Positions 1 through 64,000 of a DNA stretch of 64,000 bases are shown piece by piece. This DNA is from Streptomyces candidus (GTDB lineage Bacteria > Actinomycetota > Actinomycetes > Streptomycetales > Streptomycetaceae). Each line of letters starts with the position of its first letter. The stretch's first letter is position 1. The notes under the pieces were generated by a model. That model was not told the origin of the DNA and made no database searches. It worked only from the letters and a program-made list of their open reading frames with translations. The position numbers and the translations under genes were made by a program. Location: contig NZ_JACHEM010000005.1 in assembly GCF_014207445.1 (NCBI RefSeq), positions 310,001 to 374,000 on the forward strand, read 5' to 3'.

Positions 1-1385
1 GCTTCGTGGAACTGGGCAAGCGCGACTTCCTCGCGGACAGCGCTCTGCCCCTGGCTCCGTTCGTCAACAACCTCACGTTCCACGGGGTGGACGTCACAAC
101 CTTCCTTCTCAAGCCCTCGGCCGAGGGCGACGCCCTCGTCGCGGAGTTGCAGAAGAACGTCGCGGCAGGCACCTTCACTCCGCTGCCTCACCTCACCTAC
201 CCGGCAGCCAGGATCGAGGACGCCTTCACCTGCCTGCAGCACTCCCGGCACCTCGGCAAAGTCGTCGTCACCTTCGACCGTCCCGTCCCCGCCCTCCCCG
301 CCACCGCCGCCGTCCCGCTCGACCCGGATGCCACCTATCTGGTGACCGGAGGCACGGGAGGATTCGGCGCGGCCACTGCTCGTCACCTCGCCGTTCGCGG
401 AGCCCGCCACCTCACTCTCGTCAGCCGCCGCGGCCAGGACACTCAAGGCATCGATGAGCTGCTCGCCGACCTGCGCCGCCTCGGAGCCCAGGTGGCGGTT
501 CACTCGGCGGACGCCGCCGATCCGAAAGCCATGGGGAGCATCTTCGAGCAGATCGACCTCTCCGGTCGGCGTCTGGGCGGTGTCATCCACGCTGCCATGG
601 TCCTCAACGACGCTCCCTTCACCTCCCTGACCGACGAGCAGTTCCAGGCCGTCCTTCACCCCAAGCTCGGGGCAGGGCTCGTGCTCGATGCAGCCACGCG
701 TCACCGGGATCTGGACTTCTTCGTCGTCTACAGCTCCATGTCCGTCCTGGTCGGCAACAGCCAGCAGGCTCCGTACGTCGCCGCCAATCTCGCCCTGGAA
801 GCACTCGTCGCGGACCGGGTGCAGCGCGGTCGGCGCGGCCAGGCTGTCCGGTTCGGGGCGATCTCGGACGCCGGCTATGTCCAGCGCAACCAGATCCAGA
901 GTCACACGGACACCATCGGGCTGACGCCCCTCACGGCCCAGGAGGCTCTCGACGCTCTGGATGTGATTCTGGCCGACCCGGACAGCGGCACGGTTTCCGT
1001 GGGCAACATCCAGTGGGGCAAGATGCGGACGTTCCTGCCCACCCTGAACGGGCCGCGGTATCAGGACGTCCTCCCGGCCGTGGAACAAAGCGCAGCGGAC
1101 GACCACCTGCGCCGGGCTCTGGCCGCAGCCGAGACCGAAGAAGAAGCCCTCGGCCTGGCCGAAGACGCTCTCACCGACATTCTCGCCCACGTTCTGCAGA
1201 CCAGCGCCGAACACATCGACCGCACCCGGCGGCTGGACCAACTCGGCGTCGATTCGCTCATGGCAGCCGAGATCACCACCCTGGTCAAGCAACGCTTCGG
1301 CCGCAACATTCTCACCGTCGAACTGACCAGCGCCCAGGGCCTGGCCCCGCTCGCGCGACGCATGCTCACCCGGGCGAGTGCCTGA
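1..1385 (+). CDS. Type I polyketide synthase, C-terminal ER-KR-ACP part (5' end outside window)
   Basis: The reading frame is open at the left edge, so this is only the 3' end of a larger gene. The visible 460 residues begin in the tail of an enoylreductase domain (E-L-G-K-R-D, about 1-95). A ketoreductase follows (about 105-335), with NADPH loop TGGTGGFG, conserved Lys in HPKLG, catalytic Ser in YSSMS and Tyr in APYVAAN. An acyl carrier domain ends the protein (about 380-450), with phosphopantetheine site LGVDSLMAAE. There is no C-terminal thioesterase or docking helix, so chain release must be by another enzyme. Domain order fits a fully reducing module, iterative or terminal. A type II thioesterase starts 44 bases downstream on the same strand. 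The extent of the upstream module is unknown. Confidence 0.93.
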   Translation, partial: FVELGKRDFLADSALPLAPFVNNLTFHGVDVTTFLLKPSAEGDALVAELQKNVAAGTFTPLPHLTYPAARIEDAFTCLQHSRHLGKVVVTFDRPVPALPATAAVPLDPDATYLVTGGTGGFGAATARHLAVRGARHLTLVSRRGQDTQGIDELLADLRRLGAQVAVHSADAADPKAMGSIFEQIDLSGRRLGGVIHAAMVLNDAPFTSLTDEQFQAVLHPKLGAGLVLDAATRHRDLDFFVVYSSMSVLVGNSQQAPYVAANLALEALVADRVQRGRRGQAVRFGAISDAGYVQRNQIQSHTDTIGLTPLTAQEALDALDVILADPDSGTVSVGNIQWGKMRTFLPTLNGPRYQDVLPAVEQSAADDHLRRALAAAETEEEALGLAEDALTDILAHVLQTSAEHIDRTRRLDQLGVDSLMAAEITTLVKQRFGRNILTVELTSAQGLAPLARRMLTRASA

Positions 1386-1429
1386 CAGCAGCCGATCTCC
1401 GACCGTAAATCCAGCCGAAAGCCTCTCTC

Positions 1430-2236
1430 ATGACCTCGGCATCACACCCGGCCGCTCCCGCTCCCACCTTGTATTACCCAGACCCGCGCCCTTCGGCGGA
1501 CGTGCGTCTCTACTGCATTCCGCCCAGCACGGCGGGGGCCGGTTACTACGCTCCCTGGGCGGAGCACCTCCCCGAGACGGTGGAGCTGGGTTGCGTGCAA
1601 CTCCCCGGTCGCGGACGCCGAAGCAGCGAACCGTCCTTCACCGACTCCCGGCATCTGGCCACCTCCCTGGCCCATGTCCTCGACCAGGAAAACGACTCTC
1701 GCCCGTACGCCCTATTCGGGCACTCGCTCGGCGCCCTCGCGGCCTTCGAGACATCCCGTCGCCTCCGCCGTGCGAGAAGCGCACCCCCAGTACTGCTCGC
1801 ACTGTCCGCCCTGCCCGCGCCCCACACCGCCAGATTCCGCGCGATCATTCCCCACTGCCTGATCACCGGTGATCTTGTCCTGACCGATCTCATCGGACCA
1901 CTGCCGCAAGAGCTCTGCGACCATCCGGAATCCGCGGCAGCATTCGGAGTTCCCTTGCTGGCGGACCTGACCCTCTTACTGCAACATCGTCATCACGAGG
2001 AACCCCCGGTGGAGTCCGCCGTCGCGCTGTACGGCGGTTGCCACGACCCGGTCGCCACCCCGGACGACCTGGCCACCTGGAACGACCTGTTCACCAACGC
2101 CGCCGACCCGACACTGTTCCCGGGCAACCACACCTATCCCATCGATCAGCCAAAGCCGCTCACCGAGCGATTGGTTCGAGATATCCAGGCCGCTTACGGC
2201 AAGCCGCTCGTCCCAGCGAAACCCTCGTGCCCGTGA
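1430..2236 (+). CDS. Type II thioesterase of polyketide biosynthesis
   Basis: A 268-residue alpha/beta hydrolase of the GrsT/type II thioesterase family. Such proteins hydrolyse aberrant acyl chains from synthase carrier domains. Visible features are the early CIPPSTAGAG segment, the LPGRGRR strand, the nucleophile elbow GHSLG, the acid in YGGCHD and the histidine in PGNHTY. It follows the PKS gene after 44 bases on the same strand, so co-transcription is likely. The ribosome-binding site is poor (GAAAG before the ATG). A pair of strong hairpins lies about 80 bases after the stop, closing the unit. Cytoplasmic; no signal peptide. Confidence 0.92.
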   Translation: MTSASHPAAPAPTLYYPDPRPSADVRLYCIPPSTAGAGYYAPWAEHLPETVELGCVQLPGRGRRSSEPSFTDSRHLATSLAHVLDQENDSRPYALFGHSLGALAAFETSRRLRRARSAPPVLLALSALPAPHTARFRAIIPHCLITGDLVLTDLIGPLPQELCDHPESAAAFGVPLLADLTLLLQHRHHEEPPVESAVALYGGCHDPVATPDDLATWNDLFTNAADPTLFPGNHTYPIDQPKPLTERLVRDIQAAYGKPLVPAKPSCP

Positions 2237-2315
2237 AGTCATAACCTGAACCGGCCGGGCTCGAATGAAGCCGGTCGAAGCGCACAGTCCATTGATCGTG
2301 TTCATGCGGCAGGAC

Positions 2316-2373
2316 GGGTGCGGCCCGCGCGCCTCAGCACGCGGGCCGCACCCGCCGGGCCCCTTCGGGCCCG
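2316..2373. terminator. Double hairpin between convergent genes
   Basis: Two GC-rich perfect inverted repeats lie between the converging thioesterase and DUF1080 genes. The first has 14-base arms, 2316-2329 and 2340-2353 (GGGTGCGGCCCGCG and its complement), with a 10-base loop. The second has 7-base arms, 2356-2362 and 2367-2373 (CGGGCCC/GGGCCCG), with a 4-base loop. No U tract follows, as is common in Streptomyces terminators. It probably works in both directions. Confidence 0.8.
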
Positions 2374-2384
2374 TCAACTCCTGC

Positions 2385-4607
2385 CTACAGCTGCTTGATG
2401 CGGATGTCGCGGTACGAGATCACATCCGTGGTCCCGTGCACCTGGAGGCCGACGTAGCCGGAGGCGTACCGACGCCCGTCGGTCCCCGGGTCGTCGCCGC
2501 GCGGCGGGGAGAAGTCCTGCCCGCCGAAGTTGTCGAACTCGTTGATCAGAACACCGTTGCGGAAGACCGAGTAGTGCTGGCCCTCCACCCGGATCTCGTA
2601 GTCGTTCCAGGTGCCCTTGGGCGTGACGCCCGCGCCGCCCAGGCCCACGCGGTCGAAGCCGTAGACCGAGCCCGTCTTGTACATGTCGCCGTCCGGGCGG
2701 TCGAGGATCTGCACCTCGTGCCCGTACTTGATGGCCACCCATTCCGGGCGCGGCTCCTCCGGATGGTCGTGGACCTGCGGGAAGCGTACGAAGACGCCGG
2801 CGTTGGCGTTGCCCGTGCCCGGCGCGTCGTCGCGCCACCGCAGCTTGAGCGAGAAGTTCTCGTACTTGCGCTCGGGGAACCACAGCATGCCCATGCCCGG
2901 CGTCGTGGCCGAGCTGGTCATCGAGCCGTCCGCGTTCAGGCCGAAGGAACCGCCGCCCACCTGCTGCCACTTGGCGAAGGAGGACTGCGTACCGTCGAAC
3001 AGGTCGCGGTAGCCGTCCGTCTGGCCCGGCGTGCCGATGGCGGACTGCCTTGCCGCGCGGTAGATCTTGCGGTGCTCGCGCGCGTCGATGACGCCGTCGT
3101 ACAGGAGCTTGTCGAGGACCTGGTCGACGTGCTTGAGGAAGAGGGCCTGGGAGGTCCACTCCCGCTCGTCCTCGATCAGCTCGTTGACGGTGCAGCGGTT
3201 GCGCGTGATGCGGTTGGGTACGCCGGTGTCGACCGTGCCGACGATGACCGTCAGGCGCTCGTCGTGCTCGGGGCAGTTCGGCGCGGGTACGCCGCCGCCC
3301 TCCGCGACGGTGAGCACCACCTGTCCGGCCACGGACGTGTTGCCCGCCTTGTCGGTGGCACGGTGGCCGACCGTGTGCCGGCCCACCCTGTCGATGATCA
3401 CCGGCGTCGTGTACGCCAGGTAGGGGCCGCCGTCGAGCGAGTACTCGACCTTGTCGACGCCCGAACCCCCGGCATCCGTCGCGGTCAACGTCACCTTGGC
3501 ACTGGTGATGTACGCGCCGTCGGCGTTCTTGTCGCCGGTCACCGTCGCAGTGGTCTCCGGCGGGGTCTTGTCCTGGGTGGGCGGTGCGACGACCGTGAAC
3601 TCGACGGCCTTCTCGGCGGCGACGTTCCCGGCCCGGTCGGTGGCACGGTAGCGGACCGTGTGCGTGCCCACGGCGTGCACCATGACCGGACCCGCGTACG
3701 CCGTCCAGGCGCCGCCCGCTCCGACCGCGTACTCGATGGTGTTGACGCCCGAGCCGGTGTCGGAGGCGGTCACCGTGACCGTCGCCATGCCCAGGTACTG
3801 GCCCTCGGCGTTCTTCTCACCGCTGACCGTCGCCGACGTTTCCGGCGGGGTCCTGTCGTCCGTCGGTGGTGCGACGACGGTGAAGCCGATGGTCTTCTCG
3901 GCCGCGCTGTTGCCCGCCTTGTCGGTGGCCCGGTAGCGGACGGTGTGCGCGCCGACCTGGTGCACCACGACGGGCGCGGTGTACGGCGTCCAGGCGCCGT
4001 CCGTGCCGAGTGCGTACTCGATCCTGTCCACGCCGGAGCCCGCGTCGGTGGCCGCGACGGTCACCGAGGCGTGCCCGATGTAGGCGCCGTCGGCGTTCTT
4101 CTCGCCCTCCACCTTCGCCGAGGTCTCCGGGGCAGCGGTGTCCTCGCCGCCCGGTTCCGTGACGGTCAGGACACCCTGCATGGCGCCGTGGCCGGGGATG
4201 GTGCAGTGGTAGAAGTACCGGCCGGGGGTGAGGGTGACCGTGGCGGTGTGCTTGCCGCCCTTGTCGTCGGTGGGATTGGCGAGGATGTTCAGCTGCACGT
4301 CGTTGTTGTACTCGGGGTCGGACACGCCGAAGGTCAGGGTGTGCGGCATTCCGGTCGTGTTCCCGGTCGCCGTGCTGTTCTCGAAGACGATGGTCGTCTC
4401 GCCCGCCACCGCCGTCCTCGGGAACGACAGGTAGCGGTCGATCGGATCGCCCGCGGTCCAGGTGAGCGTCTGGACGGGCGCGGCCGCCGTTGATCCGGGC
4501 CCGTCGTCCTCGCGGCCGTACGCCGCCGTGGACGTCAGTCCGAGGACCATCAGCAGGGCGGCCGCCAGCGCCGTCCACAGCGGGGGAGTTCTCCGTTTCT
4601 GCTTCAC
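2385..4607 (-). CDS. Secreted cupredoxin / Ig-like repeat / DUF1080 protein
   Basis: A 740-residue exported protein. Residues 1-31 are a signal peptide (KQKRR, hydrophobic core, AYG). Residues about 45-150 form a cupredoxin with type 1 copper ligands: His in MPHTLTF, then YHCTIPGHGAM, giving Cys-x4-His-x2-Met. Three repeats of about 95 residues follow (about 155-440), each with APETSA/PPET, YALGTDG-type and VRYRATDKAG motifs, resembling OmpL47/Ig-like beta repeats. The C-terminal 210 residues (LFDGT, FSLKLRWRDD, GVFVRFP, WNDYEIRVEG) are a DUF1080 (3-keto-disaccharide hydrolase/concanavalin-like) domain. It starts four bases after the stop of the ThuA-sugar dehydrogenase gene, so the two form an operon. 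A role in extracellular sugar binding and electron transfer is inferred. Confidence 0.9.
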   Translation of the reverse strand: MKQKRRTPPLWTALAAALLMVLGLTSTAAYGREDDGPGSTAAAPVQTLTWTAGDPIDRYLSFPRTAVAGETTIVFENSTATGNTTGMPHTLTFGVSDPEYNNDVQLNILANPTDDKGGKHTATVTLTPGRYFYHCTIPGHGAMQGVLTVTEPGGEDTAAPETSAKVEGEKNADGAYIGHASVTVAATDAGSGVDRIEYALGTDGAWTPYTAPVVVHQVGAHTVRYRATDKAGNSAAEKTIGFTVVAPPTDDRTPPETSATVSGEKNAEGQYLGMATVTVTASDTGSGVNTIEYAVGAGGAWTAYAGPVMVHAVGTHTVRYRATDRAGNVAAEKAVEFTVVAPPTQDKTPPETTATVTGDKNADGAYITSAKVTLTATDAGGSGVDKVEYSLDGGPYLAYTTPVIIDRVGRHTVGHRATDKAGNTSVAGQVVLTVAEGGGVPAPNCPEHDERLTVIVGTVDTGVPNRITRNRCTVNELIEDEREWTSQALFLKHVDQVLDKLLYDGVIDAREHRKIYRAARQSAIGTPGQTDGYRDLFDGTQSSFAKWQQVGGGSFGLNADGSMTSSATTPGMGMLWFPERKYENFSLKLRWRDDAPGTGNANAGVFVRFPQVHDHPEEPRPEWVAIKYGHEVQILDRPDGDMYKTGSVYGFDRVGLGGAGVTPKGTWNDYEIRVEGQHYSVFRNGVLINEFDNFGGQDFSPPRGDDPGTDGRRYASGYVGLQVHGTTDVISYRDIRIKQL

Positions 4608-4610
4608 TGC

Positions 4611-7100
4611 CTATTCCGCCTTCCTGGCCAGGTCCCCGGCGGCCGGGGTCGGCTCGCCGCCCTTGTACGTCACGCGCCACAGCGCCGACCTGGCGTCCGA
4701 GGTGAAGAAGCCGCGCCCGTAGTCGAGGACGTAGAGGGAACCGTCCGGCGCGAACTTCCAGTCCATGAGGTTGCGGATGCCGTCCGCGCCCACCGGGATG
4801 ATCTTCTTGAGCGATTCGGCGTGCGTGGGCAGCCCGCCGTTGCCCACCGTCCTCGGATCGGTCAGCACCGCGTGCCGGGGCTGGTCGCCGTCGTAGAAGT
4901 CACCGACGAACCACTTGCCGTCCCAGTACGAGGGCCACTTGTCCTTGCCGGCGCTCGTCGCGTCGTACCGGTACACGGGACCGTTCATGGTGGCCTGGCC
5001 GCCGCCCTTGAGCCATGGCAGCAGCAGCTTCTGCTCCTCCTGCTGGTAGCTGGGCACGCCGTTCGCGTCGCGCGGATAGTCGACGCCGCCGCCCTGCGGG
5101 GAGTACCAGATGGTGTTGGGCGTGACGGCCGGCAGGTTCACCAGGCCGTCGTTGTGCGGCGACTCGTTCTTCGGGGCCTTGCAGTCGTACCAGCCCAGCG
5201 GCTTGGCCGGGTCGGGGAGATTGCGGTCGCGGTAGGGCTGGTTGTTGCCCATGCAGTACGGCCAGCCGTGGTTGCCCGGCTTGGTGATCGCGGCGAACGT
5301 GTCGTACTTCGCCGGGCCCCAGGTGGTGCTCGGCGCGCCCGCGTCGGGGCCGACCCACCCGGCGTACAGGATGTCGGTCCGCGGGTCGACGGCGATCCGG
5401 GCCGGGTTGCGCACGCCCATCACGTAGATCTCGCCGCGCGTCCTGCCGCCGCCCTCGTCGGGCTCCTTGCCGGTGAACAGGTTGCCCGCGGGAAGCGTGT
5501 ACGTTCCGTCGTCCTCGGGGTGGATGCGCAGGATCTTGCCGTTGAGGTTGTTGGTGTTGCCCGCGGTGCGGCGGGCGTCCGCGAAGGACACGCCCTTGAA
5601 GTTCGGCTCCGGGTTGTTGCCGGAGTAACCACCGCTGAACCCGGACGAGTTGTTGTCGCCCGTCGCGATGTACAGGTTCTGCTTCGAATCCCAGGCCAGG
5701 CCGCCGCCCGCGTGGCAGCAACTGTGGATCTGGACCGGCCACTTGAGCAGGACCTTCTCGGAGGAGAGGTCCAGCTTGTTGGTGGTGAGGTCGAGGGTGA
5801 AACGGGAGACGCGGCGCTCGGCCATGTGCGTGTCCCGGTTGATCTGCGAGTGAGGTGTGTAGTGCAGGTACACCCATCCGTTGGTCAGGAAGTCCGGGTC
5901 GGTCTCGACGCCGAGCAGGCCCTCCTCGTTCTTGACCAGCTCGTCTCCGCCGCCCTTGTTGCCGAAGACCGTCAGCGCGCCCGCGAGCGTCACCTTGCCG
6001 GTCTTCGGGTCGTAGACGTGGATCTGGCCCTGGCCCTTGCCGATGTCCGGGTTGTTCCAGTCGGTGACGACGGGCGCGTTGCCGTCGGCGCCGCCCCGGC
6101 CGATGTAGAGGACCCGGCCGTCCTTCGCGGTCACCAGACCGTGCGGTTCACCGATCTGGTCCGACTGGCCCGGCTGGTTGGGCGCGGTGATCCGCTCGGC
6201 CTTGTAGTGGGCGTTGATGCTCGCCTTGCAGTCGGCGCGGGCGATGCGCGTCGTCCACTGGAGGGCGCCGCGCAGGTGGTCGCGGAAGTCCGTCTCCTGG
6301 AAGGACTCGGCGGTGCCGCCCATGCCGGTGTAGAAGGAGCGGCCGCCGTCGTAGTCGCGGCACCAGGAGACCGGGTGGTCCCAGCCGTTCGCGCCCGTTC
6401 CCGGCCGGTACGTGGCCTCCCGTACGCGCGCCACGGTGTGCACCTCACCGGACGGATTCTTCGCCCAGTTCAGCCACTTGTCGGGCCGCTTCCACTGGAG
6501 CGGCAGGTTCTTGGTGGCGGGGTGCTGCCGGTCGCCGACCTCCACGGTCGCGCGCTGCACGGTCGCGGGACCGCCCGCGGTGGGCCGGGCGCCGATCAGG
6601 CCGCCGAACCAGTCCGAGTACGGTTCGGTCCGCGCCGCGTCGTGGATGCCGAGGAAACCGCCGCCGGCCTCCATGTACGCCTCAAGTCCCGCCTCCTGCG
6701 CGGGATCCAGCACGTCGCCGCTCCCGGTCAGGAAGACGACGGCGTTGAACCTGCCGAGCCTGGCCGTGGTGAAGACGGCCGCGTCGTCGGTGGCCTCCAC
6801 CCTGAAGCGCTGGGCGACGGGACCGGTCTGGCCGATCCTCTCGATGGCCTCGATACCGGCGTTGACGGTCGGCGGCTCCTCGGCACCCGCGGAACCGTGG
6901 AAGACGAGCACCCGGACGGTGGCGCCGCCGGGCGGAGAAGGGAGCGCGGGAAGGGACAACGTTGTCGGAGGCGGAGGATCGGGATACGGCCGGGCAGAGG
7001 CCGCAGTGCCGCCGAGCAGGCCGGATGCGACAACTCCGGCCGTCAGAGCGGCGATGAGTCCGCGTCGGCGTCTTGACCGGCGATGTGGTGTGCGCTGCAT
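4611..7100 (-). CDS. Secreted ThuA domain - PQQ-dependent sugar dehydrogenase fusion
   Basis: An 829-residue exported protein. The arginine-rich N-terminus (RRSRRRRG) and hydrophobic segment ending SARP suggest Sec or Tat export. Residues about 60-290 are a ThuA-like trehalose-utilisation domain (VRVLVFHGSAG, GIHDAART, PVSWCRDYDGGRSFYTGMGG). Residues about 320-815 are a glucose/sorbosone dehydrogenase beta-propeller (GEPHGLVT, CCHAGGGLAWD, RNPARIAVDP, GWPYCMGN, VLDYGRG). Family knowledge implies PQQ-dependent oxidation of an aldose or related sugar outside the membrane. It is the first gene of an operon with the cupredoxin-DUF1080 gene. The divergent neighbour is a laccase gene, so copper and oxidation chemistry are shared in context. 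Confidence 0.9.
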   Translation of the reverse strand: MQRTPHRRSRRRRGLIAALTAGVVASGLLGGTAASARPYPDPPPPTTLSLPALPSPPGGATVRVLVFHGSAGAEEPPTVNAGIEAIERIGQTGPVAQRFRVEATDDAAVFTTARLGRFNAVVFLTGSGDVLDPAQEAGLEAYMEAGGGFLGIHDAARTEPYSDWFGGLIGARPTAGGPATVQRATVEVGDRQHPATKNLPLQWKRPDKWLNWAKNPSGEVHTVARVREATYRPGTGANGWDHPVSWCRDYDGGRSFYTGMGGTAESFQETDFRDHLRGALQWTTRIARADCKASINAHYKAERITAPNQPGQSDQIGEPHGLVTAKDGRVLYIGRGGADGNAPVVTDWNNPDIGKGQGQIHVYDPKTGKVTLAGALTVFGNKGGGDELVKNEEGLLGVETDPDFLTNGWVYLHYTPHSQINRDTHMAERRVSRFTLDLTTNKLDLSSEKVLLKWPVQIHSCCHAGGGLAWDSKQNLYIATGDNNSSGFSGGYSGNNPEPNFKGVSFADARRTAGNTNNLNGKILRIHPEDDGTYTLPAGNLFTGKEPDEGGGRTRGEIYVMGVRNPARIAVDPRTDILYAGWVGPDAGAPSTTWGPAKYDTFAAITKPGNHGWPYCMGNNQPYRDRNLPDPAKPLGWYDCKAPKNESPHNDGLVNLPAVTPNTIWYSPQGGGVDYPRDANGVPSYQQEEQKLLLPWLKGGGQATMNGPVYRYDATSAGKDKWPSYWDGKWFVGDFYDGDQPRHAVLTDPRTVGNGGLPTHAESLKKIIPVGADGIRNLMDWKFAPDGSLYVLDYGRGFFTSDARSALWRVTYKGGEPTPAAGDLARKAE

Positions 7101-7171
7101 GTGTTCACCCGTCCCTCAGTGGTCGCAGGATCAGCCGATGAAGCTAGACCTCTTTGGCGCGCCCGCCAAGG

Positions 7172-7188
7172 GGTATGACCGGAATACC
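7172..7188. promoter_or_regulatory. Possible operator in the laccase / sugar dehydrogenase divergent region
   Basis: The 174-base divergent region holds an imperfectly spaced dyad GGTAT-GACCGGA-ATACC (arms of 5 bases). Just upstream is a second short dyad, TTGGCG-CGCC-CGCCAA, at about 7154-7169. Position between divergent start codons suggests regulation of one or both genes. The regulator is unknown and the arms are short enough to be chance. Confidence 0.25.
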
Positions 7189-7274
7189 GCGAACTTTGTC
7201 CTCGGTGTGGATGAACTGGGCTCGTCCGGCTACGGTGTGGCCGTCAACCTCCGTATCACGTTGGGGAGTTCGGC

Positions 7275-8264
7275 ATGGACAGACGCAGCTTCAACCGGCG
7301 CCTCCTGGCAGGCGGTGCGGTCGCCGCGACAGGGGCGACATCGTTGTCACTCGCCGCGGAAACCGCGCCCCGGGCCGTGGCGGCCCCCTCGGCCGACATC
7401 CCGCCGGAAACCGCTCCGGCGGGCGGCCGGATCCACCGGCTGAAGATGTACGCCGAGAAGCTGCCCGACGGACAACTCGGCTACGGCTTCGAGAAGGGCA
7501 AGGCCTCCGTGCCCGGCCCACTGATCGAACTCATCGAGGGCGACACGGCTCACATCGAGTTCGAGAACACCCTGGACGTACCGGTCAGCCTCCATGTGCA
7601 CGGCGTGGACTACGAGATCACCAGCGACGGCACCAAACTCAGCAAGAGCCACGTCGAGCCCGGCGGGACCCGCACGTACACCTGGCGCACGCACACCCCC
7701 GGCCGCCGCAAGGACGGCACCTGGCGATCCGGCAGCGCCGGCTACTGGCACTACCACGACCACGTCGTGGGCACCGACCACGGCACGGGCGGCATCCGCA
7801 AAGGGCTCTACGGCGGTCTGATCGTGCGCCGCCAGGGCGACATCCTCCCCGACAAGACCTTCACGATCGTCTTCAACGACATGACCATCAACAACAGGCC
7901 GGGACACCAGAGTCCCGACTTCGAAGCCACGGTCGGGGAGCGCGTGGAGATCGTCATGATCACGCACGGGGAGTTCTACCACACGTTCCACATGCACGGT
8001 CACCGCTGGGCCGACAACAGGACCGGTCTGCTGACCGGCCCCGACGACCCCAGCCGCATCGTCGACAACAAGATCACCGGCCCGGCCGACTCCTTCGGCT
8101 TCCAGATCATCGCGGGCGAACACGTCGGCGCGGGCGCGTGGATGTACCACTGCCACGTCCAGAGCCACTCCGACATGGGCATGGCCGGACTCTTCCTGGT
8201 GGCCAAGGCCGACGGCACGATCCCCGGGTACGAGCCGCACCACCCGCCGGAGCATGACCACTGA
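7275..8264 (+). CDS. Two-domain multicopper oxidase (small laccase)
   Basis: A 329-residue exported laccase of the Streptomyces small-laccase (SLAC) type, which works as a trimer oxidising phenolic substrates with reduction of O2 to water. The N-terminus [14 protein letters not shown] is a twin-arginine signal, suiting folded copper-enzyme export. All copper motifs are visible: HVHG (about 105), YWHYHDH (about 155), [10 protein letters not shown] (about 235) and [13 protein letters not shown] (about 290; type 1 Cys and ligands). Length matches SLAC. The ATG has GGGGAG about 8 bases upstream. It is divergent from the ThuA-sugar dehydrogenase operon. Confidence 0.96.
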
Positions 8265-8365
8265 GTGACCCGGGGCCGACCGGGCCCGGGACGACGAGGC
8301 CGAGGCGGAGATGCGGCGGTCGCCGGGCACCCGGCACCGCACGGTACGTCCGGTCCTGTCGCTGC

Positions 8366-9112
8366 TCAGGTGCCGTTGATTCGGCCCCCCGTGGCGACGT
8401 CCGCGAGGAGGAGTGCGTGGACGCGTCGCAGTACGTCGAGGTGGGCGCGGTGGTGGAACTCGACCAGCGCGTGCACGACGACCGACTCGGCGACTGCCCT
8501 CTCCCGGCGCGAGGCCAGCCCGAGGTCGCCCAGACACGGGTGGTCCTTCTGCTGTTGGCGGACCTCGGGCACCATCCGCTCGGCGAGCCGCTGCCGCACC
8601 TCGTCGGGAGCGTCCTCGTCGAGCGCTGCGAACTCCGCGTCGAGATCCCCGCGCGGCCCCGAGAGCTGCTCCTGGAGAGCGGCCATCGCTGCGGGCGTGA
8701 GGATGCTGGAGTAGGCCAGCAGCAGGGACCGCTGGGCCTGGGGCAGGTCGTCGGCGAGTGTCCGGAAGTCCGAGGGCATGTCGAGTGCGGCCCGGTTCTC
8801 CATGACGGCCGCCAGGTCCCGCCGCATCCGCTGCCGGTGTTCGATGTCCGCGGCGAGTTCGGCGTCCAGATCCCTGAGAATCTGCTGCGCCCTCTCGTCC
8901 CTGCTCTCGACCGAGGTGACGTCCGCGAGAGCCACGCCGAGGCCGGTCAGTCTGCGGATGCGCAGCAGGCGGACCAGATGGCTGACGCCGTACCGCTTGT
9001 AGCCGTTGGACGCCCGCTCCGGCTCCTCCAGCAGGCCGATCTCGTGGTAGTGCCGGACGGTCTTGGTCGTCGTGCCCGCGAGTTCCGCCAGCTGACGCGT
9101 ACTCCACGCCAC
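8366..9112 (-). CDS. MerR-family transcriptional regulator
   Basis: A 248-residue MerR regulator. The N-terminal winged helix reads STRQLAELAGTTTKTVRHYH, then a helix with GLLEEPERASNGYKRY. A long, mostly helical C-terminal part follows with no cysteine cluster, so a metal sensor is unlikely. I chose the GTG at 9112 because AAGAAGGGG lies about 6 bases upstream. A longer TTG start at 9154 would run into a palindromic site and lacks a good ribosome-binding site. The gene is divergent from a secreted hydrolase; two near-identical dyads between them are probable binding sites, implying autoregulation and control of the hydrolase. Confidence 0.9.
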   Translation of the reverse strand: MAWSTRQLAELAGTTTKTVRHYHEIGLLEEPERASNGYKRYGVSHLVRLLRIRRLTGLGVALADVTSVESRDERAQQILRDLDAELAADIEHRQRMRRDLAAVMENRAALDMPSDFRTLADDLPQAQRSLLLAYSSILTPAAMAALQEQLSGPRGDLDAEFAALDEDAPDEVRQRLAERMVPEVRQQQKDHPCLGDLGLASRRERAVAESVVVHALVEFHHRAHLDVLRRVHALLLADVATGGRINGT

Positions 9113-9155
9113 CAGTCGCCCCTTCTTCCGGATCGTGCCCCGGCGGCCATACAAA

Positions 9156-9231
9156 ACCCTGCCCCCGGGGCACGGTCAACCACGGGCCGCTGCCGCCCCG
9201 CCCGTTGGTGACCCTGCCCCAGGGGCACGGA
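9156..9231. promoter_or_regulatory. Twin palindromic operators, likely MerR sites
   Basis: Two near-identical dyads lie in the 166-base divergent region: 9156-9176 and 9211-9231. Both share ACCCTGCCCC-N-GGGGCACGG, with only the central base (C or A) and last base differing. Each is built on TGCCCC-N-GGGGCA. They are 55 bases apart, start to start, one close to each divergent gene. This matches MerR-family promoter dyads that sit between -35 and -10, but no clear -10 is visible. Confidence 0.65.
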
Positions 9232-9278
9232 GTGGGATGGCCGCGACCACCACCACGAACCGGTTTCGGAGACTGGAC

Positions 9279-10790
9279 ATGAAACGACAAGGCAGTGTCG
9301 CTCAGAGCCTGGCCCTCTTGGCGGTCCTCGCCCTGGGCGCCTCGCTGACCACCGTGCCCGCCGCCGCCGAGGAGCCGAAGAAGCCGCGGCTGAAATGGGG
9401 TCAATGCCCCGACGACGTCATGGCGGCAGCCGCCCCGTCCGCGCTGCAGTGCGCCACCGTGCCCGTGCCGCTGGACCACGCCGACCCGGAGAGGGAGCAG
9501 ATCGACCTCACCATCTCCCGGCTGGCCGCCGCCGCCCCGTCCAAGAGGCGCGGCGTCCTCATGCTCAACCCGGGCGGCCCCGGCGGATCCGGGCTGGCAC
9601 TGTCCGCGCTACTGGTGGCCCGGGGCCTGCCCAGCAGCGTCACCGACCGCTACGACCTCATCGGCATGGACACCCGCGGGATCGGGCACTCCACACCGGT
9701 CGGCTGCGGCTTCACCCAGAACGGCCCCTACTACGCCAACATCCCGCCCTACGCGGTCGACGACGCCGCGGTCACCGCACAGGCGGAGATCGCCGAACAG
9801 GCGGCCGAGCAGTGCGCGCGCAACGACCGCGGCGGCCGGCTGCGCCACCTCACCACCGCGAACACCGCCCGCGACCTGGACCGGATCCGGGCCGCGCTCG
9901 GCGAGGAAAAGACCAGCTACCTGGGCTACTCCTACGGCACGGCACTCGGCGCCGCCTACGCGTCGATGTTCCCCGAGCGCACCGACCGAATCGTGCTCGA
10001 CAGCAACATCGGAGACACCCACCTCGACCGCGACGGCTTGCGCCGCTACGCGCTCGGCATGGAACAGACTCTGCCGGACTTCGCGAAGTGGGCCGCCCGC
10101 CGGCACGACAGCTACGGCCTGGGCCGCACACCCCAACAGGTCCGCGCCTCCCACCTCACCATCGCCGGCACACTCGACAGGGCGCCGGTCGCCGGCATCG
10201 ACGGCAGCCTCTTCCGGCTCCTGACGTTCGGTCAACTGTTCAAGCGGACGCAGTACCCCAAGCTGGCACAGACCTGGCAGGCGATGCTCCAGAACAACGA
10301 GGCGGCGGCCCGCGACCTGCCGACCCCACGGGAGGAAACAGCGGCCGGGGCGCCGTCGCCGACCGACAACGCCCTGACTGTCTTCCTCTCCGTCACCTGC
10401 AACGACGTCGACTGGCCCGAGGACGTCCACACCTACCGGCGGGGCGTCGCCGAGGACCGCGCGCGCTACCCGCTGTACGGCGCCGCCACCGCCAACGTCA
10501 CCCCGTGCGTCTTCTGGCCGTACGCCCCCGCCGAACCACCGGTGAAGGTCGACACCGAAGGCCCGCGCAACGTTCTGCTCCTGCAGAACCGGCGCGACGC
10601 GTCGACCCCGCACCGGGGCGGGAAGATGCTGCGCGAGAAATTCGGCGACCGGGCCCGGCTGGTCAGCGTGGACGACAGCGGGCACGGCGTCTACGTCCTG
10701 GGCAGCAACTCCTGCGCGCTGAACACCACCACGCGCTACCTCGTCGAGGGCGAGCTGCCCGCGAAGGACGTGTCCTGCCACGCGGACTGA
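9279..10790 (+). CDS. Secreted alpha/beta hydrolase, tripeptidyl aminopeptidase (TAP-like) family
   Basis: A 503-residue exported serine hydrolase resembling Streptomyces tripeptidyl aminopeptidases (Slp/TAP). The signal peptide runs from MKRQGSVAQSLALLAVLALG to about AAAEE. The oxyanion region is LNPGGPGGSG, the nucleophile elbow GYSYGTALG, the acid in NRRDASTP and the histidine in DSGHGVYV; the TAP-like C-terminal domain has four cysteines likely in disulfides. The ATG at 9279 was chosen because the signal peptide starts there and CGGAG lies just upstream. Expression probably depends on the divergent MerR protein. A 23-bp repeat array follows the stop codon. Confidence 0.92.
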   Translation: MKRQGSVAQSLALLAVLALGASLTTVPAAAEEPKKPRLKWGQCPDDVMAAAAPSALQCATVPVPLDHADPEREQIDLTISRLAAAAPSKRRGVLMLNPGGPGGSGLALSALLVARGLPSSVTDRYDLIGMDTRGIGHSTPVGCGFTQNGPYYANIPPYAVDDAAVTAQAEIAEQAAEQCARNDRGGRLRHLTTANTARDLDRIRAALGEEKTSYLGYSYGTALGAAYASMFPERTDRIVLDSNIGDTHLDRDGLRRYALGMEQTLPDFAKWAARRHDSYGLGRTPQQVRASHLTIAGTLDRAPVAGIDGSLFRLLTFGQLFKRTQYPKLAQTWQAMLQNNEAAARDLPTPREETAAGAPSPTDNALTVFLSVTCNDVDWPEDVHTYRRGVAEDRARYPLYGAATANVTPCVFWPYAPAEPPVKVDTEGPRNVLLLQNRRDASTPHRGGKMLREKFGDRARLVSVDDSGHGVYVLGSNSCALNTTTRYLVEGELPAKDVSCHAD

Positions 10791-10878
10791 CGACCGGAAC
10801 CTTGGCGGGCCGACCGCCGGAACCCCGGCGGACCGACCGCCGCAACCCCGGCGGACCGACCGCCGGATCCCCGGCGGT
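10788..10878. repeat. Four-copy 23-bp tandem repeat with internal hairpins
   Basis: Three good copies of CCGACCGCCGGAACCCCGGC-GGA lie at 10810-10832, 10833-10855 and 10856-10878, with a degenerate copy at about 10788-10809 touching the TAP-like stop codon. Each contains CCGCCGG...CCGGCGG, so each unit can fold into a hairpin. It may act as transcription terminator or mRNA 3' stabiliser; copy number could vary between strains. Confidence 0.8.
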
Positions 10879-10972
10879 GCGCTCGCCGCCCGCAGCCCGT
10901 CCGCCGCGCCGTCCGCACGGCGTGCCGGGCTCCTCACCCTGCTACGCCGTCCCGGCCCGGGAACTCACGCTC

Positions 10973-11854
10973 TTACAGGTCGAGTTGGTACTCGAATGCC
11001 GTGTGCACCGGCACATAGCCGAGCGCGTCGTTGATGCGGCGCATGTACGGGTTGTTGTCGGCGGTGTCGGTGCGCAGGCCGTTGAGGTCCGGGTGGCGGT
11101 CGTGGGCCTGGCGGATCGAGGCGGCCTTCATCCAGCGGGCGAGGCCGTACCCGCGGTGCTCGGGCAGGACGCCGGTGCTGTAATGCTGGCCCTCACCCCT
11201 GCCGTCGCCGGGGACGACCAGTTCGGTGAACCCCGCGATCGAGCCGTCCGACTCGTCGAGGGCAACAACGGTGGTCAGTAGGTCGCCACGCTTCTCGACG
11301 GCCGCCGCCGCGGCCCGGACCCGGTCCAGGTCCCAGGTCACTGTGCCGAAGTCGGTGCCGCCCATGGGCATGTCGTCCATGGCACGACGCGACGCGACAA
11401 ACGTCTCGGCGAGGTCGTCGGGGACCGTGCCCTCCCAGGACGCCAGCCGATAGCCTGGATGCGGCTGGTCTGTGATCTCGGTGAGGGCGGCCATGTCCGC
11501 CCCGGCCAACGGCAGTCGGGTGAACGTCAGAGTCAGGACCCTGCGGAAGCCCCGGGCCGACAGGAACAGGTCACCGGGTGAGCCGGCTTCCGCCTGGGTG
11601 ATGACAGAGCGCCGGCCGTCCTGACGTGCGGCGGCGATGGCCGCGTCCAGGAGCCGGGAGCCGGTACGGTTGCGCCGCTCGGCCGGATGCACGTGGAGCT
11701 CCAGAGCGGCGAGGTGGTTCTGCTCGGGCCGGGTGTACAGACGCAGGAACGCTGACCCGACGGGGATTCCGTCGGTGTCGGAGGCCAGCCACGCCAAGCG
11801 GTAGCTGGACAGGCTGGTGTCGGGCTCGGTCAGTGCGGTGAGGCGAACGGACAA
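10973..11854 (-). CDS. Tandem GNAT acetyltransferase
   Basis: A 293-residue protein with two GNAT folds. The first (about 20-140) has LELHVHPAERRNRTGSRLLD, an acetyl-CoA loop of the R-x-x-G/A type, and ARGF. The second (about 150-290) has YSTGVLPEHRGYGLARWMKA, with Q/R-x-x-G-x-A, then a DNNPYMRRINDALGY tail typical of this class. Substrate unknown; small-molecule or antibiotic acetylation is possible. Transcribed alone. The region upstream (11855-11970) holds a direct repeat ACAAGTGGTG at about 11923 and 11939, a possible operator. Confidence 0.88.
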   Translation of the reverse strand: MSVRLTALTEPDTSLSSYRLAWLASDTDGIPVGSAFLRLYTRPEQNHLAALELHVHPAERRNRTGSRLLDAAIAAARQDGRRSVITQAEAGSPGDLFLSARGFRRVLTLTFTRLPLAGADMAALTEITDQPHPGYRLASWEGTVPDDLAETFVASRRAMDDMPMGGTDFGTVTWDLDRVRAAAAAVEKRGDLLTTVVALDESDGSIAGFTELVVPGDGRGEGQHYSTGVLPEHRGYGLARWMKAASIRQAHDRHPDLNGLRTDTADNNPYMRRINDALGYVPVHTAFEYQLDL

Positions 11855-11970
11855 GGGGACTCCGTCGTAGGGGTCGGCCGGCAGCTTCGTGATGCGTGCC
11901 TGCTACCGGAGGCCGGAAACAAACAAGTGGTGCACCGACAAGTGGTGACCGGACAGCGTCGACCGTTGAT

Positions 11971-12000
11971 GAAGGGCCGTCAGCTCACGGACGGCCCTTC
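11971..12000. terminator. Hairpin overlapping the end of the LbetaH gene
   Basis: A perfect 11-base inverted repeat, GAAGGGCCGTC (11971-11981) and GACGGCCCTTC (11990-12000), has an 8-base loop. It spans the stop codon of the minus-strand hexapeptide-repeat gene, so the terminator stem includes coding sequence. It also separates that gene from the downstream same-strand GNAT gene. Confidence 0.75.
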
Positions 12001-12812
12001 ATGTGGGCGTCGGCGGGCGAGTCCTGGGCGGACCCTTCGGAGGCGTGCCGCTCGACGGCTCCTTGGGCCACCCGCGGATCATCGACCGTGACGCTGTCAT
12101 CGTGTGCTTCCCCGGCGTCATCGATCCGGTCGGAATCCTCTCGCGGAGTGCACGGGGCGTTGCTGCTGCGCCAGCCGAAACCAAGAACCTCGTCGTCCGC
12201 GTGCGTGCCGAACTCGGCGGCGCGTACCTCCGCGATGTGCTCGTTGCGGCTGATCCGGTCGGTCCACTCCGCGTCGACACTGAACGCCACTTGTGCGAAG
12301 CCCACCCGTCCGACGGCCTGGGCCAGACCCGGATCGTCAGGTGCCAGCAGCCGCACCGGCGCGTCGAGCGCCACCGTGCAGGGCGGCACGAAGTACTCCT
12401 CCGGCACCACGGTGCGCGCGTGGACGAGTGCGCCGACGGCGACAACCGAGCCGGCTCCCAACCGTGCGCGCTGCAGGACCGTCGCCCCGGTCGCCACGTA
12501 GACGCACCTGTCCACCTCGCAGCCGAGCAGCGTGGCGTGCGGCCCCACGAAGACGTGATCGCCGACAAGCACCGGCTGATCGCCGGCGACGGCAGACCCG
12601 CGCAGTACCGCGTTCTCGCAGATCACCGCCGCCTCCCCGACCTCGATCCGCGACCCCTCGGCATCGAGCACCGCCCCGTACATCACCCGCGCCCTCGGCC
12701 CCACGCGCACATCACCGACGAGCGTGGCCGTCGGGGCGACATAGGCGGTGGGATGGACCTGCGGTGCGTGTCCGCGGTGCCGGATGCGAATTCCCTGCGC
12801 TTCCTCGCTCAT
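11985..12812 (-). CDS. Left-handed beta-helix (gamma-carbonic anhydrase-like) protein
   Basis: A 275-residue protein whose first 175 residues are hexapeptide repeats of the gamma-carbonic anhydrase/PaaY type (VHPTAYVAPTATLVGDVRVG, ENAVLRGS, VGDHVFVGPHATLLGC, VATGATVLQ). The metal-binding pattern is weak: a His sits in GPHAT, but the other zinc histidines are not clear, so enzymatic activity is uncertain. About 95 residues of C-terminal extension (EVLGFGWRSS, acidic and polar tail) are atypical for the family. Cytoplasmic. The terminator begins inside its last codons. Confidence 0.8.
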   Translation of the reverse strand: MSEEAQGIRIRHRGHAPQVHPTAYVAPTATLVGDVRVGPRARVMYGAVLDAEGSRIEVGEAAVICENAVLRGSAVAGDQPVLVGDHVFVGPHATLLGCEVDRCVYVATGATVLQRARLGAGSVVAVGALVHARTVVPEEYFVPPCTVALDAPVRLLAPDDPGLAQAVGRVGFAQVAFSVDAEWTDRISRNEHIAEVRAAEFGTHADDEVLGFGWRSSNAPCTPREDSDRIDDAGEAHDDSVTVDDPRVAQGAVERHASEGSAQDSPADAHMKGRP

Positions 12813-13020
12813 GTACGGATTCTCGCCCTCCCGGCCGCGGGCGTACTGGCGGATTTCAGACGTCGCCCTCGCCGGACCCGCGCCCCCGCTATCGAAGCAC
12901 TGTCAGGGCGAACGTTGCTGATACGGCGCTGAGCGCGGCTCTGCCGCGGGGCGGGTGGTCTTGTGCCTGCCGGGCCCTGTTCCCGACACTGCGGTCAGTG
13001 GATCCGATCCGGGGGTGGGC

Positions 13021-13713
13021 ATGGCAGCTCGTCGCAAGCGCCGCAGGCGCTCGAAGAGGCAGCGGCAGCAGGTCACGCGCTGGGGTGCGCTGGCCGGCGC
13101 GGTCCTGTCGGTGCTCCTGGTGGCGAACTGGAACGCCGTATGGCCCTACCTTGCCGGCGCAGGGGCGCTCGCGCTCCTCGGGGGTGGGGGGTGGTGGCTG
13201 TGGCGGGCGCACCGGCGGGAGCGGGCAGGGGATGCGGCCTGGCGGGTGGCGGAGGAGCACAGGGCGCGGGAGCTGTCGATGGCGGCCGTGGACGCGATGT
13301 CGTGGCAGGAGTTCGAGACCTACGTCGCGCAGCTGTGCGTGCGCGACGGCTGCACCGAGGTGCTGGTGAGCGGCAGGACAGGTGACCTCGGCGCGGACGT
13401 CATCGGCTGCCTCCCCGACGGGAGACGCCTGGTCGTGCAGTGCAAGCACTATGCTCCCGGACGTTCGGTGGGCTCGGGGGACATGCAGAAGTTCGTGGGC
13501 ACCGCGAGACCGGAGCACCGTGCGGACGTGGCCCTGTACGTGACGACGGGGCGGGCCTTCACCCGCGACGCGCAGGGCCTCGCGCTGCGCAACGACATCG
13601 TCGCGATCCACCGCGACCTGCTCGGTTCCTGGGTGAAGGGGGCCACCCTGCAGTCCTTGCTGCCGTTGAACGGTTCCGGCGGAGGCACCGGCCGCCGTCC
13701 CCGCAAGCCCTGA
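13021..13713 (+). CDS. Membrane-anchored Mrr-like restriction endonuclease
   Basis: A 230-residue protein. A basic leader (ARRKRRRRSKRQR) is followed by two hydrophobic segments (about 24-37 and 43-58), then a cytoplasmic Mrr-cat nuclease domain (about 85-225). The PD-(D/E)xK core is visible as GRTGDLGADVIG and LVVQCKHY, i.e. D-x(n)-Q-x-K, with the supporting MSWQEFETYVAQL helix. Mrr enzymes cleave modified DNA; a membrane anchor suggests action at the envelope, for example on incoming DNA (inference). Start chosen at the ATG after a GGGGGTGGG ribosome-binding site. No methyltransferase partner is nearby. Confidence 0.85.
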   Translation: MAARRKRRRRSKRQRQQVTRWGALAGAVLSVLLVANWNAVWPYLAGAGALALLGGGGWWLWRAHRRERAGDAAWRVAEEHRARELSMAAVDAMSWQEFETYVAQLCVRDGCTEVLVSGRTGDLGADVIGCLPDGRRLVVQCKHYAPGRSVGSGDMQKFVGTARPEHRADVALYVTTGRAFTRDAQGLALRNDIVAIHRDLLGSWVKGATLQSLLPLNGSGGGTGRRPRKP

Positions 13714-13969
13714 CTCGCAGCAGGGCGACGGACACAGCGGGGCCGGCCCGAGCGTGTTCCCTGCCTCCACCGCGGCACCGGGATGCCGCGGTAGGGGCAT
13801 CCCCGTACGCATGCGGTGCGCGCACACTGCCCGTTGGCCGTGTACGCGCGCCTGCGGCTTACGCGGCGGCGGGCGCGGCACACTCGGCCGTACCGGGGGC
13901 CCGCGGCGGGCCGCGTAACGGCGGCGACAGCGGGCACACGCACCGGAACCATTGCACGACGACGGGAGC

Positions 13970-14500
13970 ATGATGCCGAATCCGGTCCGTGACGAACACG
14001 GTGGCGGCGGCGTGCACAGCCACGACAGCCGTCCTGCGTCCGGCGTACTGATGCTGCTCGGGCTTCTCGCCGTCTGCTTCGCGGTGGCCGGCATCGGAGC
14101 CTGGGCATCGGCCGACGCGGGTTCGGTGTACCGATCGCTGGACCGGCCCGACTGGGCGCCGCCGGGGTGGCTCTTCGGTCCGGTGTGGACCGTTCTGTAC
14201 GCCACGATCGCGGTCGCCGCGTGGCTGGTGCTGCGCCGTCCTGCCGGGTCCGTCCGTCCGGCCATGACGTGGTGGTCCGTCCAACTGGCCCTCAACCTCG
14301 CCTGGACCCCGCTCTTCTTCGCGGCCGGCGAGTACGGCCTTGCCTTCCTCGACATCTGCCTCCTGCTGGTGGCTCTCGCGGTCACGATGGTGATGTTCGC
14401 GCGGCACCGCAGGAGCGCGGCCCTTCTGCTCGTTCCCTACGCGGCCTGGGTGACGTTCGCCGCCGCGCTGAACCTGTCGATCTGGCTGTCCAACACCTGA
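13970..14500 (+). CDS. TspO/MBR family membrane protein
   Basis: A 176-residue TspO (peripheral benzodiazepine receptor homologue) with five predicted membrane helices. Characteristic motifs are SLDRPDWAPPGWLFGPVWT, LNLAWTPLFF and AAWVTFAAALNLSIW. TspO proteins bind porphyrins and related ligands. The start is uncertain: ATG 13970, ATG 13973 and an upstream TTG are all possible, and 13970/13973 follow GGGAG closely. The N-terminal 25 residues are polar and His-rich. No obvious operon partner; a TetR remnant lies convergent downstream. Confidence 0.88.
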   Translation: MMPNPVRDEHGGGGVHSHDSRPASGVLMLLGLLAVCFAVAGIGAWASADAGSVYRSLDRPDWAPPGWLFGPVWTVLYATIAVAAWLVLRRPAGSVRPAMTWWSVQLALNLAWTPLFFAAGEYGLAFLDICLLLVALAVTMVMFARHRRSAALLLVPYAAWVTFAAALNLSIWLSNT

Positions 14501-14610
14501 AGGCACGCGACAGCGTGGCGGCGGTACGGAGCATGCCGTGGAGCCGCCCGGCCGAGCTCAGGCACCCCTGGTGCGCGGGCGCGGCCCACCGGGGTCCGCG
14601 CGCCTGCCGG

Positions 14611-15147
14611 TCAGCCGGATGCGGGGTGCCGGGGGCGGTCCAGCAGCTTCGCCACCGCCACCGCTGCCGCCGACCGGCGGGCGGTGTGGTGCGGTGGCCG
14701 GCCCGGCAGGATCAGGTGGCTGATGGTCATGCGCACCGTGATGTCCGCCGCGTCCTCGATGATCTGTGCTTCCTGCAGGGGGCAGCGCTCGCTCAGCCAG
14801 TCCCGCAGCAGAGCCTGACTCGTGTCGAAAACGGGGTCCGCGCGGGCCGTGAGGTAGGGGAGCAGGCTGTCCGAGCCTTCCCGGGCGGCCTCGACGACCG
14901 CGCGCAGGAGGGGATGCTCGTCCGTCTGGAGCAAAAGGTGGAGGATGGCGGCTTCGAGAGAGGCCTGCGTGTCGGGCAGGCCCGGGTACAGGATGTCGGC
15001 GAGACGGGCGAAGAACTCCTGTGTCTCGCTGGTCACCAGAGCACGGCCGAGGCCGGCGCGACTGCCGAACTCCTTGTACACGGAGGGGCGGGACACGTCG
15101 GCCCGCCGACATCCGGGCCGGTGCGTTGCCGGAACGCACGCCGTCAC
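14611..15147 (-). pseudogene. TetR-family regulator lacking the start of its DNA-binding domain
   Basis: TetR homology begins abruptly at ADVSRPSVYKEFGSRAGL, i.e. at the turn and recognition helix. The usual 30-40 preceding residues (helix 1 and most of helix 2) are absent. The three upstream frames on this strand do not restore them, and the next gene starts at 15161 on the other strand. The C-terminal ligand domain (ETQEFFARLADILYPG to LILPGRPPH) looks intact. A protein from any start here would lack a complete helix-turn-helix, so this is probably a 5'-truncated pseudogene, likely from a deletion. Confidence 0.65.
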
Positions 15148-15160
15148 CGACAGTGTGACG

Positions 15161-15562
15161 ATGACCGTGATCCTGCGCCTGACGGGCGTCTACCATGCCG
15201 ACGGCGGCCTCATCGGCGAACTCTCTTATGCGGCGCGGAAGTTGACCGGCCGCGGCCACTGCGGGCTCTGTGACGTCACGCACCGAGGGGTCCGGGCGAA
15301 GCCCGAGTGGAGCGCCTGGGTGGAGTCGCTGCCGGTCCCGTTCGACCTCGTCCACCGCAACGAGCGCAGTGCCGAAGTGCGCGCGGCGAGCGACGCCCTG
15401 ACGCCGTGCGTCCTGGCCCACACGGACGAGGGGCTGCGGCTCGTCCTCGACCGGACCGCCCTGGACCGTACGGGCGGCGACGTCGACGCATACGCGGCGG
15501 CCCTCACCGCGGGCGTGCGCGACGCGGGCCTCGCCTGGCCCACGGCGCCCACCGGACACTGA
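15161..15562 (+). CDS. Conserved hypothetical protein with CGLCDVTH motif
   Basis: A 133-residue cytoplasmic protein of unknown function. It starts MTVILRLTGVYHADGGLIGE and has an HCGLCDVTHRG motif with two cysteines, a WVESLPVPFDLVHRNER segment and an acidic C-terminal half. I recognise the pattern from actinobacterial hypothetical proteins but cannot assign a function. The Cys-x2-Cys could bind metal or be redox active (inference). The start lies 13 bases from the truncated TetR end, on the edge of the apparent deletion. Confidence 0.7.
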   Translation: MTVILRLTGVYHADGGLIGELSYAARKLTGRGHCGLCDVTHRGVRAKPEWSAWVESLPVPFDLVHRNERSAEVRAASDALTPCVLAHTDEGLRLVLDRTALDRTGGDVDAYAAALTAGVRDAGLAWPTAPTGH

Positions 15563-15710
15563 GCGCCCACCGGACACTGAGAGCCCGCCGGACACCGGGC
15601 GCCGGGAACCCGCCGGCCCCGAGCCACCTGCCGGACCCCGAACCCCCTGCCGCGTCACGTCCGTACGGGGCGCACTCCTGCCCGTGGGCACGCGCATGCG
15701 TCCCGTACGG

Positions 15711-17855
15711 TCACCGCGTCCGGCGCACCACCAGCATCCTGCTGGCGTATTCCGCGGGCGGCAGCTCCGCGCTCCACCCGTACGCCGCGAGGGCGGCGCC
15801 CGTGCGCTCCGTCCCCGCCGGCAGTGCCCCGCTGTCGTCGTCGACGCGGTACGCCGCCTCCGGAGCCAGTCCGCGCAGCCTCAACCGGGGCACCGCCCCG
15901 CGCTGCGGCGGTCCCGCCCGCCACTGGAGGACCACGCACTCGCCGCCGTCGCGTGCCACGTACTGCACGGCGTGGGAGCCGTCCGCCGGGGAGCCCAGCC
16001 GGTACAGGTCACCGGTCTGGACCGTGGACCGCACCTCCTTGTAGCGGGCCACGTACGCGGCCGTCTCGGCCAGATCGGCCTCGGTCCAGCGCGTCAGGTC
16101 GCCGCCGAGGCCGAGCGCCCCGGCCATCGCACTGTGCAGGCGGAAACGCAGGGGCACCGCCCTGCGGGTGTACGGGTTCGGGCTGTCGGTCACCCAGGCG
16201 CCCATCACCTGCGCGGGATAGAGCTGCGAGAAGCCGTACTGGATGCCCAGCCGGTCCACCGCGTCGGTGTTGTCCGAGACCCACGCCTGGTCGCTACGGG
16301 CCAGACTCGCCAGGTCGACGCGTCCGCCGCCGCCCGAACAGGTCTCGATCCGCAGGTCCGGCCGTGCCGCGCGCAGCCGGTCCAGGACGCGGTGGGTGCC
16401 CAGGGCGTGCTCCACGAAGACCCTGCGCCCGTCGGAGCGGCGACCGGTGGAGCCCGCCTCGGTGAAGGACCGGTTGAAGTCCCACTTGAGGAAGTCCACG
16501 TCGAACGCGTCGACCGTGCGCAGCAGCCATGCGAAGGCCCAGTCGGTGACCTCCGGCCGGGAGAAGTCCAGCACCAACTGGTGGCGCAGGGGGTGCGCGG
16601 TGCGGTCGGGCAGGTGCAGCACCCAGTCCGGCCGTGCGCGGAACAGATCGCTGTCCGGGTTGACCATTTCCGGCTCCACCCACAGCCCGAAGCGCATGCC
16701 GAGCGCATGGACGTGGTCGGACAGCGGACGCAGTCCCTCGGGGAAGGCGGCCGGCCGGGGGTTCCAGTCGCCGAGCCCCGCCCGGTCGCTGTCGCGGTCC
16801 CCGAACCAGCCGTCGTCGACGACGAACAGCTCGGCACCGGCCCGTGCGGCCAGAGCGGCCAGTTCCCGCTGCCCCTCGAAGGTGACGTCGAAGGCCGTCG
16901 CCTCCCAGGAGTTGTAGAGCACCGGCCGCATCTCCCCGGGCGCGGGCAGCACGTGCTCCCGTACGTACGCGTGGTACGCCCGTGACGCGGCCCCGAACCC
17001 GTCGGCCGCGTACAGCCCCGTACTCACCGGGGTCGTCCAGCTCTCGCCCGGCGCGAGGGAGAGCTCCACGCCCTCGTGACCGCTGCCGCCCAGCACGCTG
17101 CACCGGCCCTCGGCGGAACGCACCGCCGTCATGCGCCAGCTCCCGGCGGTGGCGAGGGCGACGGTCCACACCTCGCCGCTCTCCTCGGTGGCGTCCCCCG
17201 CGTCGAGGGTGAGCCAGGGGTTGCTCTGGTGGCCGGTGTGGCCGCGTCTGCTGGTGAGGGTCGTCTCGCCGACGGCGAGCGGGGTCCGCCGCAGCTGGAA
17301 CTCGCCCGCCCACTGCCCGTGCACGGAGCTCAGCCGGTAGGCGGGCAGGACGGGCAGGTTCCACTGCGCGGCCGAGTGCCGCAGCAGGGTCAGCGGCCGT
17401 TCCGCGGGCGCACCCGTGTGCCGCAGTACGGTGCAGCGCTCGATCACGGGGCAGTCGCGGCGCACCCGGTAGTGCAGGTCCCACCCGAGCGGGCGGTCCG
17501 CGTCGCGCAGCCGCACGGACAGCTCCGCGCCCCCGGCGTCCGCACGGATCCCGTAGCCGTCCACGACGGGCTCGGTCGCGCCGGTGCCGTCCGCGTACCG
17601 CACCTCCAGGGCGGGCGGGGCGAACCGCACCTGGCCGTCGACGGCCAGTTCCTCCGTGCCGTCGAGCGGACTGTGGAAGCTGCTGCCCCCGGCGTCCGGT
17701 TCCGCCGACGCGACGGCGTCCGCCAGGCCGACGGGCGCTCCCCAGTGCAGCAGACGTACCGTGCCGGCGGCCGTGTCGACGCGCAGCACGTAACAGGTGC
17801 CGCCGGCGCGCAGGAGCACGGTCCCCGAACGACGGTCGGTCTCGGCGAGCGTCAT
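15711..17855 (-). CDS. Alpha-galactosidase (GH36)
   Basis: A 714-residue GH36 enzyme that hydrolyses terminal alpha-galactosides such as melibiose or raffinose. An N-terminal beta-supersandwich (about 1-320) precedes the barrel. Barrel motifs are ELFVVDDGWFGDRDSDR, LWVEPEMVNPDSDL, the nucleophile in LKWDFNR, CSGGGGRVDL, and the acid/base Asp in WVSDNTDAVDR. No signal peptide, so it acts on imported sugars. Its ATG overlaps the stop of the beta-galactosidase gene (17852-17855), showing translational coupling. Last gene of the galactoside operon. Confidence 0.95.
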   Translation of the reverse strand: MTLAETDRRSGTVLLRAGGTCYVLRVDTAAGTVRLLHWGAPVGLADAVASAEPDAGGSSFHSPLDGTEELAVDGQVRFAPPALEVRYADGTGATEPVVDGYGIRADAGGAELSVRLRDADRPLGWDLHYRVRRDCPVIERCTVLRHTGAPAERPLTLLRHSAAQWNLPVLPAYRLSSVHGQWAGEFQLRRTPLAVGETTLTSRRGHTGHQSNPWLTLDAGDATEESGEVWTVALATAGSWRMTAVRSAEGRCSVLGGSGHEGVELSLAPGESWTTPVSTGLYAADGFGAASRAYHAYVREHVLPAPGEMRPVLYNSWEATAFDVTFEGQRELAALAARAGAELFVVDDGWFGDRDSDRAGLGDWNPRPAAFPEGLRPLSDHVHALGMRFGLWVEPEMVNPDSDLFRARPDWVLHLPDRTAHPLRHQLVLDFSRPEVTDWAFAWLLRTVDAFDVDFLKWDFNRSFTEAGSTGRRSDGRRVFVEHALGTHRVLDRLRAARPDLRIETCSGGGGRVDLASLARSDQAWVSDNTDAVDRLGIQYGFSQLYPAQVMGAWVTDSPNPYTRRAVPLRFRLHSAMAGALGLGGDLTRWTEADLAETAAYVARYKEVRSTVQTGDLYRLGSPADGSHAVQYVARDGGECVVLQWRAGPPQRGAVPRLRLRGLAPEAAYRVDDDSGALPAGTERTGAALAAYGWSAELPPAEYASRMLVVRRTR

Positions 17856-19930
17856 CGGCGATCCGCTTCCCGGCCCGGTGCGGCCTGCTCCCGCAGGACG
17901 ACGACTCCGCCCGGCGGGACGCTCGCGCCTCCCGGCAGCGCCGTACCGTCGAGCCGTGTGTGACCTTCGAGGGGCACGGTCGCCTCCTGGTCCGTGTGGT
18001 TGACGAGGAAAAGGTACGCGCGGTCGCCGGCGCTGCGGCGCACCGCCTCGACCCCGGCGGGGACGGCCGCCGCCGGGGCTGCCCCCGCCTCCCGGCACAC
18101 CGCGTCGAGGAGGTCGCGCAGGGACCGCGCGGGCAGGGCCGCCCCGGCGTACCAGGCGGCGCCGGCGCCGTAGGAGTGGCGGGTGGCGGCGGGGCCGCCC
18201 CGGGCGGGGCCCCCGTCGGGTCCGTCCGCGAACCGCAGGCGGGCGGTGCAGCCGCGCGCCTCGATGCGCTCGGTCCACAGCCCGGCGCGGGACCCGTCGG
18301 ACAGCAGCGCCGACTCGCCCTCCCGCAGGGGGAGGTACTCGTCGACGACGAGACCCAGCAGGTCGCGGAAGGCGCCGGGGTGCCCGCCGGTCCGTACCCG
18401 GTCGTGGGCGTCGACGGCCCCGCTGAACGGGCCGAACACGGCGTGGCCGCCGCCCCGTACGAAGGTGTGCAGGGCGTCGGCGTCCGAGTCGGACACCAGG
18501 TAGAGGCTGGGGGCGACGACGGCCCGGTACGGGGTGAGGTCGGCGTCCGGGGCCACGAGGTCGCAGGTGATGCCGAGGTCCCACAGGGCGCCGTACCAGT
18601 CCCTGACCGTGTCCAGGTGGCGCAACCGCTCCGAGGGCCGGGCGTCGAGTTCCAGGGCCCACCAGGCGTGCCAGTCGAAGAGCAGCGCCACGTCCGCCCG
18701 CACCCGGGTGCCCCGCACCTCGGCCAGCGAGGCGAGTTCGGCGCCGAGGGCGGTGACCTCGGCCCAGGTACGGGTGTCGGTGCCGCCGTGCGGGAGCATC
18801 GCGGAGTGCCATTTCTCCGCGCCCGCCCGCGACTGCCGCCACTGGAAGAACAGGATGCCGTCGGCGCCGCGGGCCAGGTGGGTGAGGCTGTTGCGGCGCA
18901 TCTCACCGGGCGCCTTGGGCACGTTGACGGGTTGCCAGTTGACCGCGGACGTCGAGTGCTCCATGAGCAGCCAGGGGCGGCCGCCGGCCATGCCGCGGGC
19001 GAGGTCGGCGTTGAGAGCCAGGTCGACGTGGTTGCCGGGATCGGCCGCGACGAGGTAGTGGTCGACGGAGACGATGTCGCAGTGCCGGGCGAAGGCGTGT
19101 CCGTCGACCTTCTTCTCCAGGGTGCCCAGCAGGTTGGTGGTGAGCGGGATGCCGGGCGCCAGGTCGCGCAGCAGCGCGCTCTCCGCCCGGTGCCGGTCGA
19201 GCAGGGCGTCGGAGGAGAAGCGCCGGTAGTCGAGTTCCAGCCCTGGGTTGCGGAAGGCGGTGGTTTCGCGCGGCGGGCCGATCTCCTCCCAGTCGCCGTA
19301 CCGCTGACCCCAGAAGTCGGTGCCCCAGACGTCGTTGACCCGGTCCAGGGTGGTGTACCGGCGGCGGAGCCAGTCGCGGAAGGCGGCGGCGCTGGTGTCG
19401 CAGTAGCAGAGGGCGTTGTGGTTGCCCCACTCGTTGTGCACGTGCCACAGGACCACGGCCGGATGCGTGGCGTACCGCTGCGCCAGCGCGGTGACGACGG
19501 CGTCGGCGGCCCGTGCGTAGTCCGGACTGCTGGGGCAGAACGCCTGCCGGCTGCCGTGCGCCAGGCGGGTGCCCGAGGCGTTCTGCGGGAGCGAGGCGGG
19601 GTGCGCCCTGGTGAACCAGGGCGGGGGAGCGGCGGTGGGGGTGGCGAGGTCGACCGCGATGCCGTTCTCGTGCAGCAGGTCCAGGACGGTGTCCAGCAGA
19701 TCCCAGTCGTGGACGCCGGGCCGGGGTTCGAGGCGGGACCAGGAGAACACCCCGAGCGTGACGAGGTTGACGCCCGCCTCGCGCATGAGGCGTACGTCCT
19801 GCTGCCAGACCTCGCTCGGCCACTGCTCGGGGTTGTAGTCGCCCCCGTAGGCGATCCCGCCGAGCCGCTCGGCGAGCGCGTCCAGGGGGTCGGCAGGGGT
19901 GTCCGCCGAAGCCCGGAAAGGGGAGGTCAT
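17852..19930 (-). CDS. Beta-galactosidase (GH42)
   Basis: A 692-residue GH42 enzyme. The N-terminal barrel starts GGIAYGGDYNPEQWP; the acid/base Glu is in LWHVHNEWG, and the nucleophile Glu is in LLMEHSTSAVNWQ. A zinc-type cysteine set is suggested by ALCYCDTS. Trimerisation and C-terminal beta domains follow (about 390-690). No signal peptide, so it cleaves imported beta-galactosides. It overlaps the permease gene upstream (ATGA at 19927-19930) and the alpha-galactosidase downstream. It probably acts with the neighbouring enzyme on mixed galacto-oligosaccharides. Confidence 0.95.
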   Translation of the reverse strand: MTSPFRASADTPADPLDALAERLGGIAYGGDYNPEQWPSEVWQQDVRLMREAGVNLVTLGVFSWSRLEPRPGVHDWDLLDTVLDLLHENGIAVDLATPTAAPPPWFTRAHPASLPQNASGTRLAHGSRQAFCPSSPDYARAADAVVTALAQRYATHPAVVLWHVHNEWGNHNALCYCDTSAAAFRDWLRRRYTTLDRVNDVWGTDFWGQRYGDWEEIGPPRETTAFRNPGLELDYRRFSSDALLDRHRAESALLRDLAPGIPLTTNLLGTLEKKVDGHAFARHCDIVSVDHYLVAADPGNHVDLALNADLARGMAGGRPWLLMEHSTSAVNWQPVNVPKAPGEMRRNSLTHLARGADGILFFQWRQSRAGAEKWHSAMLPHGGTDTRTWAEVTALGAELASLAEVRGTRVRADVALLFDWHAWWALELDARPSERLRHLDTVRDWYGALWDLGITCDLVAPDADLTPYRAVVAPSLYLVSDSDADALHTFVRGGGHAVFGPFSGAVDAHDRVRTGGHPGAFRDLLGLVVDEYLPLREGESALLSDGSRAGLWTERIEARGCTARLRFADGPDGGPARGGPAATRHSYGAGAAWYAGAALPARSLRDLLDAVCREAGAAPAAAVPAGVEAVRRSAGDRAYLFLVNHTDQEATVPLEGHTRLDGTALPGGASVPPGGVVVLREQAAPGREADRR

Positions 19931-20823
19931 GACTTCACCGCCCCGGCGGCCAGGCCCGCGCGCCAGTAGCGCTGGAGCAGAAGGAAGGTGAGCACGATCG
20001 GTACGACCGAGACGAGGGCGCCGACCAGGGTCAGCGTCTGGAGCTCGGGCACCCGGCTGGTCTGCGACTGCCAGGTGAACAGCCCCAGGGTGACCGGGTA
20101 GAGCCGCTCGTCCTGGAGCATGATCAGCGGCAGCAGGAAGTTGTTCCAGATCACGACGAACTGGAAGAGGAAGACGGTGACCAGGGCCGGCGACATCATC
20201 CGCAGCGCGATGGTGCGGAAGATGGTCCACTCGCCCGCGCCGTCGATGCGGGCCGCCTCGATGACCTCCTCGGGTATGGAGGCGGCGGCGAAGATCCGCG
20301 CCAGGTAGACGCTGAACGGGCTGACGACGCTGGGCAGGAACACCGACCAGAAGGTGTTGGTGGCGTCGACTTCGGCGAAGAGCAGGAACAGCGGCAGCGC
20401 GAGCGCGGTGGCGGGCACCAGCACACCGCCGAGGATCACCGAGAAGACGGCTTCGCGTCCCTTGAACCGGTAGACGGCCAGCGCGTATCCGGCCATGGCG
20501 GCGAGCAGCGTGCCGATCGCCGCACCGGCTCCGGCGTAGGCGAGGCTGTTGAGCAGCCAGCGCGCGTACACGCCGTCCTGCTGGGCGAAGAGCGCGCTCA
20601 GGTTCTCGCCCAGGTGCCAGTCGGCGAGGAGCAGACCGGGCGTGCTGACGAGGTCGCCCTGGCTCTTGGTGGCGGAGACGAGCAGCCAGTAGACGGGCAG
20701 CAGCATGTAGCCGGCGACGAGCGCCATGAACACGAACGCCGGCACGGCCGACAGGCCGGGGCCGCGCCGCGGGCGGCCGGGGACCGGGGCGTGTGCGCCC
20801 TCGGTACGGGTGAGGAGGGTCAT
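19927..20823 (-). CDS. Sugar ABC transporter permease (MalG type)
   Basis: A 298-residue integral membrane protein with about six helices. The cytoplasmic EAA loop reads EAARIDGAGEWTIFRTIALR, the site that contacts the ATPase. Its start overlaps nothing upstream by more than the coupled ATGA with the MalF-type gene (20820-20823), and its stop overlaps the beta-galactosidase start. It forms the importer with the other permease and the binding lipoprotein. No ATPase gene is in the cluster, so a shared MsiK-type ATPase is likely (inference). Confidence 0.94.
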   Translation of the reverse strand: MTLLTRTEGAHAPVPGRPRRGPGLSAVPAFVFMALVAGYMLLPVYWLLVSATKSQGDLVSTPGLLLADWHLGENLSALFAQQDGVYARWLLNSLAYAGAGAAIGTLLAAMAGYALAVYRFKGREAVFSVILGGVLVPATALALPLFLLFAEVDATNTFWSVFLPSVVSPFSVYLARIFAAASIPEEVIEAARIDGAGEWTIFRTIALRMMSPALVTVFLFQFVVIWNNFLLPLIMLQDERLYPVTLGLFTWQSQTSRVPELQTLTLVGALVSVVPIVLTFLLLQRYWRAGLAAGAVKS

Positions 20824-21725
20824 CCCTGCCTCCTGGCAGTGAAGCGAAGGAACAGGAAGGACAGTGCGAAGGTGGCCACGGCGAGCAGTACCGAGAGCGC
20901 GGCGGCCTCGCTGTAGCGGTCGCTCGAGGCGAGTGAGTAGGCGGCCAGGTTGGGGGTGTAGGTACTGGTCACGCTGGTGGAGATGGCCCGGAACACCTGT
21001 GGTTCGGTGAACAGTTGGAAGGTGCCGATCAGCGAGAACACGCCGGTCAGTACGAGGGCCGGCCGGATGACCGGCACCTTGATGCGCAGGGCGATCGTCC
21101 ACGCCCCGGCCCCGTCCACCCGCGCGGCCTCGCTGAGGTCGGCGGGCACCGCCTGCAGGGCCGCGTACATGATCAGCATGTTGTAGCCGGTGTACGTCCA
21201 GGTCACGACGTTGCCGATGGAGAACAGGACGGCGCCGGGCCCCAGCAGGTCGACGTCCAGGTGCGCCGAGCGGAGCAGGCCGACGACGGGGGAGAGCTGC
21301 GGGTCGTAGAGGAAGGCCCACATCAGTGCGGCCACGACGCCGGGGATGCCGTACGGCACGAAGTAGACCAGGCGGAAGAACCGCTTGAGACGGGCGACCG
21401 CCGAGTCGAGCAGGAGCGCGAGTGCCAGCGCGAGGGCGAGCATCACGGGGATCTGCACCAGGCCGAAGAGCGCCACGCGCACCAGGCTGTCCACGAAGAA
21501 TGGCTCGGAGACGACGTCGGCGTACTGCTCGAACCCGGCGAAGACCGTCTCGGTGCGGCCGAAGGTGCCCCCCGTGCGCTCGGTCCTGTGCAGGCTCTGC
21601 CAGAACGCGTAGCCGACCGGCACAAGGGTGAAGAGCACGAAGGGGATGAGGAACGGGGCGAGGAACGCGAACGGTGCGAGCGTGCGGCGGCGGGGTGTCG
21701 TCGCCGGGGTGCGGGTGGTCGTCAC
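20820..21725 (-). CDS. Sugar ABC transporter permease (MalF type)
   Basis: A 301-residue membrane protein, six predicted helices, with FLIPFVLFTLVPVGYAFWQS in the first and EAARVDGAGAWTIALRIKVP as the EAA loop. Start taken as the GTG at 21725, preceded by GAAGG about 7 bases upstream; the first residues are TTTRTPATTPRRR. The stop overlaps the next permease start by four bases. The binding-protein gene ends about 62 bases upstream on the same strand. Confidence 0.93.
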   Translation of the reverse strand: MTTTRTPATTPRRRTLAPFAFLAPFLIPFVLFTLVPVGYAFWQSLHRTERTGGTFGRTETVFAGFEQYADVVSEPFFVDSLVRVALFGLVQIPVMLALALALALLLDSAVARLKRFFRLVYFVPYGIPGVVAALMWAFLYDPQLSPVVGLLRSAHLDVDLLGPGAVLFSIGNVVTWTYTGYNMLIMYAALQAVPADLSEAARVDGAGAWTIALRIKVPVIRPALVLTGVFSLIGTFQLFTEPQVFRAISTSVTSTYTPNLAAYSLASSDRYSEAAALSVLLAVATFALSFLFLRFTARRQG

Positions 21726-21787
21726 GGGTGACCTTCGGGTTGGGCCGTACCGGCGGAGCGGGGACGAGGGGGAGACCGGCCGGAGGG

Positions 21788-23149
21788 TCAGTCCGTCACG
21801 TCCAGCGACTGCTTGCGCAGCGATTCCACGCTCTGGGAGGCGGTGGCCTTCAGGACCTCGGCGAGGGTGCTGCCGCCGCCGGTGGCCTTCGCGGTGCCGT
21901 CGCTGAGGAAGCGGTAGGTGTCGGTCATCGTCGGGCCCCACGTGAAGTCGGTGTCGACGTTCTGCGACGCCTCGGCGAACACGTCGAAGATCTTCTGCTT
22001 GCCGTAGAAGTCGACCGGCTGCTTCAGTGCGGGCAGGTCGGCCCCGGTCCTGGCGGCGGGGTAGAGGCCGCCCTCGCGGTTGAGGATCTCCAGCGCCTTG
22101 GCGTCGGTGTTCAGCCACAGGGCGAACTTCGCGGCCTCGGCCGGGTACTTGCTGCCGGTGAGGACCGCGGTGGTGGAGCCGCCCCAGTTGCCCGCCTGCT
22201 GCCCGCCCTTCTCCCACTGCGGCATGGGCGCGACGGCCCACTTCCCGGACGTGGACTTCGCGTTGTCGCGGATGGTGCTGTAGCCCCAGGCGGCACTGAT
22301 CCAGGTGACGACCTCACCGTCGTTCCACGCCTTGTACAGGGCGGGGGAGAAGCCCTGGAGGTCGGTGGCGACGAGCTTGTCGTCGATGAGCTTCTGCCAG
22401 TAGTCGGCCACCTTGCGGCTCTCGGGCCGGTCGACGGTCACCTTCCACCTGTCGCCCTCGCGCTCGAACATGGGGGCCTTGTTCTGCCACAGCAGGCCGG
22501 TGAACCAGTTGGGGTCGGTCTGCGAGAAGTGGGTGATGTACTGCCCCTTCTTCGCCGCCTGTATCTTCCGGGCGGCGGCCTCGTACTCCTCCCACGTCGT
22601 CGGCGCGGCCAGGCCGAGCTTGTCGAAGACGTCCTTGCGGTAGTAGAGCGCCATCGGGCCGGTGTCCTGCGGCACCGCCCACACGCCGTCCTTGCCGCCG
22701 GCGCCGAAGTCCACCTGCGACCAGGTCCAGTCGGCGAACTTCGGTGCGGCGTCCGGGATGCCGGCGCACTGGGCGATGTCCTTGAGCCCGCCCTTGAGGC
22801 GGAAGCTGGCCAGCGAGTCGTACTCGATCTGGCTGAGGTCGGGGGCCTTGGCGGCCTTCAGCGCGTTGGACAGGTTCTGGTATGTACCGACGTTGCCGGC
22901 CGGCGTCGACTTGAGCTTGACCTGCACGTCGGGGTTCTGGCTGTTCCAGAGGTCGACGGCCTTCTGCATGCCGGGAACCCAGGACCAGTAGTCGAGGGTG
23001 ACCTTGCCCGACGCCGGTTCGCACGCGGCGGACGCCGTCCGGTCGTCCTCGTCCTGCCCGCCGCCGCAGGCGCTCAGCGCCGCGAGGATGAGGACCACGC
23101 CCCCGGCGGAGCCGCGTCGGGCGACCGAACCGCGATTGCGAACTGCCAT
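21788..23149 (-). CDS. Sugar-binding lipoprotein of ABC transporter
   Basis: A 453-residue extracytoplasmic solute-binding protein (family 1). The lipobox is LAALSAC, so the mature protein is anchored by lipid-modified Cys at about position 28. Family motifs include VTLDYWSWVPGM, PDLSQIEYD, GVWAVPQDTGPMALYYRKDVFDKLG, TTWEEYEAAA and AAKFALWLNTD. It delivers sugar, probably galacto-oligosaccharide judging from the linked GH42 and GH36 enzymes. A TTGACT hexamer about 85 bases upstream could be a -35 element. Confidence 0.94.
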   Translation of the reverse strand: MAVRNRGSVARRGSAGGVVLILAALSACGGGQDEDDRTASAACEPASGKVTLDYWSWVPGMQKAVDLWNSQNPDVQVKLKSTPAGNVGTYQNLSNALKAAKAPDLSQIEYDSLASFRLKGGLKDIAQCAGIPDAAPKFADWTWSQVDFGAGGKDGVWAVPQDTGPMALYYRKDVFDKLGLAAPTTWEEYEAAARKIQAAKKGQYITHFSQTDPNWFTGLLWQNKAPMFEREGDRWKVTVDRPESRKVADYWQKLIDDKLVATDLQGFSPALYKAWNDGEVVTWISAAWGYSTIRDNAKSTSGKWAVAPMPQWEKGGQQAGNWGGSTTAVLTGSKYPAEAAKFALWLNTDAKALEILNREGGLYPAARTGADLPALKQPVDFYGKQKIFDVFAEASQNVDTDFTWGPTMTDTYRFLSDGTAKATGGGSTLAEVLKATASQSVESLRKQSLDVTD

Positions 23150-23367
23150 GAGTCTGCTCTCCTTCGAGCCGGGGGGTACGCCTGAGCAGGGCGATGGCGG
23201 CTACCTTCACAACAGAGATCAACGAAAGTCAACAGTTCTTCTGTTCTTCATGGCGTGTGCGACCGATTCGTAATGCGTGCAAGTAGGCACCCGATGCGGC
23301 GAAAATCCACTCTGAGCTGCACGAACACTCCGCGGGTCAAGCCCTTCCAGTCAACGCCGGAAACAGA

Positions 23368-23381
23368 CGTAATCGATTACG
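23368..23381. promoter_or_regulatory. LacI-type palindromic operator
   Basis: A perfect 14-base palindrome, CGTAATCGATTACG, centred on CG, as typical of LacI/GalR operators. It lies in the 388-base region between the LacI gene and the binding-protein gene, about 220 bases before the latter's start. Reading toward the operon, a TTGACT hexamer follows within about 15 bases. AT-rich for this DNA, which makes chance occurrence unlikely. Confidence 0.75.
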
Positions 23382-23515
23382 CGTCAGTCCGGGCCGGATG
23401 CCACAGCTCGGCACCCGCGGGGAACAGGTACGGCAGGCTGCCCGGCACCCCCCGCGCGCCGCGCAGAGGGACGCCGGGTCACCGCCGGGCGGGCTGGCGG
23501 GCTGGTGGCGCGGGG

Positions 23516-23552
23516 TCACACGGTTTCGCGGCCCGCTTCACACGGTTTCGCG
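23516..23552. repeat. Direct repeat duplicating the LacI gene's last codons and stop
   Basis: The 15-mer TCACACGGTTTCGCG occurs at 23516-23530 and 23538-23552, a 22-base period. On the minus strand each copy reads CGCGAAACCGTGTGA, so the coding end (R-E-T-V-stop) is tandemly duplicated just beyond the real stop. It looks like a small replication-slippage duplication. Confidence 0.7.
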
Positions 23553-24530
23553 CGGGACGAACTCCGCCTTCACCCGCACGGTCCTGCGCGTCACACGTCC
23601 GTCGAGGCGCTCGACGAGGAGCCGCGCCGCGGCCCTCCCCACATCGACGGCCGAGTACCGGACCGTGGTCAGCCGCGGACGCACCAACGACGCGAACGAC
23701 GCGTCGTCGTGGCCGATCAGCGCGACATCGCCGGGAATACCGACCCCGAGTTCCTCCGCCTTGTCCATCGCACCGATCGCGACGGCGTCGTTCGCACAGA
23801 ACACGGCGTCCGGCCGGTGCTTCACCCCCATCAGGTGCGCGAAACCCGCGGCGCCGGCCTCCCGGGTGTGCTCGCCCCGCACGACCAGCCGTCCGGGCAA
23901 CGAGAGACCGAACTGGACGGCCAGGGCCCGCAGCAGCTCCAGCCGGGGATCGCCGCCGGTGGCGTCCCGGGGACCGGCGATCATGGCGATGCGCCGGCGT
24001 CCGGCGCCCGTCACCTCCGTCAGCGCCGCACGCATGGCGGCCCGCGCGTCAGGGGTCACCAAGTCTGTCTCGCCGAAGGGCAGATCGGCGCTGACCACCG
24101 CCGGGATGCCCGCCTCCGACAGCAGCAGGAAGTCCTTCGCCGTCAGCCGGAACGGCGTGATCACGACGCCCGCGAACCGCTGCTGGACGGCCTCCCGCAG
24201 GTACGCCCGCTCCTCGTCCCGGTCCGCCTTCGTGTCGCAGACCATGACGTGCAGACCCAGGGGCCGCAGTTCCTCCCGGAGAGAGGCCGCGAGCTGTGCG
24301 TAGAAGGGGTTGGCCAGATCGGGCACCACCAGCGCCACGATGCTCGAACGCCCGGTCCGCAGGCTCCGCGCCGCCGTGTTCACGGTGAAGCCCAGCTCGG
24401 CGATGGCCGCCTCCACCGCCTTCCGGGTCCCCCCGGCGACGGCCCGCTTGCCGGAGAGGACGTAGGAGACGGTCGCCGTCGACACTCCGGCCGCCCGGGC
24501 GACATCGGCCATGGTGACCCGCACTGCCAA
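23538..24530 (-). CDS. LacI-family transcriptional regulator of the galactoside operon
   Basis: A 330-residue LacI/GalR regulator. The helix-turn-helix and hinge read TMADVARAAGVSTATVSYVL then AARSLRTGRSS; the periplasmic-binding-like effector domain includes VVPDLANPFYAQLA and PDAVFCANDAVAIGAMDKAEELG. The TTG at 24530 has GAGGGAG 8 bases upstream; GTG 24524 and ATG 24512 are alternatives. It is upstream of, and co-directional with, the importer and glycosidase genes. It probably represses them through the CG-centred palindrome until a galactoside inducer binds. Confidence 0.92.
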   Translation of the reverse strand: MAVRVTMADVARAAGVSTATVSYVLSGKRAVAGGTRKAVEAAIAELGFTVNTAARSLRTGRSSIVALVVPDLANPFYAQLAASLREELRPLGLHVMVCDTKADRDEERAYLREAVQQRFAGVVITPFRLTAKDFLLLSEAGIPAVVSADLPFGETDLVTPDARAAMRAALTEVTGAGRRRIAMIAGPRDATGGDPRLELLRALAVQFGLSLPGRLVVRGEHTREAGAAGFAHLMGVKHRPDAVFCANDAVAIGAMDKAEELGVGIPGDVALIGHDDASFASLVRPRLTTVRYSAVDVGRAAARLLVERLDGRVTRRTVRVKAEFVPRETV

Positions 24531-24965
24531 CGCGCACGCTCCCTCGGTACGGCTCGCCACCCTACTTCACACCGTGACACCGCAGGTCGTGCGCCCGTTC
24601 CGGATCCCCAGCCGCCCGCGCACCGCTCCCGTCCTTCTCCGGTGACTCCGCTCGCGGCACCGCCCCCGCCCGGGGTCGACCGCATGATCCAACGTGCCGC
24701 CACCGAGACACCCGGCGTCGTGCCGCCGCCACTGCACGGCGGGCTCTGCTGATGTCGCGGATGGCGGGGATGTCGGCGCCGGTCTCAGCGCGCGTGATCG
24801 GGGTCAGGGCAATGGGAGGAAGAGAGGACTGCGGCTGTCCGGAGGAGTCGACCGCTCCCCAGCACGCAGACGAGACAGGGGGCCGGATCGTACGTACCGG
24901 GCTTCGGCGAACCGCACCAGCGATACCGTGGTGGCACACGCCAGAGAGAAGCCCAGGAGCCCCGG

Positions 24966-25202
24966 ATGAGCCAGCAGCCGGCACCCGCGCCCGTGCCCGA
25001 CCGTCAGCCCCTCGATGAGCACGCCGCTGCATCGGCCCGTGCGTACGCGGCCGCGGAGCGCGCCAAGACGGACGTCCTTGCCTCGGTCCTGGAGGACATC
25101 GCCGCCAACGGCTACCCCTCGCCCGAGTCCGGCGTGCCGTGGGAGGCCGCCCGTGACGCTCACCTCGCGCGCCTCGCGGACGAGCAGCCCCGTGTCGCCT
25201 GA
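24966..25202 (+). CDS. Antitoxin of a RelE/ParE-type pair (putative)
   Basis: A 78-residue acidic protein (SQQPAPAPVP, then ASARAYAAAERAKTDVLASV and GVPWEAARDAHLARLADEQ). It is encoded directly before, and overlaps by 11 bases, a small RelE/ParE-like gene, the usual antitoxin-toxin arrangement. The antitoxin family is not one I can name. A C-terminal tail of this type often wraps the toxin. Autoregulation is expected from the arrangement, but no clear operator is seen. Confidence 0.7.
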   Translation: MSQQPAPAPVPDRQPLDEHAAASARAYAAAERAKTDVLASVLEDIAANGYPSPESGVPWEAARDAHLARLADEQPRVA

Positions 25203-25449
25203 GCACGGGGCGCGCCGTTCGCGCGTCGTCATGGTGGAGCCCGCGCTCACCCAGCTGGCGAAGCTCACCGCGAGCGAGACGCACCGACTGGACCGCGCGA
25301 TCGTCGCGATCAGCGTCAACCCGGAGCTGGGCACCGAGGTGCCCGGGACCCTGCTGCGCGACTACGTCGACGAGGTCGACGGTGTTCGCGTGATCTTCTA
25401 TGTGACGGCTCTGCGGACGGTCACGATCGTGGCGTACGTCGAAGCCTGA
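25192..25449 (+). CDS. RelE/ParE-family toxin (putative)
   Basis: An 85-residue basic protein starting at GTG 25192, inside the antitoxin gene's last codons. The fold signature is visible: the helix LTQLAKLTASETHRLDRAIV, LLRDYVDEVDGVRVIFYV and the terminal strand TVTIVAYVEA, typical of RelE/ParE toxins. Whether the target is ribosome-bound mRNA or gyrase cannot be told. Classical RelE catalytic residues are not obvious. The gene overlap supports a type II toxin-antitoxin module. Confidence 0.72.
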   Translation: MSPEHGARRSRVVMVEPALTQLAKLTASETHRLDRAIVAISVNPELGTEVPGTLLRDYVDEVDGVRVIFYVTALRTVTIVAYVEA

Positions 25450-25513
25450 ACATGGCGGCAGCGCCCCGGATCCGATGGCGTCCGGGACGCTGCGGTGTCT
25501 ACTGCTCGGAGAC

Positions 25514-25660
25514 ATGCGTCCCGGGAACTGGGGCGGCGCGGGATCACGGCCCACGCGGTATCGCCGCGCCCCACCGATACGGACATGCTGCGTGCCGGTG
25601 CCCCGCCGGAGGCGGTGGCCGGGGTGGCGCACATGACGGCACTGGGAGAGACGGCGCCCG
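25514..25660 (+). pseudogene. Short-chain dehydrogenase remnant
   Basis: About 48 codons match the C-terminal third of an SDR: RELGRRGITAHAVSPRPTDT then DMLRAGAPPEAVAGVAHM and TALG. This is the usual ArELgprGITvNaVaPGptdT region. No Rossmann glycine motif, catalytic Ser-Tyr-Lys or C-terminal end is present nearby, so it is a fragment. Confidence 0.6.
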
Positions 25661-25811
25661 CTGCTTCCCGTCCTCCTGACAGGTCTCTGCCGACGACCGA
25701 AGAGGTCCCGAGGATGAGCGATTCGTTCGAGGGGAGCCCCACCGCGAGGGGGCCTCCCGGCACAGAAGATCTACCTGCGGGCGCACTCGGGCACCACCTC
25801 GATACGGGCGC

Positions 25812-25862
25812 GCGCCCCGCCCCGGACGCGCGCACACAGTGGGGGCGCCCCGCCCCGGACGC
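25812..25862. repeat. 18-bp direct repeat downstream of the quinone oxidoreductase
   Basis: GCGCCCCGCCCCGGACGC is present at 25812-25829 and again at 25845-25862, just beyond the minus-strand oxidoreductase stop. Function not apparent; low-complexity GC DNA. Confidence 0.55.
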
Positions 25863-25868
25863 ACTGGC

Positions 25869-26846
25869 TCAGCGGGATTCGGGGACGAGAACGACCTTCC
25901 CCGTCGTGGCCCGCGCCTTCAGGGCAGTGTGCGCCTCGGCGGCCCGCGACAGCGGGAAGGCCTGGAAGGCCGGTACCAGGCTGCCGTCGGCGGCCGCCGC
26001 GAGCGCGCGTGCTTCGTCGGCGGAGGCGTCCTGCCCCCGCAGCAGCAGATCCAGCGCGTCGGTGAAACTCACGCCGCGCGCCTTGAGTTCCGTCTCGTCG
26101 GGCCGGAACTCCTCCCGCGAGGCCGCGCCTATGCTGAGGTAGCGCCCGCCTTCGGCGAGCAGCCCGAACGCGGCCCGGCCCTTGTCGCCCTCGACGCCGT
26201 CCAGGACGACCGTGACACCGCGCCCGCCCAGGGCGTCGCGGACGGTGTCCGTCCAGTCCGCCTCGTTGTAGTCGACGGCAACATCGGCTCCCAGTTCCCG
26301 TACGGCCACCGTCTTGGCCGGTCCACCCGCCGCGCCGACGACCGTGGCGCCGAGGCGGTGGGCGTACTGCACCACAAGGCGGCCGATCCCGCCGGCGGCG
26401 GAGGTGACCAGGACGAGGTCGTCGGGGGTGAGTTCCGCGATGTCGAGCAGGCCGATCGCGGTGGTGCCGGTCACGACCATGGTGACGGCGGCCTCGTAGC
26501 CCAGTCCGGCCGGGATCCGGTGCAGGGAGGCCACGTCGGCGACGGCGAGTTCGGCGTAGCCTCCTGGCATGCCGTGACGGGTCGTCACGCCGGTGCCGAT
26601 CCAACCCTCGTCCACGTCAGGACCGACCGCGTCGACGACACCGGCCACCTCTCCGCCGAAGACGGCAGGAAGCGCGGGGAGCGGCGGGCCGATGTCCAGC
26701 CCCTGTCGCATCGCCGTCTCGATCTGGTGGACCCCCGCGGCGCGCACCGACACCCGGACCTGGCCCGGCCCCGGCACCGGGTCGGGCACGGTCTCGTAGC
26801 GGAGGTTCTCGGCGGGTCCGAACTCGTGCAGGACGACGGCTCGCAT
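25869..26846 (-). CDS. Zinc-independent NADPH:quinone oxidoreductase (MDR family)
   Basis: A 325-residue medium-chain dehydrogenase/reductase of the quinone oxidoreductase type. Visible features are the start MRAVVLHEFGPAENLRYETV, substrate-domain AAGVHQIETAMRQG, the cofactor loop VLVTSAAGGIGRLVVQYAHR, and the end HTALKARATTGKVVLVPES. No structural or catalytic zinc cysteines. It should use NADPH to reduce a quinone or enone. ATG 26846 is the family start; an in-frame upstream extension is not family-like. Monocistronic. Confidence 0.93.
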   Translation of the reverse strand: MRAVVLHEFGPAENLRYETVPDPVPGPGQVRVSVRAAGVHQIETAMRQGLDIGPPLPALPAVFGGEVAGVVDAVGPDVDEGWIGTGVTTRHGMPGGYAELAVADVASLHRIPAGLGYEAAVTMVVTGTTAIGLLDIAELTPDDLVLVTSAAGGIGRLVVQYAHRLGATVVGAAGGPAKTVAVRELGADVAVDYNEADWTDTVRDALGGRGVTVVLDGVEGDKGRAAFGLLAEGGRYLSIGAASREEFRPDETELKARGVSFTDALDLLLRGQDASADEARALAAAADGSLVPAFQAFPLSRAAEAHTALKARATTGKVVLVPESR

Positions 26847-27295
26847 GACTGTTCCTTCCGGCGTGGCTCCTATGGACAACCCACACTCTGTTTCCTCAAC
26901 TCCCCTTGAGGTCAAGCACTCCGCGAGTCGCCTGCGACGGCCCCGTTCTCACACAGCTATGAGGTGGGCGATTCCGGCCGTAGAGGCGAGGTGCAGGCAT
27001 CTGCCGCGGTAGCACGGGGACGGCGGAGCGGACCTGACGGTCGAGGAGTGACGGAACTCGCTGCCCGCGTCGTGCGCATGTCCGCCGTTCCGGCGTCGTG
27101 CGCCGAGGCGGGGCGACCGGTAGCTCACCGGCGCGGGCATACCGAGGTCCTCCGCGCGGTGACCGTACTGCCCACGGTGGTGTCCGCGCCGTAGGGCTGC
27201 GGTCATGCCCTACGACCCCGCGGGGGGTACCCCCCGTTGCGGCCCGGGTGGTTGCCCCATGTCCGAGTGGCGCGGCCGACGGGCACGATTCGGCC
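26847..27295. other. Intergenic region, no gene seen
   Basis: About 450 bases between the divergent quinone oxidoreductase and lipase genes. I see no convincing coding frame, tRNA or strong hairpin. It should contain the promoters of both genes. Confidence 0.5.
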
Positions 27296-28516
27296 ATGAC
27301 TTTACAGCGAACAAGCATCCGCATTGTGGCTGGTGCGGCGGTTCTCGGCAGTGTGTCCGCCCTGGTGGCTCCGGTCTCGGCGGCGACCGGCTCCCACGGT
27401 GAGCGGGTACGAGGTGGGGCCCTGGTCTCCGTCGAGCAAGCGGCCGACCTTACGGCGGAGGAGGTGGCCGAGGAGCTCCGGGAAAAGATCGACTCGTCCC
27501 GGGTGCGCTATGGCGTGACCGCCTATCGGGTCACCTACCGCACCACTGACAGCGCGGGCGCGCCCACGACCGCAAGCCAGCTCGTCGTCCTGCCCAAGAA
27601 CAGGGCGCGCCACCTGTCCACCGTCTCCTGGCTGCACGGCACCACCGTCCACCGCAAGGACGTCGCCTCGGAGAACCCGAAGTCGAACGACCGGCTCGTC
27701 GCCCTGCTGCTCGCCTCGACCGGGCGGGCCGTTTCGGCGCCCGACTACGTGGGCCTCGGCTCGGGCGAAGGCTTCCACCCGTACGGTGACCCAGGAGCCA
27801 CCGTCGCGGCCTCGGTGGACGGCCTGCGCGCGGCCCGGACCTTCGTCCACCGCAGCGGCCGGGAGCTGAAACGCAAGGTGCAGGTCAGCGGGTTCTCGCA
27901 GGGCGGCCCCGCGACCATGCTGGTGGGCCGGGCGCTCCAGCAGGAGGGCGCCGACCGCTACTTCAGGCTCGGGGCACTCGCCCCGGTCGGCGGCCCCTAC
28001 AATCTCTCGGCCTTCGAGGCCGCAGCAGCCGACGACAAGATGGACAAATCCGCCATCTACCTCGCCTACTTCGTCACCGCCTGGAACAAGATGTACGGCC
28101 TCTACACCTCGCCCGCCGAAGCCTTCCGCTCCCCCTACGACAGCAGCGTCGAGAGCCTCTTCGACGGTCATCACACCACCGACGAGATCCTCGGCGCGCT
28201 CCCGGCTGCCTCCAAGGACCTGTTCACCGAGGACTTCCTGAGCAAGATCCGCAAGCCGGACGGTGTCCTGAAGGACAGGCTGTACCCGATGGACAACACG
28301 TGCAACTGGCGACCGAAAGTACCGGTGCAGATCTTCTACGGCGGTGGCGACAAGGACGTCCTCCCCAGCCACTCGGCCTACTGCGCAGCCCAGTTGACGA
28401 GCAACGGCGCCGCCCACCGGCTGATCGACGTCGGTGACTACGACCACAACGGATCGGTGCGCAAAGCTCTGCCCCGCATCATCGAGTTCTTCGACGATGC
28501 GGCAGGGACCAACTGA
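27296..28516 (+). CDS. Secreted lipase/esterase (alpha/beta hydrolase)
   Basis: A 406-residue exported hydrolase of the secretory lipase class. The signal peptide (QRTSIRIVAGAAVLGSVSAL, cleavage near VSAATG) precedes a mature domain. Key motifs are VSWLHGTTVH (oxyanion region), SAPDYVGLGSGEGFHPYGDP, nucleophile elbow VSGFSQGG, FYGGGDKDVLP (acid) and VGDYDHNGS (histidine). It probably acts on acyl esters outside the cell. Longer in-frame starts exist but lack a signal peptide. No operon partner. Confidence 0.9.
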   Translation: MTLQRTSIRIVAGAAVLGSVSALVAPVSAATGSHGERVRGGALVSVEQAADLTAEEVAEELREKIDSSRVRYGVTAYRVTYRTTDSAGAPTTASQLVVLPKNRARHLSTVSWLHGTTVHRKDVASENPKSNDRLVALLLASTGRAVSAPDYVGLGSGEGFHPYGDPGATVAASVDGLRAARTFVHRSGRELKRKVQVSGFSQGGPATMLVGRALQQEGADRYFRLGALAPVGGPYNLSAFEAAAADDKMDKSAIYLAYFVTAWNKMYGLYTSPAEAFRSPYDSSVESLFDGHHTTDEILGALPAASKDLFTEDFLSKIRKPDGVLKDRLYPMDNTCNWRPKVPVQIFYGGGDKDVLPSHSAYCAAQLTSNGAAHRLIDVGDYDHNGSVRKALPRIIEFFDDAAGTN

Positions 28517-28653
28517 AGCACGTCACCGACAGGTCGGGCACCATCCGGCGTCGGGGTTGCCTCGCGCGCCGCGCCGTCCCTCGGTCGGCGCTCCGACCTC
28601 CGAGGTAGCGGGGCGACCACCCCCGGCACTCGCAAGCACGTCCCGGAGGGCCT

Positions 28654-29355
28654 GTGACCCGGTCCCGCACCGTCCGAAGAACGTTGCGGGGTGGGAGCGG
28701 TAGCAGAGCAGACTGTTTGTCAGGGAGGACGATCGAGGATCAGCTGCGCCTCGTGCGGGGCCTCGCGGCCCCTGGGCCCGCGAACCAGGCCCGCGTCCTG
28801 GGGAATAGTCCGTATGCCCGGGCGCTCCTGTTGCTCAGTTCGCGACAGCCAACGCACGGTCTGCCCGTGTTCTTCGAGGACCGAGGGGCAGCGATGCCCG
28901 CCGCCGTGGCGAGTCGGCGAACGTCGGTCGGACGGGGCCGGAGCGTGCCCCTGTCGGCAGCCGCGTACGGGCCCCAGGCACGCCGGCTCGAACTGGTCAC
29001 GGCAGGCGGGCGTGTGCTCGGCTCCGCCGAGGGCGACGGGCCGCTCGCGGTGTCGCTCGACGTGGAGGTGCGGGAGCCGACCTGGGTGGCGGCCCGCTGT
29101 ACGGGCGGAGCGCACCCCGACGTGCTGGCCGAGCGGGCGTGGTCGCACACGGGTGCCACGTGGCTGGACGTGGACGGAGCCAGCGTACGGCGCGAGTCCG
29201 ACCTCGCCTTCTGCCGTCGGTGGCTCGACCTGCTGGCGGACTTCGTGCAGAAGCACGGCCGGTTCCGCGACGCCCAGCAGCGGATCGACCTGCTCGCCGC
29301 TGTCGACGCAGCCCGTCCCTTCTACGCGGCGGGTTTGGGGGTGCGGGCGAGGTGA
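28654..29355 (+). pseudogene. Fragment resembling the C-terminus of a CehA/McbA-type PHP hydrolase
   Basis: The last 130 codons look coding and family-like: LELVTAGGRVLGSAEGDG, EVREPTWVAARCTGG, then SHTGATWLDVDG and CRRWLDLLADFVQKHGRF. This resembles the C-terminal part of CehA/McbA metallohydrolases as I recall them. The upstream 100 codons are arginine- and proline-rich without PHP metal motifs, so the catalytic domain is missing. Probably a 5'-deleted remnant. A small functional protein cannot be excluded. Confidence 0.5.
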
Positions 29356-29365
29356 CCGCCGTGCC

Positions 29366-30112
29366 TCACGCCCGGGATCTCAGCACGTCGACCTCACAGC
29401 CCGGCGCGAACGGGTCGAAGCCGTGCGCGACCAGCCAGCGAACTGACAGCAGGCTTCGCAACGACCACCAGGCATGGATCACGTCGAGGTCGATGTCGGT
29501 GCCGTAGCCCGCGAGGACGTCGGCGAGGTGCTCCTCGTGTCCGAGCGTGAAGGTGGCGAGGTCGTACAGAGCATCACCCCGGCCCGCCTCGGACCAGTCG
29601 ATGATGCCGGTCACCTCGTCGCCGTCGACGAAGACGTGCGCAATCTGCAGATCGCCGTGCGTGAACGCCGGAGTCCACGGCCGGAGCGCGGCCTCGGCGA
29701 CCCGGCGGTTGCGGGTCACCAGGTCGGCGGGCAGGAGACCGTTCGTCCCGAGCAACTCGCATTCGGCGTCGAGCTTCGCCGCCAGCGCAGCAGTGCTCTG
29801 GCCGGCCCGGCCCGGCAGGGGCGGCAGCGGTGCTTCGTGCAGCTTCCGGATGGCGGCGCCCGCAGCGGCCCACGCCGCCGACGAGCCGGTCGACGGTCCG
29901 CCGAGGCGCCCGAGCGTCGTTCCCTCAAGTGCGGCGAGCGCCAGCACGGGCGGTCTGCGCCACAGGACCTTGGGGGTCGGGACCGGCGCGAGGGACATCA
30001 CTTCGACCTCGACGTCCATACGCGCCTGATCGGCGTCCACCTTAAGGAACACGTCGCCGACGCGCAGGGTCGCGCGTTCGGAGTGGGCGACCACGACTTC
30101 GACCTCATCCAT
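29366..30112 (-). CDS. Aminoglycoside phosphotransferase-family kinase
   Basis: A 248-residue APH/choline kinase-fold protein. The N-lobe has RVGDVFLKVDADQ, the ATP Lys. The catalytic loop is FTHGDLQIAHVFVDGD and the metal site GIIDWSEAGRGDALYDLATF. In the usual APH loop H-G-D-x2-x2-N, the Asn position here is His, an unusual substitution in this class. Substrate unknown. Convergent with the PHP-like remnant. Confidence 0.85.
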   Translation of the reverse strand: MDEVEVVVAHSERATLRVGDVFLKVDADQARMDVEVEVMSLAPVPTPKVLWRRPPVLALAALEGTTLGRLGGPSTGSSAAWAAAGAAIRKLHEAPLPPLPGRAGQSTAALAAKLDAECELLGTNGLLPADLVTRNRRVAEAALRPWTPAFTHGDLQIAHVFVDGDEVTGIIDWSEAGRGDALYDLATFTLGHEEHLADVLAGYGTDIDLDVIHAWWSLRSLLSVRWLVAHGFDPFAPGCEVDVLRSRA

Positions 30113-30861
30113 GGGCGATCACTATCCCGGGAAGTGAGCGACGAAGTCGCCTGTTTTATCGGGTGCGATGACGCAGCCGACCGCGTCCCGCCACCTGACA
30201 GCGCGTGCGCGACACCGACCCTTGACGAGATCAAGCCGCGAGGTCCGGGGCACACAGGGACTTCCCGGTGACCGCCGCGGCCACCGGGCCTCCCTTCCTC
30301 CGGCGGCCCACCGCCACTTCTGGTCGGGCGGGGCTCACTTGATGTCCGTGTCGCCCAGGGCCTCCAGCACCTGGCGCAGCCCGTCTCCGTGATCAGGGGC
30401 AACCTGGGCTACCGCCTCGGCGGCGCGTTCGGCCCCGCCCTCGCGGCCCTGCTCGTCCTCAACACCTGACCACTGCGTACCCGCTCCCCGGCCACCCGAC
30501 GCAGGCACTCACGGCGCGGGCGAGGGCGGCTCGTCGGGAGGACGAGCGACTCGACCGACGTCGTCGGCGTGACCACGCTCGGTCAGTACCGAGCGCGAGG
30601 AGGGCATCCCCGCCAGGTACAGGACGGCGACCATACCGGGACGGCAGGCACGGCCGACCTCGCGCTGGCCGGGACGTGTGAGGGCGGCAAAGACGTCTGC
30701 ACCGGCGCCACCCCGTCTCGTACGAGAGGCGACCGGGGGGCATGCTCGTCGGCGATCCGGGCCGGCCGGACCATCCAGCCCGAGTCGGCCGTCCGGGCAA
30801 GCATGCCGTGCCGCAGTGCGTACGCTGCGAGCGTCCGGCCGTTTTCCAGGAGGAGCCGCGA
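30113..30861. other. Intergenic region with weak gene debris
   Basis: About 750 bases without a gene I can support. A plus-strand stretch at about 30370-30468 reads as VIRGNLGYRLGGAFGPALAA then LLVLNT-stop, membrane-like, perhaps a transporter tail, but with no recognisable body upstream. The end of the region carries AGGAGG, the ribosome-binding site for the next gene. Confidence 0.4.
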
Positions 30862-31674
30862 ATGACTGAGAACCCCTCTGTACCCGGTCCGCGCGAGGAC
30901 CTGGCCCTGCACAACGACTGGTTCTTCTCGGGATGGGAACATGTCGTGCCCCGCCAGGGGTTCGCACTGACCATGCTGATCGGGACCGCGAGCCAGCACG
31001 GCTGCACCGGCTCGCTGGACGACCTGCTTCAAGAGATCTGCGGGGGCCACTGGGACATGATCGGTGGCGATCTCGACGGTGCTCTCACGTTCTTCTGGCC
31101 CGATGGGGAGTGGGACTACGAGGACGAGCCGGAAGGCCGAGAGGCATGCGAGGCGCGTCGTTGGGAGCAGTTCGGCGCCATGCTGACGGCCGCAGGCTTC
31201 CCGGTACCCAAAACGGTGCGGGACCTGTCCGAGCTCTACCTGACGTGGGGCCTGGCCGGCCGCGAGGAGACGCCGGAGGGCACCCGGTGGACGATGCCCG
31301 CCGTACTACCGCTGCCCGGCGACCTGTTGGCCCTGGACCCCGAGCTGACCAAACGGCTCGACAGGAACCGCTGGACGATGCGCACCGGCCCGCTCGTCAA
31401 CACCCTCGTCAACCACCTGGTCGACGATCTGGGTGAACCGCAGGAGATCCTCACCTCCCTGGACCGACTGGCGACGGCCACCGGCCAGGACGCCGACAAC
31501 GTCCGCCTCGCCCTCGCGGAGTTCGCGCAGTCCGGGGACGCCCAGGTGTACCGCGGCCGCGAGTTGGCCGACGCGGAACGCCTGGAGGCACACCAGCGCT
31601 TCCGCCTGGTCATGGACTGGGAGCACTTCCACGCGACCCGGATCCGGCTGGGCATCGGGGGCGACGACGCGTGA
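30862..31674 (+). CDS. DUF6042-like hypothetical protein
   Basis: A 270-residue soluble protein: LALHNDWFFSGWEHVVPRQG, TMLIGTASQHGCTGSLDDL, a Glu/Asp-rich DGEWDYEDEPEG segment and a helical C-terminal part. I believe it matches the Streptomyces DUF6042 family, function unknown. The start is well supported by AGGAGG eight bases before the ATG. Translation stops six residues after GIGGDDA. No partner genes. Confidence 0.75.
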   Translation: MTENPSVPGPREDLALHNDWFFSGWEHVVPRQGFALTMLIGTASQHGCTGSLDDLLQEICGGHWDMIGGDLDGALTFFWPDGEWDYEDEPEGREACEARRWEQFGAMLTAAGFPVPKTVRDLSELYLTWGLAGREETPEGTRWTMPAVLPLPGDLLALDPELTKRLDRNRWTMRTGPLVNTLVNHLVDDLGEPQEILTSLDRLATATGQDADNVRLALAEFAQSGDAQVYRGRELADAERLEAHQRFRLVMDWEHFHATRIRLGIGGDDA

Positions 31675-31864
31675 CGCGGAGGGCGTTGGACCTCTGCGCG
31701 CCCTCGGCCCGGCCGGCCTGGATCGCAAAGGACCGTCGGCGGAGACATGGGAGGTGTCCGCCCTCCTGCGCCCGTCGGCGCGGCGAAGACCTCCTCCCGG
31801 GTGGGGACCGCCTGCGAATGCAACGACGTAGCGAACCACCCCAGATCCTCGCGGACCTGCCGGT

Positions 31865-33342
31865 TCAGCCGGTTCCACCGGAGACGGTCTGCCCGGTGCC
31901 GGCACCCGCCCCGGTGCCGATGGCAGCGGGACGCGAAGGGGCACGTGTCAGCTCGCGGAGGGTGCGGCCGAGCAGTTCCGCACCTTCCGCGACAGCGCCG
32001 GACGGGCCCGCCGCGTAACCGAGGACCAGGCCGGGGCGGCCGGGGAGCTGGCGATGCCAGGAGAGGGGCTGGCACTTCACCCCGCGGGCGAGCGCGGCGG
32101 CGGCCAGCTCGGTGTCGGGGACCTCCTGCGGGTAGGTCACCGTCAGGTGCAGGCCTGCCGCGGCTCCGTGCACGACCGCGCCCGGCAGATGGGCGGCCAG
32201 CGCGTCGATCATCGCGTCGCGTCGGCGCACATGCCGGCCCCGCAGCAGCCGCAGATGCCGTTCCAGTCGGCCGGACTCCATCAGCCGGGCGAGCACCAGC
32301 TGAGGCAGCAGGGCGTTGCCGAGGTCGGTGAACCGTTTGGCGTCGGTCAGTTCCTTGCGATAGCGGGGCGGCGGCACCATCCAGCCGATGCGCAGTGCCG
32401 GGGCGAGCAGTTTGGACACGCTGCCCAGGTAGCACACCCGGTCGGCGAACACCGAGTGGAGCGCGGGCACCGGCGGCCGGTCGTAACGGTGTTCGGCGTC
32501 GTAGTCGTCCTCCACGATCAGCCCGCCGTCCGACGCCCAGCGCAGCAGCTCGCGCCGCCGTTCGCCGCTGGTCACCGCCCCGGTGGGGAACTGGTGGGCG
32601 GGGGTGACCAGGACGGCGGATGCGCCGGTGGCGCGCAGCGCGTCGACGCGCAGGCCGTCCTCGTCGACCGGAACCGGCGGGGTGGTGAAACCTCCGTTGA
32701 GGAGGTGCTGGCGGGTGCCGAGCGATCCGGGATCCTCGACCGCGACACTGTCGACGCCGTGCGCCCGCAGGACCGGATGCAGGAGCGTGAGCGCCTGAGC
32801 CGTGCCGGCGACGATCAGTATGTCGTCCGGTCCGACCCGGATGTCGCGGCTGCGCGCCAGCCAGTCGGCGACGGCGCGGCGCAGGCGAGGTGCTCCCCGT
32901 GGGTCTCCGTACCCGAGGTCCTCGGCGGAGAGCTCGGCGAGTACGTCCCGTTCGGCGCGCAGCCAGGCGGCGCGGGGAAAGGCCGAGAGGTCGGGCGCCC
33001 GGGGGTGAGGTCGATGCGGGCGGCGGCGGCCCGCAGCGCGTCGAAGGCATCCGGCCCCGGTTCCCCCGTGAACACGGAGCACGGAGCGGCGGTGCCGAAG
33101 TGCTGGTTCTGGCCCCGAGGCAGCCCGGGGACGGACGGCGGCGGTGACGGCGCGGGCGGAACGGCGACCACCGTCGTGCCGCCGCGCCGACGGCCCTCGA
33201 CGTGGCCGTCCTCGGTGAGCCTGCGGTAGGCCTCCGTGATCACGCCGCGGGAGACGCCCAGTTCGGCGGCGAGGACGCGGGTGGCCCCACGGGTCAATAC
33301 GGCGTCGGTTCCCGGCGGTGTGCGGCCCCTTTCCGTCCCCAT
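31865..33342 (-). pseudogene. PdxR/MocR-type regulator, frameshifted and 5'-truncated
   Basis: A GntR winged helix (VLAAELGVSRGVITEAYRRL, then TEDGHVEGRRRGG) lies in one frame and a class I aminotransferase domain in another. The latter contains DLGYGDPRGAPRLRRAVADW, LVTPAHQFPTGAV and the PLP lysine region YLGSVSKLLAPALRIGW. The frames join at about 33000-33010, in DLTPG, where a run reading ACCCCCGGGCGCCCG on the minus strand appears to lack one base. The first helix of the GntR domain is also missing. Such proteins regulate PLP synthesis or related genes; this copy is probably inactive, or the base loss is a sequencing error. Confidence 0.75.
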
Positions 33343-33670
33343 CCTCCCCGTGGCCCACCAAAGGGGTGGGGAACGTGAGGCCGGCAGCGATCGTCAGCAA
33401 GCGACGGGGCATCGGCGGGAGTGCACAGCGCCCTGAGCGGTGCGGGAGCTGTCGCCGGCCGCCCGTAGGGCGAGTTGGGCAGTCCGGGGGATCCGGGGAA
33501 CCCCTTTGGCCTCGCCGGCCGGGACCGCCGGGGCAGCAGCACTCTGATCAGCACCGGAAGGCTCCTGGCCCTGGCGTGAACAGCACGGCCCTCAAGGACG
33601 ACGGTGTGGGGACGCCGGGACGGGGTATGCCCCGCCCCGGGGACACGGGGCGGGGCAACGGGGGGCAGTG

Positions 33671-34027
33671 ATGAGACGTGGGAACGTGGACAAGGGCTGT
33701 CTGGGGCTCGGACTGGTCTTCCTTCCCTTCGGCCTGGGGCTCGGGTACGTGCTGGTGGTGGGGGCCTGGCGGTTCGGGCGTTTCCTCTGGACCACGGGCG
33801 GGCCACGGCTCGCCGAGGGCGATCCGAAGGCGTGGACCGCCCTCGGTATGGTCCTCTTCTTCGTCGCGGTGGTGGTCTTCATCCATCGGGACGCAGGTCG
33901 AAACGGCGGTCCGAACCCCCGGCCCGGCCGGGCGGTCCACCGGGGAGAGGACTGGTACTGGCAGCCCGATCCCATCGAGTATCCGCCACATCCGAAGGAT
34001 AATCCCGGGCGCCCGCCCTCTCCATGA
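33671..34027 (+). CDS. Small membrane protein, function unknown
   Basis: A 118-residue protein with two hydrophobic helices (GLGLVFLPFGLGLGYVLVVG and TALGMVLFFVAVVVFIH) separated by a short hydrophilic loop. A Pro-rich tail follows with WYWQPDPIEYPPHP. Family not recognised. It overlaps the long-frame start of the next gene but not its preferred start, so coupling is possible. Confidence 0.6.
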   Translation: MRRGNVDKGCLGLGLVFLPFGLGLGYVLVVGAWRFGRFLWTTGGPRLAEGDPKAWTALGMVLFFVAVVVFIHRDAGRNGGPNPRPGRAVHRGEDWYWQPDPIEYPPHPKDNPGRPPSP

Positions 34028-34056
34028 CCCGCCAGCGCGTCCCGGGGCCTCATGGC

Positions 34057-34088
34057 GCGAGGCGGCGAGGCGGCGAGGCGGCGAGGAG
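34057..34088. repeat. Four-unit 8-bp tandem repeat upstream of the serine hydrolase
   Basis: GCGAGGCG is repeated three times and followed by GCGAGGAG, ending in the ribosome-binding site of the serine hydrolase. Copy-number change could alter ribosome-binding site context or the reading frame of an upstream extension. Confidence 0.7.
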
Positions 34089-34101
34089 GGGGGAGCTACA
34101 G

Positions 34102-35337
34102 GTGAATGCCGTGAGGTGGAGCGGGCCCGGCGCCCGCGCTGTGCGGCGCCGGGGAGGGTGCGCGGCTCTGGTGGTCGTTCTCGCCCTTCTGGGCGCGGGG
34201 ACGCTCCCGGCCGCGTCGACCGCGGCCGTGCACGAGCAGAGCGGGCAGGTGTTGCAGCGCGACGTGGACGCGATCCGCTCCGCCGGCGTCACCGGAGTGC
34301 AGGCAGAGGTACGCACCCCGCGCGGCCAGTGGTCCGCCCGCAGCGGAGTGGCCGACCTGGGGACCGGCCGACCCGTGCCCAAGGGCGGGTACTTCCGGAT
34401 GGGCAGCAACACCAAGACGTTCGTCGCCACGGTGGTGTTGCAACTGGCCGGGCAGCGGCGGCTGTCCCTGGACGACACTGTCCACACATGGCTGCCCGGC
34501 GTGGTGCGGGGCAACGGGAACAACGGCGCCCGGATCACTCTGCGGCAGCTGCTCCAACACACCAGCGGCCTGTACGACTACGCCAACGACCTGCCGGTCC
34601 TCAATTCCGCCCAGGGGTACCGCCGCCACTGGAACGACGACATCCCGCCGGAACGGCTGGTGGCGATGGCGATGCGACACGGGCCGGGTGACGGGAGCTG
34701 GTCGTACTCCAACACCAACTACGTCCTGCTCGGCATGATCATCAATAGGGTGACCGGCCGTGACTGGGCCACGGAGGTGACCGACCGTATTCTGCGGCCG
34801 CTACGCCTGACGCACACCTTCGCACCCCACACCCTCGCGCCCCGGCGGCGAGCAGACCTGCCGAGTCCGCACGCCTCCGGCTACGAGCAGTTCACCGAGG
34901 GCGGACCGCTGATCGACACCACCAGGCTCAACCACAGCTGGGCCGGCCCAGCCGCTGAACTGATCACCACCACCGAGGACCTGACCCGTTTCTGGCAGGC
35001 GCTCATGGGCGGCCGACTGCTGCGGCCCACGCAAATGGCGGAGATGACGACCACCGTGGACACGCGTCTCGGCGGACGGTACGGCCTGGGCATCGTCCGG
35101 CTCCCCCTGCCCTGTGGAGGGTGGTACTGGACGCACCCGGGCAGCGTCCCCGGCTACGCCACCCGCGTCGGCGTCACCGGAGACGGCCGGCGGGTCATCG
35201 TGCTGTCCCTGTCCTCCCGGGTGAGGGCCTGGGAGCCGGTGGAGAAGGCCACCGATACGGCGATCCGGAACACCCTGTGCGGACAGGGCCACTCCAGGAC
35301 GCCGCTGTTTCCGGCCGGAGCACCTCGCCGGGAATGA
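34102..35337 (+). CDS. Secreted class C beta-lactamase-fold serine hydrolase (D-Ala-D-Ala carboxypeptidase-like)
   Basis: A 411-residue exported protein. The signal sequence spans about GCAALVVVLALLGAGTLPAA. The serine hydrolase motifs are S-x-x-K as GSNTKTF, Y-x-N as YSNTNYV, and HPGSVPGY near the third motif. Length and order match R61-type carboxypeptidases or esterases. I prefer GTG 34102, since GGAGGGGGGAG lies about 8 bases before it and the signal peptide follows. It would act on peptidoglycan peptides or small amides outside the cell. Tail (GHSRTPLFPAG) unstructured. Confidence 0.9.
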   Translation: MNAVRWSGPGARAVRRRGGCAALVVVLALLGAGTLPAASTAAVHEQSGQVLQRDVDAIRSAGVTGVQAEVRTPRGQWSARSGVADLGTGRPVPKGGYFRMGSNTKTFVATVVLQLAGQRRLSLDDTVHTWLPGVVRGNGNNGARITLRQLLQHTSGLYDYANDLPVLNSAQGYRRHWNDDIPPERLVAMAMRHGPGDGSWSYSNTNYVLLGMIINRVTGRDWATEVTDRILRPLRLTHTFAPHTLAPRRRADLPSPHASGYEQFTEGGPLIDTTRLNHSWAGPAAELITTTEDLTRFWQALMGGRLLRPTQMAEMTTTVDTRLGGRYGLGIVRLPLPCGGWYWTHPGSVPGYATRVGVTGDGRRVIVLSLSSRVRAWEPVEKATDTAIRNTLCGQGHSRTPLFPAGAPRRE

Positions 35338-35398
35338 CCACGGCCCTGACGTCCGGCGCCGCGTACCGGGGCGACGCGGGGCTCGGTGCGCGTGGGCT

Positions 35399-36082
35399 CT
35401 ACAGCGCGCGCAGGACGGCGGTGACCTTGCCGAGGATGGTGGCCTCGTTGCCCCGGATCGGGGCGAAGCGCTCGTTCTCCGGGAGCAGCCACACGTCGGA
35501 CCCCTGGCGCTTGAAGCGCTTGACGGTGGCGTCGCCGTCGATCATCGCGGCGACGATGTCACCGTTGCTGGCCTCGGGCTGGGCGCGGACGACGACCTGG
35601 TCGCCGTCCGCGATGTGCGCGTCGATCATGGATTCACCGACGACGGTCAGGACGAACAGGTCGCCCTCGCCGACCAGTTGGCGCGGCAGCGGCAGTACGT
35701 CCTCCACGTGCTGTTCGGCCAGGATGGGTGTGCCGGCGGCGATGCGGCCGACGAGCGGCACGTACGCGGTACCGGGGGAGGGCGGGCCGTCGTTGGGGGT
35801 GGTGCCGTGGTGGCGGTCGGCGCGGATGCGGTAGGCGCGCGGGCGGCACGGGTCGCGTTCCAGGATTCCCTTGCGCTCCAGCGCGGACAGCTGGTGGGCG
35901 ACGGAGGAGGTGGAGGCGAGGCCGGCCGCCTGGCCGATCTCGCGCATGGACGGCGGATAGCCGCGCTCGGTGACGTGCCGGCGGATGGTCGCGACGATCT
36001 TGGCCTGGCGGTCGGTGAGCCCGTCGGCACGGGTGCGGATGCCGGCGGGCCGTCCGGGCCCGGCGGTGGTCGTCGTGCGCAT
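35399..36082 (-). CDS. lexA: LexA repressor of the SOS response
   Basis: A 227-residue LexA. The N-terminal winged helix includes [20 protein letters not shown] and [20 protein letters not shown]. The self-cleavage site Ala-Gly is in VGRIAAGTP; the catalytic dyad is Ser in [11 protein letters not shown] and Lys in [10 protein letters not shown]. It represses damage-inducible genes by binding GAAC-type boxes until RecA triggers autocleavage. ATG 36082 has GGGGAG about 5 bases upstream. It is divergent from the dnaE2 operon, whose promoter region carries a LexA-like box. Confidence 0.97.
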
Positions 36083-36142
36083 GAATCTCCCCGTTTGTGA
36101 TCGTCCGGTGCCGCGACCGTACCTCGTCCCCGCGCCGATCAG

Positions 36143-36154
36143 GAACACGCATTC
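36143..36154. promoter_or_regulatory. Weak LexA-like box upstream of lexA
   Basis: GAACACGCATTC, about 60 bases before the lexA start, matches the dyad GAAC-N4-GTTC at all but one position. It could allow autoregulation. Only a weak match, in AT-rich promoter DNA. Confidence 0.35.
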
Positions 36155-36259
36155 TATTTCTTTGCGTCCACTCACCCCTTGTGCGGTACGGAATATCGAG
36201 GGCGCGACGGCCGGGGTGCCGGTCTCCCGGCATGCCGGGAGTGCGGTCTGCCGCTACAG

Positions 36260-36275
36260 TCGTACATACGTTCGA
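36260..36275. promoter_or_regulatory. LexA (SOS) box upstream of dnaE2
   Basis: TCGTACATACGTTCGA matches the actinobacterial SOS consensus CGAAC-N4-GTTCG with one mismatch in the left arm (CGTAC). It lies about 55 bases before the dnaE2 ATG and is the only such site in the DNA nearby, so damage-inducible transcription of the operon is likely. Confidence 0.75.
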
Positions 36276-36330
36276 TAAATGGATCGGGCGGAGACGAGGC
36301 GAGCGGAGGGGTGGAGATGGGTGGCAGGTC

Positions 36331-39300
36331 ATGGCCGGTTTTACCCACCTGCATGCCGCCTCCGGGTTCTCGGCCCGCTACGGCGCCGCCCACCCCGAAG
36401 CGCTGGTCCGTGCGGCTGCCGACCGCGGTATGGGTGCCCTGGCGCTGACCGACCGCGACACCGTCACCGGCGCGGTGCGCTTCGCCAAAGCCGCGGCCGC
36501 GTCCGGGGTGCGCCCGCTGTTCGGTGTCGACGTCGCCGTACAGCCCCACACCCCCGCCACCCGTGGCTCCGGGCCCCGGCGCCGTACGCCGGTGCGCGGC
36601 GGCGCGCACGTGGCCGAGGCCCCGCTGCGCATCACCCTGCTCGCGCGGAACGCCGGCGGGTGGGCCCGGCTGTGCCGCCTGGTGTCGGCCGCGCACGCCC
36701 TCCCCAGTGGTCCGCCGGTGGTCACGCACGAGGCGTTCGCCGAACACGGTGTCGGGGGCCTGGTGGCGTTGTTCGGCCCGGTCTCGGAGCCGGTGCGTGC
36801 GCTGTCGGGCGGGCGTCCGGACCGGGCGCAGCAGTTGCTTGCCCCGTGGCGGGCACTGTTCGGCGCGAACCTGCGCCTGGAGGTCCTGTCGTACGGGGTA
36901 CAGGGCACCGGGCCCGGTTCGGTGCGCCTGGCGGCTCGTACGGTGCAGCTCGCCGACCACCTCCGGGTACCCGCCGTGCTGACCAATGCGGCCCGGTACG
37001 CCGATCCCGCCCAGCACCGGCTCGCCGATGTCCTGGACGCTGCCCGGCTGCTGCGGCCCATCGACCGGCGCCGCCTGGATACGGGGGAGCGGTGGCTCAA
37101 GGGCTCCGCCGACATGGCCGCCATCGCTGCCCGGATCGCCGAGGCGGCAGGCGAGGGCGCCGAGCGGGCGGACCGGCTGCTGGCAGAGACCGCCGCGGTC
37201 GCCGACAGCTGTGCCCTGGACCCGGTCGCCGACCTGGGGCTCGGCAAGCCGCATTTCCCCGAGCCCCAGGTGGTCGGCGCCGGCACCGGGCCGGGTGCGG
37301 CGGCCGCGCTGCTGCGCGAGCGCGCGGAAGCCGGTCTCGCCCGCCGGGGCCTCGACCGCGTCCCGGCCGCGGTGGAGCGTCTTGCGGAGGAGCTGCGGGT
37401 CATCACCAAGCTGGGCTTCGAGCCCTACTTCCTTGCCGTCGCCCAAGTCGTCGCGGACGTGCGGGAGATGGGAATCCGGGTCGCCGCCCGCGGCTCCGGT
37501 GCGGGGTCGATGGCCTGCCATGCCCTGCACCTCGCCACCGCCAACCCCCTCGAACACAACCTGCTCTTCGAACGGTTCCTCTCCGAGCGGCGCACCTCGC
37601 TGCCCGACATCGACGTCGACGTGGAGTCCGCCCGCCGCCTGGAGGTCTACGACCGCATCTTCGAACGCTTCGGCCCCGAGCGGGTCGCGGTCACCGGCAT
37701 GCCCGAGACCTACCGCGCCCGCCACGCCCTCCGCGACACCGGCCTCGCCCTGGGGATCGCCCCGCAACAGGTCGACCGGATCGCCAAGTCCTTCCCTCAC
37801 ATCCGCGCCTGCGACATCACCGGCGCCCTCGCGGAACTCCCCGAGCTGCGTGAATTGCGGGAGGAGGCGGCGTCGGGCCGGTTCGGGCCGCTCTTCGACG
37901 TCGCGGAGGGCCTGGACAGGCTGCCGCGCGGCATGGCCATGCACCCCTGCGGCGTCATCATCACCGACGCCACCCTGCTGGACCGGCTCCCCGTCCAGCC
38001 GACCCCGGGCGGGCAGTACCCGATGGTCCAGGCCGACAAGCACGACGTCGAAGACCTCGGCCTGATCAAGCTGGACGTCCTCGGCGTGCGGATGCAGTCC
38101 TCCATGGCCCACGCCGTGAACGAGATCGCCCGCACCACCGGCCGCCGCATCGACCTCGACGACCCCGCCCAGGTGCCCCTGGACGACTTCTTCGCGTTCA
38201 AGATGATCCAGGCCTCCGACACCGTCGGCATGTTCCAGCTCGAATCACCCGGCCAGCAGGACCTCCTGGGCCGGCTCCAGCCCCGCGACCCGCAGGACGT
38301 CATCGCCGACATCAGCCTCTTCCGCCCCGGCCCGATGGCCGGCGGCATGCCCGCCGCCTACATCGCCGCCCGCCACGGCGCCGCCCCCGCATACCCCCAC
38401 CCCGACCTCGAACCCGTCCTCGCCGACACCTACGGCGTCACGATCTGGCACGAGCAGGTCATCGACATGTTCGCCGTACTGACCGGCTGCGACCGCGCCC
38501 TGGCCGAAATCGCCCGCCGCGCCCTCGTCGACAAGAACCGGCTTCCCCACGTCCGCACCTGGTTCTTCGACCGAGCGAGCGAGAACGGCTACGCCCGCGG
38601 AGTGCTGGAGGAGGTGTGGGCGGTGATCGAGGGGTTCGGCGCGTACGGGTTCTGCCGCGCCCACGCGGTCGCCTTCGCCGTCCCCGCCCTCCAGTCCGCC
38701 TGGCTCAAGGCCCACTACCCCGCCGCCCTCTACGCCGGACTCCTGGAGCACGACCCGGGGATGTGGCCGATGCGGGTCATCGTCTCGGACGCCCGCCGCC
38801 ACAACGTCCCCGTCCTCAACGTGGACATCAACCGCTCCGCAGCCGCCCACCAGCTGGAGCAGGTCGCCGACGGCACCTGGGGGGTACGGATGTCGCTGTC
38901 GTCGGTGAAGGGGATCACCGAGGACGACGTCCACCGCATCGTCGCCGGGCAGCCCTACGCGGGGCTCCCCGATCTGTGGGAGCGTGCCCGCCCCGCCCGC
39001 CCCACCACGGAACGCCTCGTGGAGGTCGGCGCGCTGGACAGCGTGCGCGGATCCCAGTCCCGACGCGACCTGCTGCTCCAGGTCGGCGAGCTCCACCACC
39101 AGACCCGCACCCGGCAGGCCGAAGGCCAGCTCCCCCTCGACGGCCTGACCACGGCCACCGATCCCTCCGGGCTGCCGGAGATGACCGCCCGCGAGGCCCT
39201 CGGCGCCGAGCTGGAGGTCCTCAAGGTCGACGTCACCCAGCACCTGATGGACCACCACCACCGCCTCCTGCGCGAAGTCGGCGCCACCGACGCCGCCCAT

Positions 39301-39780
39301 CTCAAGGCATTGCGCACCGGCCAACACGTCCTCGTCGCCGGGGTCCGCGCCTCGACCCAGACACCGCCCATCCCCTCCGGCAAGCGCATCATCTTCGTCA
39401 CCCTCGAAGACGGCTCCGGCCTCGTCGACCTCGCCTTCTTCGAGGACTCCCACGAGGCCTGCGCCCATACCGTCTTCCACTCCGGGCTCCTCCTCGTACG
39501 CGGCACCATTCAGGAACGCGGACCACGGCGCACCGTGGTCGGCTCGATGGTCTGGGACCTCGACACCCTCGCCGACGCCCGCCGCGACGGCGGCCCCGAG
39601 GCCGTCCTCCACCTCCTCGGCCGCCGGGGGACCAGCCCCACCCCCGCCCAGCCGCACCGCACCCTTCCCAACGGCACCGCCGGCGCGCGCCTCCACCCCT
39701 GGGCGGACCTCCAGCCCGCCGGCACCCGCTCCGCAGACCTGACCGCCTACGGCCACCGCAGCCCCGGGAGCCCAGGATGA
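36331..39780 (+). CDS. dnaE2: Error-prone DNA polymerase DnaE2 (C-family)
   Basis: A 1149-residue C-family polymerase of the DnaE2/ImuC type. The PHP domain starts FTHLHAASGFSARYG and FGVDVAV. Palm catalytic aspartates are in TSLPDIDVDVE. The finger region has MQSSMAHAVNEI and the loop with LFRPGPMAGGMP. A helix-hairpin-helix and an OB domain (HVLVAGVRASTQTPPIPSGK, VTLEDGSGLVDLAFF) end the protein. It performs damage-induced mutagenic bypass. ATG 36331 was chosen because the PHP homology starts there. Stop and next start overlap (ATGA), so it is coupled to the Y-family-like gene. Confidence 0.96.
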   Translation: MAGFTHLHAASGFSARYGAAHPEALVRAAADRGMGALALTDRDTVTGAVRFAKAAAASGVRPLFGVDVAVQPHTPATRGSGPRRRTPVRGGAHVAEAPLRITLLARNAGGWARLCRLVSAAHALPSGPPVVTHEAFAEHGVGGLVALFGPVSEPVRALSGGRPDRAQQLLAPWRALFGANLRLEVLSYGVQGTGPGSVRLAARTVQLADHLRVPAVLTNAARYADPAQHRLADVLDAARLLRPIDRRRLDTGERWLKGSADMAAIAARIAEAAGEGAERADRLLAETAAVADSCALDPVADLGLGKPHFPEPQVVGAGTGPGAAAALLRERAEAGLARRGLDRVPAAVERLAEELRVITKLGFEPYFLAVAQVVADVREMGIRVAARGSGAGSMACHALHLATANPLEHNLLFERFLSERRTSLPDIDVDVESARRLEVYDRIFERFGPERVAVTGMPETYRARHALRDTGLALGIAPQQVDRIAKSFPHIRACDITGALAELPELRELREEAASGRFGPLFDVAEGLDRLPRGMAMHPCGVIITDATLLDRLPVQPTPGGQYPMVQADKHDVEDLGLIKLDVLGVRMQSSMAHAVNEIARTTGRRIDLDDPAQVPLDDFFAFKMIQASDTVGMFQLESPGQQDLLGRLQPRDPQDVIADISLFRPGPMAGGMPAAYIAARHGAAPAYPHPDLEPVLADTYGVTIWHEQVIDMFAVLTGCDRALAEIARRALVDKNRLPHVRTWFFDRASENGYARGVLEEVWAVIEGFGAYGFCRAHAVAFAVPALQSAWLKAHYPAALYAGLLEHDPGMWPMRVIVSDARRHNVPVLNVDINRSAAAHQLEQVADGTWGVRMSLSSVKGITEDDVHRIVAGQPYAGLPDLWERARPARPTTERLVEVGALDSVRGSQSRRDLLLQVGELHHQTRTRQAEGQLPLDGLTTATDPSGLPEMTAREALGAELEVLKVDVTQHLMDHHHRLLREVGATDAAHLKALRTGQHVLVAGVRASTQTPPIPSGKRIIFVTLEDGSGLVDLAFFEDSHEACAHTVFHSGLLLVRGTIQERGPRRTVVGSMVWDLDTLADARRDGGPEAVLHLLGRRGTSPTPAQPHRTLPNGTAGARLHPWADLQPAGTRSADLTAYGHRSPGSPG

Positions 39781-40841
39781 CCACCACGACGACTGCCGTC
39801 CGCGAACGGCACATCCTGCGCGTCCACTTCCACCTGGCCACCGAGGACCCCGACCTCTACGACGCACTCCTCGATGTCCTGACCACCCTCACCCCGCTCG
39901 TCCAGCGGCTCCCTCCGTCGGCCGCCGACCTCGACGTGACCGGCTCGTTGCGGCTGTTCGACTGCGACGCGGCCGCCTTGGGCCGACTGCTGCAGGTCAG
40001 GGTGATGGCCCTGCACGGCGTGACCACCAGCATCGGCGCGGCACCCAACCGGATGCTCGCCGCCATGGCCGCCGACGCCACCCCGCCAGGCGACCTCACC
40101 ACCCTCCCCGCCGAACCCGACGCCCTCACCCGCTTCCTGCGCCCGCGCCCGGTCGCCGCCCTGCCGGGCATCGGCCCGGCAACCGCCCGCACCTTGAACA
40201 AGCACGGCATCCACCACCTCGGCACCCTCGCCGACACCCCCCTCCTCACCCTCCAACGCCTCCTGGGCACCGCCCAAGGACGCCAGCTCCACGAACGCGC
40301 CCACGGCCAGGACCCGCGCCCCGTCACCGTCCAGGCCCCCGCCCCGTCCCTCAGCGCCACCCACCCGTACGACCACGACGAACTCGACCCCGCCGCCCAC
40401 CGGAGGACGTTGCTGGCCCTGACCGAAGACCTCGGGCTGCGCCTGCGCACCACCGGGCAGATCGCCACGACCCTCGTTCTGACCGTGCGCTACGCCGACC
40501 GCACGACCACCACCCGCAGCCGCACCCTCACCGAACCCACCCACCACAGCCCGGCCCTCGCCGCCGCCGCCCACGACCTCTACACCCGCCTGGGACTCCA
40601 ACGCGCCCGCGTCCGCGCCCTCACCCTCCGCGCAGAGGGCCTGCTCACGGCACAGGACGCAACCCGCCAACTGTCACTGGACCCGGACGACGACCGGACC
40701 CGCGCGGCGGAGGCCGCCGCCGACCGCGTCCGCGCCCGCTTCGGACCCACCGCCGCAGTACCCGCCGCACTGGCACGACCCGACCGCACCACGTCGCCCC
40801 GCCTACGGGCCGACGCCAGGAAAAAGGAGCAACGGAGATGA
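39777..40841 (+). CDS. Y-family polymerase-like protein lacking catalytic residues (ImuB-like)
   Basis: A 354-residue DinB/UmuC-fold protein. It begins HILRVHFHLATEDP, where an active Pol IV has the first catalytic Asp. The second site is PPSAADLDVTG, where I-D-E-A-F-L-D-V would carry the catalytic Asp-Glu. Only about 37 residues separate these, against about 95 in Pol IV, so the finger domain is largely missing. The thumb helix-hairpin-helix (ALPGIGPATARTLNKHGIHH) and the little finger domain are intact. It is therefore probably a non-catalytic scaffold like mycobacterial ImuB, coupling DnaE2 to the replication clamp. ATGA overlaps at both ends support tight coupling. Confidence 0.8.
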   Translation: MTTTTTAVRERHILRVHFHLATEDPDLYDALLDVLTTLTPLVQRLPPSAADLDVTGSLRLFDCDAAALGRLLQVRVMALHGVTTSIGAAPNRMLAAMAADATPPGDLTTLPAEPDALTRFLRPRPVAALPGIGPATARTLNKHGIHHLGTLADTPLLTLQRLLGTAQGRQLHERAHGQDPRPVTVQAPAPSLSATHPYDHDELDPAAHRRTLLALTEDLGLRLRTTGQIATTLVLTVRYADRTTTTRSRTLTEPTHHSPALAAAAHDLYTRLGLQRARVRALTLRAEGLLTAQDATRQLSLDPDDDRTRAAEAAADRVRARFGPTAAVPAALARPDRTTSPRLRADARKKEQRR

Positions 40842-41092
40842 GCAGAAGCCGCATCCGTGCGCATACCCTCCCGCACGCCCGCCACGACGGTGCCACCTAC
40901 GGCACCCGCTACGAGGCGGAGTTCGCCGCCCTCGCAGCCTCCCACCGGGGCCGCCCCACCACTGACATCGTGCCGCTGCTGCGCCGTGCGGCCGACCGGG
41001 CGCTGTTGGGCTTCGCGCCCGCCGATCTCCAGGAGCAGGCACAGGCCATCAGCTCCGGCGCCCCCTGCCGGCTGCGCATCACTCTCCCGTGA
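40838..41092 (+). CDS. Small third protein of the dnaE2 operon, unknown function
   Basis: An 84-residue protein starting MSRSRIRAHTLPHARHDGAT, with a helix-rich middle (YEAEFAALAASHRGR, IVPLLRRAADRALLGFAPAD). It is translationally coupled to the Y-family-like gene (ATGA 40838-40841) and ends at a hexamer repeat array. No family recognised. Constant coupling in a mutasome operon suggests an accessory or regulatory role; it is not an ImuA-type RecA-like protein, being far too short. Confidence 0.65.
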   Translation: MSRSRIRAHTLPHARHDGATYGTRYEAEFAALAASHRGRPTTDIVPLLRRAADRALLGFAPADLQEQAQAISSGAPCRLRITLP

Positions 41093-41136
41093 CCGTGACC
41101 GTGACCGTGACCGGGACCGTGACCGTGACCGGGACC
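41091..41136. repeat. GACCGT/GACCGG hexamer array at the operon end
   Basis: About 7.7 copies of GACCGT with two GACCGG variants start within the stop codon of the 84-residue protein gene (TGA 41090-41092). It may be a slippage hotspot. No coding role is needed, since the array lies after the stop. Confidence 0.85.
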
Positions 41137-41205
41137 AGCCCACCCGCCTTGCAGGAGGGGCACCCGTAGACCCGTAGCGGCGCAGCCCCTCGCCGGGGCC
41201 GGGCG

Positions 41206-42165
41206 TCACAGGTGCTCGGGGGCCAGGTCCGGCCGCAGGCGGTGCCAGACCGGCTGGCGCAAAAGGCCGGCGCGGGTGCGGGTGGCGTAACGGACCTCCC
41301 CGACCAGGCGCGGCAGGACCCAGCGGGCCGCGGGCACGGGCGGGAGCGTGGTGAAGGGGCAGTCGTCGACGGCGGCGACCGTCAGCAGGCGCGCCAGTTC
41401 GGCGCGCTCGCGTTCCGACCAGCCGGTGCCCACGCTCCCCGCGTACCGCAGCCCGCCGTCCTCCAGGCGTTCCCCGACCAGCACCGCGCCCGGCAGTGGT
41501 GAGGCGGAGCCCCGTACCGGCACCCAGCCGCCGATCATGCAGTCCGCGGTCCGCAGGTGCCGCAGCTTGATCCACGCACGGGAGCGGACACCGGGCTCGT
41601 ACCGTGAGTCGGTCCGTTTGAGGACGACCCCTTCCAGGCCGTGTTCGCGGGTCAGCGCGAAGGCCTCCCGGGCGTGCCCGGTCACCGCGGCCGGAGTCGA
41701 CCAGTGGGCCGCGTGCAGGGCGAGCGCCTCCAGGAGCCGGCGTCGCTCGGCATGGGGGAGGTGGGTCAGGTCGCGGCCGTCCAGGTGCAGGGCGTCGAAG
41801 AGGACCAGGTGTGCGGGGATCCGGGCGGCGAGGCGGGCCGCCTTCGCCGGAGCTGCGGACAGGCCCATACGGGACTGCAGGCGCTCGAAGTCCGGACGGC
41901 CCTGCTCGTCGAGGGCGATGAGCTCGCCGTCCAGCACCGCCGGCACTCCACCCAGTGCCCCGCCCAGGGGGCGGAGTTCGGGATACGCGGCCGTGACCGC
42001 GGCCCCCGAGCGGGAGCGCAGCACCAGCGTGCCGTCGCCCGGCAGGTACACCACCGCACGCTGCCCGTCGTACTTGGTCTCCGCACTCCACAGATGCTCC
42101 GCGGACGGGGCGGGAAGCGTACCGGGGGTGGCGAGCATCGGGGCGATCCGCGGCAGGGTGACCAT
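41206..42165 (-). CDS. ATP-dependent DNA ligase
   Basis: A 319-residue adenylation-plus-OB-domain ligase of the small LigC type. Motif I with the adenylated Lys is ETKYDGQRA; motif IV is GLEGVVLKR; the DGELIALDEQG and WIKLR motifs are also clear. No nuclease or polymerase (LigD-type) domains. Likely role in repair or end joining. It faces the mutasome operon convergently across the hexamer array. ATG 42165 follows a Gly/Trp-rich upstream frame that is not family-like. Confidence 0.93.
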   Translation of the reverse strand: MVTLPRIAPMLATPGTLPAPSAEHLWSAETKYDGQRAVVYLPGDGTLVLRSRSGAAVTAAYPELRPLGGALGGVPAVLDGELIALDEQGRPDFERLQSRMGLSAAPAKAARLAARIPAHLVLFDALHLDGRDLTHLPHAERRRLLEALALHAAHWSTPAAVTGHAREAFALTREHGLEGVVLKRTDSRYEPGVRSRAWIKLRHLRTADCMIGGWVPVRGSASPLPGAVLVGERLEDGGLRYAGSVGTGWSERERAELARLLTVAAVDDCPFTTLPPVPAARWVLPRLVGEVRYATRTRAGLLRQPVWHRLRPDLAPEHL

Positions 42166-42438
42166 GCTCCAGCCCTGGCCCGCCGCCGCCCCGTTCACAC
42201 GTATCGTCCGCGGGTGCCGTCCATTCGGCCCCGCCTGCGCCACCGGGAGCTGCCGGTCGTGCAGAGGACCGGCGGCGGGCCCGTCGGCAGGCCCGAGGGC
42301 TCCGGAACCCAGGCTTCGTCCCCCGTGCGAGCTACGGCGAGGTGTCCACCGTGAGGTGACGATCTTCGGCCGTCGGATCCGTAGCGTCCGGTGCAGTCCG
42401 CGGCACTCCGGCCACGGCCCCGACCAAGGAGTTCCCTC

Positions 42439-43275
42439 GTGCGGTTTGTCCGGCAGTTGCTCGCCGTCATAGCGGTGTACGCCATCGGCGGAGGTGCGGT
42501 CAACGCGGTGAAGGACAACGACTGGCTCACGCTCGTCGTCGGCCTTGCGGCGGCCGCGTTCGCGGTGCTCGTGTACGGGTGGGTGGTACGGCGCACCGAG
42601 CACCGGCCGGCCCTGGACGTGGCCCGGGAAGGCGCCGCCGCCGGGACCGGCCGGGGAATGCTGATCGGCCTCGGGATGTTCGCGGCCGTCATCGCGATCC
42701 TCCGCACCGCCGGGCACTACGAGATCGACGGCCTGGGCTCGCCGTCCGGGGCGATGGGCCTGATCGGATTCATGGCCGCCGTCTCCGTGGCGGAGGAAGT
42801 GGTCTACCGCGGCGTCCTGTTCCGGATCATCGAGGAGCGGACCGGTACGTATCCCGCCCTGGCGCTGACCGGCGTCGTGTTCGGCCTCTCGCATCTGCTG
42901 AACGAGAACGCGACCCTCTGGGGCGCCGCCGCCATCGCCATCGAGGCCGGCTTCATGCTCGCCGCGGCGTACGCCGCCACCCGCACCCTGTGGTTCCCGA
43001 TCGGCCTGCACTTCGGCTGGAACTTCGCCGCGGCCGGCATCTTCAGCACCGAGGTGTCCGGCAGCGGCGCCAACCGGGGGCTGCTGGACACCTCGGCCTC
43101 GGGACCCGAACTGCTCACCGGCGGCGGGTTCGGACCGGAGGGCAGCGTGTACGCGGTGGGCTTCGGGGTGCTGCTGACCATCGCGTTCCTGTGGCTGGCC
43201 CGCCGGCGCGGAAACATCGTGCCCCGCTCCCGGCGTGCCGCACATGCCGACTCCGTAGCTACACTTCCCCGGTGA
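42439..43275 (+). CDS. CPBP-family intramembrane metalloprotease
   Basis: A 278-residue membrane protein of the CAAX/CPBP (Abi) type. The catalytic motifs are EE-x3-R in VSVAEEVVYRGV, a conserved His in FGLSHLLNE, and HFGWNF near the end. About eight membrane helices. GTG 42439 has AAGGAG seven bases upstream. Its TGA overlaps the histidine kinase ATG by one base (TGATG), so translational coupling is probable. In this context it could process a signal or the sensor itself. Confidence 0.9.
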   Translation: MRFVRQLLAVIAVYAIGGGAVNAVKDNDWLTLVVGLAAAAFAVLVYGWVVRRTEHRPALDVAREGAAAGTGRGMLIGLGMFAAVIAILRTAGHYEIDGLGSPSGAMGLIGFMAAVSVAEEVVYRGVLFRIIEERTGTYPALALTGVVFGLSHLLNENATLWGAAAIAIEAGFMLAAAYAATRTLWFPIGLHFGWNFAAAGIFSTEVSGSGANRGLLDTSASGPELLTGGGFGPEGSVYAVGFGVLLTIAFLWLARRRGNIVPRSRRAAHADSVATLPR

Positions 43276-44438
43276 TGGATCGCCGGCGGGTTACGGAGCT
43301 GTGGCACCGGCTCGACGTCACGGTCCGGGACCTCCCGCTCGGGGTGCTGCTCCTCATCGCGTCGCTCCTGCCGGCGCTCCGCGGCAACGGGACGGAGATC
43401 GGCGGCCTGCCCACCCAGCCCCTGGACGCGCTGGGCGGCGTGGCGCTCGCGCTTCAGTGCCTGCCGCTCGCGCTGCGCCGGCGGTGGCCGCTCGCCTGCC
43501 TCGCCCTGGTCCCGGTCGGGTTCGCCGTCGACCAACTCAACGGCTACCACCTGCTCGCGGGCACCGCGCTGCCCCTGGCGCTGATGAGCGCGGGCTCCCA
43601 CCTGGAGCGGTACCGGCGCGTCACCCTGCTCGCCCTGTCCGCGGCGTACGTGCCACTGGCGGTCGTGCTGCACCGGCGCGGTCCGGGCGAACCGCCGGGC
43701 GAGTTCGTGTCGTTCTACCTGGTCCTGGCCCTCGCGTGGGGCGTCGGCGTGTGGCTGCGCTCGGCCCGGACGGCGGAGGCCGAACGCCGGGACCGCGTCG
43801 CCGAGGACGCCCGCAATGCCGAACGAGCACGCATCGCACGTGAGTTGCACGACGTGGTGACCCACCACGTGACGGCGATGGTCGTCCAGGCCGAGGCGGC
43901 ACGCTACTTGACAGCCGTGCCCGACCGACTGGACCAGACCCTGACCGCCGTCAGCGACACCGGCCGACGGGCCATCACCGACCTGCGGCACCTGCTCGAC
44001 CTGCTCGACCCGGACGACGGCACCGGCCGCCGCACCGAGGGCAGGACGCCACCCGTCGGCAGACTGCTCACACTGGTCGAGCAGACGCGGCGGGCCGGGC
44101 AGCCGGTGGAGTTCACCGAGGAGGGAACACCGGCGTCGTCGACCGGCAGCGCCGACCTCGTGGCCTACCGCGTGGTGCAGGAGGCTCTGACCAATGTCCT
44201 CAAGCACGACCGCGGAAGCCGCACCGCGGTCCTGGTGCACCACGGCGAACGGGAGATCACCGTGGAGGTCGGCACGGACGGCTCGGGTGCGCGGACCGGG
44301 TCCCCCGGCGGCAGCGGGCGGGGCCTGGCGGGCCTGCGCGAGCGGGTCGACGTCCTGGGCGGTGACTTCAGCGCGGTCCAGCGGGAGGGCGGCGGCTTCG
44401 TCGTCCGGGCCCGGATCCCCGCGGGGGGCCGGTCATGA
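43275..44438 (+). CDS. Sensor histidine kinase, NarL-type (HPK7)
   Basis: A 387-residue histidine kinase. Four to five N-terminal membrane helices (about 20-165) lead to a coiled segment (AEAERRDRVAEDARNAERAR). The DHp H-box is IARELHDVVTHHVTAMVVQ, with the phosphorylated His in ELHD. The ATPase domain contains VVQEALTNVLKHD and GSGRGLAGLRERV. Starts at the ATG overlapping the CPBP stop; its TGA overlaps the regulator ATG. Signal unknown. Confidence 0.94.
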   Translation: MDRRRVTELWHRLDVTVRDLPLGVLLLIASLLPALRGNGTEIGGLPTQPLDALGGVALALQCLPLALRRRWPLACLALVPVGFAVDQLNGYHLLAGTALPLALMSAGSHLERYRRVTLLALSAAYVPLAVVLHRRGPGEPPGEFVSFYLVLALAWGVGVWLRSARTAEAERRDRVAEDARNAERARIARELHDVVTHHVTAMVVQAEAARYLTAVPDRLDQTLTAVSDTGRRAITDLRHLLDLLDPDDGTGRRTEGRTPPVGRLLTLVEQTRRAGQPVEFTEEGTPASSTGSADLVAYRVVQEALTNVLKHDRGSRTAVLVHHGEREITVEVGTDGSGARTGSPGGSGRGLAGLRERVDVLGGDFSAVQREGGGFVVRARIPAGGRS

Positions 44439-45091
44439 CGCCGGTACGGGTCCTGGTCTGTGACGACCAGGTCCTGATCCGCACGGGTCTGGCGACGATC
44501 ATTGACGCCCAGCCCGACCTGGAGGTGGCGGGCGAGTGCGGGGACGGGCGGAGCGCGGTCGACCTCGCCGCCGAACTGCGCCCGGACGTCGTGGTGATGG
44601 ACATACGCATGCCGGTGCTCGACGGCATCGAGGCCACCCGTCTGCTGGCCGGTGCCGGGGTGGCACATCCCGTCAAGGTGCTGGTCGTGACGACGTTCAA
44701 CCTGGACGAGTACGTCTACGAGGCGCTGCGCGCCGGAGCCAGCGGCTTCCTGCTCAAGGATGCGCCGCCGGACCGGCTGCTGCACGGCATCCGGACCGTG
44801 GCCACGGGTGCGGCTCTGCTGGACCCCGAGGTGACGCGGCGCCTCGTGGGCCGGTACGCCGCCCGGATCCGGCCCACCGGGGGCACCCCGCACGACCTCC
44901 CGCTGACCCCCCGGGAGACAGAGGTCCTCCGGCTCATCGCGGACGGCTTCTCCAACAGCGAGATCGCCGCCGCGCTCGTGATCAGCCCCGAGACCGTCAA
45001 GACCTTCGTGTCCCGCATCCTCGCCAAACTGGGCCTGCGCGACCGCGTTCAAGCGGTTGTCTACGCCTACCGCCACGGACTGGTGACCTGA
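44435..45091 (+). CDS. LuxR-type response regulator
   Basis: A 218-residue NarL/FixJ regulator. The receiver domain has phosphoacceptor Asp in PDVVVMDIRMPVLDG, VVTTFNLDEYVYEALRAG and the conserved Lys in FLLKDAP. The C-terminal LuxR helix-turn-helix reads LTPRETEVLRLIADGFSNSE, then SPETVKTFVSRILAKLGLRD. Forms a cognate pair with the preceding kinase (ATGA overlap). Targets unknown; the divergent or upstream protease gene is a candidate. Confidence 0.95.
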   Translation: MTPVRVLVCDDQVLIRTGLATIIDAQPDLEVAGECGDGRSAVDLAAELRPDVVVMDIRMPVLDGIEATRLLAGAGVAHPVKVLVVTTFNLDEYVYEALRAGASGFLLKDAPPDRLLHGIRTVATGAALLDPEVTRRLVGRYAARIRPTGGTPHDLPLTPRETEVLRLIADGFSNSEIAAALVISPETVKTFVSRILAKLGLRDRVQAVVYAYRHGLVT

Positions 45092-45247
45092 CACGTCACG
45101 CACGGTGAAAGCCGGTACACACCGCCGCTTGCCCGCCGCGCCGCGCTGCCGGTGCGCGGGTTCGAGTGGCAAGGACGCGCAGCTTGACGAACGCCGCAAA
45201 AGGCGGCCGGGGGTCACGGGGCGTTGACCACTGGGGTGTTGAGAGCT

Positions 45248-46180
45248 TCAGCCGGACCCTGGCGGGGCGCCGGCCGGCCTCTCAGGCCGCCGCGTGTCGT
45301 CGACGCGGACGCCGAGCCGGTCGGCGACGTCGGTGAGGACCTGTCCCAGCGGCAGCGCCACCCGGACCGTGGCCTCCCGGTCACCGCGCGTCGGGTCCCG
45401 GTTGACGATCAGTACCGGCTTCTGTGCCCGCGCCGCCTCCCGGACGAACCGGAGCCCGGACATCACGGTCAGCGAGGAGCCGAGAACCAGCAGCGAGGCC
45501 GCGTCCCGGACCAGTGCGCGGCACTGTTCGACCCGTTGTGGCGGGACGGCCTCTCCGAAGAACACCACGTCCGGTTTGAGTACACCGCCGCAGACCGCGC
45601 AGGGCACCACGTGGAAGTCCCCCACCTGCTCGTCGGTGAGGTCGGCGTCGCCGTCCGGATTGATTCCGGCTGCCACCGGTGCGAAGTGCGGATTGGCCTC
45701 GGTCAGGCGGACGGCGAGTTCGCTGCGGGCTGCGAGAGCGCCGCAGGTCAGGCAGACGACCCGGTCCAGGCTTCCGTGCAGTTCCACGACGTTCTCGCTG
45801 CCCGCGGCCTGGTGGAGCCCGTCGACGTTCTGTGTGATCAGGCCCGAAACGAGACCTTGCCGCGCGAAGGCCGCCACGGCCAGGTGGCCGGAGTTGGGCC
45901 GCGCCCGGCGGAAGACGCGCCAGCCCAGGTGGCTGCGTGCCCAGTAGCGGCGTCGGGCCTGCGGGTCGGCGGTGAACTCCTGGTACGTCATCGGGGTGTG
46001 CCGGCTGAGGCTTCCGCCCGCGCCCCGGTAGTCGGGAATCCCCGATTCGGTGGAGATCCCCGCCCCGGTGAGCACCAGTGCACCGCCGCGGGCCAGCGCT
46101 TCGGCGACGGGCTCCCAGTCAGAGGTGCCGGGCGGCAGGTCACCGTCGGGGAACCAGTTCAGGGTGGGGCGCATACGCAT
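45248..46180 (-). CDS. NAD-dependent protein deacylase (sirtuin)
   Basis: A 310-residue Sir2-family protein that removes acyl groups from lysines using NAD. NAD site GAGISTESGIPDYRG, catalytic region TQNVDGLHQ and HG in ELHGSL, zinc cysteine pairs CLTCG and CAVCGG, then KPDVVFFGE and LGSSLTVMSG. Cytoplasmic. The C-terminal tail is Pro-rich (PERPAGAPPG). It is convergent with the response regulator gene. Neighbour upstream is a decayed MFS transporter. Confidence 0.95.
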   Translation of the reverse strand: MRMRPTLNWFPDGDLPPGTSDWEPVAEALARGGALVLTGAGISTESGIPDYRGAGGSLSRHTPMTYQEFTADPQARRRYWARSHLGWRVFRRARPNSGHLAVAAFARQGLVSGLITQNVDGLHQAAGSENVVELHGSLDRVVCLTCGALAARSELAVRLTEANPHFAPVAAGINPDGDADLTDEQVGDFHVVPCAVCGGVLKPDVVFFGEAVPPQRVEQCRALVRDAASLLVLGSSLTVMSGLRFVREAARAQKPVLIVNRDPTRGDREATVRVALPLGQVLTDVADRLGVRVDDTRRPERPAGAPPGSG

Positions 46181-46268
46181 GCTCCCCAGAGTACGAAAAG
46201 GCCGGTCGGAACGCTGTTCCGGACGGGTGGGCCGGCGGGCGTGCCGACCGACGGCGGACGGTTCGGCG

Positions 46269-46522
46269 GCCGGTGAGCAGGCGGACGCCCAGTACCGCGG
46301 TGATCACGGCGCTGCCCAGCGAACTGTCCAGCGACCGGGCGATCGAGTTGATGCCGTTCGCGATGCCGCTCTGATGGGCGGGCACGCCCGCCACGATGAA
46401 CGCGGGCAGGGTCGCGAAGCCGAAGCTGACCGCGATGCCGGTGAGCAGCCCGGCGGCCACCGGCCGCAGACGAACATCCGCATGTCCACCAGGGGTTGAC
46501 GCACGCGGCGTTCGACGAGCAC
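46269..46522 (-). pseudogene. MFS (EmrB/QacA-type) transporter remnant
   Basis: Only the part around helices 10-12 is left: LTGIAVSFGFATLPAFIVAG, VPAHQSGIANGINSIARSLD, SSLGSAVITAVLG. An adjacent piece (LVERRVRQPLVDMRMFV, the preceding loop) is in a different frame, with the junction near 46465. So the gene is truncated and frameshifted. No intact flanks. Confidence 0.7.
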
Positions 46523-46731
46523 TCATGCGGCAGCGAGCAGCACCGCACCCCCGAGCAGTCCCGGGCAGCGTGCGGCCCCGGATCCGCCCCCTCGCTTCCG
46601 CGGCGGCAGCCGCCCCCGAGGTCCCCCGGTGTTCTGCGCCGGACAGAACGACACCATCGTGCCGCCCTCGACAGCCCGCAGGACGCACGTGCCTCCTCTC
46701 GTCGAAGGCCTGTGGGGGGAGGTTGCCACAG

Positions 46732-46769
46732 CTATCGAATAACGATAGATTCTCATCGTTGTTCGATAG
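46732..46769. promoter_or_regulatory. Double dyad operator before the DUF2975-XRE genes
   Basis: A 15-base inverted repeat, CTATCGAATAACGAT (46732-46746) and ATCGTTGTTCGATAG (46755-46769), has one mismatch and an 8-base spacer. Each arm is itself palindromic (TATCG-AATAA-CGATA; ATCG-TTGTT-CGAT), so two XRE dimers could bind. It abuts the AGGAGGA ribosome-binding site (46768-46774). AT-rich in GC-rich DNA, so selected. Probably the site of autorepression by the XRE protein. Confidence 0.75.
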
Positions 46770-46780
46770 GAGGATGAGTC

Positions 46781-47278
46781 ATGGGCAAATTGACGGTGCT
46801 CGCGCTGCGCGGCGTACTGGTGCTGCTGCTGGGGGGTTCGCTGTTCGTGCAGGCGGTGATGGTGCCACTGCTGGCCGCCGACATGAACGGTCGCACCGGG
46901 GACTTGGTGCACCTGCGTACACCGGTCCTGGTGATCATCGTGCTGGGGGTGGTCACCGCTCAGGTGACCTTGGTGTGCGTGTGGCGGCTGGTATCGATGG
47001 TGCGGAGCGGAACAGTGTTCTCGCAGCAGGCGTTCCGTTACGTCCATGTGGTGATCGGCGCGTTCGTGGCAGCCGCACTGCTCGTCTTCGTACTGGGCGC
47101 GCTGCTGGCGCCCGGGGAGGCGGTCGCGCCGGGGGTGGTACTGCTGCTGGGCGGAGTCGGGCTGGCGATCCTTGGGGTCGCGCTGGTCGTGCTCGTTCTG
47201 CGGATGCTGCTCGCGCAGGCTGTGGCGCGTGAGGTGCAGGCATCGCGGATGAAGGCGGAGCTGGACGAGGTGATCTGA
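46781..47278 (+). CDS. DUF2975 membrane protein
   Basis: A 165-residue membrane protein, four predicted helices (LALRGVLVLLLGGSLFVQAV, VLVIIVLGVVTAQVTLVCVW, HVVIGAFVAAALLVFVLGAL, LLLGGVGLAILGVALVVLVL). The motif SGTVFSQQAFRYVHVV is typical of DUF2975. Its end (EVQASRMKAELDEVI) is coiled and cytoplasmic. Its TGA overlaps the XRE gene ATG by one base. These families are recurrently paired; the membrane protein may sequester or modulate the regulator (inference). Confidence 0.88.
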   Translation: MGKLTVLALRGVLVLLLGGSLFVQAVMVPLLAADMNGRTGDLVHLRTPVLVIIVLGVVTAQVTLVCVWRLVSMVRSGTVFSQQAFRYVHVVIGAFVAAALLVFVLGALLAPGEAVAPGVVLLLGGVGLAILGVALVVLVLRMLLAQAVAREVQASRMKAELDEVI

Positions 47279-47499
47279 TGCCGATCGTGGTCGACATCGA
47301 CGTCATGCTGGCCAGGCGGAAGATGTCCGTGGGTGAGCTCGCTGACCGCGTCGGCATCACCCCAGCCAACCTGGCCGTACTCAAGAACGGCCGCGCCAAG
47401 GCGGTCCGGTTCACCACCCTCGCCGCCCTCTGCGACGTACTGGAATGTCAGCCGGGGGAGCTGCTGCGGTTCGAGGCCGAGGACGGCGGTCACCCCTGA
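47278..47499 (+). CDS. XRE-family helix-turn-helix regulator paired with DUF2975
   Basis: A 73-residue stand-alone helix-turn-helix protein: VDIDVMLARRKMSVGELADR, VGITPANLAVLKNGRAKAVR, LCDVLECQPGELL. No dimerisation or sensor domain. It overlaps the DUF2975 gene by one base, and the last codons overlap a strong terminator. It probably binds the double dyad just upstream of the pair. Confidence 0.9.
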   Translation: MPIVVDIDVMLARRKMSVGELADRVGITPANLAVLKNGRAKAVRFTTLAALCDVLECQPGELLRFEAEDGGHP

Positions 47500-47530
47500 C
47501 CGCGGCGAGCGATCAGGGGTGACCGCCGTC
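47482..47530. terminator. Strong hairpin overlapping the XRE gene stop
   Basis: An 18-base perfect inverted repeat, GACGGCGGTCACCCCTGA (47482-47499) and its complement (47513-47530), has a 13-base loop. It includes the last six codons and the stop of the XRE gene. Likely a transcription terminator; the ribosome at the stop could interfere with folding. Confidence 0.8.
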
Positions 47531-47635
47531 TCACCGAAGCCCTCAGCCACCCCATCGGTTCCGACCAGAACCCGCCCTTGGGCGAAGCGCCCGCCCGGAA
47601 CCGCGCCGGGCACGCGTACCGAGCCGCACGTTCCC

Positions 47636-47794
47636 CGCATGTCCGGCGTACAGTCCGCGCCGGCTGTCCAGTTCATGGAGGGTGCTGTTCCGCACTGCAC
47701 GCCCTTTGCCCATGACACGGTCGGCGACGGACGCATGGACAAGGTGGTGTGTGACCAGGGCGACGGCCCGGTCTCCGGCCAGGTCGCGGACGCC
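47636..47794 (-). pseudogene. ABC transporter ATPase C-terminal remnant
   Basis: About 53 codons match the region from Walker B to the H-loop in ABC exporters: RDLAGDRAVALVTHHLVHAS, VADRVMGKGRAVRNSTLHEL, DSRRGLYAG. This parallels tViLiTHRLanvr.ADrI.vl..GrivE.GtHdELl...GlYa. Nothing of the Walker A region or signature is present nearby. Confidence 0.6.
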
Positions 47795-47966
47795 GGGGGC
47801 GGATACGGCGCTCCTCCGGAGGCCCAGCGTCGGCCGCGCTGTCTGCTCCAGCGGGACGCCGTGCGGCATCGAGGAGGTCAACGGACGGTCGGTGTGGTCC
47901 GCGGTGGGCGCATGGGTCGGGCGGGGCCGGGCACGCGGTGGGTCCCTCACCAGTCTGGAGCTTTCC

Positions 47967-48206
47967 GTGATCATCGGTATCGTCGTTGTCTGTGTCGTCC
48001 TGGCCGTTCTGGCCTTCTTCGTCCCCCGCATGTCCCGGCACCCCGAACGCGGCACGCAGAAGACGCTCGGTATGGGATCGCGTGCGGGCGGGAAGGCGCC
48101 GGGTGTCCTGGGCCGAATTTTCAGCAAGCCGTTCCGCAGCAGCTCGAAGGCGGTCGGCAAGAGCGGATCGGCCGGCCGCCGCACCCGAGGCCGCATGCCG
48201 TTCTAG
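47967..48206 (+). CDS. Small single-pass membrane protein (DUF6411-like)
   Basis: A 79-residue protein with an N-terminal membrane helix (IIGIVVVCVVLAVLAFFVPR) and a basic Ser/Gly/Lys-rich cytoplasmic part (MSRHPERGTQKTLGMG, GVLGRIFSKPFRSSSKAVGK, SAGRRTRGRMPF). It resembles small conserved Streptomyces proteins assigned to DUF6411. GTG 47967 is the conservative start; GTG 47904 would add 21 residues. Function unknown. Confidence 0.7.
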   Translation: MIIGIVVVCVVLAVLAFFVPRMSRHPERGTQKTLGMGSRAGGKAPGVLGRIFSKPFRSSSKAVGKSGSAGRRTRGRMPF

Positions 48207-48452
48207 CAGCCGCCACCGTGTGCCCCCTCCTGCGCCCGGCCCGCTTCCCCGACGGAGCGGGCCGGGCGCGGGTACGAGCGGCGCGCCGATGTCGCCCGGC
48301 ACAACCTGGGCGGCGGGCTTTCCGGCCGTGCCCGGTGCAAGGGTGCGGGGTACGGCGGTCGACCGGACGCAGTCACGCTCCGGTCCGTCCAAGCTGCACG
48401 GCCTCGAACCCAAGCGCCCGCCGTGTGCGTGACCCGGCTGGGACCGCACGAC

Positions 48453-49313
48453 TCATGGCTCGCGGAACCGCTCCACCAGCGCCACGTATCCGCTGGCGCC
48501 GTGACCGGCGGCCGCCGCTCGCTCGGCCAGCGACTTGACGAGCCTCGGCAGCTCGGCGTTGACGCCGAGCGACTCGCTCTCCTGGATCACCTGCGCCATC
48601 GCTGTCAGGTGGGTGTCGATCGTGCCGTCGTCGGCCGGGTAGACGCCGTTGTCGGCCTGCCGCGCGTACCCCGGCAGCCAGCCGGCCACCGTGCCGATCG
48701 CCGTCTGTGCGAGGGGGAGATATGCCGTGGCGGACACACCGGCTGTGCCGAGTATCGCGGCGCCGTTGAGGAATCCGTCGAGCATGCCCCATATGAGGAC
48801 GAGCGTGGCCATCTCGTGGGTGGCAGACAGTCCGGCGTCATCCCCCAGATACAGGCCGGTGCCGAGAGTGCCCAAGGTGGACTCGTGGGCGTCGTACAAC
48901 GGCCGCGGCCCGCTGTAGACGAGCACGGCGTCGGTGGTGCCGACGGCCTCCGGTACGGCCATGATCCCGCCGTCGAGATAGCCGCCGCCGCGGTGCGCCA
49001 CCTCCTGGGCGAGGGCTCTGGCGCGGGAGGGCGTGCCCGAGGTCAGGTTCACCACAACCCGACCGTCGAGCGGTCCGCCGAGGACGTCCGCCACAGCGTC
49101 GTAGTCCGACATACAGACCACCACAAGCGGCGCGGAGGCAATCGCGGCCGCCGGGGACGCGGCGAGCTCCGCGCCCCGGGCCACGAGGTCGTCGGCCTTG
49201 GCCGTGGTGCGGTTCCACACGGTCGTCGGGTGTCCCGCGCGCAGGAACGCCCCGGCGAGGGCGCCGCCCATCAGCCCGAGGCCCAGAACAGTGACGGGAG
49301 TGCCGGTGTGCAT
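48453..49313 (-). CDS. NAD(P)-dependent imine reductase / 6-phosphogluconate dehydrogenase-like oxidoreductase
   Basis: A 286-residue protein of the beta-hydroxyacid dehydrogenase/IRED superfamily. The Rossmann motif is VTVLGLGLMGGALAGAFLRA, then VWNRT; VNLTSGTPSRARALA and GYLDGGIMAVPEAVGT follow. The typical catalytic Lys of hydroxyisobutyrate dehydrogenases is not present; an Asp/other residue at that place suggests an imine reductase. Start taken at the second ATG (49313), six bases after AAGGAG; ATG 49316 is possible. Divergent MerR and a promoter dyad between them. Confidence 0.88.
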   Translation of the reverse strand: MHTGTPVTVLGLGLMGGALAGAFLRAGHPTTVWNRTTAKADDLVARGAELAASPAAAIASAPLVVVCMSDYDAVADVLGGPLDGRVVVNLTSGTPSRARALAQEVAHRGGGYLDGGIMAVPEAVGTTDAVLVYSGPRPLYDAHESTLGTLGTGLYLGDDAGLSATHEMATLVLIWGMLDGFLNGAAILGTAGVSATAYLPLAQTAIGTVAGWLPGYARQADNGVYPADDGTIDTHLTAMAQVIQESESLGVNAELPRLVKSLAERAAAAGHGASGYVALVERFREP

Positions 49314-49345
49314 CATGTGCTCCTTCGCTGATCGGTGGCACAATC

Positions 49346-49374
49346 GTCAACGTTCACACCGGTATGAAGGTCAA
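49346..49374. promoter_or_regulatory. MerR-type promoter with 19-base spacer
   Basis: On the minus strand, TTGACC (-35) is followed by TTCATACCGGTGTGAACGT, 19 bases, then TGACGAT as possible -10. The spacer contains a dyad (TTCATACCGGTGTGAA). A 19-base spacer is the hallmark of MerR-activated promoters. It drives the imine reductase-like gene, and the dyad lies upstream of merR's preferred start, indicating control by this MerR. Confidence 0.8.
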
Positions 49375-49387
49375 GAGGGAACGCGAC

Positions 49388-49750
49388 ATGCTGATCGGGG
49401 AGTTGAGCCGAAGGACCGGAGTGAACCCGCACCAACTGCGGTACTACGAGGCGCAGGGGCTGCTGGTGCCCGCCCGCGGTGACAACGGCTACCGCGAGTA
49501 CGGCGACGACGCCGTACTGACCGTGGTCCAGATCAGGAAGCTGCTCGACGCCGGGCTGTCGACCCAGGAGATCGGGTACCTCCAACCGTGCGTCACCGGC
49601 TCGGCCCCCGATCTGAAGCCCTGCCCGGAGACCCTGGACCTGCTTCGGGCACGCATTGCCGGACTGGACGAACAGATCGACACGCTCATCCGGTCCCGCC
49701 GGACACTGCGGGATCACCTGGCCGCCACGGAGCGGCGACTGACTGGTTAG
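49388..49750 (+). CDS. MerR-family transcriptional regulator
   Basis: A 120-residue short MerR. The winged helix is LIGELSRRTGVNPHQLRYYE, AQGLLVPARGDNGYREYG, then VVQIRKLLDAGLSTQEIGYL. A short region with CVTGSAPDLKPCPET has two cysteines; the long coiled helix RARIAGLDEQIDTLIRSRRT ends the protein. ATG 49388 follows GAGGGA; the upstream ATG at 49364 falls inside the promoter dyad, so it is less likely. It probably activates the divergent oxidoreductase gene on sensing an effector, possibly thiol-linked. Confidence 0.9.
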   Translation: MLIGELSRRTGVNPHQLRYYEAQGLLVPARGDNGYREYGDDAVLTVVQIRKLLDAGLSTQEIGYLQPCVTGSAPDLKPCPETLDLLRARIAGLDEQIDTLIRSRRTLRDHLAATERRLTG

Positions 49751-49978
49751 ACGCTGTCCGGACACCGTCTGGCCGACGGATGGAAACTCCTGGGCCGCAG
49801 TGTCGGCCGGGGCCCCGTCCAGCGGAGGGTTCGCCGGACCGAGGGGGGCCGTGCGCCGTGCGGGTGGGACGCTCGTACGGGGTGTGAGTCGGCCCGTCGG
49901 ACGGGTACCCGGGTCAGGATGCCCGTGTCGAGGAAACGGCAGGCATGACGAACGAGCGAGGAGAAGGGCGAGCCACCC

Positions 49979-51025
49979 ATGCGCGCACTGACCGTAAGCC
50001 CCGGCCGGAAGAACTCCCTGGAAGCACGAGAACTGCCCGATCCGTCCCCGGCGAACGGGGAACTGCTGGTGCGCGGCCTGACGGTGGGTGTGTGCGGGAC
50101 CGACCGCGAGATCGCGAACGCTGAGTACGGCTGGGCGCCGCCGGGCCGCGACTGGCTCATCCTGGGACACGAGTCCCTGGGCCGGGTGGAGCAGGCCGCT
50201 CCGGGCAGCGGGTTCTCGGCCGGTGAGCTGGTGGCCGGGGTAGTACGCCGACCGGATCCTGTCCCCTGCGGCGCGTGCGCCCACGGTGAGTTCGACATGT
50301 GCCGCAACGGCCGCTACACCGAGCGCGGCATCAAGGAGATCGACGGCTACGGCGCCCAGCTCTGGTGCGTGGAGCCCGGTTACGCGGTGAAGCTGCAACC
50401 GTCTCTTGAGCGCGTCGGCGTGCTGATGGAACCGACCTCGGTCGTGGCGAAAGCGTGGGAGCAGGTGGAGCGTGTCGGGGGACGCTCCTGGTTCGAGCCG
50501 CGGCGGGTTCTGGTCACCGGCGCCGGGCCGATCGGCCTGCTGGCCGCTCTGCTCGGTACGCAGCGCGGCCTGGACGTACATGTCCTGGACCGCGTGACCG
50601 ACGGGCCGAAGCCCCGGCTCGTACGGGATCTGGGCGCCACCTACCACAGCGGGGACGTCACACAGGTGATCGACAAGGTGTGCCCCGACGTCATCATCGA
50701 AGCCACCGGAGCCGGGAGCCTGGTCTTCGCCGCGCTGACCGGGACCGCCTCGTACGGAGTGGTGTGCCTGACCGGAGTGTCACCCGCCGGCCGCCGCATC
50801 AGCGTGGACGCCGGTCTGATCAACCGGGACATCGTGCTGGAGAACGACGCCGTGGTCGGATCCGTCAACGCGAACCTCCGGCACTACCGGCAAGCCGCCG
50901 ACGCACTGGGGAAGGCCGACCCGGCCTGGCTGGAGCGCCTGATCTCCAGGCGGGTGCCGCTGGAACGCGCCGTTGAGGCGTTCCAGCCGCAGCCGGACGA
51001 CGTCAAGGTGGTCATCGATCTGTGA
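49979..51025 (+). CDS. Glucose 1-dehydrogenase-like MDR enzyme
   Basis: A 348-residue zinc-type medium-chain dehydrogenase, resembling archaeal-type glucose 1-dehydrogenase. Catalytic zinc ligands: Cys in GVCGTDREIAN and His-Glu in LGHESLGRV; the structural cysteine set CGACAHGEFDMC is present. Cofactor loop: VTGAGPIGLLAALLG, then VLDRVTDGPK. It should oxidise glucose or a related sugar with NAD(P). ATG 49979 is preceded by GGAGAAGGGCGAG. Monocistronic; followed by a thiolase remnant. Confidence 0.9.
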   Translation: MRALTVSPGRKNSLEARELPDPSPANGELLVRGLTVGVCGTDREIANAEYGWAPPGRDWLILGHESLGRVEQAAPGSGFSAGELVAGVVRRPDPVPCGACAHGEFDMCRNGRYTERGIKEIDGYGAQLWCVEPGYAVKLQPSLERVGVLMEPTSVVAKAWEQVERVGGRSWFEPRRVLVTGAGPIGLLAALLGTQRGLDVHVLDRVTDGPKPRLVRDLGATYHSGDVTQVIDKVCPDVIIEATGAGSLVFAALTGTASYGVVCLTGVSPAGRRISVDAGLINRDIVLENDAVVGSVNANLRHYRQAADALGKADPAWLERLISRRVPLERAVEAFQPQPDDVKVVIDL

Positions 51026-51107
51026 GGGACCCGGCACCCGCCACGAGCGGCGTGACGGGTGTGCAGAGGCGTCCTCCGAATCTGCGGGCCTGGTGCGCCC
51101 ACGCCTC

Positions 51108-51605
51108 GCCGGTGCTTTCGATCTGGTGGTGGCGGGTGGTCAGGAGTCCATGACGCAGGCGCCGCACCTGCTGGGCAAGTCGCGTGCGGGGTTCAGGAGC
51201 GGCGACGTACCGCTGATCGACCACATGATCCACGACGGTCTGTTCTGCCCGTTCGACCAGGTCGGCATGGGCGTCTCGACGGAGAAGTACAACAGCCGCT
51301 ACGAGGGGCTGACCCGCGAGCGGCAGGACGCGTTCGCCGCCGCCTCGCACCAGAAGGTGGCCGCCGCCATGGCCGCGGGGCGGTTCGCCGAGGAGATCGT
51401 GCCCGCGAGCGTTCCGCAGCCCAAGGGCGCCCCGGTGGTGTTTGACGCCGACGAGGCCGACGAGGGTGTACGCCCCGACAGCACGGTGGCGGCCCTGGCG
51501 AAGCTGCGTCCCGCGTACGTGGCCGACGGGACCATCACCGCCGGGTCGGCCTCGCAGATCTCCGACGGCGCCGCGGCGGCGGTCTCGGTGCCGCCGCCCT
51601 GTGCG
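51108..51605 (+). pseudogene. Acetyl-CoA acetyltransferase (thiolase) internal fragment
   Basis: About 165 codons match the middle of a thiolase: DLVVAGGQESMTQAPHLLGK, IDHMIHDGLFCPFDQ, SRYEGLTRERQDAFAAASHQ, and SASQISDGAAAAV. The N-terminal third with the nucleophile Cys is absent, and the match ends where the C-terminal domain (His and second Cys) should begin. Upstream frame to 50973 is unrelated. Truncated at both ends, so inactive. Confidence 0.75.
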
Positions 51606-51794
51606 GTGGTGCGGGACAAGGCGATGCGCTGCTGATCCGCGTGCCGAGCGCTTGACGGCTGGTGGTGTGGTGCGGGGCGACCGGACCGGTGCGTCCAGGT
51701 CCGGGTGACGTGGCGCGATTTCCAGTCGGTGATCAGGCGGATGGTCCTATGTTGTGGTCGCTGCAACACCAGTGCAACCAGGAGGACACCGAGT

Positions 51795-52034
51795 ATGACG
51801 AGTGCACCGAATCAGCAACCGCCTCCCTGTGCGGGCCAGGCCCCCACGGTGATCATCAACAACCACGTGTCGGCTTCTGCTGCCGCGTCGGCAACTGTCG
51901 GCGGCCACGGTGGGCGGCGCCGTCGGCGGCAGTCGGCGATGGTTCACTTCTGGCTGCTCCTGTTCACGGCCGGGCTCGGGAACGTCGTCTACGCCCTGCA
52001 CGTAAGTCGCTGGAACCGAGTTCGAGAGCGGTAA
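51795..52034 (+). CDS. Small single-pass membrane protein
   Basis: A 79-residue protein: a Gln/Pro-rich start (TSAPNQQPPPCAGQAPTV), IINNHVSASAAASATVGGHG, an arginine patch, and one C-terminal membrane helix (VHFWLLLFTAGLGNVVYALH) with a basic tail. Resembles small proteins common near actinobacterial phage-like and mobile regions, but family not named. GGAGGA nine bases before the ATG. Confidence 0.6.
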   Translation: MTSAPNQQPPPCAGQAPTVIINNHVSASAAASATVGGHGGRRRRRQSAMVHFWLLLFTAGLGNVVYALHVSRWNRVRER

Positions 52035-52271
52035 CCGCGCGCGACGGCCCGGTGCAGGAGTGAGCAGGTGTACGACGCCACTCCAGGACCGCACAGGAGT
52101 GGCAGCCGGAAGCGAGCGAGGAGCCGCCCCGCCGTAGGAGCGAGCCGGGGATCGGCGTCGCCGTGGCCGTGGAGCTCGTCGAACAGGGGCGAGGGCTGGT
52201 GCGGCCTGGGGGAGCCGTAGGCTCGCGTGTGTGGGGCCGAGGCCGCGAGCCAGGGTTGGCGAGCGTGTTGG

Positions 52272-52712
52272 TCAGGCTGCGGTGGTGTCCGTGCGGGCGG
52301 TGCACAGGGCCCAGATGACGAAGACGCCGATGCCGATGGAGACCAGCGCCCACACCGGAACGTACGGCAGCCACAGGAAGTTGATGACGATGCTCAGCGA
52401 GGCGAGCATCACGCCGGTGGTCCTGGCCCACAGGGCGTTCTTGAGGATGCCGGCGCCCACGAGGGCGAGCACGATGCCCAGGACGAGGTGGATCCAGCCC
52501 CAGGCGGTGACGTCGAACTTGAAGACGTAGTTGCCCAAACGCGAGTAGACGTCGTCCTCGGCGATGCCGACGATGCCCTTGATGATGTCGAGGATGCCGT
52601 CCACCAGCAGCAGGACGCCGGCGAACATGGCCCCGCCCGCTGCCCACGGGCTGTCGGCCCTGGGGCTGCCCGGCCCGGCCGGGTTTCCTGCGGAGGTCGT
52701 TGAGTGCGCCAC
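52272..52712 (-). CDS. DUF7144 membrane protein
   Basis: A 146-residue membrane protein with four helices: AGGAMFAGVLLLVDGILDII, then AWGWIHLVLGIVLALVGAGI, TTGVMLASLSIVINFLWLPY and WALVSIGIGVFVIWALCTAR. This is the DUF7144 pattern (SCO-type small vitamin-transporter-like proteins), function unknown. GTG 52712 is preceded by AAAGGGG. Monocistronic. Confidence 0.85.
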   Translation of the reverse strand: MAHSTTSAGNPAGPGSPRADSPWAAGGAMFAGVLLLVDGILDIIKGIVGIAEDDVYSRLGNYVFKFDVTAWGWIHLVLGIVLALVGAGILKNALWARTTGVMLASLSIVINFLWLPYVPVWALVSIGIGVFVIWALCTARTDTTAA

Positions 52713-53230
52713 GAGAGGCCCCTTTACTCGTTCGTCGGGCGGTGCGCCGGAAAACGGCGTGGGGCCATGTTCTGATGCGGCCCGCGGCGGCGACAGCGGG
52801 GCGCCGCCATGGGAGTGAAGGTCCGTGGGCCTACCGGTGCGCCACCGGCGGCGGCGACCGTCCTTGCGTGCGGTCCGTAGCTGCTGCCGGTAGCCGTGGC
52901 GGAGCGCAGTCTTCGGCGCCCGACCGGAGACCAGTCCGGACGGTGCGCCCTCCCGCCAGGCCGCGGGTACCGAAGAACGCGGCCGACTCGGGCCATACGA
53001 CATAGGTCCGGCCGCCCCTTGTCCGGGCTTTTCTGCAGGGTCGCGGTGAACGGCCTGTCGACCACGGATACCGGGGACGGCTGCGGGCACGGAAACTCAT
53101 CGCGAGCCACCAAGATCGGCCTGCGACCGATGCCCCGAAGTGAACTTCCGCCGCAATCGCGTGGAGGACCAATCCGCTTGCTCCGTAGCGTCGAATGACA
53201 CCGACGCACCCAGCAACGGAGGTGGTACTC
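52713..53230. other. Intergenic region, no supported gene
   Basis: About 520 bases between divergent genes. Open frames on both strands lack family features. It should hold the promoters of the DUF7144 gene and the small-protein operon to the right. Confidence 0.4.
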
Positions 53231-53398
53231 GTGAGCGCACCTGCACCCACCGGCCCCGAGCCGGAAGGTCCCGGCCCGCAGCGCGCCGACTTCGGCCGGT
53301 CTTCTCCGGTCCTGGTCGCCCGCGCGGGCCGGGGACCCGCCCGGCAGACCGGAGAGAAGGACGACCGGGCCGATGGTCACGGGGACCTCCCACGGTGA
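53231..53398 (+). CDS. Short hypothetical protein upstream of DUF6415 gene
   Basis: A 55-residue polar protein (SAPAPTGPEPEGPGPQRADF, SSPVLVARAGRGPARQTGEK, DDRADGHGDLPR). GTG 53231 has GGAGGTGG upstream. Its TGA overlaps the next gene's GTG (GTGA at 53395-53398), the main reason to accept it. No family known; a leader or coupling peptide is possible. Confidence 0.5.
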   Translation: MSAPAPTGPEPEGPGPQRADFGRSSPVLVARAGRGPARQTGEKDDRADGHGDLPR

Positions 53399-53838
53399 CC
53401 GCCGCCGACTACCCGCCCGCGACGCTCCCGGCAGTGAGGCCCGCCATGCACACCAGCAGCCACACCGTTCTGCACGACCCCGACGGCCTGATCGAGGCCC
53501 AGCTTCCACTCGACCGCGAACCGTACGAGAGCCTCGCCAAGGCCGTCCTCGCGTGGACCGACAAGGACGCTCTCGCACCGCGAGACTACGAACAGATCGC
53601 CCTCCAACTGACCGCCCACGCCCGCGCGGTCGCCTCCGACGTCCAGCGCCGCGCGAAACACCTCCCGACGAACAACGGGCCCCGGGCGCTCGCCGACGTC
53701 GTCCTGCGCGAGGCGGACCAGCAGCTCTCCGCGACAATCGAGGGAACGGTGTGCTGCGTCCAGAACCGCGCCCGACTCGTCCGCGCCCTCTACGAACGTC
53801 TGGATCGTCTGGACGACGCAGCCACTCAGACCACGTGA
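53395..53838 (+). CDS. DUF6415-like protein
   Basis: A 147-residue cytoplasmic protein, helical: LIEAQLPLDREPYESLAKAV, LAWTDKDALAPRDYEQIALQ, then ALADVVLREADQQLSATIEG, CCVQNRARLVRALYERLDRL. It resembles DUF6415 natural-product-associated proteins of Streptomyces. GTG 53395 is coupled to the upstream small gene; ATG 53446 is the alternative. Function unknown; DUF6415 genes often sit next to small regulatory genes. Confidence 0.7.
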   Translation: MTAADYPPATLPAVRPAMHTSSHTVLHDPDGLIEAQLPLDREPYESLAKAVLAWTDKDALAPRDYEQIALQLTAHARAVASDVQRRAKHLPTNNGPRALADVVLREADQQLSATIEGTVCCVQNRARLVRALYERLDRLDDAATQTT

Positions 53839-54189
53839 ACCGCCACTGCACCGGAGGGGCGGCCAGGTCTCCAGCACCGCCTGCGCGGAGCCTGCTCCTC
53901 GACAACACTGGCCTGCAATTCGGGAGGTCCGCAGCATTGCCGCGCCGATGACCGGGATCCTGCCGTTCGGCCCGGGTGGCGAACCTTGCGTTTCGGTGAG
54001 TCGCGGGACCTCGGCCGGTTCCCGAACCGAGCACCTCGGGGCCGGCGATCCATGCGCGACCCGAACCTGGGAGCTGCTGGCCCGTCCGGCCCGCTTGGCG
54101 TCGGAGAGGCAGCCGTCGCCCCGCTCGTTGTCGCCGACCCGAGCGGTCCGAAGGTGCGGCCGTCGTCGGCCACGCGTCGACGGAGGCGA
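53839..54189. other. Intergenic region, nothing identified
   Basis: About 350 bases between convergent genes with no coding frame or hairpin that I can support. Confidence 0.4.
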
Positions 54190-55386
54190 TCAGACGGCGG
54201 CGATCAGGTGATCGACGACGTCGGTGAGGCTGCCTCGGGTTCGATGGGCGGCACGTTGCCGCTCGGCGCCGTTGCCGTGGGCGCGCCGGTGCGACCAGAG
54301 GGTACGGACGAGTCCGACGTCACCGTGGCCCAGCAGGGCCGGCTGCACCCGGGACAGGAGCCGGTCCACCTGGCCGATGGCGGGGGACAGGCCGCCGGTG
54401 GCCAGGTCGATGCCCTGTCCGGCCAGACCATGGCGGGCCGCGTGCCAGCAGGCGGCGCGCAGCATCTCCGGCCGCGGCCGGAACGCCGGCTCGTCGGCGG
54501 CAATGGCCTCCAGCGCAGTAGCGGTCATCGCCCTGAGGATGCCGGCGAGCAGCACGGTCTCATCCGGAGAGGTAGCCGCGTCGGCGAACCGGAACTCCAG
54601 CGTGGGCACGTGATGGGAGGGCCGGATGTCCCAGTACAGGCCGCCCCGGTCCATTACGGTGCCGGTGGCGATGAACACAGCGACGAGGTCCTCGAAATGG
54701 GAGAGGGATTCGAAGTACGGCGGCGGCCCGGCCACCGGCCACCGCCCCCAAGTCGTCGCACGCCAGCTGGCGTAACCGGTGTCCCGGCCGGCCCAGTAGG
54801 GCGAGTTGCCGGTGAGGGCGATCAGGACCGGGATCCAGGGGCGCAGGTGGTTGCTCACCTGCACAGCCGTGGCGAGGTCGGGAACGCCGACGTGAACGTG
54901 GCAGGCGCAGGCCGTCTGTTCGTCGTCCAGGGCACGGAACATCGCGGAACTCCGGGCGTAACGGGCGCCCACTGTCAGAGGCGGCGGGGTGGCCTGGCCG
55001 AGGATCGGAGTGCCGCTGGAGATGATCCGCAGCCCCTGCCGCGCGGCCGCCCGCGCGACGGTCGCACGCGTGGCCCGGACCTGCCCGGCGAACTCCGTCA
55101 GGCTGGTGTGCGCGTCGGTGCGCACCTCTACCTGATAGGCCGTCAACTCCGTTCCCACACGGTCACCGAGATCATCCGCAGCCTCGGCCACCACCTTCGC
55201 ACCTTCCGCGCTCACCGCGCGTGACACGGGGTCGACCAGGAGAAATTCCTCTTCCGCGCCGACTGTCAACGGGATGGGCACACCCCCGACGGTCCGGCTG
55301 CGGCCACGGCCTGTGGGCCCTTGGGAACCAGCAGGTGTACGCCCTGTACTCGTCATGGTCATCATGCTGGCACCGGAGGTCAGCAC
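54190..55386 (-). CDS. Carboxylate-amine ligase, YbdK/GCS2 family
   Basis: A 398-residue glutamate-cysteine ligase-like enzyme. Core motifs are LTVGAEEEFLLVDPVSRAVS, TELTAYQVEVRTDAHTSL, EQTACACHVHVGVPDLATAV (metal His), FESLSHFEDLVAVFIATGTV and THEFRFADAA-like (LEFRFADAATSPDET). The first 38 residues are Gly/Ser/Thr-rich. The family joins amino acids by gamma-carboxylate activation with ATP. GTG 55386 is preceded by AAAGGG. A possible function is in thiol or secondary metabolism. Confidence 0.88.
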   Translation of the reverse strand: MLTSGASMMTMTSTGRTPAGSQGPTGRGRSRTVGGVPIPLTVGAEEEFLLVDPVSRAVSAEGAKVVAEAADDLGDRVGTELTAYQVEVRTDAHTSLTEFAGQVRATRATVARAAARQGLRIISSGTPILGQATPPPLTVGARYARSSAMFRALDDEQTACACHVHVGVPDLATAVQVSNHLRPWIPVLIALTGNSPYWAGRDTGYASWRATTWGRWPVAGPPPYFESLSHFEDLVAVFIATGTVMDRGGLYWDIRPSHHVPTLEFRFADAATSPDETVLLAGILRAMTATALEAIAADEPAFRPRPEMLRAACWHAARHGLAGQGIDLATGGLSPAIGQVDRLLSRVQPALLGHGDVGLVRTLWSHRRAHGNGAERQRAAHRTRGSLTDVVDHLIAAV

Positions 55387-55581
55387 AGGTCGACCCTTTG
55401 CGGCCGGTGGCGAGTGCGCAGGCCAACTCGATTGGCTGGAAGTTCACTTCGCCCGCGTGCTCATGGAAGTGACCGAGCAGACCGGAGGGTACGGGCTCGG
55501 CTTTCTGACCGGCATGACGCTCTTGCTGTCGCCCCACGATTTCCGAGTTCGTTGCAAACTTCCGTCGCTGGAGGACCGGAG

Positions 55582-56077
55582 TCAGCCTGACGTCGGCAGG
55601 CTGTAGCGGAGCTTCTCGTGGGCGTGTGCGCCGAGGCGGTCGTAGAAGCGGGCTGCTCCGAGGTTCCAGGTGGGGGTCTGCCACTGGACCTCGGTGAGTC
55701 CGAGGGCTCGGGCCTCGGCCTTCACGGCGTTCATGAGGTGCCCGCCGAGGCCCGAACTGCGGCTGTCGGCCGTCAGGAAGAGGCAGTCCATGTGCAGGTA
55801 CTCGCGGCCCTGCCAGGTGGAGATCTCCGGTGCACAGGTGGCATAGCCGACTATTCCTCCGTCGGGCTGCTCCGCACCAGGCACCGGAGCCGTGGTGGTG
55901 AGGTGTCGAAGAGCAGCGCGGTGAGCCGCTGTTCGAGGTCGGAGGCGGGCGGAGCGGCGCGTTCGTAGAGGGCGTGCTGGGCGGCGAGTTCGGGACTGCG
56001 GTGCGTTCATGGTGGTCTCGGGCCAGGGCGAGCAGCGCTTCCGTGTCCACGGCGGCGGGCAGTTCGTGATCAGTCAT
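55582..56077 (-). pseudogene. GNAT acetyltransferase with two frameshifts
   Basis: The N-terminus (MTDHELPAAVDTEALLALAR) starts at 56077. The middle, ELAAQHALYERAAPPASDLE, continues in a second frame (about 55995-55890) that hits a stop. The acetyl-CoA-binding half (GIVGYATCAPEISTWQGREY, DSRSSGLGGHLMNAVKAEAR, WQTPTWNLGAARFYDRLGA) is in a third frame. Two separate indels, near 56010 and near 55890, are therefore needed. The order of parts is that of a normal GNAT. Almost surely inactive, barring sequence error. Confidence 0.75.
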
Positions 56078-56549
56078 GGGGCTGTCTTGCCGCGTGCACT
56101 GTGGGTCGACTCCAAGCTGCCACGCGGCCCACCAAGGCGGCCTGAGGTGATCGCCGGCCCCGGTGGGCTGCACCGAGGCGGTCATCCTCGTCCCAGCCGT
56201 CACCTCCGGAGCCCGAGCGGATGCCCTGCGGCGAGACCAGCAGCGGATCACGGACGAGGAACGTGCCGCTGCCCGCCCCAGGAGCCGGTCCCCACCCGCA
56301 CCGGCAAACCGGTCACTCCCACGGGCCTCGGGGACGGATTGTCCGCCGGCGAGATCGATGTAGCCGCCACCCACCTTCCGGTACTGCGCCAGGCTCTGGG
56401 GCGACCCGCCGTGGCGTTGCTGACCGGCGTGCGGAGAGTTGGCCGCGATCTGCTCGATCATCGAGAAATCCTGCACAGTCCGCAGCATCGCCGCGAGGAC
56501 CCGGCGGGAGACAATGGGGATGTGGACCCTGCTCGCTCAGGAGGTTTCC
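56078..56549. other. Region without supported gene upstream of STAS gene
   Basis: About 470 bases. Frames on both strands give no recognisable family. The right end carries CAGGAGG before the STAS gene start. Confidence 0.4.
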
Positions 56550-56888
56550 GTGACAGACGAACGTCCGATACGGCCCCCTTCGGGGACGGTGAGGATCGCC
56601 GAGGTTGACGGCAAGCGCGCGGTGCTGGCCTTCGCAGGGGTGCTGGACGCCCACGCGTTGTGTGAGCTGGAGGAACGACTCCTCGACCAGCGTCTGCGGC
56701 AGGCCTGCGTTCTGGTGCTGGAGATGAGCGCTCTGGAGCGCATCGACCTCTCGTGCGCCTACGCCCTGCTCCGGACAGCGACCGGTGCACCGGAGCCGGC
56801 CGCCCTCACCGTTCGCGGCGCCCGCCGTCATGTGCTGCGAACCCTGCGGCAGGCCGGCTTCGACGCGGTGGCCACCATCGAGGAGTAA
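56550..56888 (+). CDS. STAS-domain anti-anti-sigma-like protein
   Basis: A 112-residue STAS protein: DGKRAVLAFAGVLDAHALCE, RLRQACVLVLEMSALERIDL, SCAYALLRTATGAPEPAAL, RHVLRTLRQAGFDAVATIEE. The normal phosphorylation motif DSSG is here DLSC, keeping one Ser. These proteins bind anti-sigma kinases. GTG 56550 has AGGAGG seven bases upstream; longer frames lack homology. No anti-sigma partner nearby. Confidence 0.75.
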   Translation: MTDERPIRPPSGTVRIAEVDGKRAVLAFAGVLDAHALCELEERLLDQRLRQACVLVLEMSALERIDLSCAYALLRTATGAPEPAALTVRGARRHVLRTLRQAGFDAVATIEE

Positions 56889-56949
56889 CCGGACGGCCGC
56901 CCGTTCCGGTGAGGAGTACGGGCGACCGGCCACGCCCGCCCGCGCGGCA

Positions 56950-57413
56950 GACATCTGTCTTCACCGCATCCAACTTCCCCCTTCGCCTTCTCCGTCCTCG
57001 GCGGCGACACAGTCAGCGCGATCGGGGCCGGCTGCCCCGTCGTCGTCAAGGCACTGGCTGCGGGTGACAGTCCCGATGTACTCGTCCATGAGGTCCGCAC
57101 CGCGTGCGGCGAGGGCGGCGGGGGTGACGATCACGGGGTTGAGCGAGCCGGGTTCGGCCAGGACAGCACGGACGCGGAACTCGCGCGCCACATCTGGTCC
57201 GTGCTGCGGGCAGGCCGTCTGATCTGGAACGACTGGCCCACCGGAGTGGCCGTCACCCGCGCCATGCACCACGGCGGCCCCTGGCCTTCCACAACCAGCC
57301 CACTGCGCACCAGTGTCGGCGGTACGGCCGTCCCCCGCTGGCTGCGCCCGATCGCCTACCAGAACATGCCCGAAGCCCTGTTGCCGCAAGCCCTGCAGAC
57401 CTCCAACCCGTAG
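56950..57413 (+). pseudogene. Aldehyde dehydrogenase remnant (ketoglutarate semialdehyde type)
   Basis: Two parts of an aldehyde dehydrogenase are joined. First, FTASNFP and, in another frame, FSVLGGDTVSAIGAGCPVVV, the Asn-containing active-site region. Then VLRAGRLIWNDWPTGVAVTR, AMHHGGPWPSTTSPLRTSVG and RWLRPIAYQNMPEALLPQAL, the C-terminus. The catalytic Cys region between them is deleted and a frameshift lies near 56990. Inactive. Confidence 0.75.
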
Positions 57414-57554
57414 GGAGTGCCGCAGCGGACAGCGCCCTAGAGAAATGTGTGCCGTCAAGCGGGCGTCCTGGGCCGGTGCCCCCTGTTTCCTCCCAAGGGG
57501 GCGCCGACCGAGCACGAGGACGTTCGTGCCGGGTGCACCCTGTGCGGTGTCCGG

Positions 57555-58352
57555 TCATCGGATCCGAGCGACTCCGCCCCAGCCCGCCCGCGCTGTGGTG
57601 GTGCCGGTGTTCGCGGTGGGACGCCAGTTGGGCCACGACACCATGCCGGGTTCGATCAGCTCCAGGCCGTCGAAGAAGGCCTCCGTGACCTCGGGCGCAC
57701 GGAAGATGTAGGGAATCGCCCCGCTGTTGTTGTATTCGTCCTGCACCCGGCGGTGCTCCGCGTCCGAGGCGGTGGAGTGGCTCAGTGAGAGATAGCTGCC
57801 GGGGGGAAGACGGTCGACGAGGCGGCGCACCAGGGCCAGGGCCTGGTCCCAGTCGACGATGTGGCCCAGGACGTCGTTGATGACCAGGGCGATGGGCCGG
57901 GTCATGTCGAGCGTCCTGGCGGCGCCTTCGAGTACGGCGTCGGTGTCGACCATGTCGGCCAGGACGTAGTCGGTGGCACCCTCAGCGGTGCTGGAGCGCA
58001 GGGCGTGGACGTGCAGCAGGACGAGAGGGTCGTGGTCCACATAGACGACCCTGCTTTCGGGGGCGATGCGCTGGGCGACCTCGTGCGTGTTGTCGGCCGT
58101 GGGAAGGCCTGCGCCGAGATCGAGGAGCTGGCGGATGCCGGCTTCTTCGGCCAGGTAGGTGACCGTGCGCACGAGGAACCCGCGGGACTCCTGGGCGAAC
58201 GTCTCTATCAGGGGGTACTTGTCGCGGTAGGCGTCGCCGGCCTGCTTGTCCGCGTCGAACCAGTCCTTGCCGCCGAGCCAGTAGTTCCAGACCCTCGCGG
58301 AGTGCGCTACGGAGGTGTCGATCCCGGGCGGCAGGTTGCTGGGGTCGGTCAT
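57555..58352 (-). CDS. SAM-dependent methyltransferase (DUF574/Methyltransf_19)
   Basis: A 265-residue protein of the large Streptomyces methyltransferase family. Typical start IDTSVAHSARVWNYWLGGKD, then AGIRQLLDLGAGLPTADNTH (SAM loop), VVYVDHDPLVLLHVHALRSS, and LSLSHSTASDAEHRRVQDEY, PEVTEAFFDGLELIEPGMVS. Ends WGGVARIR. These multi-copy enzymes have unknown targets. It precedes the poly-glutamate hydrolase gene on the same strand, gap about 136. Confidence 0.93.
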   Translation of the reverse strand: MTDPSNLPPGIDTSVAHSARVWNYWLGGKDWFDADKQAGDAYRDKYPLIETFAQESRGFLVRTVTYLAEEAGIRQLLDLGAGLPTADNTHEVAQRIAPESRVVYVDHDPLVLLHVHALRSSTAEGATDYVLADMVDTDAVLEGAARTLDMTRPIALVINDVLGHIVDWDQALALVRRLVDRLPPGSYLSLSHSTASDAEHRRVQDEYNNSGAIPYIFRAPEVTEAFFDGLELIEPGMVSWPNWRPTANTGTTTARAGWGGVARIR

Positions 58353-58488
58353 TTCAGAGCCTCTTTCGATGGGTGAGGGTGCGGTGCCCGGGTGCGGGAG
58401 TGGGTGTCGGTGGGGGAGTGGCCCCCGGCGTCGGCGGCATCGATGGAAGTGCCCTCGCGTACGACGCGGTCCGGCCCCCGGGGACTGG

Positions 58489-59352
58489 TCAGTGGGCGAA
58501 GAGGCTGGGACGGGCCAGCTGTTCCGTTTCCATCCTCGTGAGTGCGGTCCGGCACGCGGTGGTGAACTTCAGGAATTGGGCGTTGAACGTCGAGGCCCGG
58601 TTGGCCGCTCCGGAGAAGTTGTCGAAGAGGCTCGCGCGCAGCTCGGTCGTCAGCTCCAGCTGGCCGCCTCCTTCTCCGGTCAGGGTGCGGTTGCAGATGT
58701 TGTGCGGCAGGTCGCCGTTGAGGTCTTCGGGGTTGCTCGTGATGATCTGAAAACCCGCCCCGCGCAGGTTCTCGGACAGGAGGGTTCGCAGGCGGGCGTT
58801 GAGTCCGCCGACGACGACGGCCTCGGGCCGGGAGGCGGGTGCGCCCGCCTGGGCGGCCGTGCAACCGTGGAAGCTGAGGACGTTGGCGCTGGCGGCTGCC
58901 ATGGAGCGTGCGGTGGGGTCGTCGCAGTGCGAGGCGGTGACGTGCAGCTCACCGTTGTTCGAGGTACGCAGCCCTTCGAGCATCCAATAGTCGAACAGCG
59001 GGGCCCCCGGGTCGAGCGGTGCGAGGGTGTCCGGGCGGTACCCCGCGGTGCCCAGGCACAGTTCCGAGGTGCCCATCTCGATGCCGCCGCCGTGGAGAGC
59101 CATGATCGTTGTCAGGCGCGGTCCCGGGGTGGTTGTCTTGACGTTGTCCGACATCTCGTGGCGCTTGAAGCGCCGGGCGAAGTCCTTGCCCTCGACAACT
59201 CCCCGGTACAGCTCGGTGTTCGAGGCGTACACGTCGTCGCCCACCGCAGCGACGGCGGGACGCGTGGCGAGGGTGCTCAGCAGCGGGGCGCCCACGACGG
59301 CCGCGGTGAGGGTGGAGAGGAGAGTGCGACGGTTGGTGTGAAGACCTGGCAT
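58489..59352 (-). CDS. Poly-gamma-glutamate hydrolase family protein, Tat-exported
   Basis: A 287-residue exported zinc hydrolase. The N-terminus has TNRRTLLSTLTAAVVGAPLL, a twin-arginine-like signal. Zinc-site motif: TIMALHGGGIEMGTSELCLG; later HVTASHCDDPTARSMAAASA and VLSFHGCTAA; C-terminal NICNRTLTGEGGGQLELTTE. The family cleaves poly-gamma-glutamate or related amides (PghP/DUF867). ATG 59352 has AAGGA upstream. Transcribed before the DUF574 gene. Confidence 0.88.
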   Translation of the reverse strand: MPGLHTNRRTLLSTLTAAVVGAPLLSTLATRPAVAAVGDDVYASNTELYRGVVEGKDFARRFKRHEMSDNVKTTTPGPRLTTIMALHGGGIEMGTSELCLGTAGYRPDTLAPLDPGAPLFDYWMLEGLRTSNNGELHVTASHCDDPTARSMAAASANVLSFHGCTAAQAGAPASRPEAVVVGGLNARLRTLLSENLRGAGFQIITSNPEDLNGDLPHNICNRTLTGEGGGQLELTTELRASLFDNFSGAANRASTFNAQFLKFTTACRTALTRMETEQLARPSLFAH

Positions 59353-59467
59353 CGAAGTCCTTCTGAGAATGGCCGGCCTTGCAGTCCGGCCGATGTAAGC
59401 AGGCAGTCTCGTACACGCGTGCGCGAAGCACACGCACAGGTGTGGAAGTGGAAGCTGAGCGTCTGCA

Positions 59468-60279
59468 CTTGAGGACGACGCCCTGCTGGAGAAGGTTGCC
59501 GCGGCCCGCCCGAAGACAGAGCCGGCCGAACTCGACACGCTGGTGGGCGACTTCGGCGCCCTGCTCCCCCCCTCAGGGTCACGACCGCCTCCTCGCCCTG
59601 TGGCTCGTGGTCTCGGCGACGCGCGCGAGATCCACATCGAGTACTGCGACCAGTGGGACTCAAGACCCCGGTCGACAGGTGGTCGGTGACCCGACCGGCG
59701 ACCCCGCCGGAGCCACAGCTCGCCAGGACCGGATCCGTCGATGATGTCGGCTTCCAGGAGAGCTCCCCGCGCCTCGGCCAACTCCGGTGACCGGGCCGGC
59801 AGACGCTCGTAGGAGTCGGGAACCACGGACAGCCGGTCCTTCATCGCCGCCCGGAACAGCTTGTATCCGCGGTGCTGCCGCCCGCGCAGGGGAACATCCA
59901 CAGCCGGGGGAGCCATGGTGTGGCGTATGGACGCCATGTAGTAGTCGGCCGGGATCGTGGCGTGGGTCATCGCCGCCGGAAGACCCCGCGCCGGGTCGCT
60001 GTCGCCGTGCCGCAAGTGGCCGGCAGCGTCGGCCACGGCGACCGTGGCGCAGACGTTGAACAGGACATGGACCTGGTGGCCGATGAGCCACCGGGCGCTC
60101 CACATCTCTTCCAGCGACGCCCCTGCCCAGGGCCCGCCCGACAGGGCGCGCATGCGTCGCCACCTCCGCCAGTTCGCGCAGGGCCTGCTGCGCCGCGGTG
60201 TCGATGCGCGGGCCCAGCACCGGAGAGCGCTGCCCGCCCCGGGGCTCGCGGAAGACAGCAACAGCGGGATGACCGACAA
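59468..60279. other. Decayed coding debris, families not recognised
   Basis: A plus-strand piece at about 59468-59590 reads EDDALLEKVAAARPKTEPAE, LDTLVGDFGALLPPSGS, then breaks. A minus-strand piece at about 60110-59735 reads ARWLIGHQVHVLFNVCATVA, AMTHATIPADYYMASIRHTM, PELAEARGALLEADIIDGS, without a proper start or continuing body. Both have coding-like composition but I cannot name a family. Confidence 0.4.
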
Positions 60280-60794
60280 CCGGGGATAAGCCCATAGCCA
60301 CAGTATTTCGGGGCGGGCACTTCACCCGAACCTCTGATCCACGCCATTTCTGGGCGACGCGAAGGAGCCGGCTCAAGTGGGGCAGACTGCGCCCGCGGGG
60401 CATCGGGACAGCCAGCTACTGGTCAGCCGTACTGGCGTTGTGCTGAACCGGAATGGGCGTTCAGCGGCTGGAGGTGTAACGGCGATGTCAGCACGAGCAC
60501 AGCCTTACCCCCCTCACGGCGTGCCCACGGCGCCTGCTCCTGGGCTTCGTTGCCTGTGCACGGGCGGCCTGTTGCGAGCTGTCGGCGCCGCACGCCGTGT
60601 CCCCTTCCTTGCGCCCCGCGGCATGCGACGAGGTGGGTTACGGCCGCCGGGCCGCACGGCCCGGATCGGTCCCGCAGGAGGAATCCGCGGGACAGTCCAG
60701 ATCGCGGCGTGGTGCCCAGGGCCGAAGAACGACCCGGGTGTCCAAGGCGCCACGGGGCCGAACTACGGGGCTGCGGGCGCTTCCCGAACATTTT

Positions 60795-60831
60795 GCTCTG
60801 CCCAGCACGGCCTGGCCGTGCTGGGCAGAGC
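60795..60831. terminator. Perfect 18-bp inverted repeat after the GAF/ANTAR operon
   Basis: GCTCTGCCCAGCACGGCC (60795-60812), a single T, then its exact complement (60814-60831). It lies about 40 bases beyond the stop of the minus-strand GAF-ANTAR gene at 60872. A single-base centre makes the hairpin tight; no U tract. Most likely the terminator, but its length is unusual. Confidence 0.7.
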
Positions 60832-60871
60832 CATGGCGTGGGTCCTTGACGCACCCATGTCGGCGCGCCTC

Positions 60872-61600
60872 TCAGGGGTTGGTGGTGGGGGTGAGGGTGC
60901 CGTCCATGATCTGGCGTGCGGTGTCGGAGAGGCGCTGTCCGCGGGAGCGTGCGTGGGCGCGGAAGACGTTGAAGGCCTGGTCGGGGGTGAGGTTGAGGCG
61001 TTCGGCGAGGATGCCTTTGGCCTGTTCGAGGATGATGCGGCTGGTGAGGGCGGCTTGGAGCTGGCTTGCTTCGGTCTGGGCGGCTTCCAGGGTGCGTTGC
61101 TGGAGGATCGCGATGGTGGCGATGTCGGCGAGGGCCTGGGCGAGGGTGAGGTCCTTGTCGCAGAGGTGGGTGGGCTGGGTGTGGAAGAGGTTGAGGGCGC
61201 CGACGACGCGGTGGCGCAGGCGGAGCGGTACGGCGTGGGTGGTGGTGAAGCCGCTCTGGCGGGCGCGTGCGGCGAACCGGTCCCAGCCCTGGGTGGTGGC
61301 GGCATGGGTGAGGTCGATGTTGACGGCGTGGGTTCCGGTGCGGAAGCAGTCCACGCAGGGACCCTGGTCGTGCTGGAGTGCGAAGAGTTCCAGGAGGCGG
61401 GTGTCCTCGTCGGAGGCAGCGACCAGCCTCAGTTCGCCGTGGGCGTCGACGAGGAGGATGCCTGCGGCGGACACGTCGAGGAGTTCCACGCACCGCCGGG
61501 AGAGCCGGTGGAGGAAGTCGAGGACGTCGAAGTCCTCGACGAGGGTGTCGGCCACCTCTACGAAGACCTCTGTCAGGCGTTGTTCACGTGCCGCGGTCAT
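60872..61600 (-). CDS. GAF-ANTAR domain RNA-binding regulator
   Basis: A 242-residue protein. The GAF domain (about 20-165) contains VSAAGILLVDAHGELRLVAA, LELFALQHDQGPCVDCFRTG and HAVPLRLRHRVVGALNLFHT. The ANTAR domain (about 175-235) has TSRIILEQAKGILAERLNLT and VFRAHARSRGQRLSDTARQI. ANTAR proteins bind nascent RNA hairpins to act as antiterminators. Start codon overlaps the stop of the next upstream gene by four bases. Confidence 0.92.
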   Translation of the reverse strand: MTAAREQRLTEVFVEVADTLVEDFDVLDFLHRLSRRCVELLDVSAAGILLVDAHGELRLVAASDEDTRLLELFALQHDQGPCVDCFRTGTHAVNIDLTHAATTQGWDRFAARARQSGFTTTHAVPLRLRHRVVGALNLFHTQPTHLCDKDLTLAQALADIATIAILQQRTLEAAQTEASQLQAALTSRIILEQAKGILAERLNLTPDQAFNVFRAHARSRGQRLSDTARQIMDGTLTPTTNP

Positions 61601-62343
61601 GAGACATCATCCTCGGGGTCTTCGGGCGCGGTGGGCCCGGGGGTGGTGGCGGGTGCGGGCGGGGCGAAGCGCAGTCTGCGGGCGACGACGTCCTCGGCCA
61701 CGTCGCCGAGGGGGGTGTTGTGGCTGTAGGCGTGGGCCCGCAGGTGAAGGAGTGCTGCGTTGAGCGGCATGCCGAGCTGGACGCTGACCATGCCGGTGGC
61801 CTGGTGGACCACGGCTTGCCGCAGCACGGCCTGCTCGGATCCGGTGTTGAGGGATTCCAGCGGGCTCCGGTCGCCGCCGAGGAGGAATGCGGTAAGGGCC
61901 GAGGACAGGGCGAGGGCGTCGTCGATTTCCGGATCGGTCAGCACCCCGCGGGTTTCACGGACCAGGGTCAGGACTCCCACGGTGATCGCGCCGAGGTTGA
62001 GCGGGAAGCAGAACACCGCCTCGACCCGGTCCTCGGCCAGCGCGGGCAGCAGGGCCGGCCACCGGTCCTGGCGCACCGCGCGCATGTCACTGATCAGGAC
62101 CGCGGTGCCGGTGCGGGCGGCGTCGGGTCCCGGACCCTCGCCCAGGGTGAACTGCAGTTCCTCGAACCGGACCCCTGGGCCGGTACTGGCCCAGACGACT
62201 TCGCGGGCGCCGCCCTCCAGCAGCGCCGACACTCCGAGACCGTCGGCCCCCAGGATCCGGGCACAGTCCTCGACGAGGGCGGGATCGGAGGCACTCAGGC
62301 GCTGAAGGACGGCGGCCATGGCGTCACTGATCACCGCCCCCAC
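61597..62343 (-). CDS. GAF-ANTAR-like protein, partner of the above
   Basis: A 248-residue protein. The GAF domain has LGVSALLEGGAREVVWASTG, FTLGEGPGPDAARTGTAVLI, VFCFPLNLGAITVGVLTLVR; the C-terminal ANTAR-like part reads AVVHQATGMVSVQLGMPLNA, ALLHLRAHAYSHNTPLGDVA, EDVVARRLRFAP. Overlap ATGA (61597-61600) couples it to the downstream GAF-ANTAR gene. Possibly a sensor of ligand or redox state that forms a heterocomplex. Confidence 0.9.
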   Translation of the reverse strand: MGAVISDAMAAVLQRLSASDPALVEDCARILGADGLGVSALLEGGAREVVWASTGPGVRFEELQFTLGEGPGPDAARTGTAVLISDMRAVRQDRWPALLPALAEDRVEAVFCFPLNLGAITVGVLTLVRETRGVLTDPEIDDALALSSALTAFLLGGDRSPLESLNTGSEQAVLRQAVVHQATGMVSVQLGMPLNAALLHLRAHAYSHNTPLGDVAEDVVARRLRFAPPAPATTPGPTAPEDPEDDVS

Positions 62344-62868
62344 CCCTCTCCCTGTGTGCGGGGCCGCCTTCCACGGAGACCCTGACGGGCGTGCTCGCTG
62401 TCATGTCTACCGAGCCTACTCGCGTACGTCACGCGGTGTGACGCGTACGCGGACTCGGGGGACGACGGGGCGCAGCACGTGCCGTGCCGCGTGGACGGGA
62501 ACCGGCCAAGCCCGTCGCTTCGCTTCCGCTGCCGCCCAGTGTTTTCTAACCTGGGTGCACACCACGGCTCCCAGCCCCGGGCCGCGTCATCGCGCTGAGG
62601 CCAGCTGGAGCCGCTGTCACCGAGCATGCGGACCCAGCCCCGCCCTCACCCGCGGGCCGGGGCACCTCCCGCTGTCCCGTGCCCGCCCTTGAGGGCAACG
62701 CGCGAGGGACAGCTTCACGGAAGGGTCCTCGCGCCCGGCCGCCGCCGCAGCGAACCCGGCGGCGGCCGGAACCCTGGCTCCGGTGCGTTGCCGGTCGGTC
62801 TCGAAAGCCGACGCGGGGCGAGGAGAGCGGGAAGGCCGACGTTCCTCGTGGACTTGGCCAGCACGGAG

Positions 62869-63081
62869 ATGAGCGCGACCACGGAGGTCCGAATCACCGA
62901 ACGGGTCGTGCGCGCGGCAGACCGCACGGCTGGGCCGACGGACGAAGGGGCGGCCCGCAGGCACCGCCGAGTACGGCTCGCCGGACCTGCGCCGGACGTG
63001 CGTGGGCCGCTGCCGGATCCTGTGGAGATCACGGGCGAGACGGTCACCATCGTGGTCGTCCAGATCGGGCGAACCGGCTGA
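62869..63081 (+). CDS. Hypothetical small protein (weak)
   Basis: A 70-residue frame: SATTEVRITERVVRAADRTA, RRHRRVRLAGPAPDVRGPLP, PVEITGETVTIVVVQIGRTG. Composition is plausible, but the ribosome-binding site is poor and no family is seen. The 500 bases to the left hold nothing identified. Confidence 0.3.
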   Translation: MSATTEVRITERVVRAADRTAGPTDEGAARRHRRVRLAGPAPDVRGPLPDPVEITGETVTIVVVQIGRTG

Positions 63082-63187
63082 CCCACCGCGTCCACGAGAA
63101 CGCCCCGGACCGCCGCCTTTCTTTCTTTGCGCTGGTCAGTGAGGGGGCAGTGGGTTGACGGGGCTCCAGGAGGGCATGGGAGTGGGT

Positions 63188-63910
63188 ATGGATGTGCGGT
63201 CGAGCATGGCGGCCTGGGAGCGCGTTGTCGCGGTTGCGCGAGTTTCCGGCCAGGTGGTGGCGTTGCCGTCGGCTGTGACGGCGTGCATGGAACACGTGGG
63301 GGCGGACGGCCTGGGAATCAGCGGTATCACCTTGGGTGAGATCCGAACGGTGGTCTATGCGGCCGATGAGCGCAGTCACCGTCTGGAGGATGCGCAGCTG
63401 GTGTCGGGGGAGGGCCCCTGTACGGACGCGTACCGGAAGCGCAGGATGGTGGAAGCGGACGTGCAGTCCGCTTCCGGGCAGTGGCCGGTCTTCACGCGGA
63501 CGGCCGGTGAACTCGGCATTCGGCGCGTGGTGGCTGTGCCGCTGCTGGTGGGTGGCGGTGTCCCGGTCGGTGCCGTGGACGTGTACCACACCACCTCCGT
63601 TCCCCTCGGCCCGGCGGCTCGAAAACTGCTCGTCGCCTACGCCAGGATTCTCGCTCTTTTGACCCTGGACTTCCAGCCTGCACTGATCGGCTGGGAACAG
63701 GCGGCGCCGGAGACGGGCCCGGTGGGATACCCGCCCGTCGTGCACCAAGCGGCAGGCACCGCCGCCGAGGACGGAAATGTCACCGTCGCCGAGGCCCTGG
63801 CACGCATGCGCGCCCACGCGTTCAGCCACCAGCAGCTCCTCAAGGACGTCGCTCGTGACATCCTCGCCGGGCGGCTTCGCCTCGAAGATGACCAGGACAC
63901 CCCTGACTAG
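63188..63910 (+). CDS. GAF-ANTAR-like protein
   Basis: A 240-residue protein. GAF domain: VGADGLGISGITLGEIRTVV, AQLVSGEGPCTDAYRKRRMV, VVAVPLLVGGGVPVGAVDVY. The C-terminal part matches ANTAR (VTVAEALARMRAHAFSHQQL, LKDVARDILAGRLRL), but the usual HQATGMVSVQLG core is HQAAGTAAEDGN, suggesting lost RNA contact. Start chosen at ATG 63188, six bases after GGAG; 63176 is another possibility. Third paralog in 3 kb, opposite strand. Confidence 0.85.
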   Translation: MDVRSSMAAWERVVAVARVSGQVVALPSAVTACMEHVGADGLGISGITLGEIRTVVYAADERSHRLEDAQLVSGEGPCTDAYRKRRMVEADVQSASGQWPVFTRTAGELGIRRVVAVPLLVGGGVPVGAVDVYHTTSVPLGPAARKLLVAYARILALLTLDFQPALIGWEQAAPETGPVGYPPVVHQAAGTAAEDGNVTVAEALARMRAHAFSHQQLLKDVARDILAGRLRLEDDQDTPD

Positions 63911-64000
63911 CACTGTCGTTCGCCCGTGGCGGGGGACGTGGTGACAGGACCGGTCGGCATTCCGGGCTGATAGTCGTCACCCTGCTCGGCCGGGCCCAAC

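Follow-up and report, generated by a model that had tools for sequence, protein, structure and literature searches.

We report an SOS-type translesion operon in the window (the whole 64-kb stretch of Streptomyces candidus DNA that was analysed) whose first two genes belong to an already known operon type and whose third gene is the new lead. In our main reading of the locus, which as a whole we hold at a probability of about 0.64, this gene encodes a small protein that would be a general damage-response accessory working with iPolY, the truncated Y-family protein encoded just upstream, or with its DNA-bound complex. The small protein belongs to a family without a Pfam, NCBIfam or PHROGs match that is found on Streptomyces linear plasmids and chromosome ends, and it looks like a damage-inducible protein captured by SOS operons. 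The features concerned are the following.

35399–36082, minus strand: lexA2 (227 aa), an extra LexA gene divergent from dnaE2
36260–36275, no strand assigned: LexA box TCGTACATACGTTCGA, one mismatch to TCGAACN4GTTCGA, 55 bp before the dnaE2 ATG
36331–39780, plus strand: dnaE2, error-prone DNA polymerase III alpha (1149 aa; Pfam and NCBIfam matches)
39777–40841, plus strand: iPolY, an scDinB2-like truncated Y-family protein (354 aa) matching Pfam IMS from profile position 77 only
40668–40682, plus strand: QLSLD, a clamp-binding-like motif in iPolY, of QLSLD/QLTFD type in most of the iPolY alignment
40692–40760, plus strand: RecA-NT-like motif in iPolY, from in-register alignment with the genome's own RecA N-terminus
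40838–41092, plus strand: small protein (84 aa), apparently a recruited member of a plasmid/subtelomere family (homologues and alignments; no named family)
41206–42165, minus strand: neighbouring ATP-dependent DNA ligase (Pfam DNA_ligase_A_M/C; start inferred), convergent to the operon

The operon runs dnaE2–iPolY–small gene, and the original prediction was borne out in that all three genes are joined by ATGA overlaps (4 nt at both junctions) and that no ImuA is encoded among them; nor is ImuB. DnaE2 carries PDIDVD and KLDVLG, which we take to be catalytic Asp-type motifs. In iPolY the SIDEA-type motif has become PPSAA and the N-terminal DxD region is absent, so that, judged by its sequence, the protein cannot synthesize DNA; its QLSLD-type motif is presumably beta-clamp-binding-like. 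When the window iPolY is aligned with the RecA N-terminus, only 8/2000 shuffles score as high, and the pattern is retained in most relatives in the alignment. The similarity is weak in the two iPolYs of contig C17 (105/2000 and 183/2000 shuffles score as high) and was not seen in the iPolY of the S. venezuelae plasmid (503/2000). As iPolY lacks catalytic residues but carries a RecA-NT-like motif, a missing ImuA is to be expected.

In gene content and motifs, the window's dnaE2 and truncated Y-family gene match the DnaE2B–iPolY(–RecA) system of Streptomyces: dnaE2 is followed by an inactive, scDinB2-like Y-family gene, the operon has neither ImuA nor an ImuB-C domain, and iPolY bears the RecA-NT-like motif. 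The window differs in the extra 84-aa gene behind iPolY, in the divergent additional lexA, and in its dnaE2, which groups in a lineage with plasmid-borne copies (in a tree that took in Streptomyces-type copies and two of the genome's own DnaE-type outgroups only). The ImuA′–ImuB/DnaE2 mutasome of mycobacteria and the ImuA–ImuB–DnaE2 mutasome of proteobacteria share with it the LexA box, DnaE2 and a noncatalytic Y-family partner, but the window operon has no ImuA and no ImuB-C domain, the IMS domain of its iPolY is truncated at the N-terminus, and its gene order is dnaE2–iPolY–small gene. Accordingly, of the proposed “mutasome variant,” the SOS-controlled operon without ImuA stands, whereas the novelty of that layout does not, because Streptomyces DnaE2 with an inactive PolY was described in 2019 (Timinskas & Venclovas, PMC6511836) and in 2026 (PMC12926913). 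Genomes with DnaE2B-type DnaE2 are said to be without ImuA (PMC12926913).

The predicted near-consensus LexA box is present, although it is not a perfect GAACN4GTTC, and it is the sole site in the 64-kb window with at most two mismatches to TCGAACN4GTTCGA. While two-mismatch sites are not rare (sites with at most two mismatches are expected by chance 2.25 times per 64 kb), for sites with at most one mismatch the chance expectation falls to 0.1 in 64 kb and 0.0011 in a 248-bp intergenic stretch. Of 19 related dnaE2 genes fetched, 18 also have a LexA box upstream, in 14 cases with a single mismatch and in four with two. By sequence comparison the window's box is close to that of dnaE2-1 in S. 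venezuelae, TCGTACGTACGTTC. LexA binds the latter in vitro, but more weakly than dnaE2-2 (PMC9380542); the same paper reports LexA binding and mitomycin induction for S. venezuelae dnaE2–dinP. That the published box closest to the window's is a weaker LexA site (PMC9380542) is an observation that counts against the main reading. The divergent lexA called beside the operon likewise held up: lexA2 scores above the LexA equivalog model cut-off, keeps the HTH, the Ala–Gly cleavage site, Ser and Lys in alignment, and shares 66% identity with the C2:70568 copy. It is one of three lexA copies in S. candidus, and the same-genus relatives have one each (36/36, E 1e-30). Conserved lexA–dnaE2 synteny was not found in these relatives, since each has that single lexA match, and among the matches listed for the window's flanks the best lie at scattered places. 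The box at 36260 may serve lexA2 as well as dnaE2.

The small ORF is coding-like (GC at codon positions 0.72/0.61/0.87) and has homologues; its protein is 45–60% identical to these relatives across the alignment. The family, a Streptomyces one, occurs in 15/246 genomes and 29 plasmid records. Family members mostly stand alone or close to a Ku, lexA or HNH nuclease gene, though neighbour counts from plasmid records are biased because the ten of 29 records opened were picked partly for coordinates hinting at nearby lexA or dnaE2. On 7/8 contigs of at least 6.9 Mb the small gene is no more than 270 kb away from a contig end, and on two plasmid islands dnaE2–iPolY, Ku, ligase and the small gene all fit into some 12 kb. 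A structure model of moderate confidence predicts three helices, and the protein is probably helical; the model matches no known fold (best PDB structure match E 0.9), and the best match among PDB sequences has E 0.34. Several candidate identities were rejected: a phage protein (PHROGs has no match to the window protein, a relative reaches only a chance-level one at E 0.19, and a viral-contig scan gave 35 pattern matches and 0 relatives), a RecA-NT mimic (1191/2000 shuffles score as high, which is not significant) and an ImuB-C domain (no conserved Trp in 32 members, a helical model and no Pfam match).

Outside S. candidus, members of this family mostly have a damage-promoter motif of their own upstream. 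A RecA-NDp/PafBC-type promoter lies about 70 bp upstream of 38/41 small-gene relatives (37/40 distinct loci, because L027 and L083 are one locus), with 0/41 for the reversed-motif control. The count left out six fragmentary loci (L097–L102), L028, L125 and L127; tested apart, L125 and L127 both have the motif (2/2). A genus sample that overlaps the 38/41 set gave 13/14, and a specificity check on whole-genome motif matches gave 26 vs 0. The motif precedes several repair genes and also genes without a repair link. RecA-NDp/PafBC-type damage promoters are described for Actinomycetota (Ahel 2002 and Gamulin 2004), RecA-NDp promoters were reported earlier in Streptomyces (PMC2375139 and PMC5087735), and UV induction of SCO6735 via such a promoter is published (PMC5087735). 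The stand-alone small genes, of which vnz_RS37585 on the S. venezuelae plasmid is an example, resemble these cases in their TTGTCRGTG-N8-TAnnnT-like motif; by contrast, the window and C17 copies lack it and sit in iPolY operons. Family genes that stand alone share one type of damage promoter, and those coupled to iPolY lie in operons with a LexA box. The family also offers reporters for a LexA-independent damage response in Streptomyces, the existence of which was called open in 2022 (PMC9380542).

In S. candidus, all three small-gene copies lie directly behind iPolY, each with a 4-nt overlap, and the LexA box belongs to dnaE2 or iPolY; both C17 pairs are preceded by one-mismatch boxes. The small proteins of the two C17 pairs share 90% identity, and the duplication extends into their flanks; these near-duplicates therefore reduce the number of captures from three to one or two. 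The pairing is known from this genome only. The original prediction named among its refuting tests the absence of the small gene next to dnaE2 in related species, and the gene proved absent behind iPolY at 22/22 other iPolY loci examined, so that it is not a conserved mutasome subunit; this count leans mainly on tblastn searches because the next-ORF check overlooked one known pair (C17, L017). Conversely, DNA examined around each small-gene genome locus held an intact iPolY in 0/37. The 20 stretches fetched were hand-chosen from search matches. A comparable arrangement is the S. venezuelae plasmid pair pvnz_37140–pvnz_37135, reported to have a LexA box and to be mitomycin-induced (PMC9380542) and assigned by us to L062:11188-12434 through the box sequence. 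There, too, a small gene and iPolY overlap by 4 nt under a LexA box, but that small protein (83 aa) does not match the window family and is encoded upstream of iPolY; true relatives of the window protein lie 2–3 kb away on the same plasmid.

We favor capture because the relatives have their own damage promoter and the S. candidus copies instead sit behind iPolY with a LexA box. In the mechanism we propose, the common LexA, the adjacent LexA2 or both would repress from the box at 36260 until DNA damage and RecA lift repression, and DnaE2 and iPolY would then be produced by coupled translation. iPolY would most likely tether the sliding clamp, RecA (ImuA's role) and DnaE2, as proposed for DnaE2B–iPolY–RecA. 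The family of the small protein usually resides on linear plasmids and at chromosome ends, where a RecA-NDp/PafBC-type promoter precedes its genes; the S. candidus copies lack that promoter and lie directly behind iPolY in LexA-boxed operons. Expression, binding and function of the small protein are inferred: it would work with iPolY or the complex that iPolY forms on DNA, and may bind one or the other. An accessory of iPolY/DnaE2 is our leading guess; if the protein does serve DnaE2–iPolY or Ku, it would show how pathways exchange damage-response parts of plasmids.

Among the alternatives, it is possible but rather doubtful that the small gene is mobile, damage-inducible plasmid cargo with no translesion role, whose place behind iPolY is a matter of chance. 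The family's patchiness (15/246 genomes), its usual settings, its absence at the 22 other iPolY loci and the appearance of a single duplication on C17 all fit such a passenger; yet iPolY–small pairs with 4-nt overlaps occur at two unlike places of the genome (the window and C17), and the protein has kept its similarity to its relatives. We think it unlikely that the protein is specifically a linear-replicon accessory for both translesion synthesis and end-joining (iPolY/DnaE2 and Ku), wired to RecA-NDp/PafBC-type promoters or LexA and turned into a dedicated third mutasome component in S. candidus. Less probable still is the reading that lexA2, dnaE2–iPolY, the small protein and the ligase together form an island for maintaining chromosome ends or plasmids, where they repair or patch linear-replicon ends: the subtelomeric positions, the two compact plasmid islands and translesion polymerases in Streptomyces telomere replication (per the title of Tsai 2012) favor it, but the window's contig (C5, 505 kb) could be chromosome or plasmid, and chromosome ends may gather all sorts of plasmid genes. 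It is very improbable that the small protein replaces ImuA (or ImuB-C) as a true subunit, as its supposed occupation of ImuA's position had implied, despite its translationally coupled place and the reported lack of ImuA beside this DnaE2 type (PMC12926913), for it comes last in the operon, has no RecA N-terminus similarity, no conserved Trp, no Pfam/NCBIfam match and three predicted helices instead of a beta-barrel, the RecA-NT-like motif sits in iPolY itself, and the family is mostly distant from dnaE2. The convergent ligase scores under the NHEJ-ligase model cut-off (222.9 vs 227.75 bits) and has a homologue on C17 that is 68% identical.

The architecture originally described here, and read as an SOS-controlled mutasome-like operon beside lexA, proved accurate: a near-consensus LexA box lies ahead of dnaE2, lexA is divergent, and dnaE2, a Y-family-like gene and an 84-codon gene are joined by ATGA overlaps of 4 nt at each junction.

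35399–36082, lexA (LexA2), divergent from dnaE2
36260–36275, LexA box TCGTACATACGTTCGA, one mismatch to TCGAACN4GTTCGA
36331–39780, dnaE2, downstream of the LexA box
39777–40841, Y-family-like gene (iPolY), after dnaE2
40838–41092, small gene of 84 codons, third, after iPolY
behind the small gene, ATP-dependent ligase gene, convergent

Nowhere else in the 64-kb window does a sequence come within two mismatches of the consensus. Sites that loose arise commonly by chance (2.25 expected per 64 kb), but at a limit of one mismatch the expectation falls to only 0.1 per 64 kb and 0.0011 per 248-bp intergenic stretch. We put at about 0.9 the probability that the operon, controlled by LexA, yields an error-prone DnaE2 together with an iPolY acting as a non-catalytic tether. 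A short run of GTGACC/GGGACC hexamer repeats (41093–41137) lies directly 3′ of the small gene's stop codon.

The Pfam IMS domain match of the window iPolY begins only at profile position 77 and its match to solved DinB-type polymerases at their residue 84–88, and PPSAA stands in place of SIDEA of the best-matching solved polymerase; both catalytic acidic sites are thus absent. A further 22 iPolYs, of which 19 were taken from relatives' 20-kb stretches and three from plasmids, lack the same parts, and most of them retain a QLSLD/QLTFD and an ...ADR.R.RFG... motif (those from fetched loci L104 and L117 look frameshifted in this region). The window's ...ADR.R.RFG... motif aligns in register with the N-terminus of the strain's own RecA at a score matched by 8 of 2000 shuffles, as against 105 and 183 of 2000 for the two iPolYs of own contig C17 and 503 of 2000 for that of an S. 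venezuelae plasmid. With its missing catalytic sites and RecA-N-terminus-like motif, the pair fits the Streptomyces DnaE2B–iPolY–RecA system, in which, as excerpts of PMC6511836 and PMC12926913 describe it, scDinB2 is the iPolY, with RecA thought to substitute for ImuA; dnaE2–iPolY under LexA is already known.

The window dnaE2 product is a DnaE whose top NCBIfam model is error-prone DNA polymerase (score under the model's cut-off), and it aligns with PDIDVD and KLDVLG present, which we take to be catalytic-type motifs. Its gene is 69–73% identical to copies in 8 of 36 same-genus relatives; the remaining copies in this set show 55–61% identity, and four of the 36 yield no hit at E 1e-150. Plasmid-borne dnaE2 is 70–75% identical to the window copy among 60 listed copies, and 103 of 113 plasmid records carry dnaE2 at 60–80%. 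The tree groups the window gene with three plasmid copies and loci L103–L110 (support 1.000), separate from L111–L122. A LexA box precedes dnaE2 in 18 of 19 fetched relative loci (14 one-mismatch, four two-mismatch), the exception being L110, where dnaE2 is broken and iPolY absent. In S. venezuelae, according to excerpts of PMC9380542, LexA binds the dnaE2-1 box TCGTACGTACGTTC in vitro, more weakly than the dnaE2-2 site, and mitomycin C raises dnaE2 about 31-fold and dinP about 14-fold. Two more DnaE-type genes of the own genome (C1:171027–174299 and C2:301139–304444), each about 30% identical to window dnaE2, are near neighbours in the tree and are possibly two replicative-type alpha subunits within one genome.

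Three lexA matches occur in the own genome and one in each of 36/36 same-genus relatives (E 1e-30). The copy on contig C2 is probably the common one, since it is nearly identical to the single relative's lexA aligned. By alignment, LexA2 retains the HTH, the Ala-Gly cleavage site, Ser and Lys. The third lies on C17:

L017:10747–11439 (stretch of contig C17), LexA 47% identical to LexA2

Here the Ala-Gly cleavage site is apparently lost and Arg replaces the catalytic Lys in the alignment; from its sequence, this is possibly a non-cleavable LexA.

Replacement of ImuA by the small protein, as first proposed, is not borne out on present evidence, nor is conservation of its gene beside dnaE2 in related species: it is absent behind 22/22 other iPolY genes. 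Searching the relatives' 20-kb stretches by tblastn yielded no homologue, and on the three plasmids with iPolY the small gene sits elsewhere on the plasmid. An ORF-based next-gene check agrees (0/22) and is less sensitive, having missed one known pair. In the own genome, all three small-gene copies (window and two on C17) follow iPolY with junctions readable as 4-nt overlaps, one C17 overlap depending on a start at the in-frame ATG that lies two codons before the one used in the alignment. Each of the C17 pairs is preceded by a one-mismatch LexA box; one is followed by one ORF and then the third lexA, and the other shares its upstream region with a Ku gene:

L021:11027–13583 (contig C17), Ku gene divergent from the iPolY–small pair, one-mismatch LexA box TCGAACAAAGATTCGA between them at L021:12196

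This arrangement suggests that a plasmid-type Ku is under SOS control. The C17 pairs probably reflect one duplication, because their small proteins are 90% identical and the adjacent ORFs are duplicated as well. Near each end of the 96-kb C17 lie the pair, an ORF of 154 aa and one of roughly 1100 aa, with opposite orientation at the two ends, the pattern expected of an inverted duplication.

Elsewhere, no intact iPolY was present within up to 7 kb on either side of the small gene at 37 genome loci (one fragment, L071); Ku matches lay within 2 kb in 10 of the 37 (five partial or weak), and lexA followed immediately in one (L074). Ten of the 29 plasmid records were inspected, a selection that is biased: lexA came immediately after the small gene in three, an HNH nuclease gene immediately before it in five (L064, L123, L124, L125, L127), Ku within 2 kb in three and dnaE2–iPolY within 5 kb in three. 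By eye, the N-terminus of a plasmid HNH endonuclease family protein resembles a signal peptide. A different small gene accompanies iPolY on an S. venezuelae plasmid, with two window-type family members and a Ku gene 1–3 kb away:

L062:11188–12434 (NZ_CP018075), LexA-boxed 83-aa gene whose reading frame overlaps iPolY, differing from the window's small family

The small protein has no family in Pfam, NCBIfam or PHROGs, and literature listings and article excerpts gave no published description of the family or its promoter. Relatives occur in 4/61 genomes of a first set and 15/246 of a genus sample (E 1e-6), own included in both, and in 29 plasmid records (72,556 searched), each assigned to Streptomyces by its name or taxonomy line; the 37 genome loci (pattern-based scan, one genome per species) are likewise all titled Streptomyces. 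On eight contigs of at least 6.9 Mb, seven copies lie 16–268 kb from a contig end and the eighth, degenerate, 1.45 Mb away. A conserved core is visible in a 32-member alignment; AlphaFold2 predicts three helices (mean pLDDT 73, initial 18 residues unreliable), and the model has no significant match among PDB structures.

About 70 bp upstream of stand-alone small genes, TGTCRG-N10-TAnnnT occurs in 38/41 loci (reversed motif, 0/41) and in 13 of 14 other genus-sample genomes, which overlap the 41-locus set. It resembles, in excerpts of the sources, the mycobacterial LexA-independent promoter tTGTCRgtg-N8-TannnT (PMC5656591) and the recA promoter of Streptomyces rimosus, which is UV-inducible (as cited in PMC2375139). 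RecA-NDp promoters are known in Streptomyces, including, by computation, ahead of repair genes (PMC2375139), and SCO6735, which carries one, is UV-inducible (PMC5087735, excerpt). An initial search had suggested a lack of conservation of the M. smegmatis PafBC motif in S. venezuelae (PMC9380542, excerpt); the looser TGTCRG-N10-TAnnnT form precedes two small genes on an S. venezuelae plasmid record. The motif was not found upstream of the window or C17 small genes, and across the window and C17 it matched only once, in L021 and away from small-gene upstream regions. Our favoured view, held with fair confidence, is that the small protein is a damage-response protein, probably recruited away from its usual promoter into this strain's LexA-boxed iPolY operons. 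In the present operon its target may be iPolY, Ku or DNA, or it may have no action there.

Genome-wide, a stricter motif form has 26 matches in the strain (reversed control, 0) and precedes recA, uvrB and rpsF, as identified by reading translations. Ten further products (Pfam scan) include four repair-like ones (polA-type 5′-3′ exonuclease, RecQ, DEAD-box helicase and PD-(D/E)XK nuclease) and also non-repair proteins, e.g., a transporter and a PrsW protease. Several of the 26 RecA-NDp/PafBC-type motifs lie 6–10 bp ahead of a start codon, so that near-leaderless transcripts would be expected.
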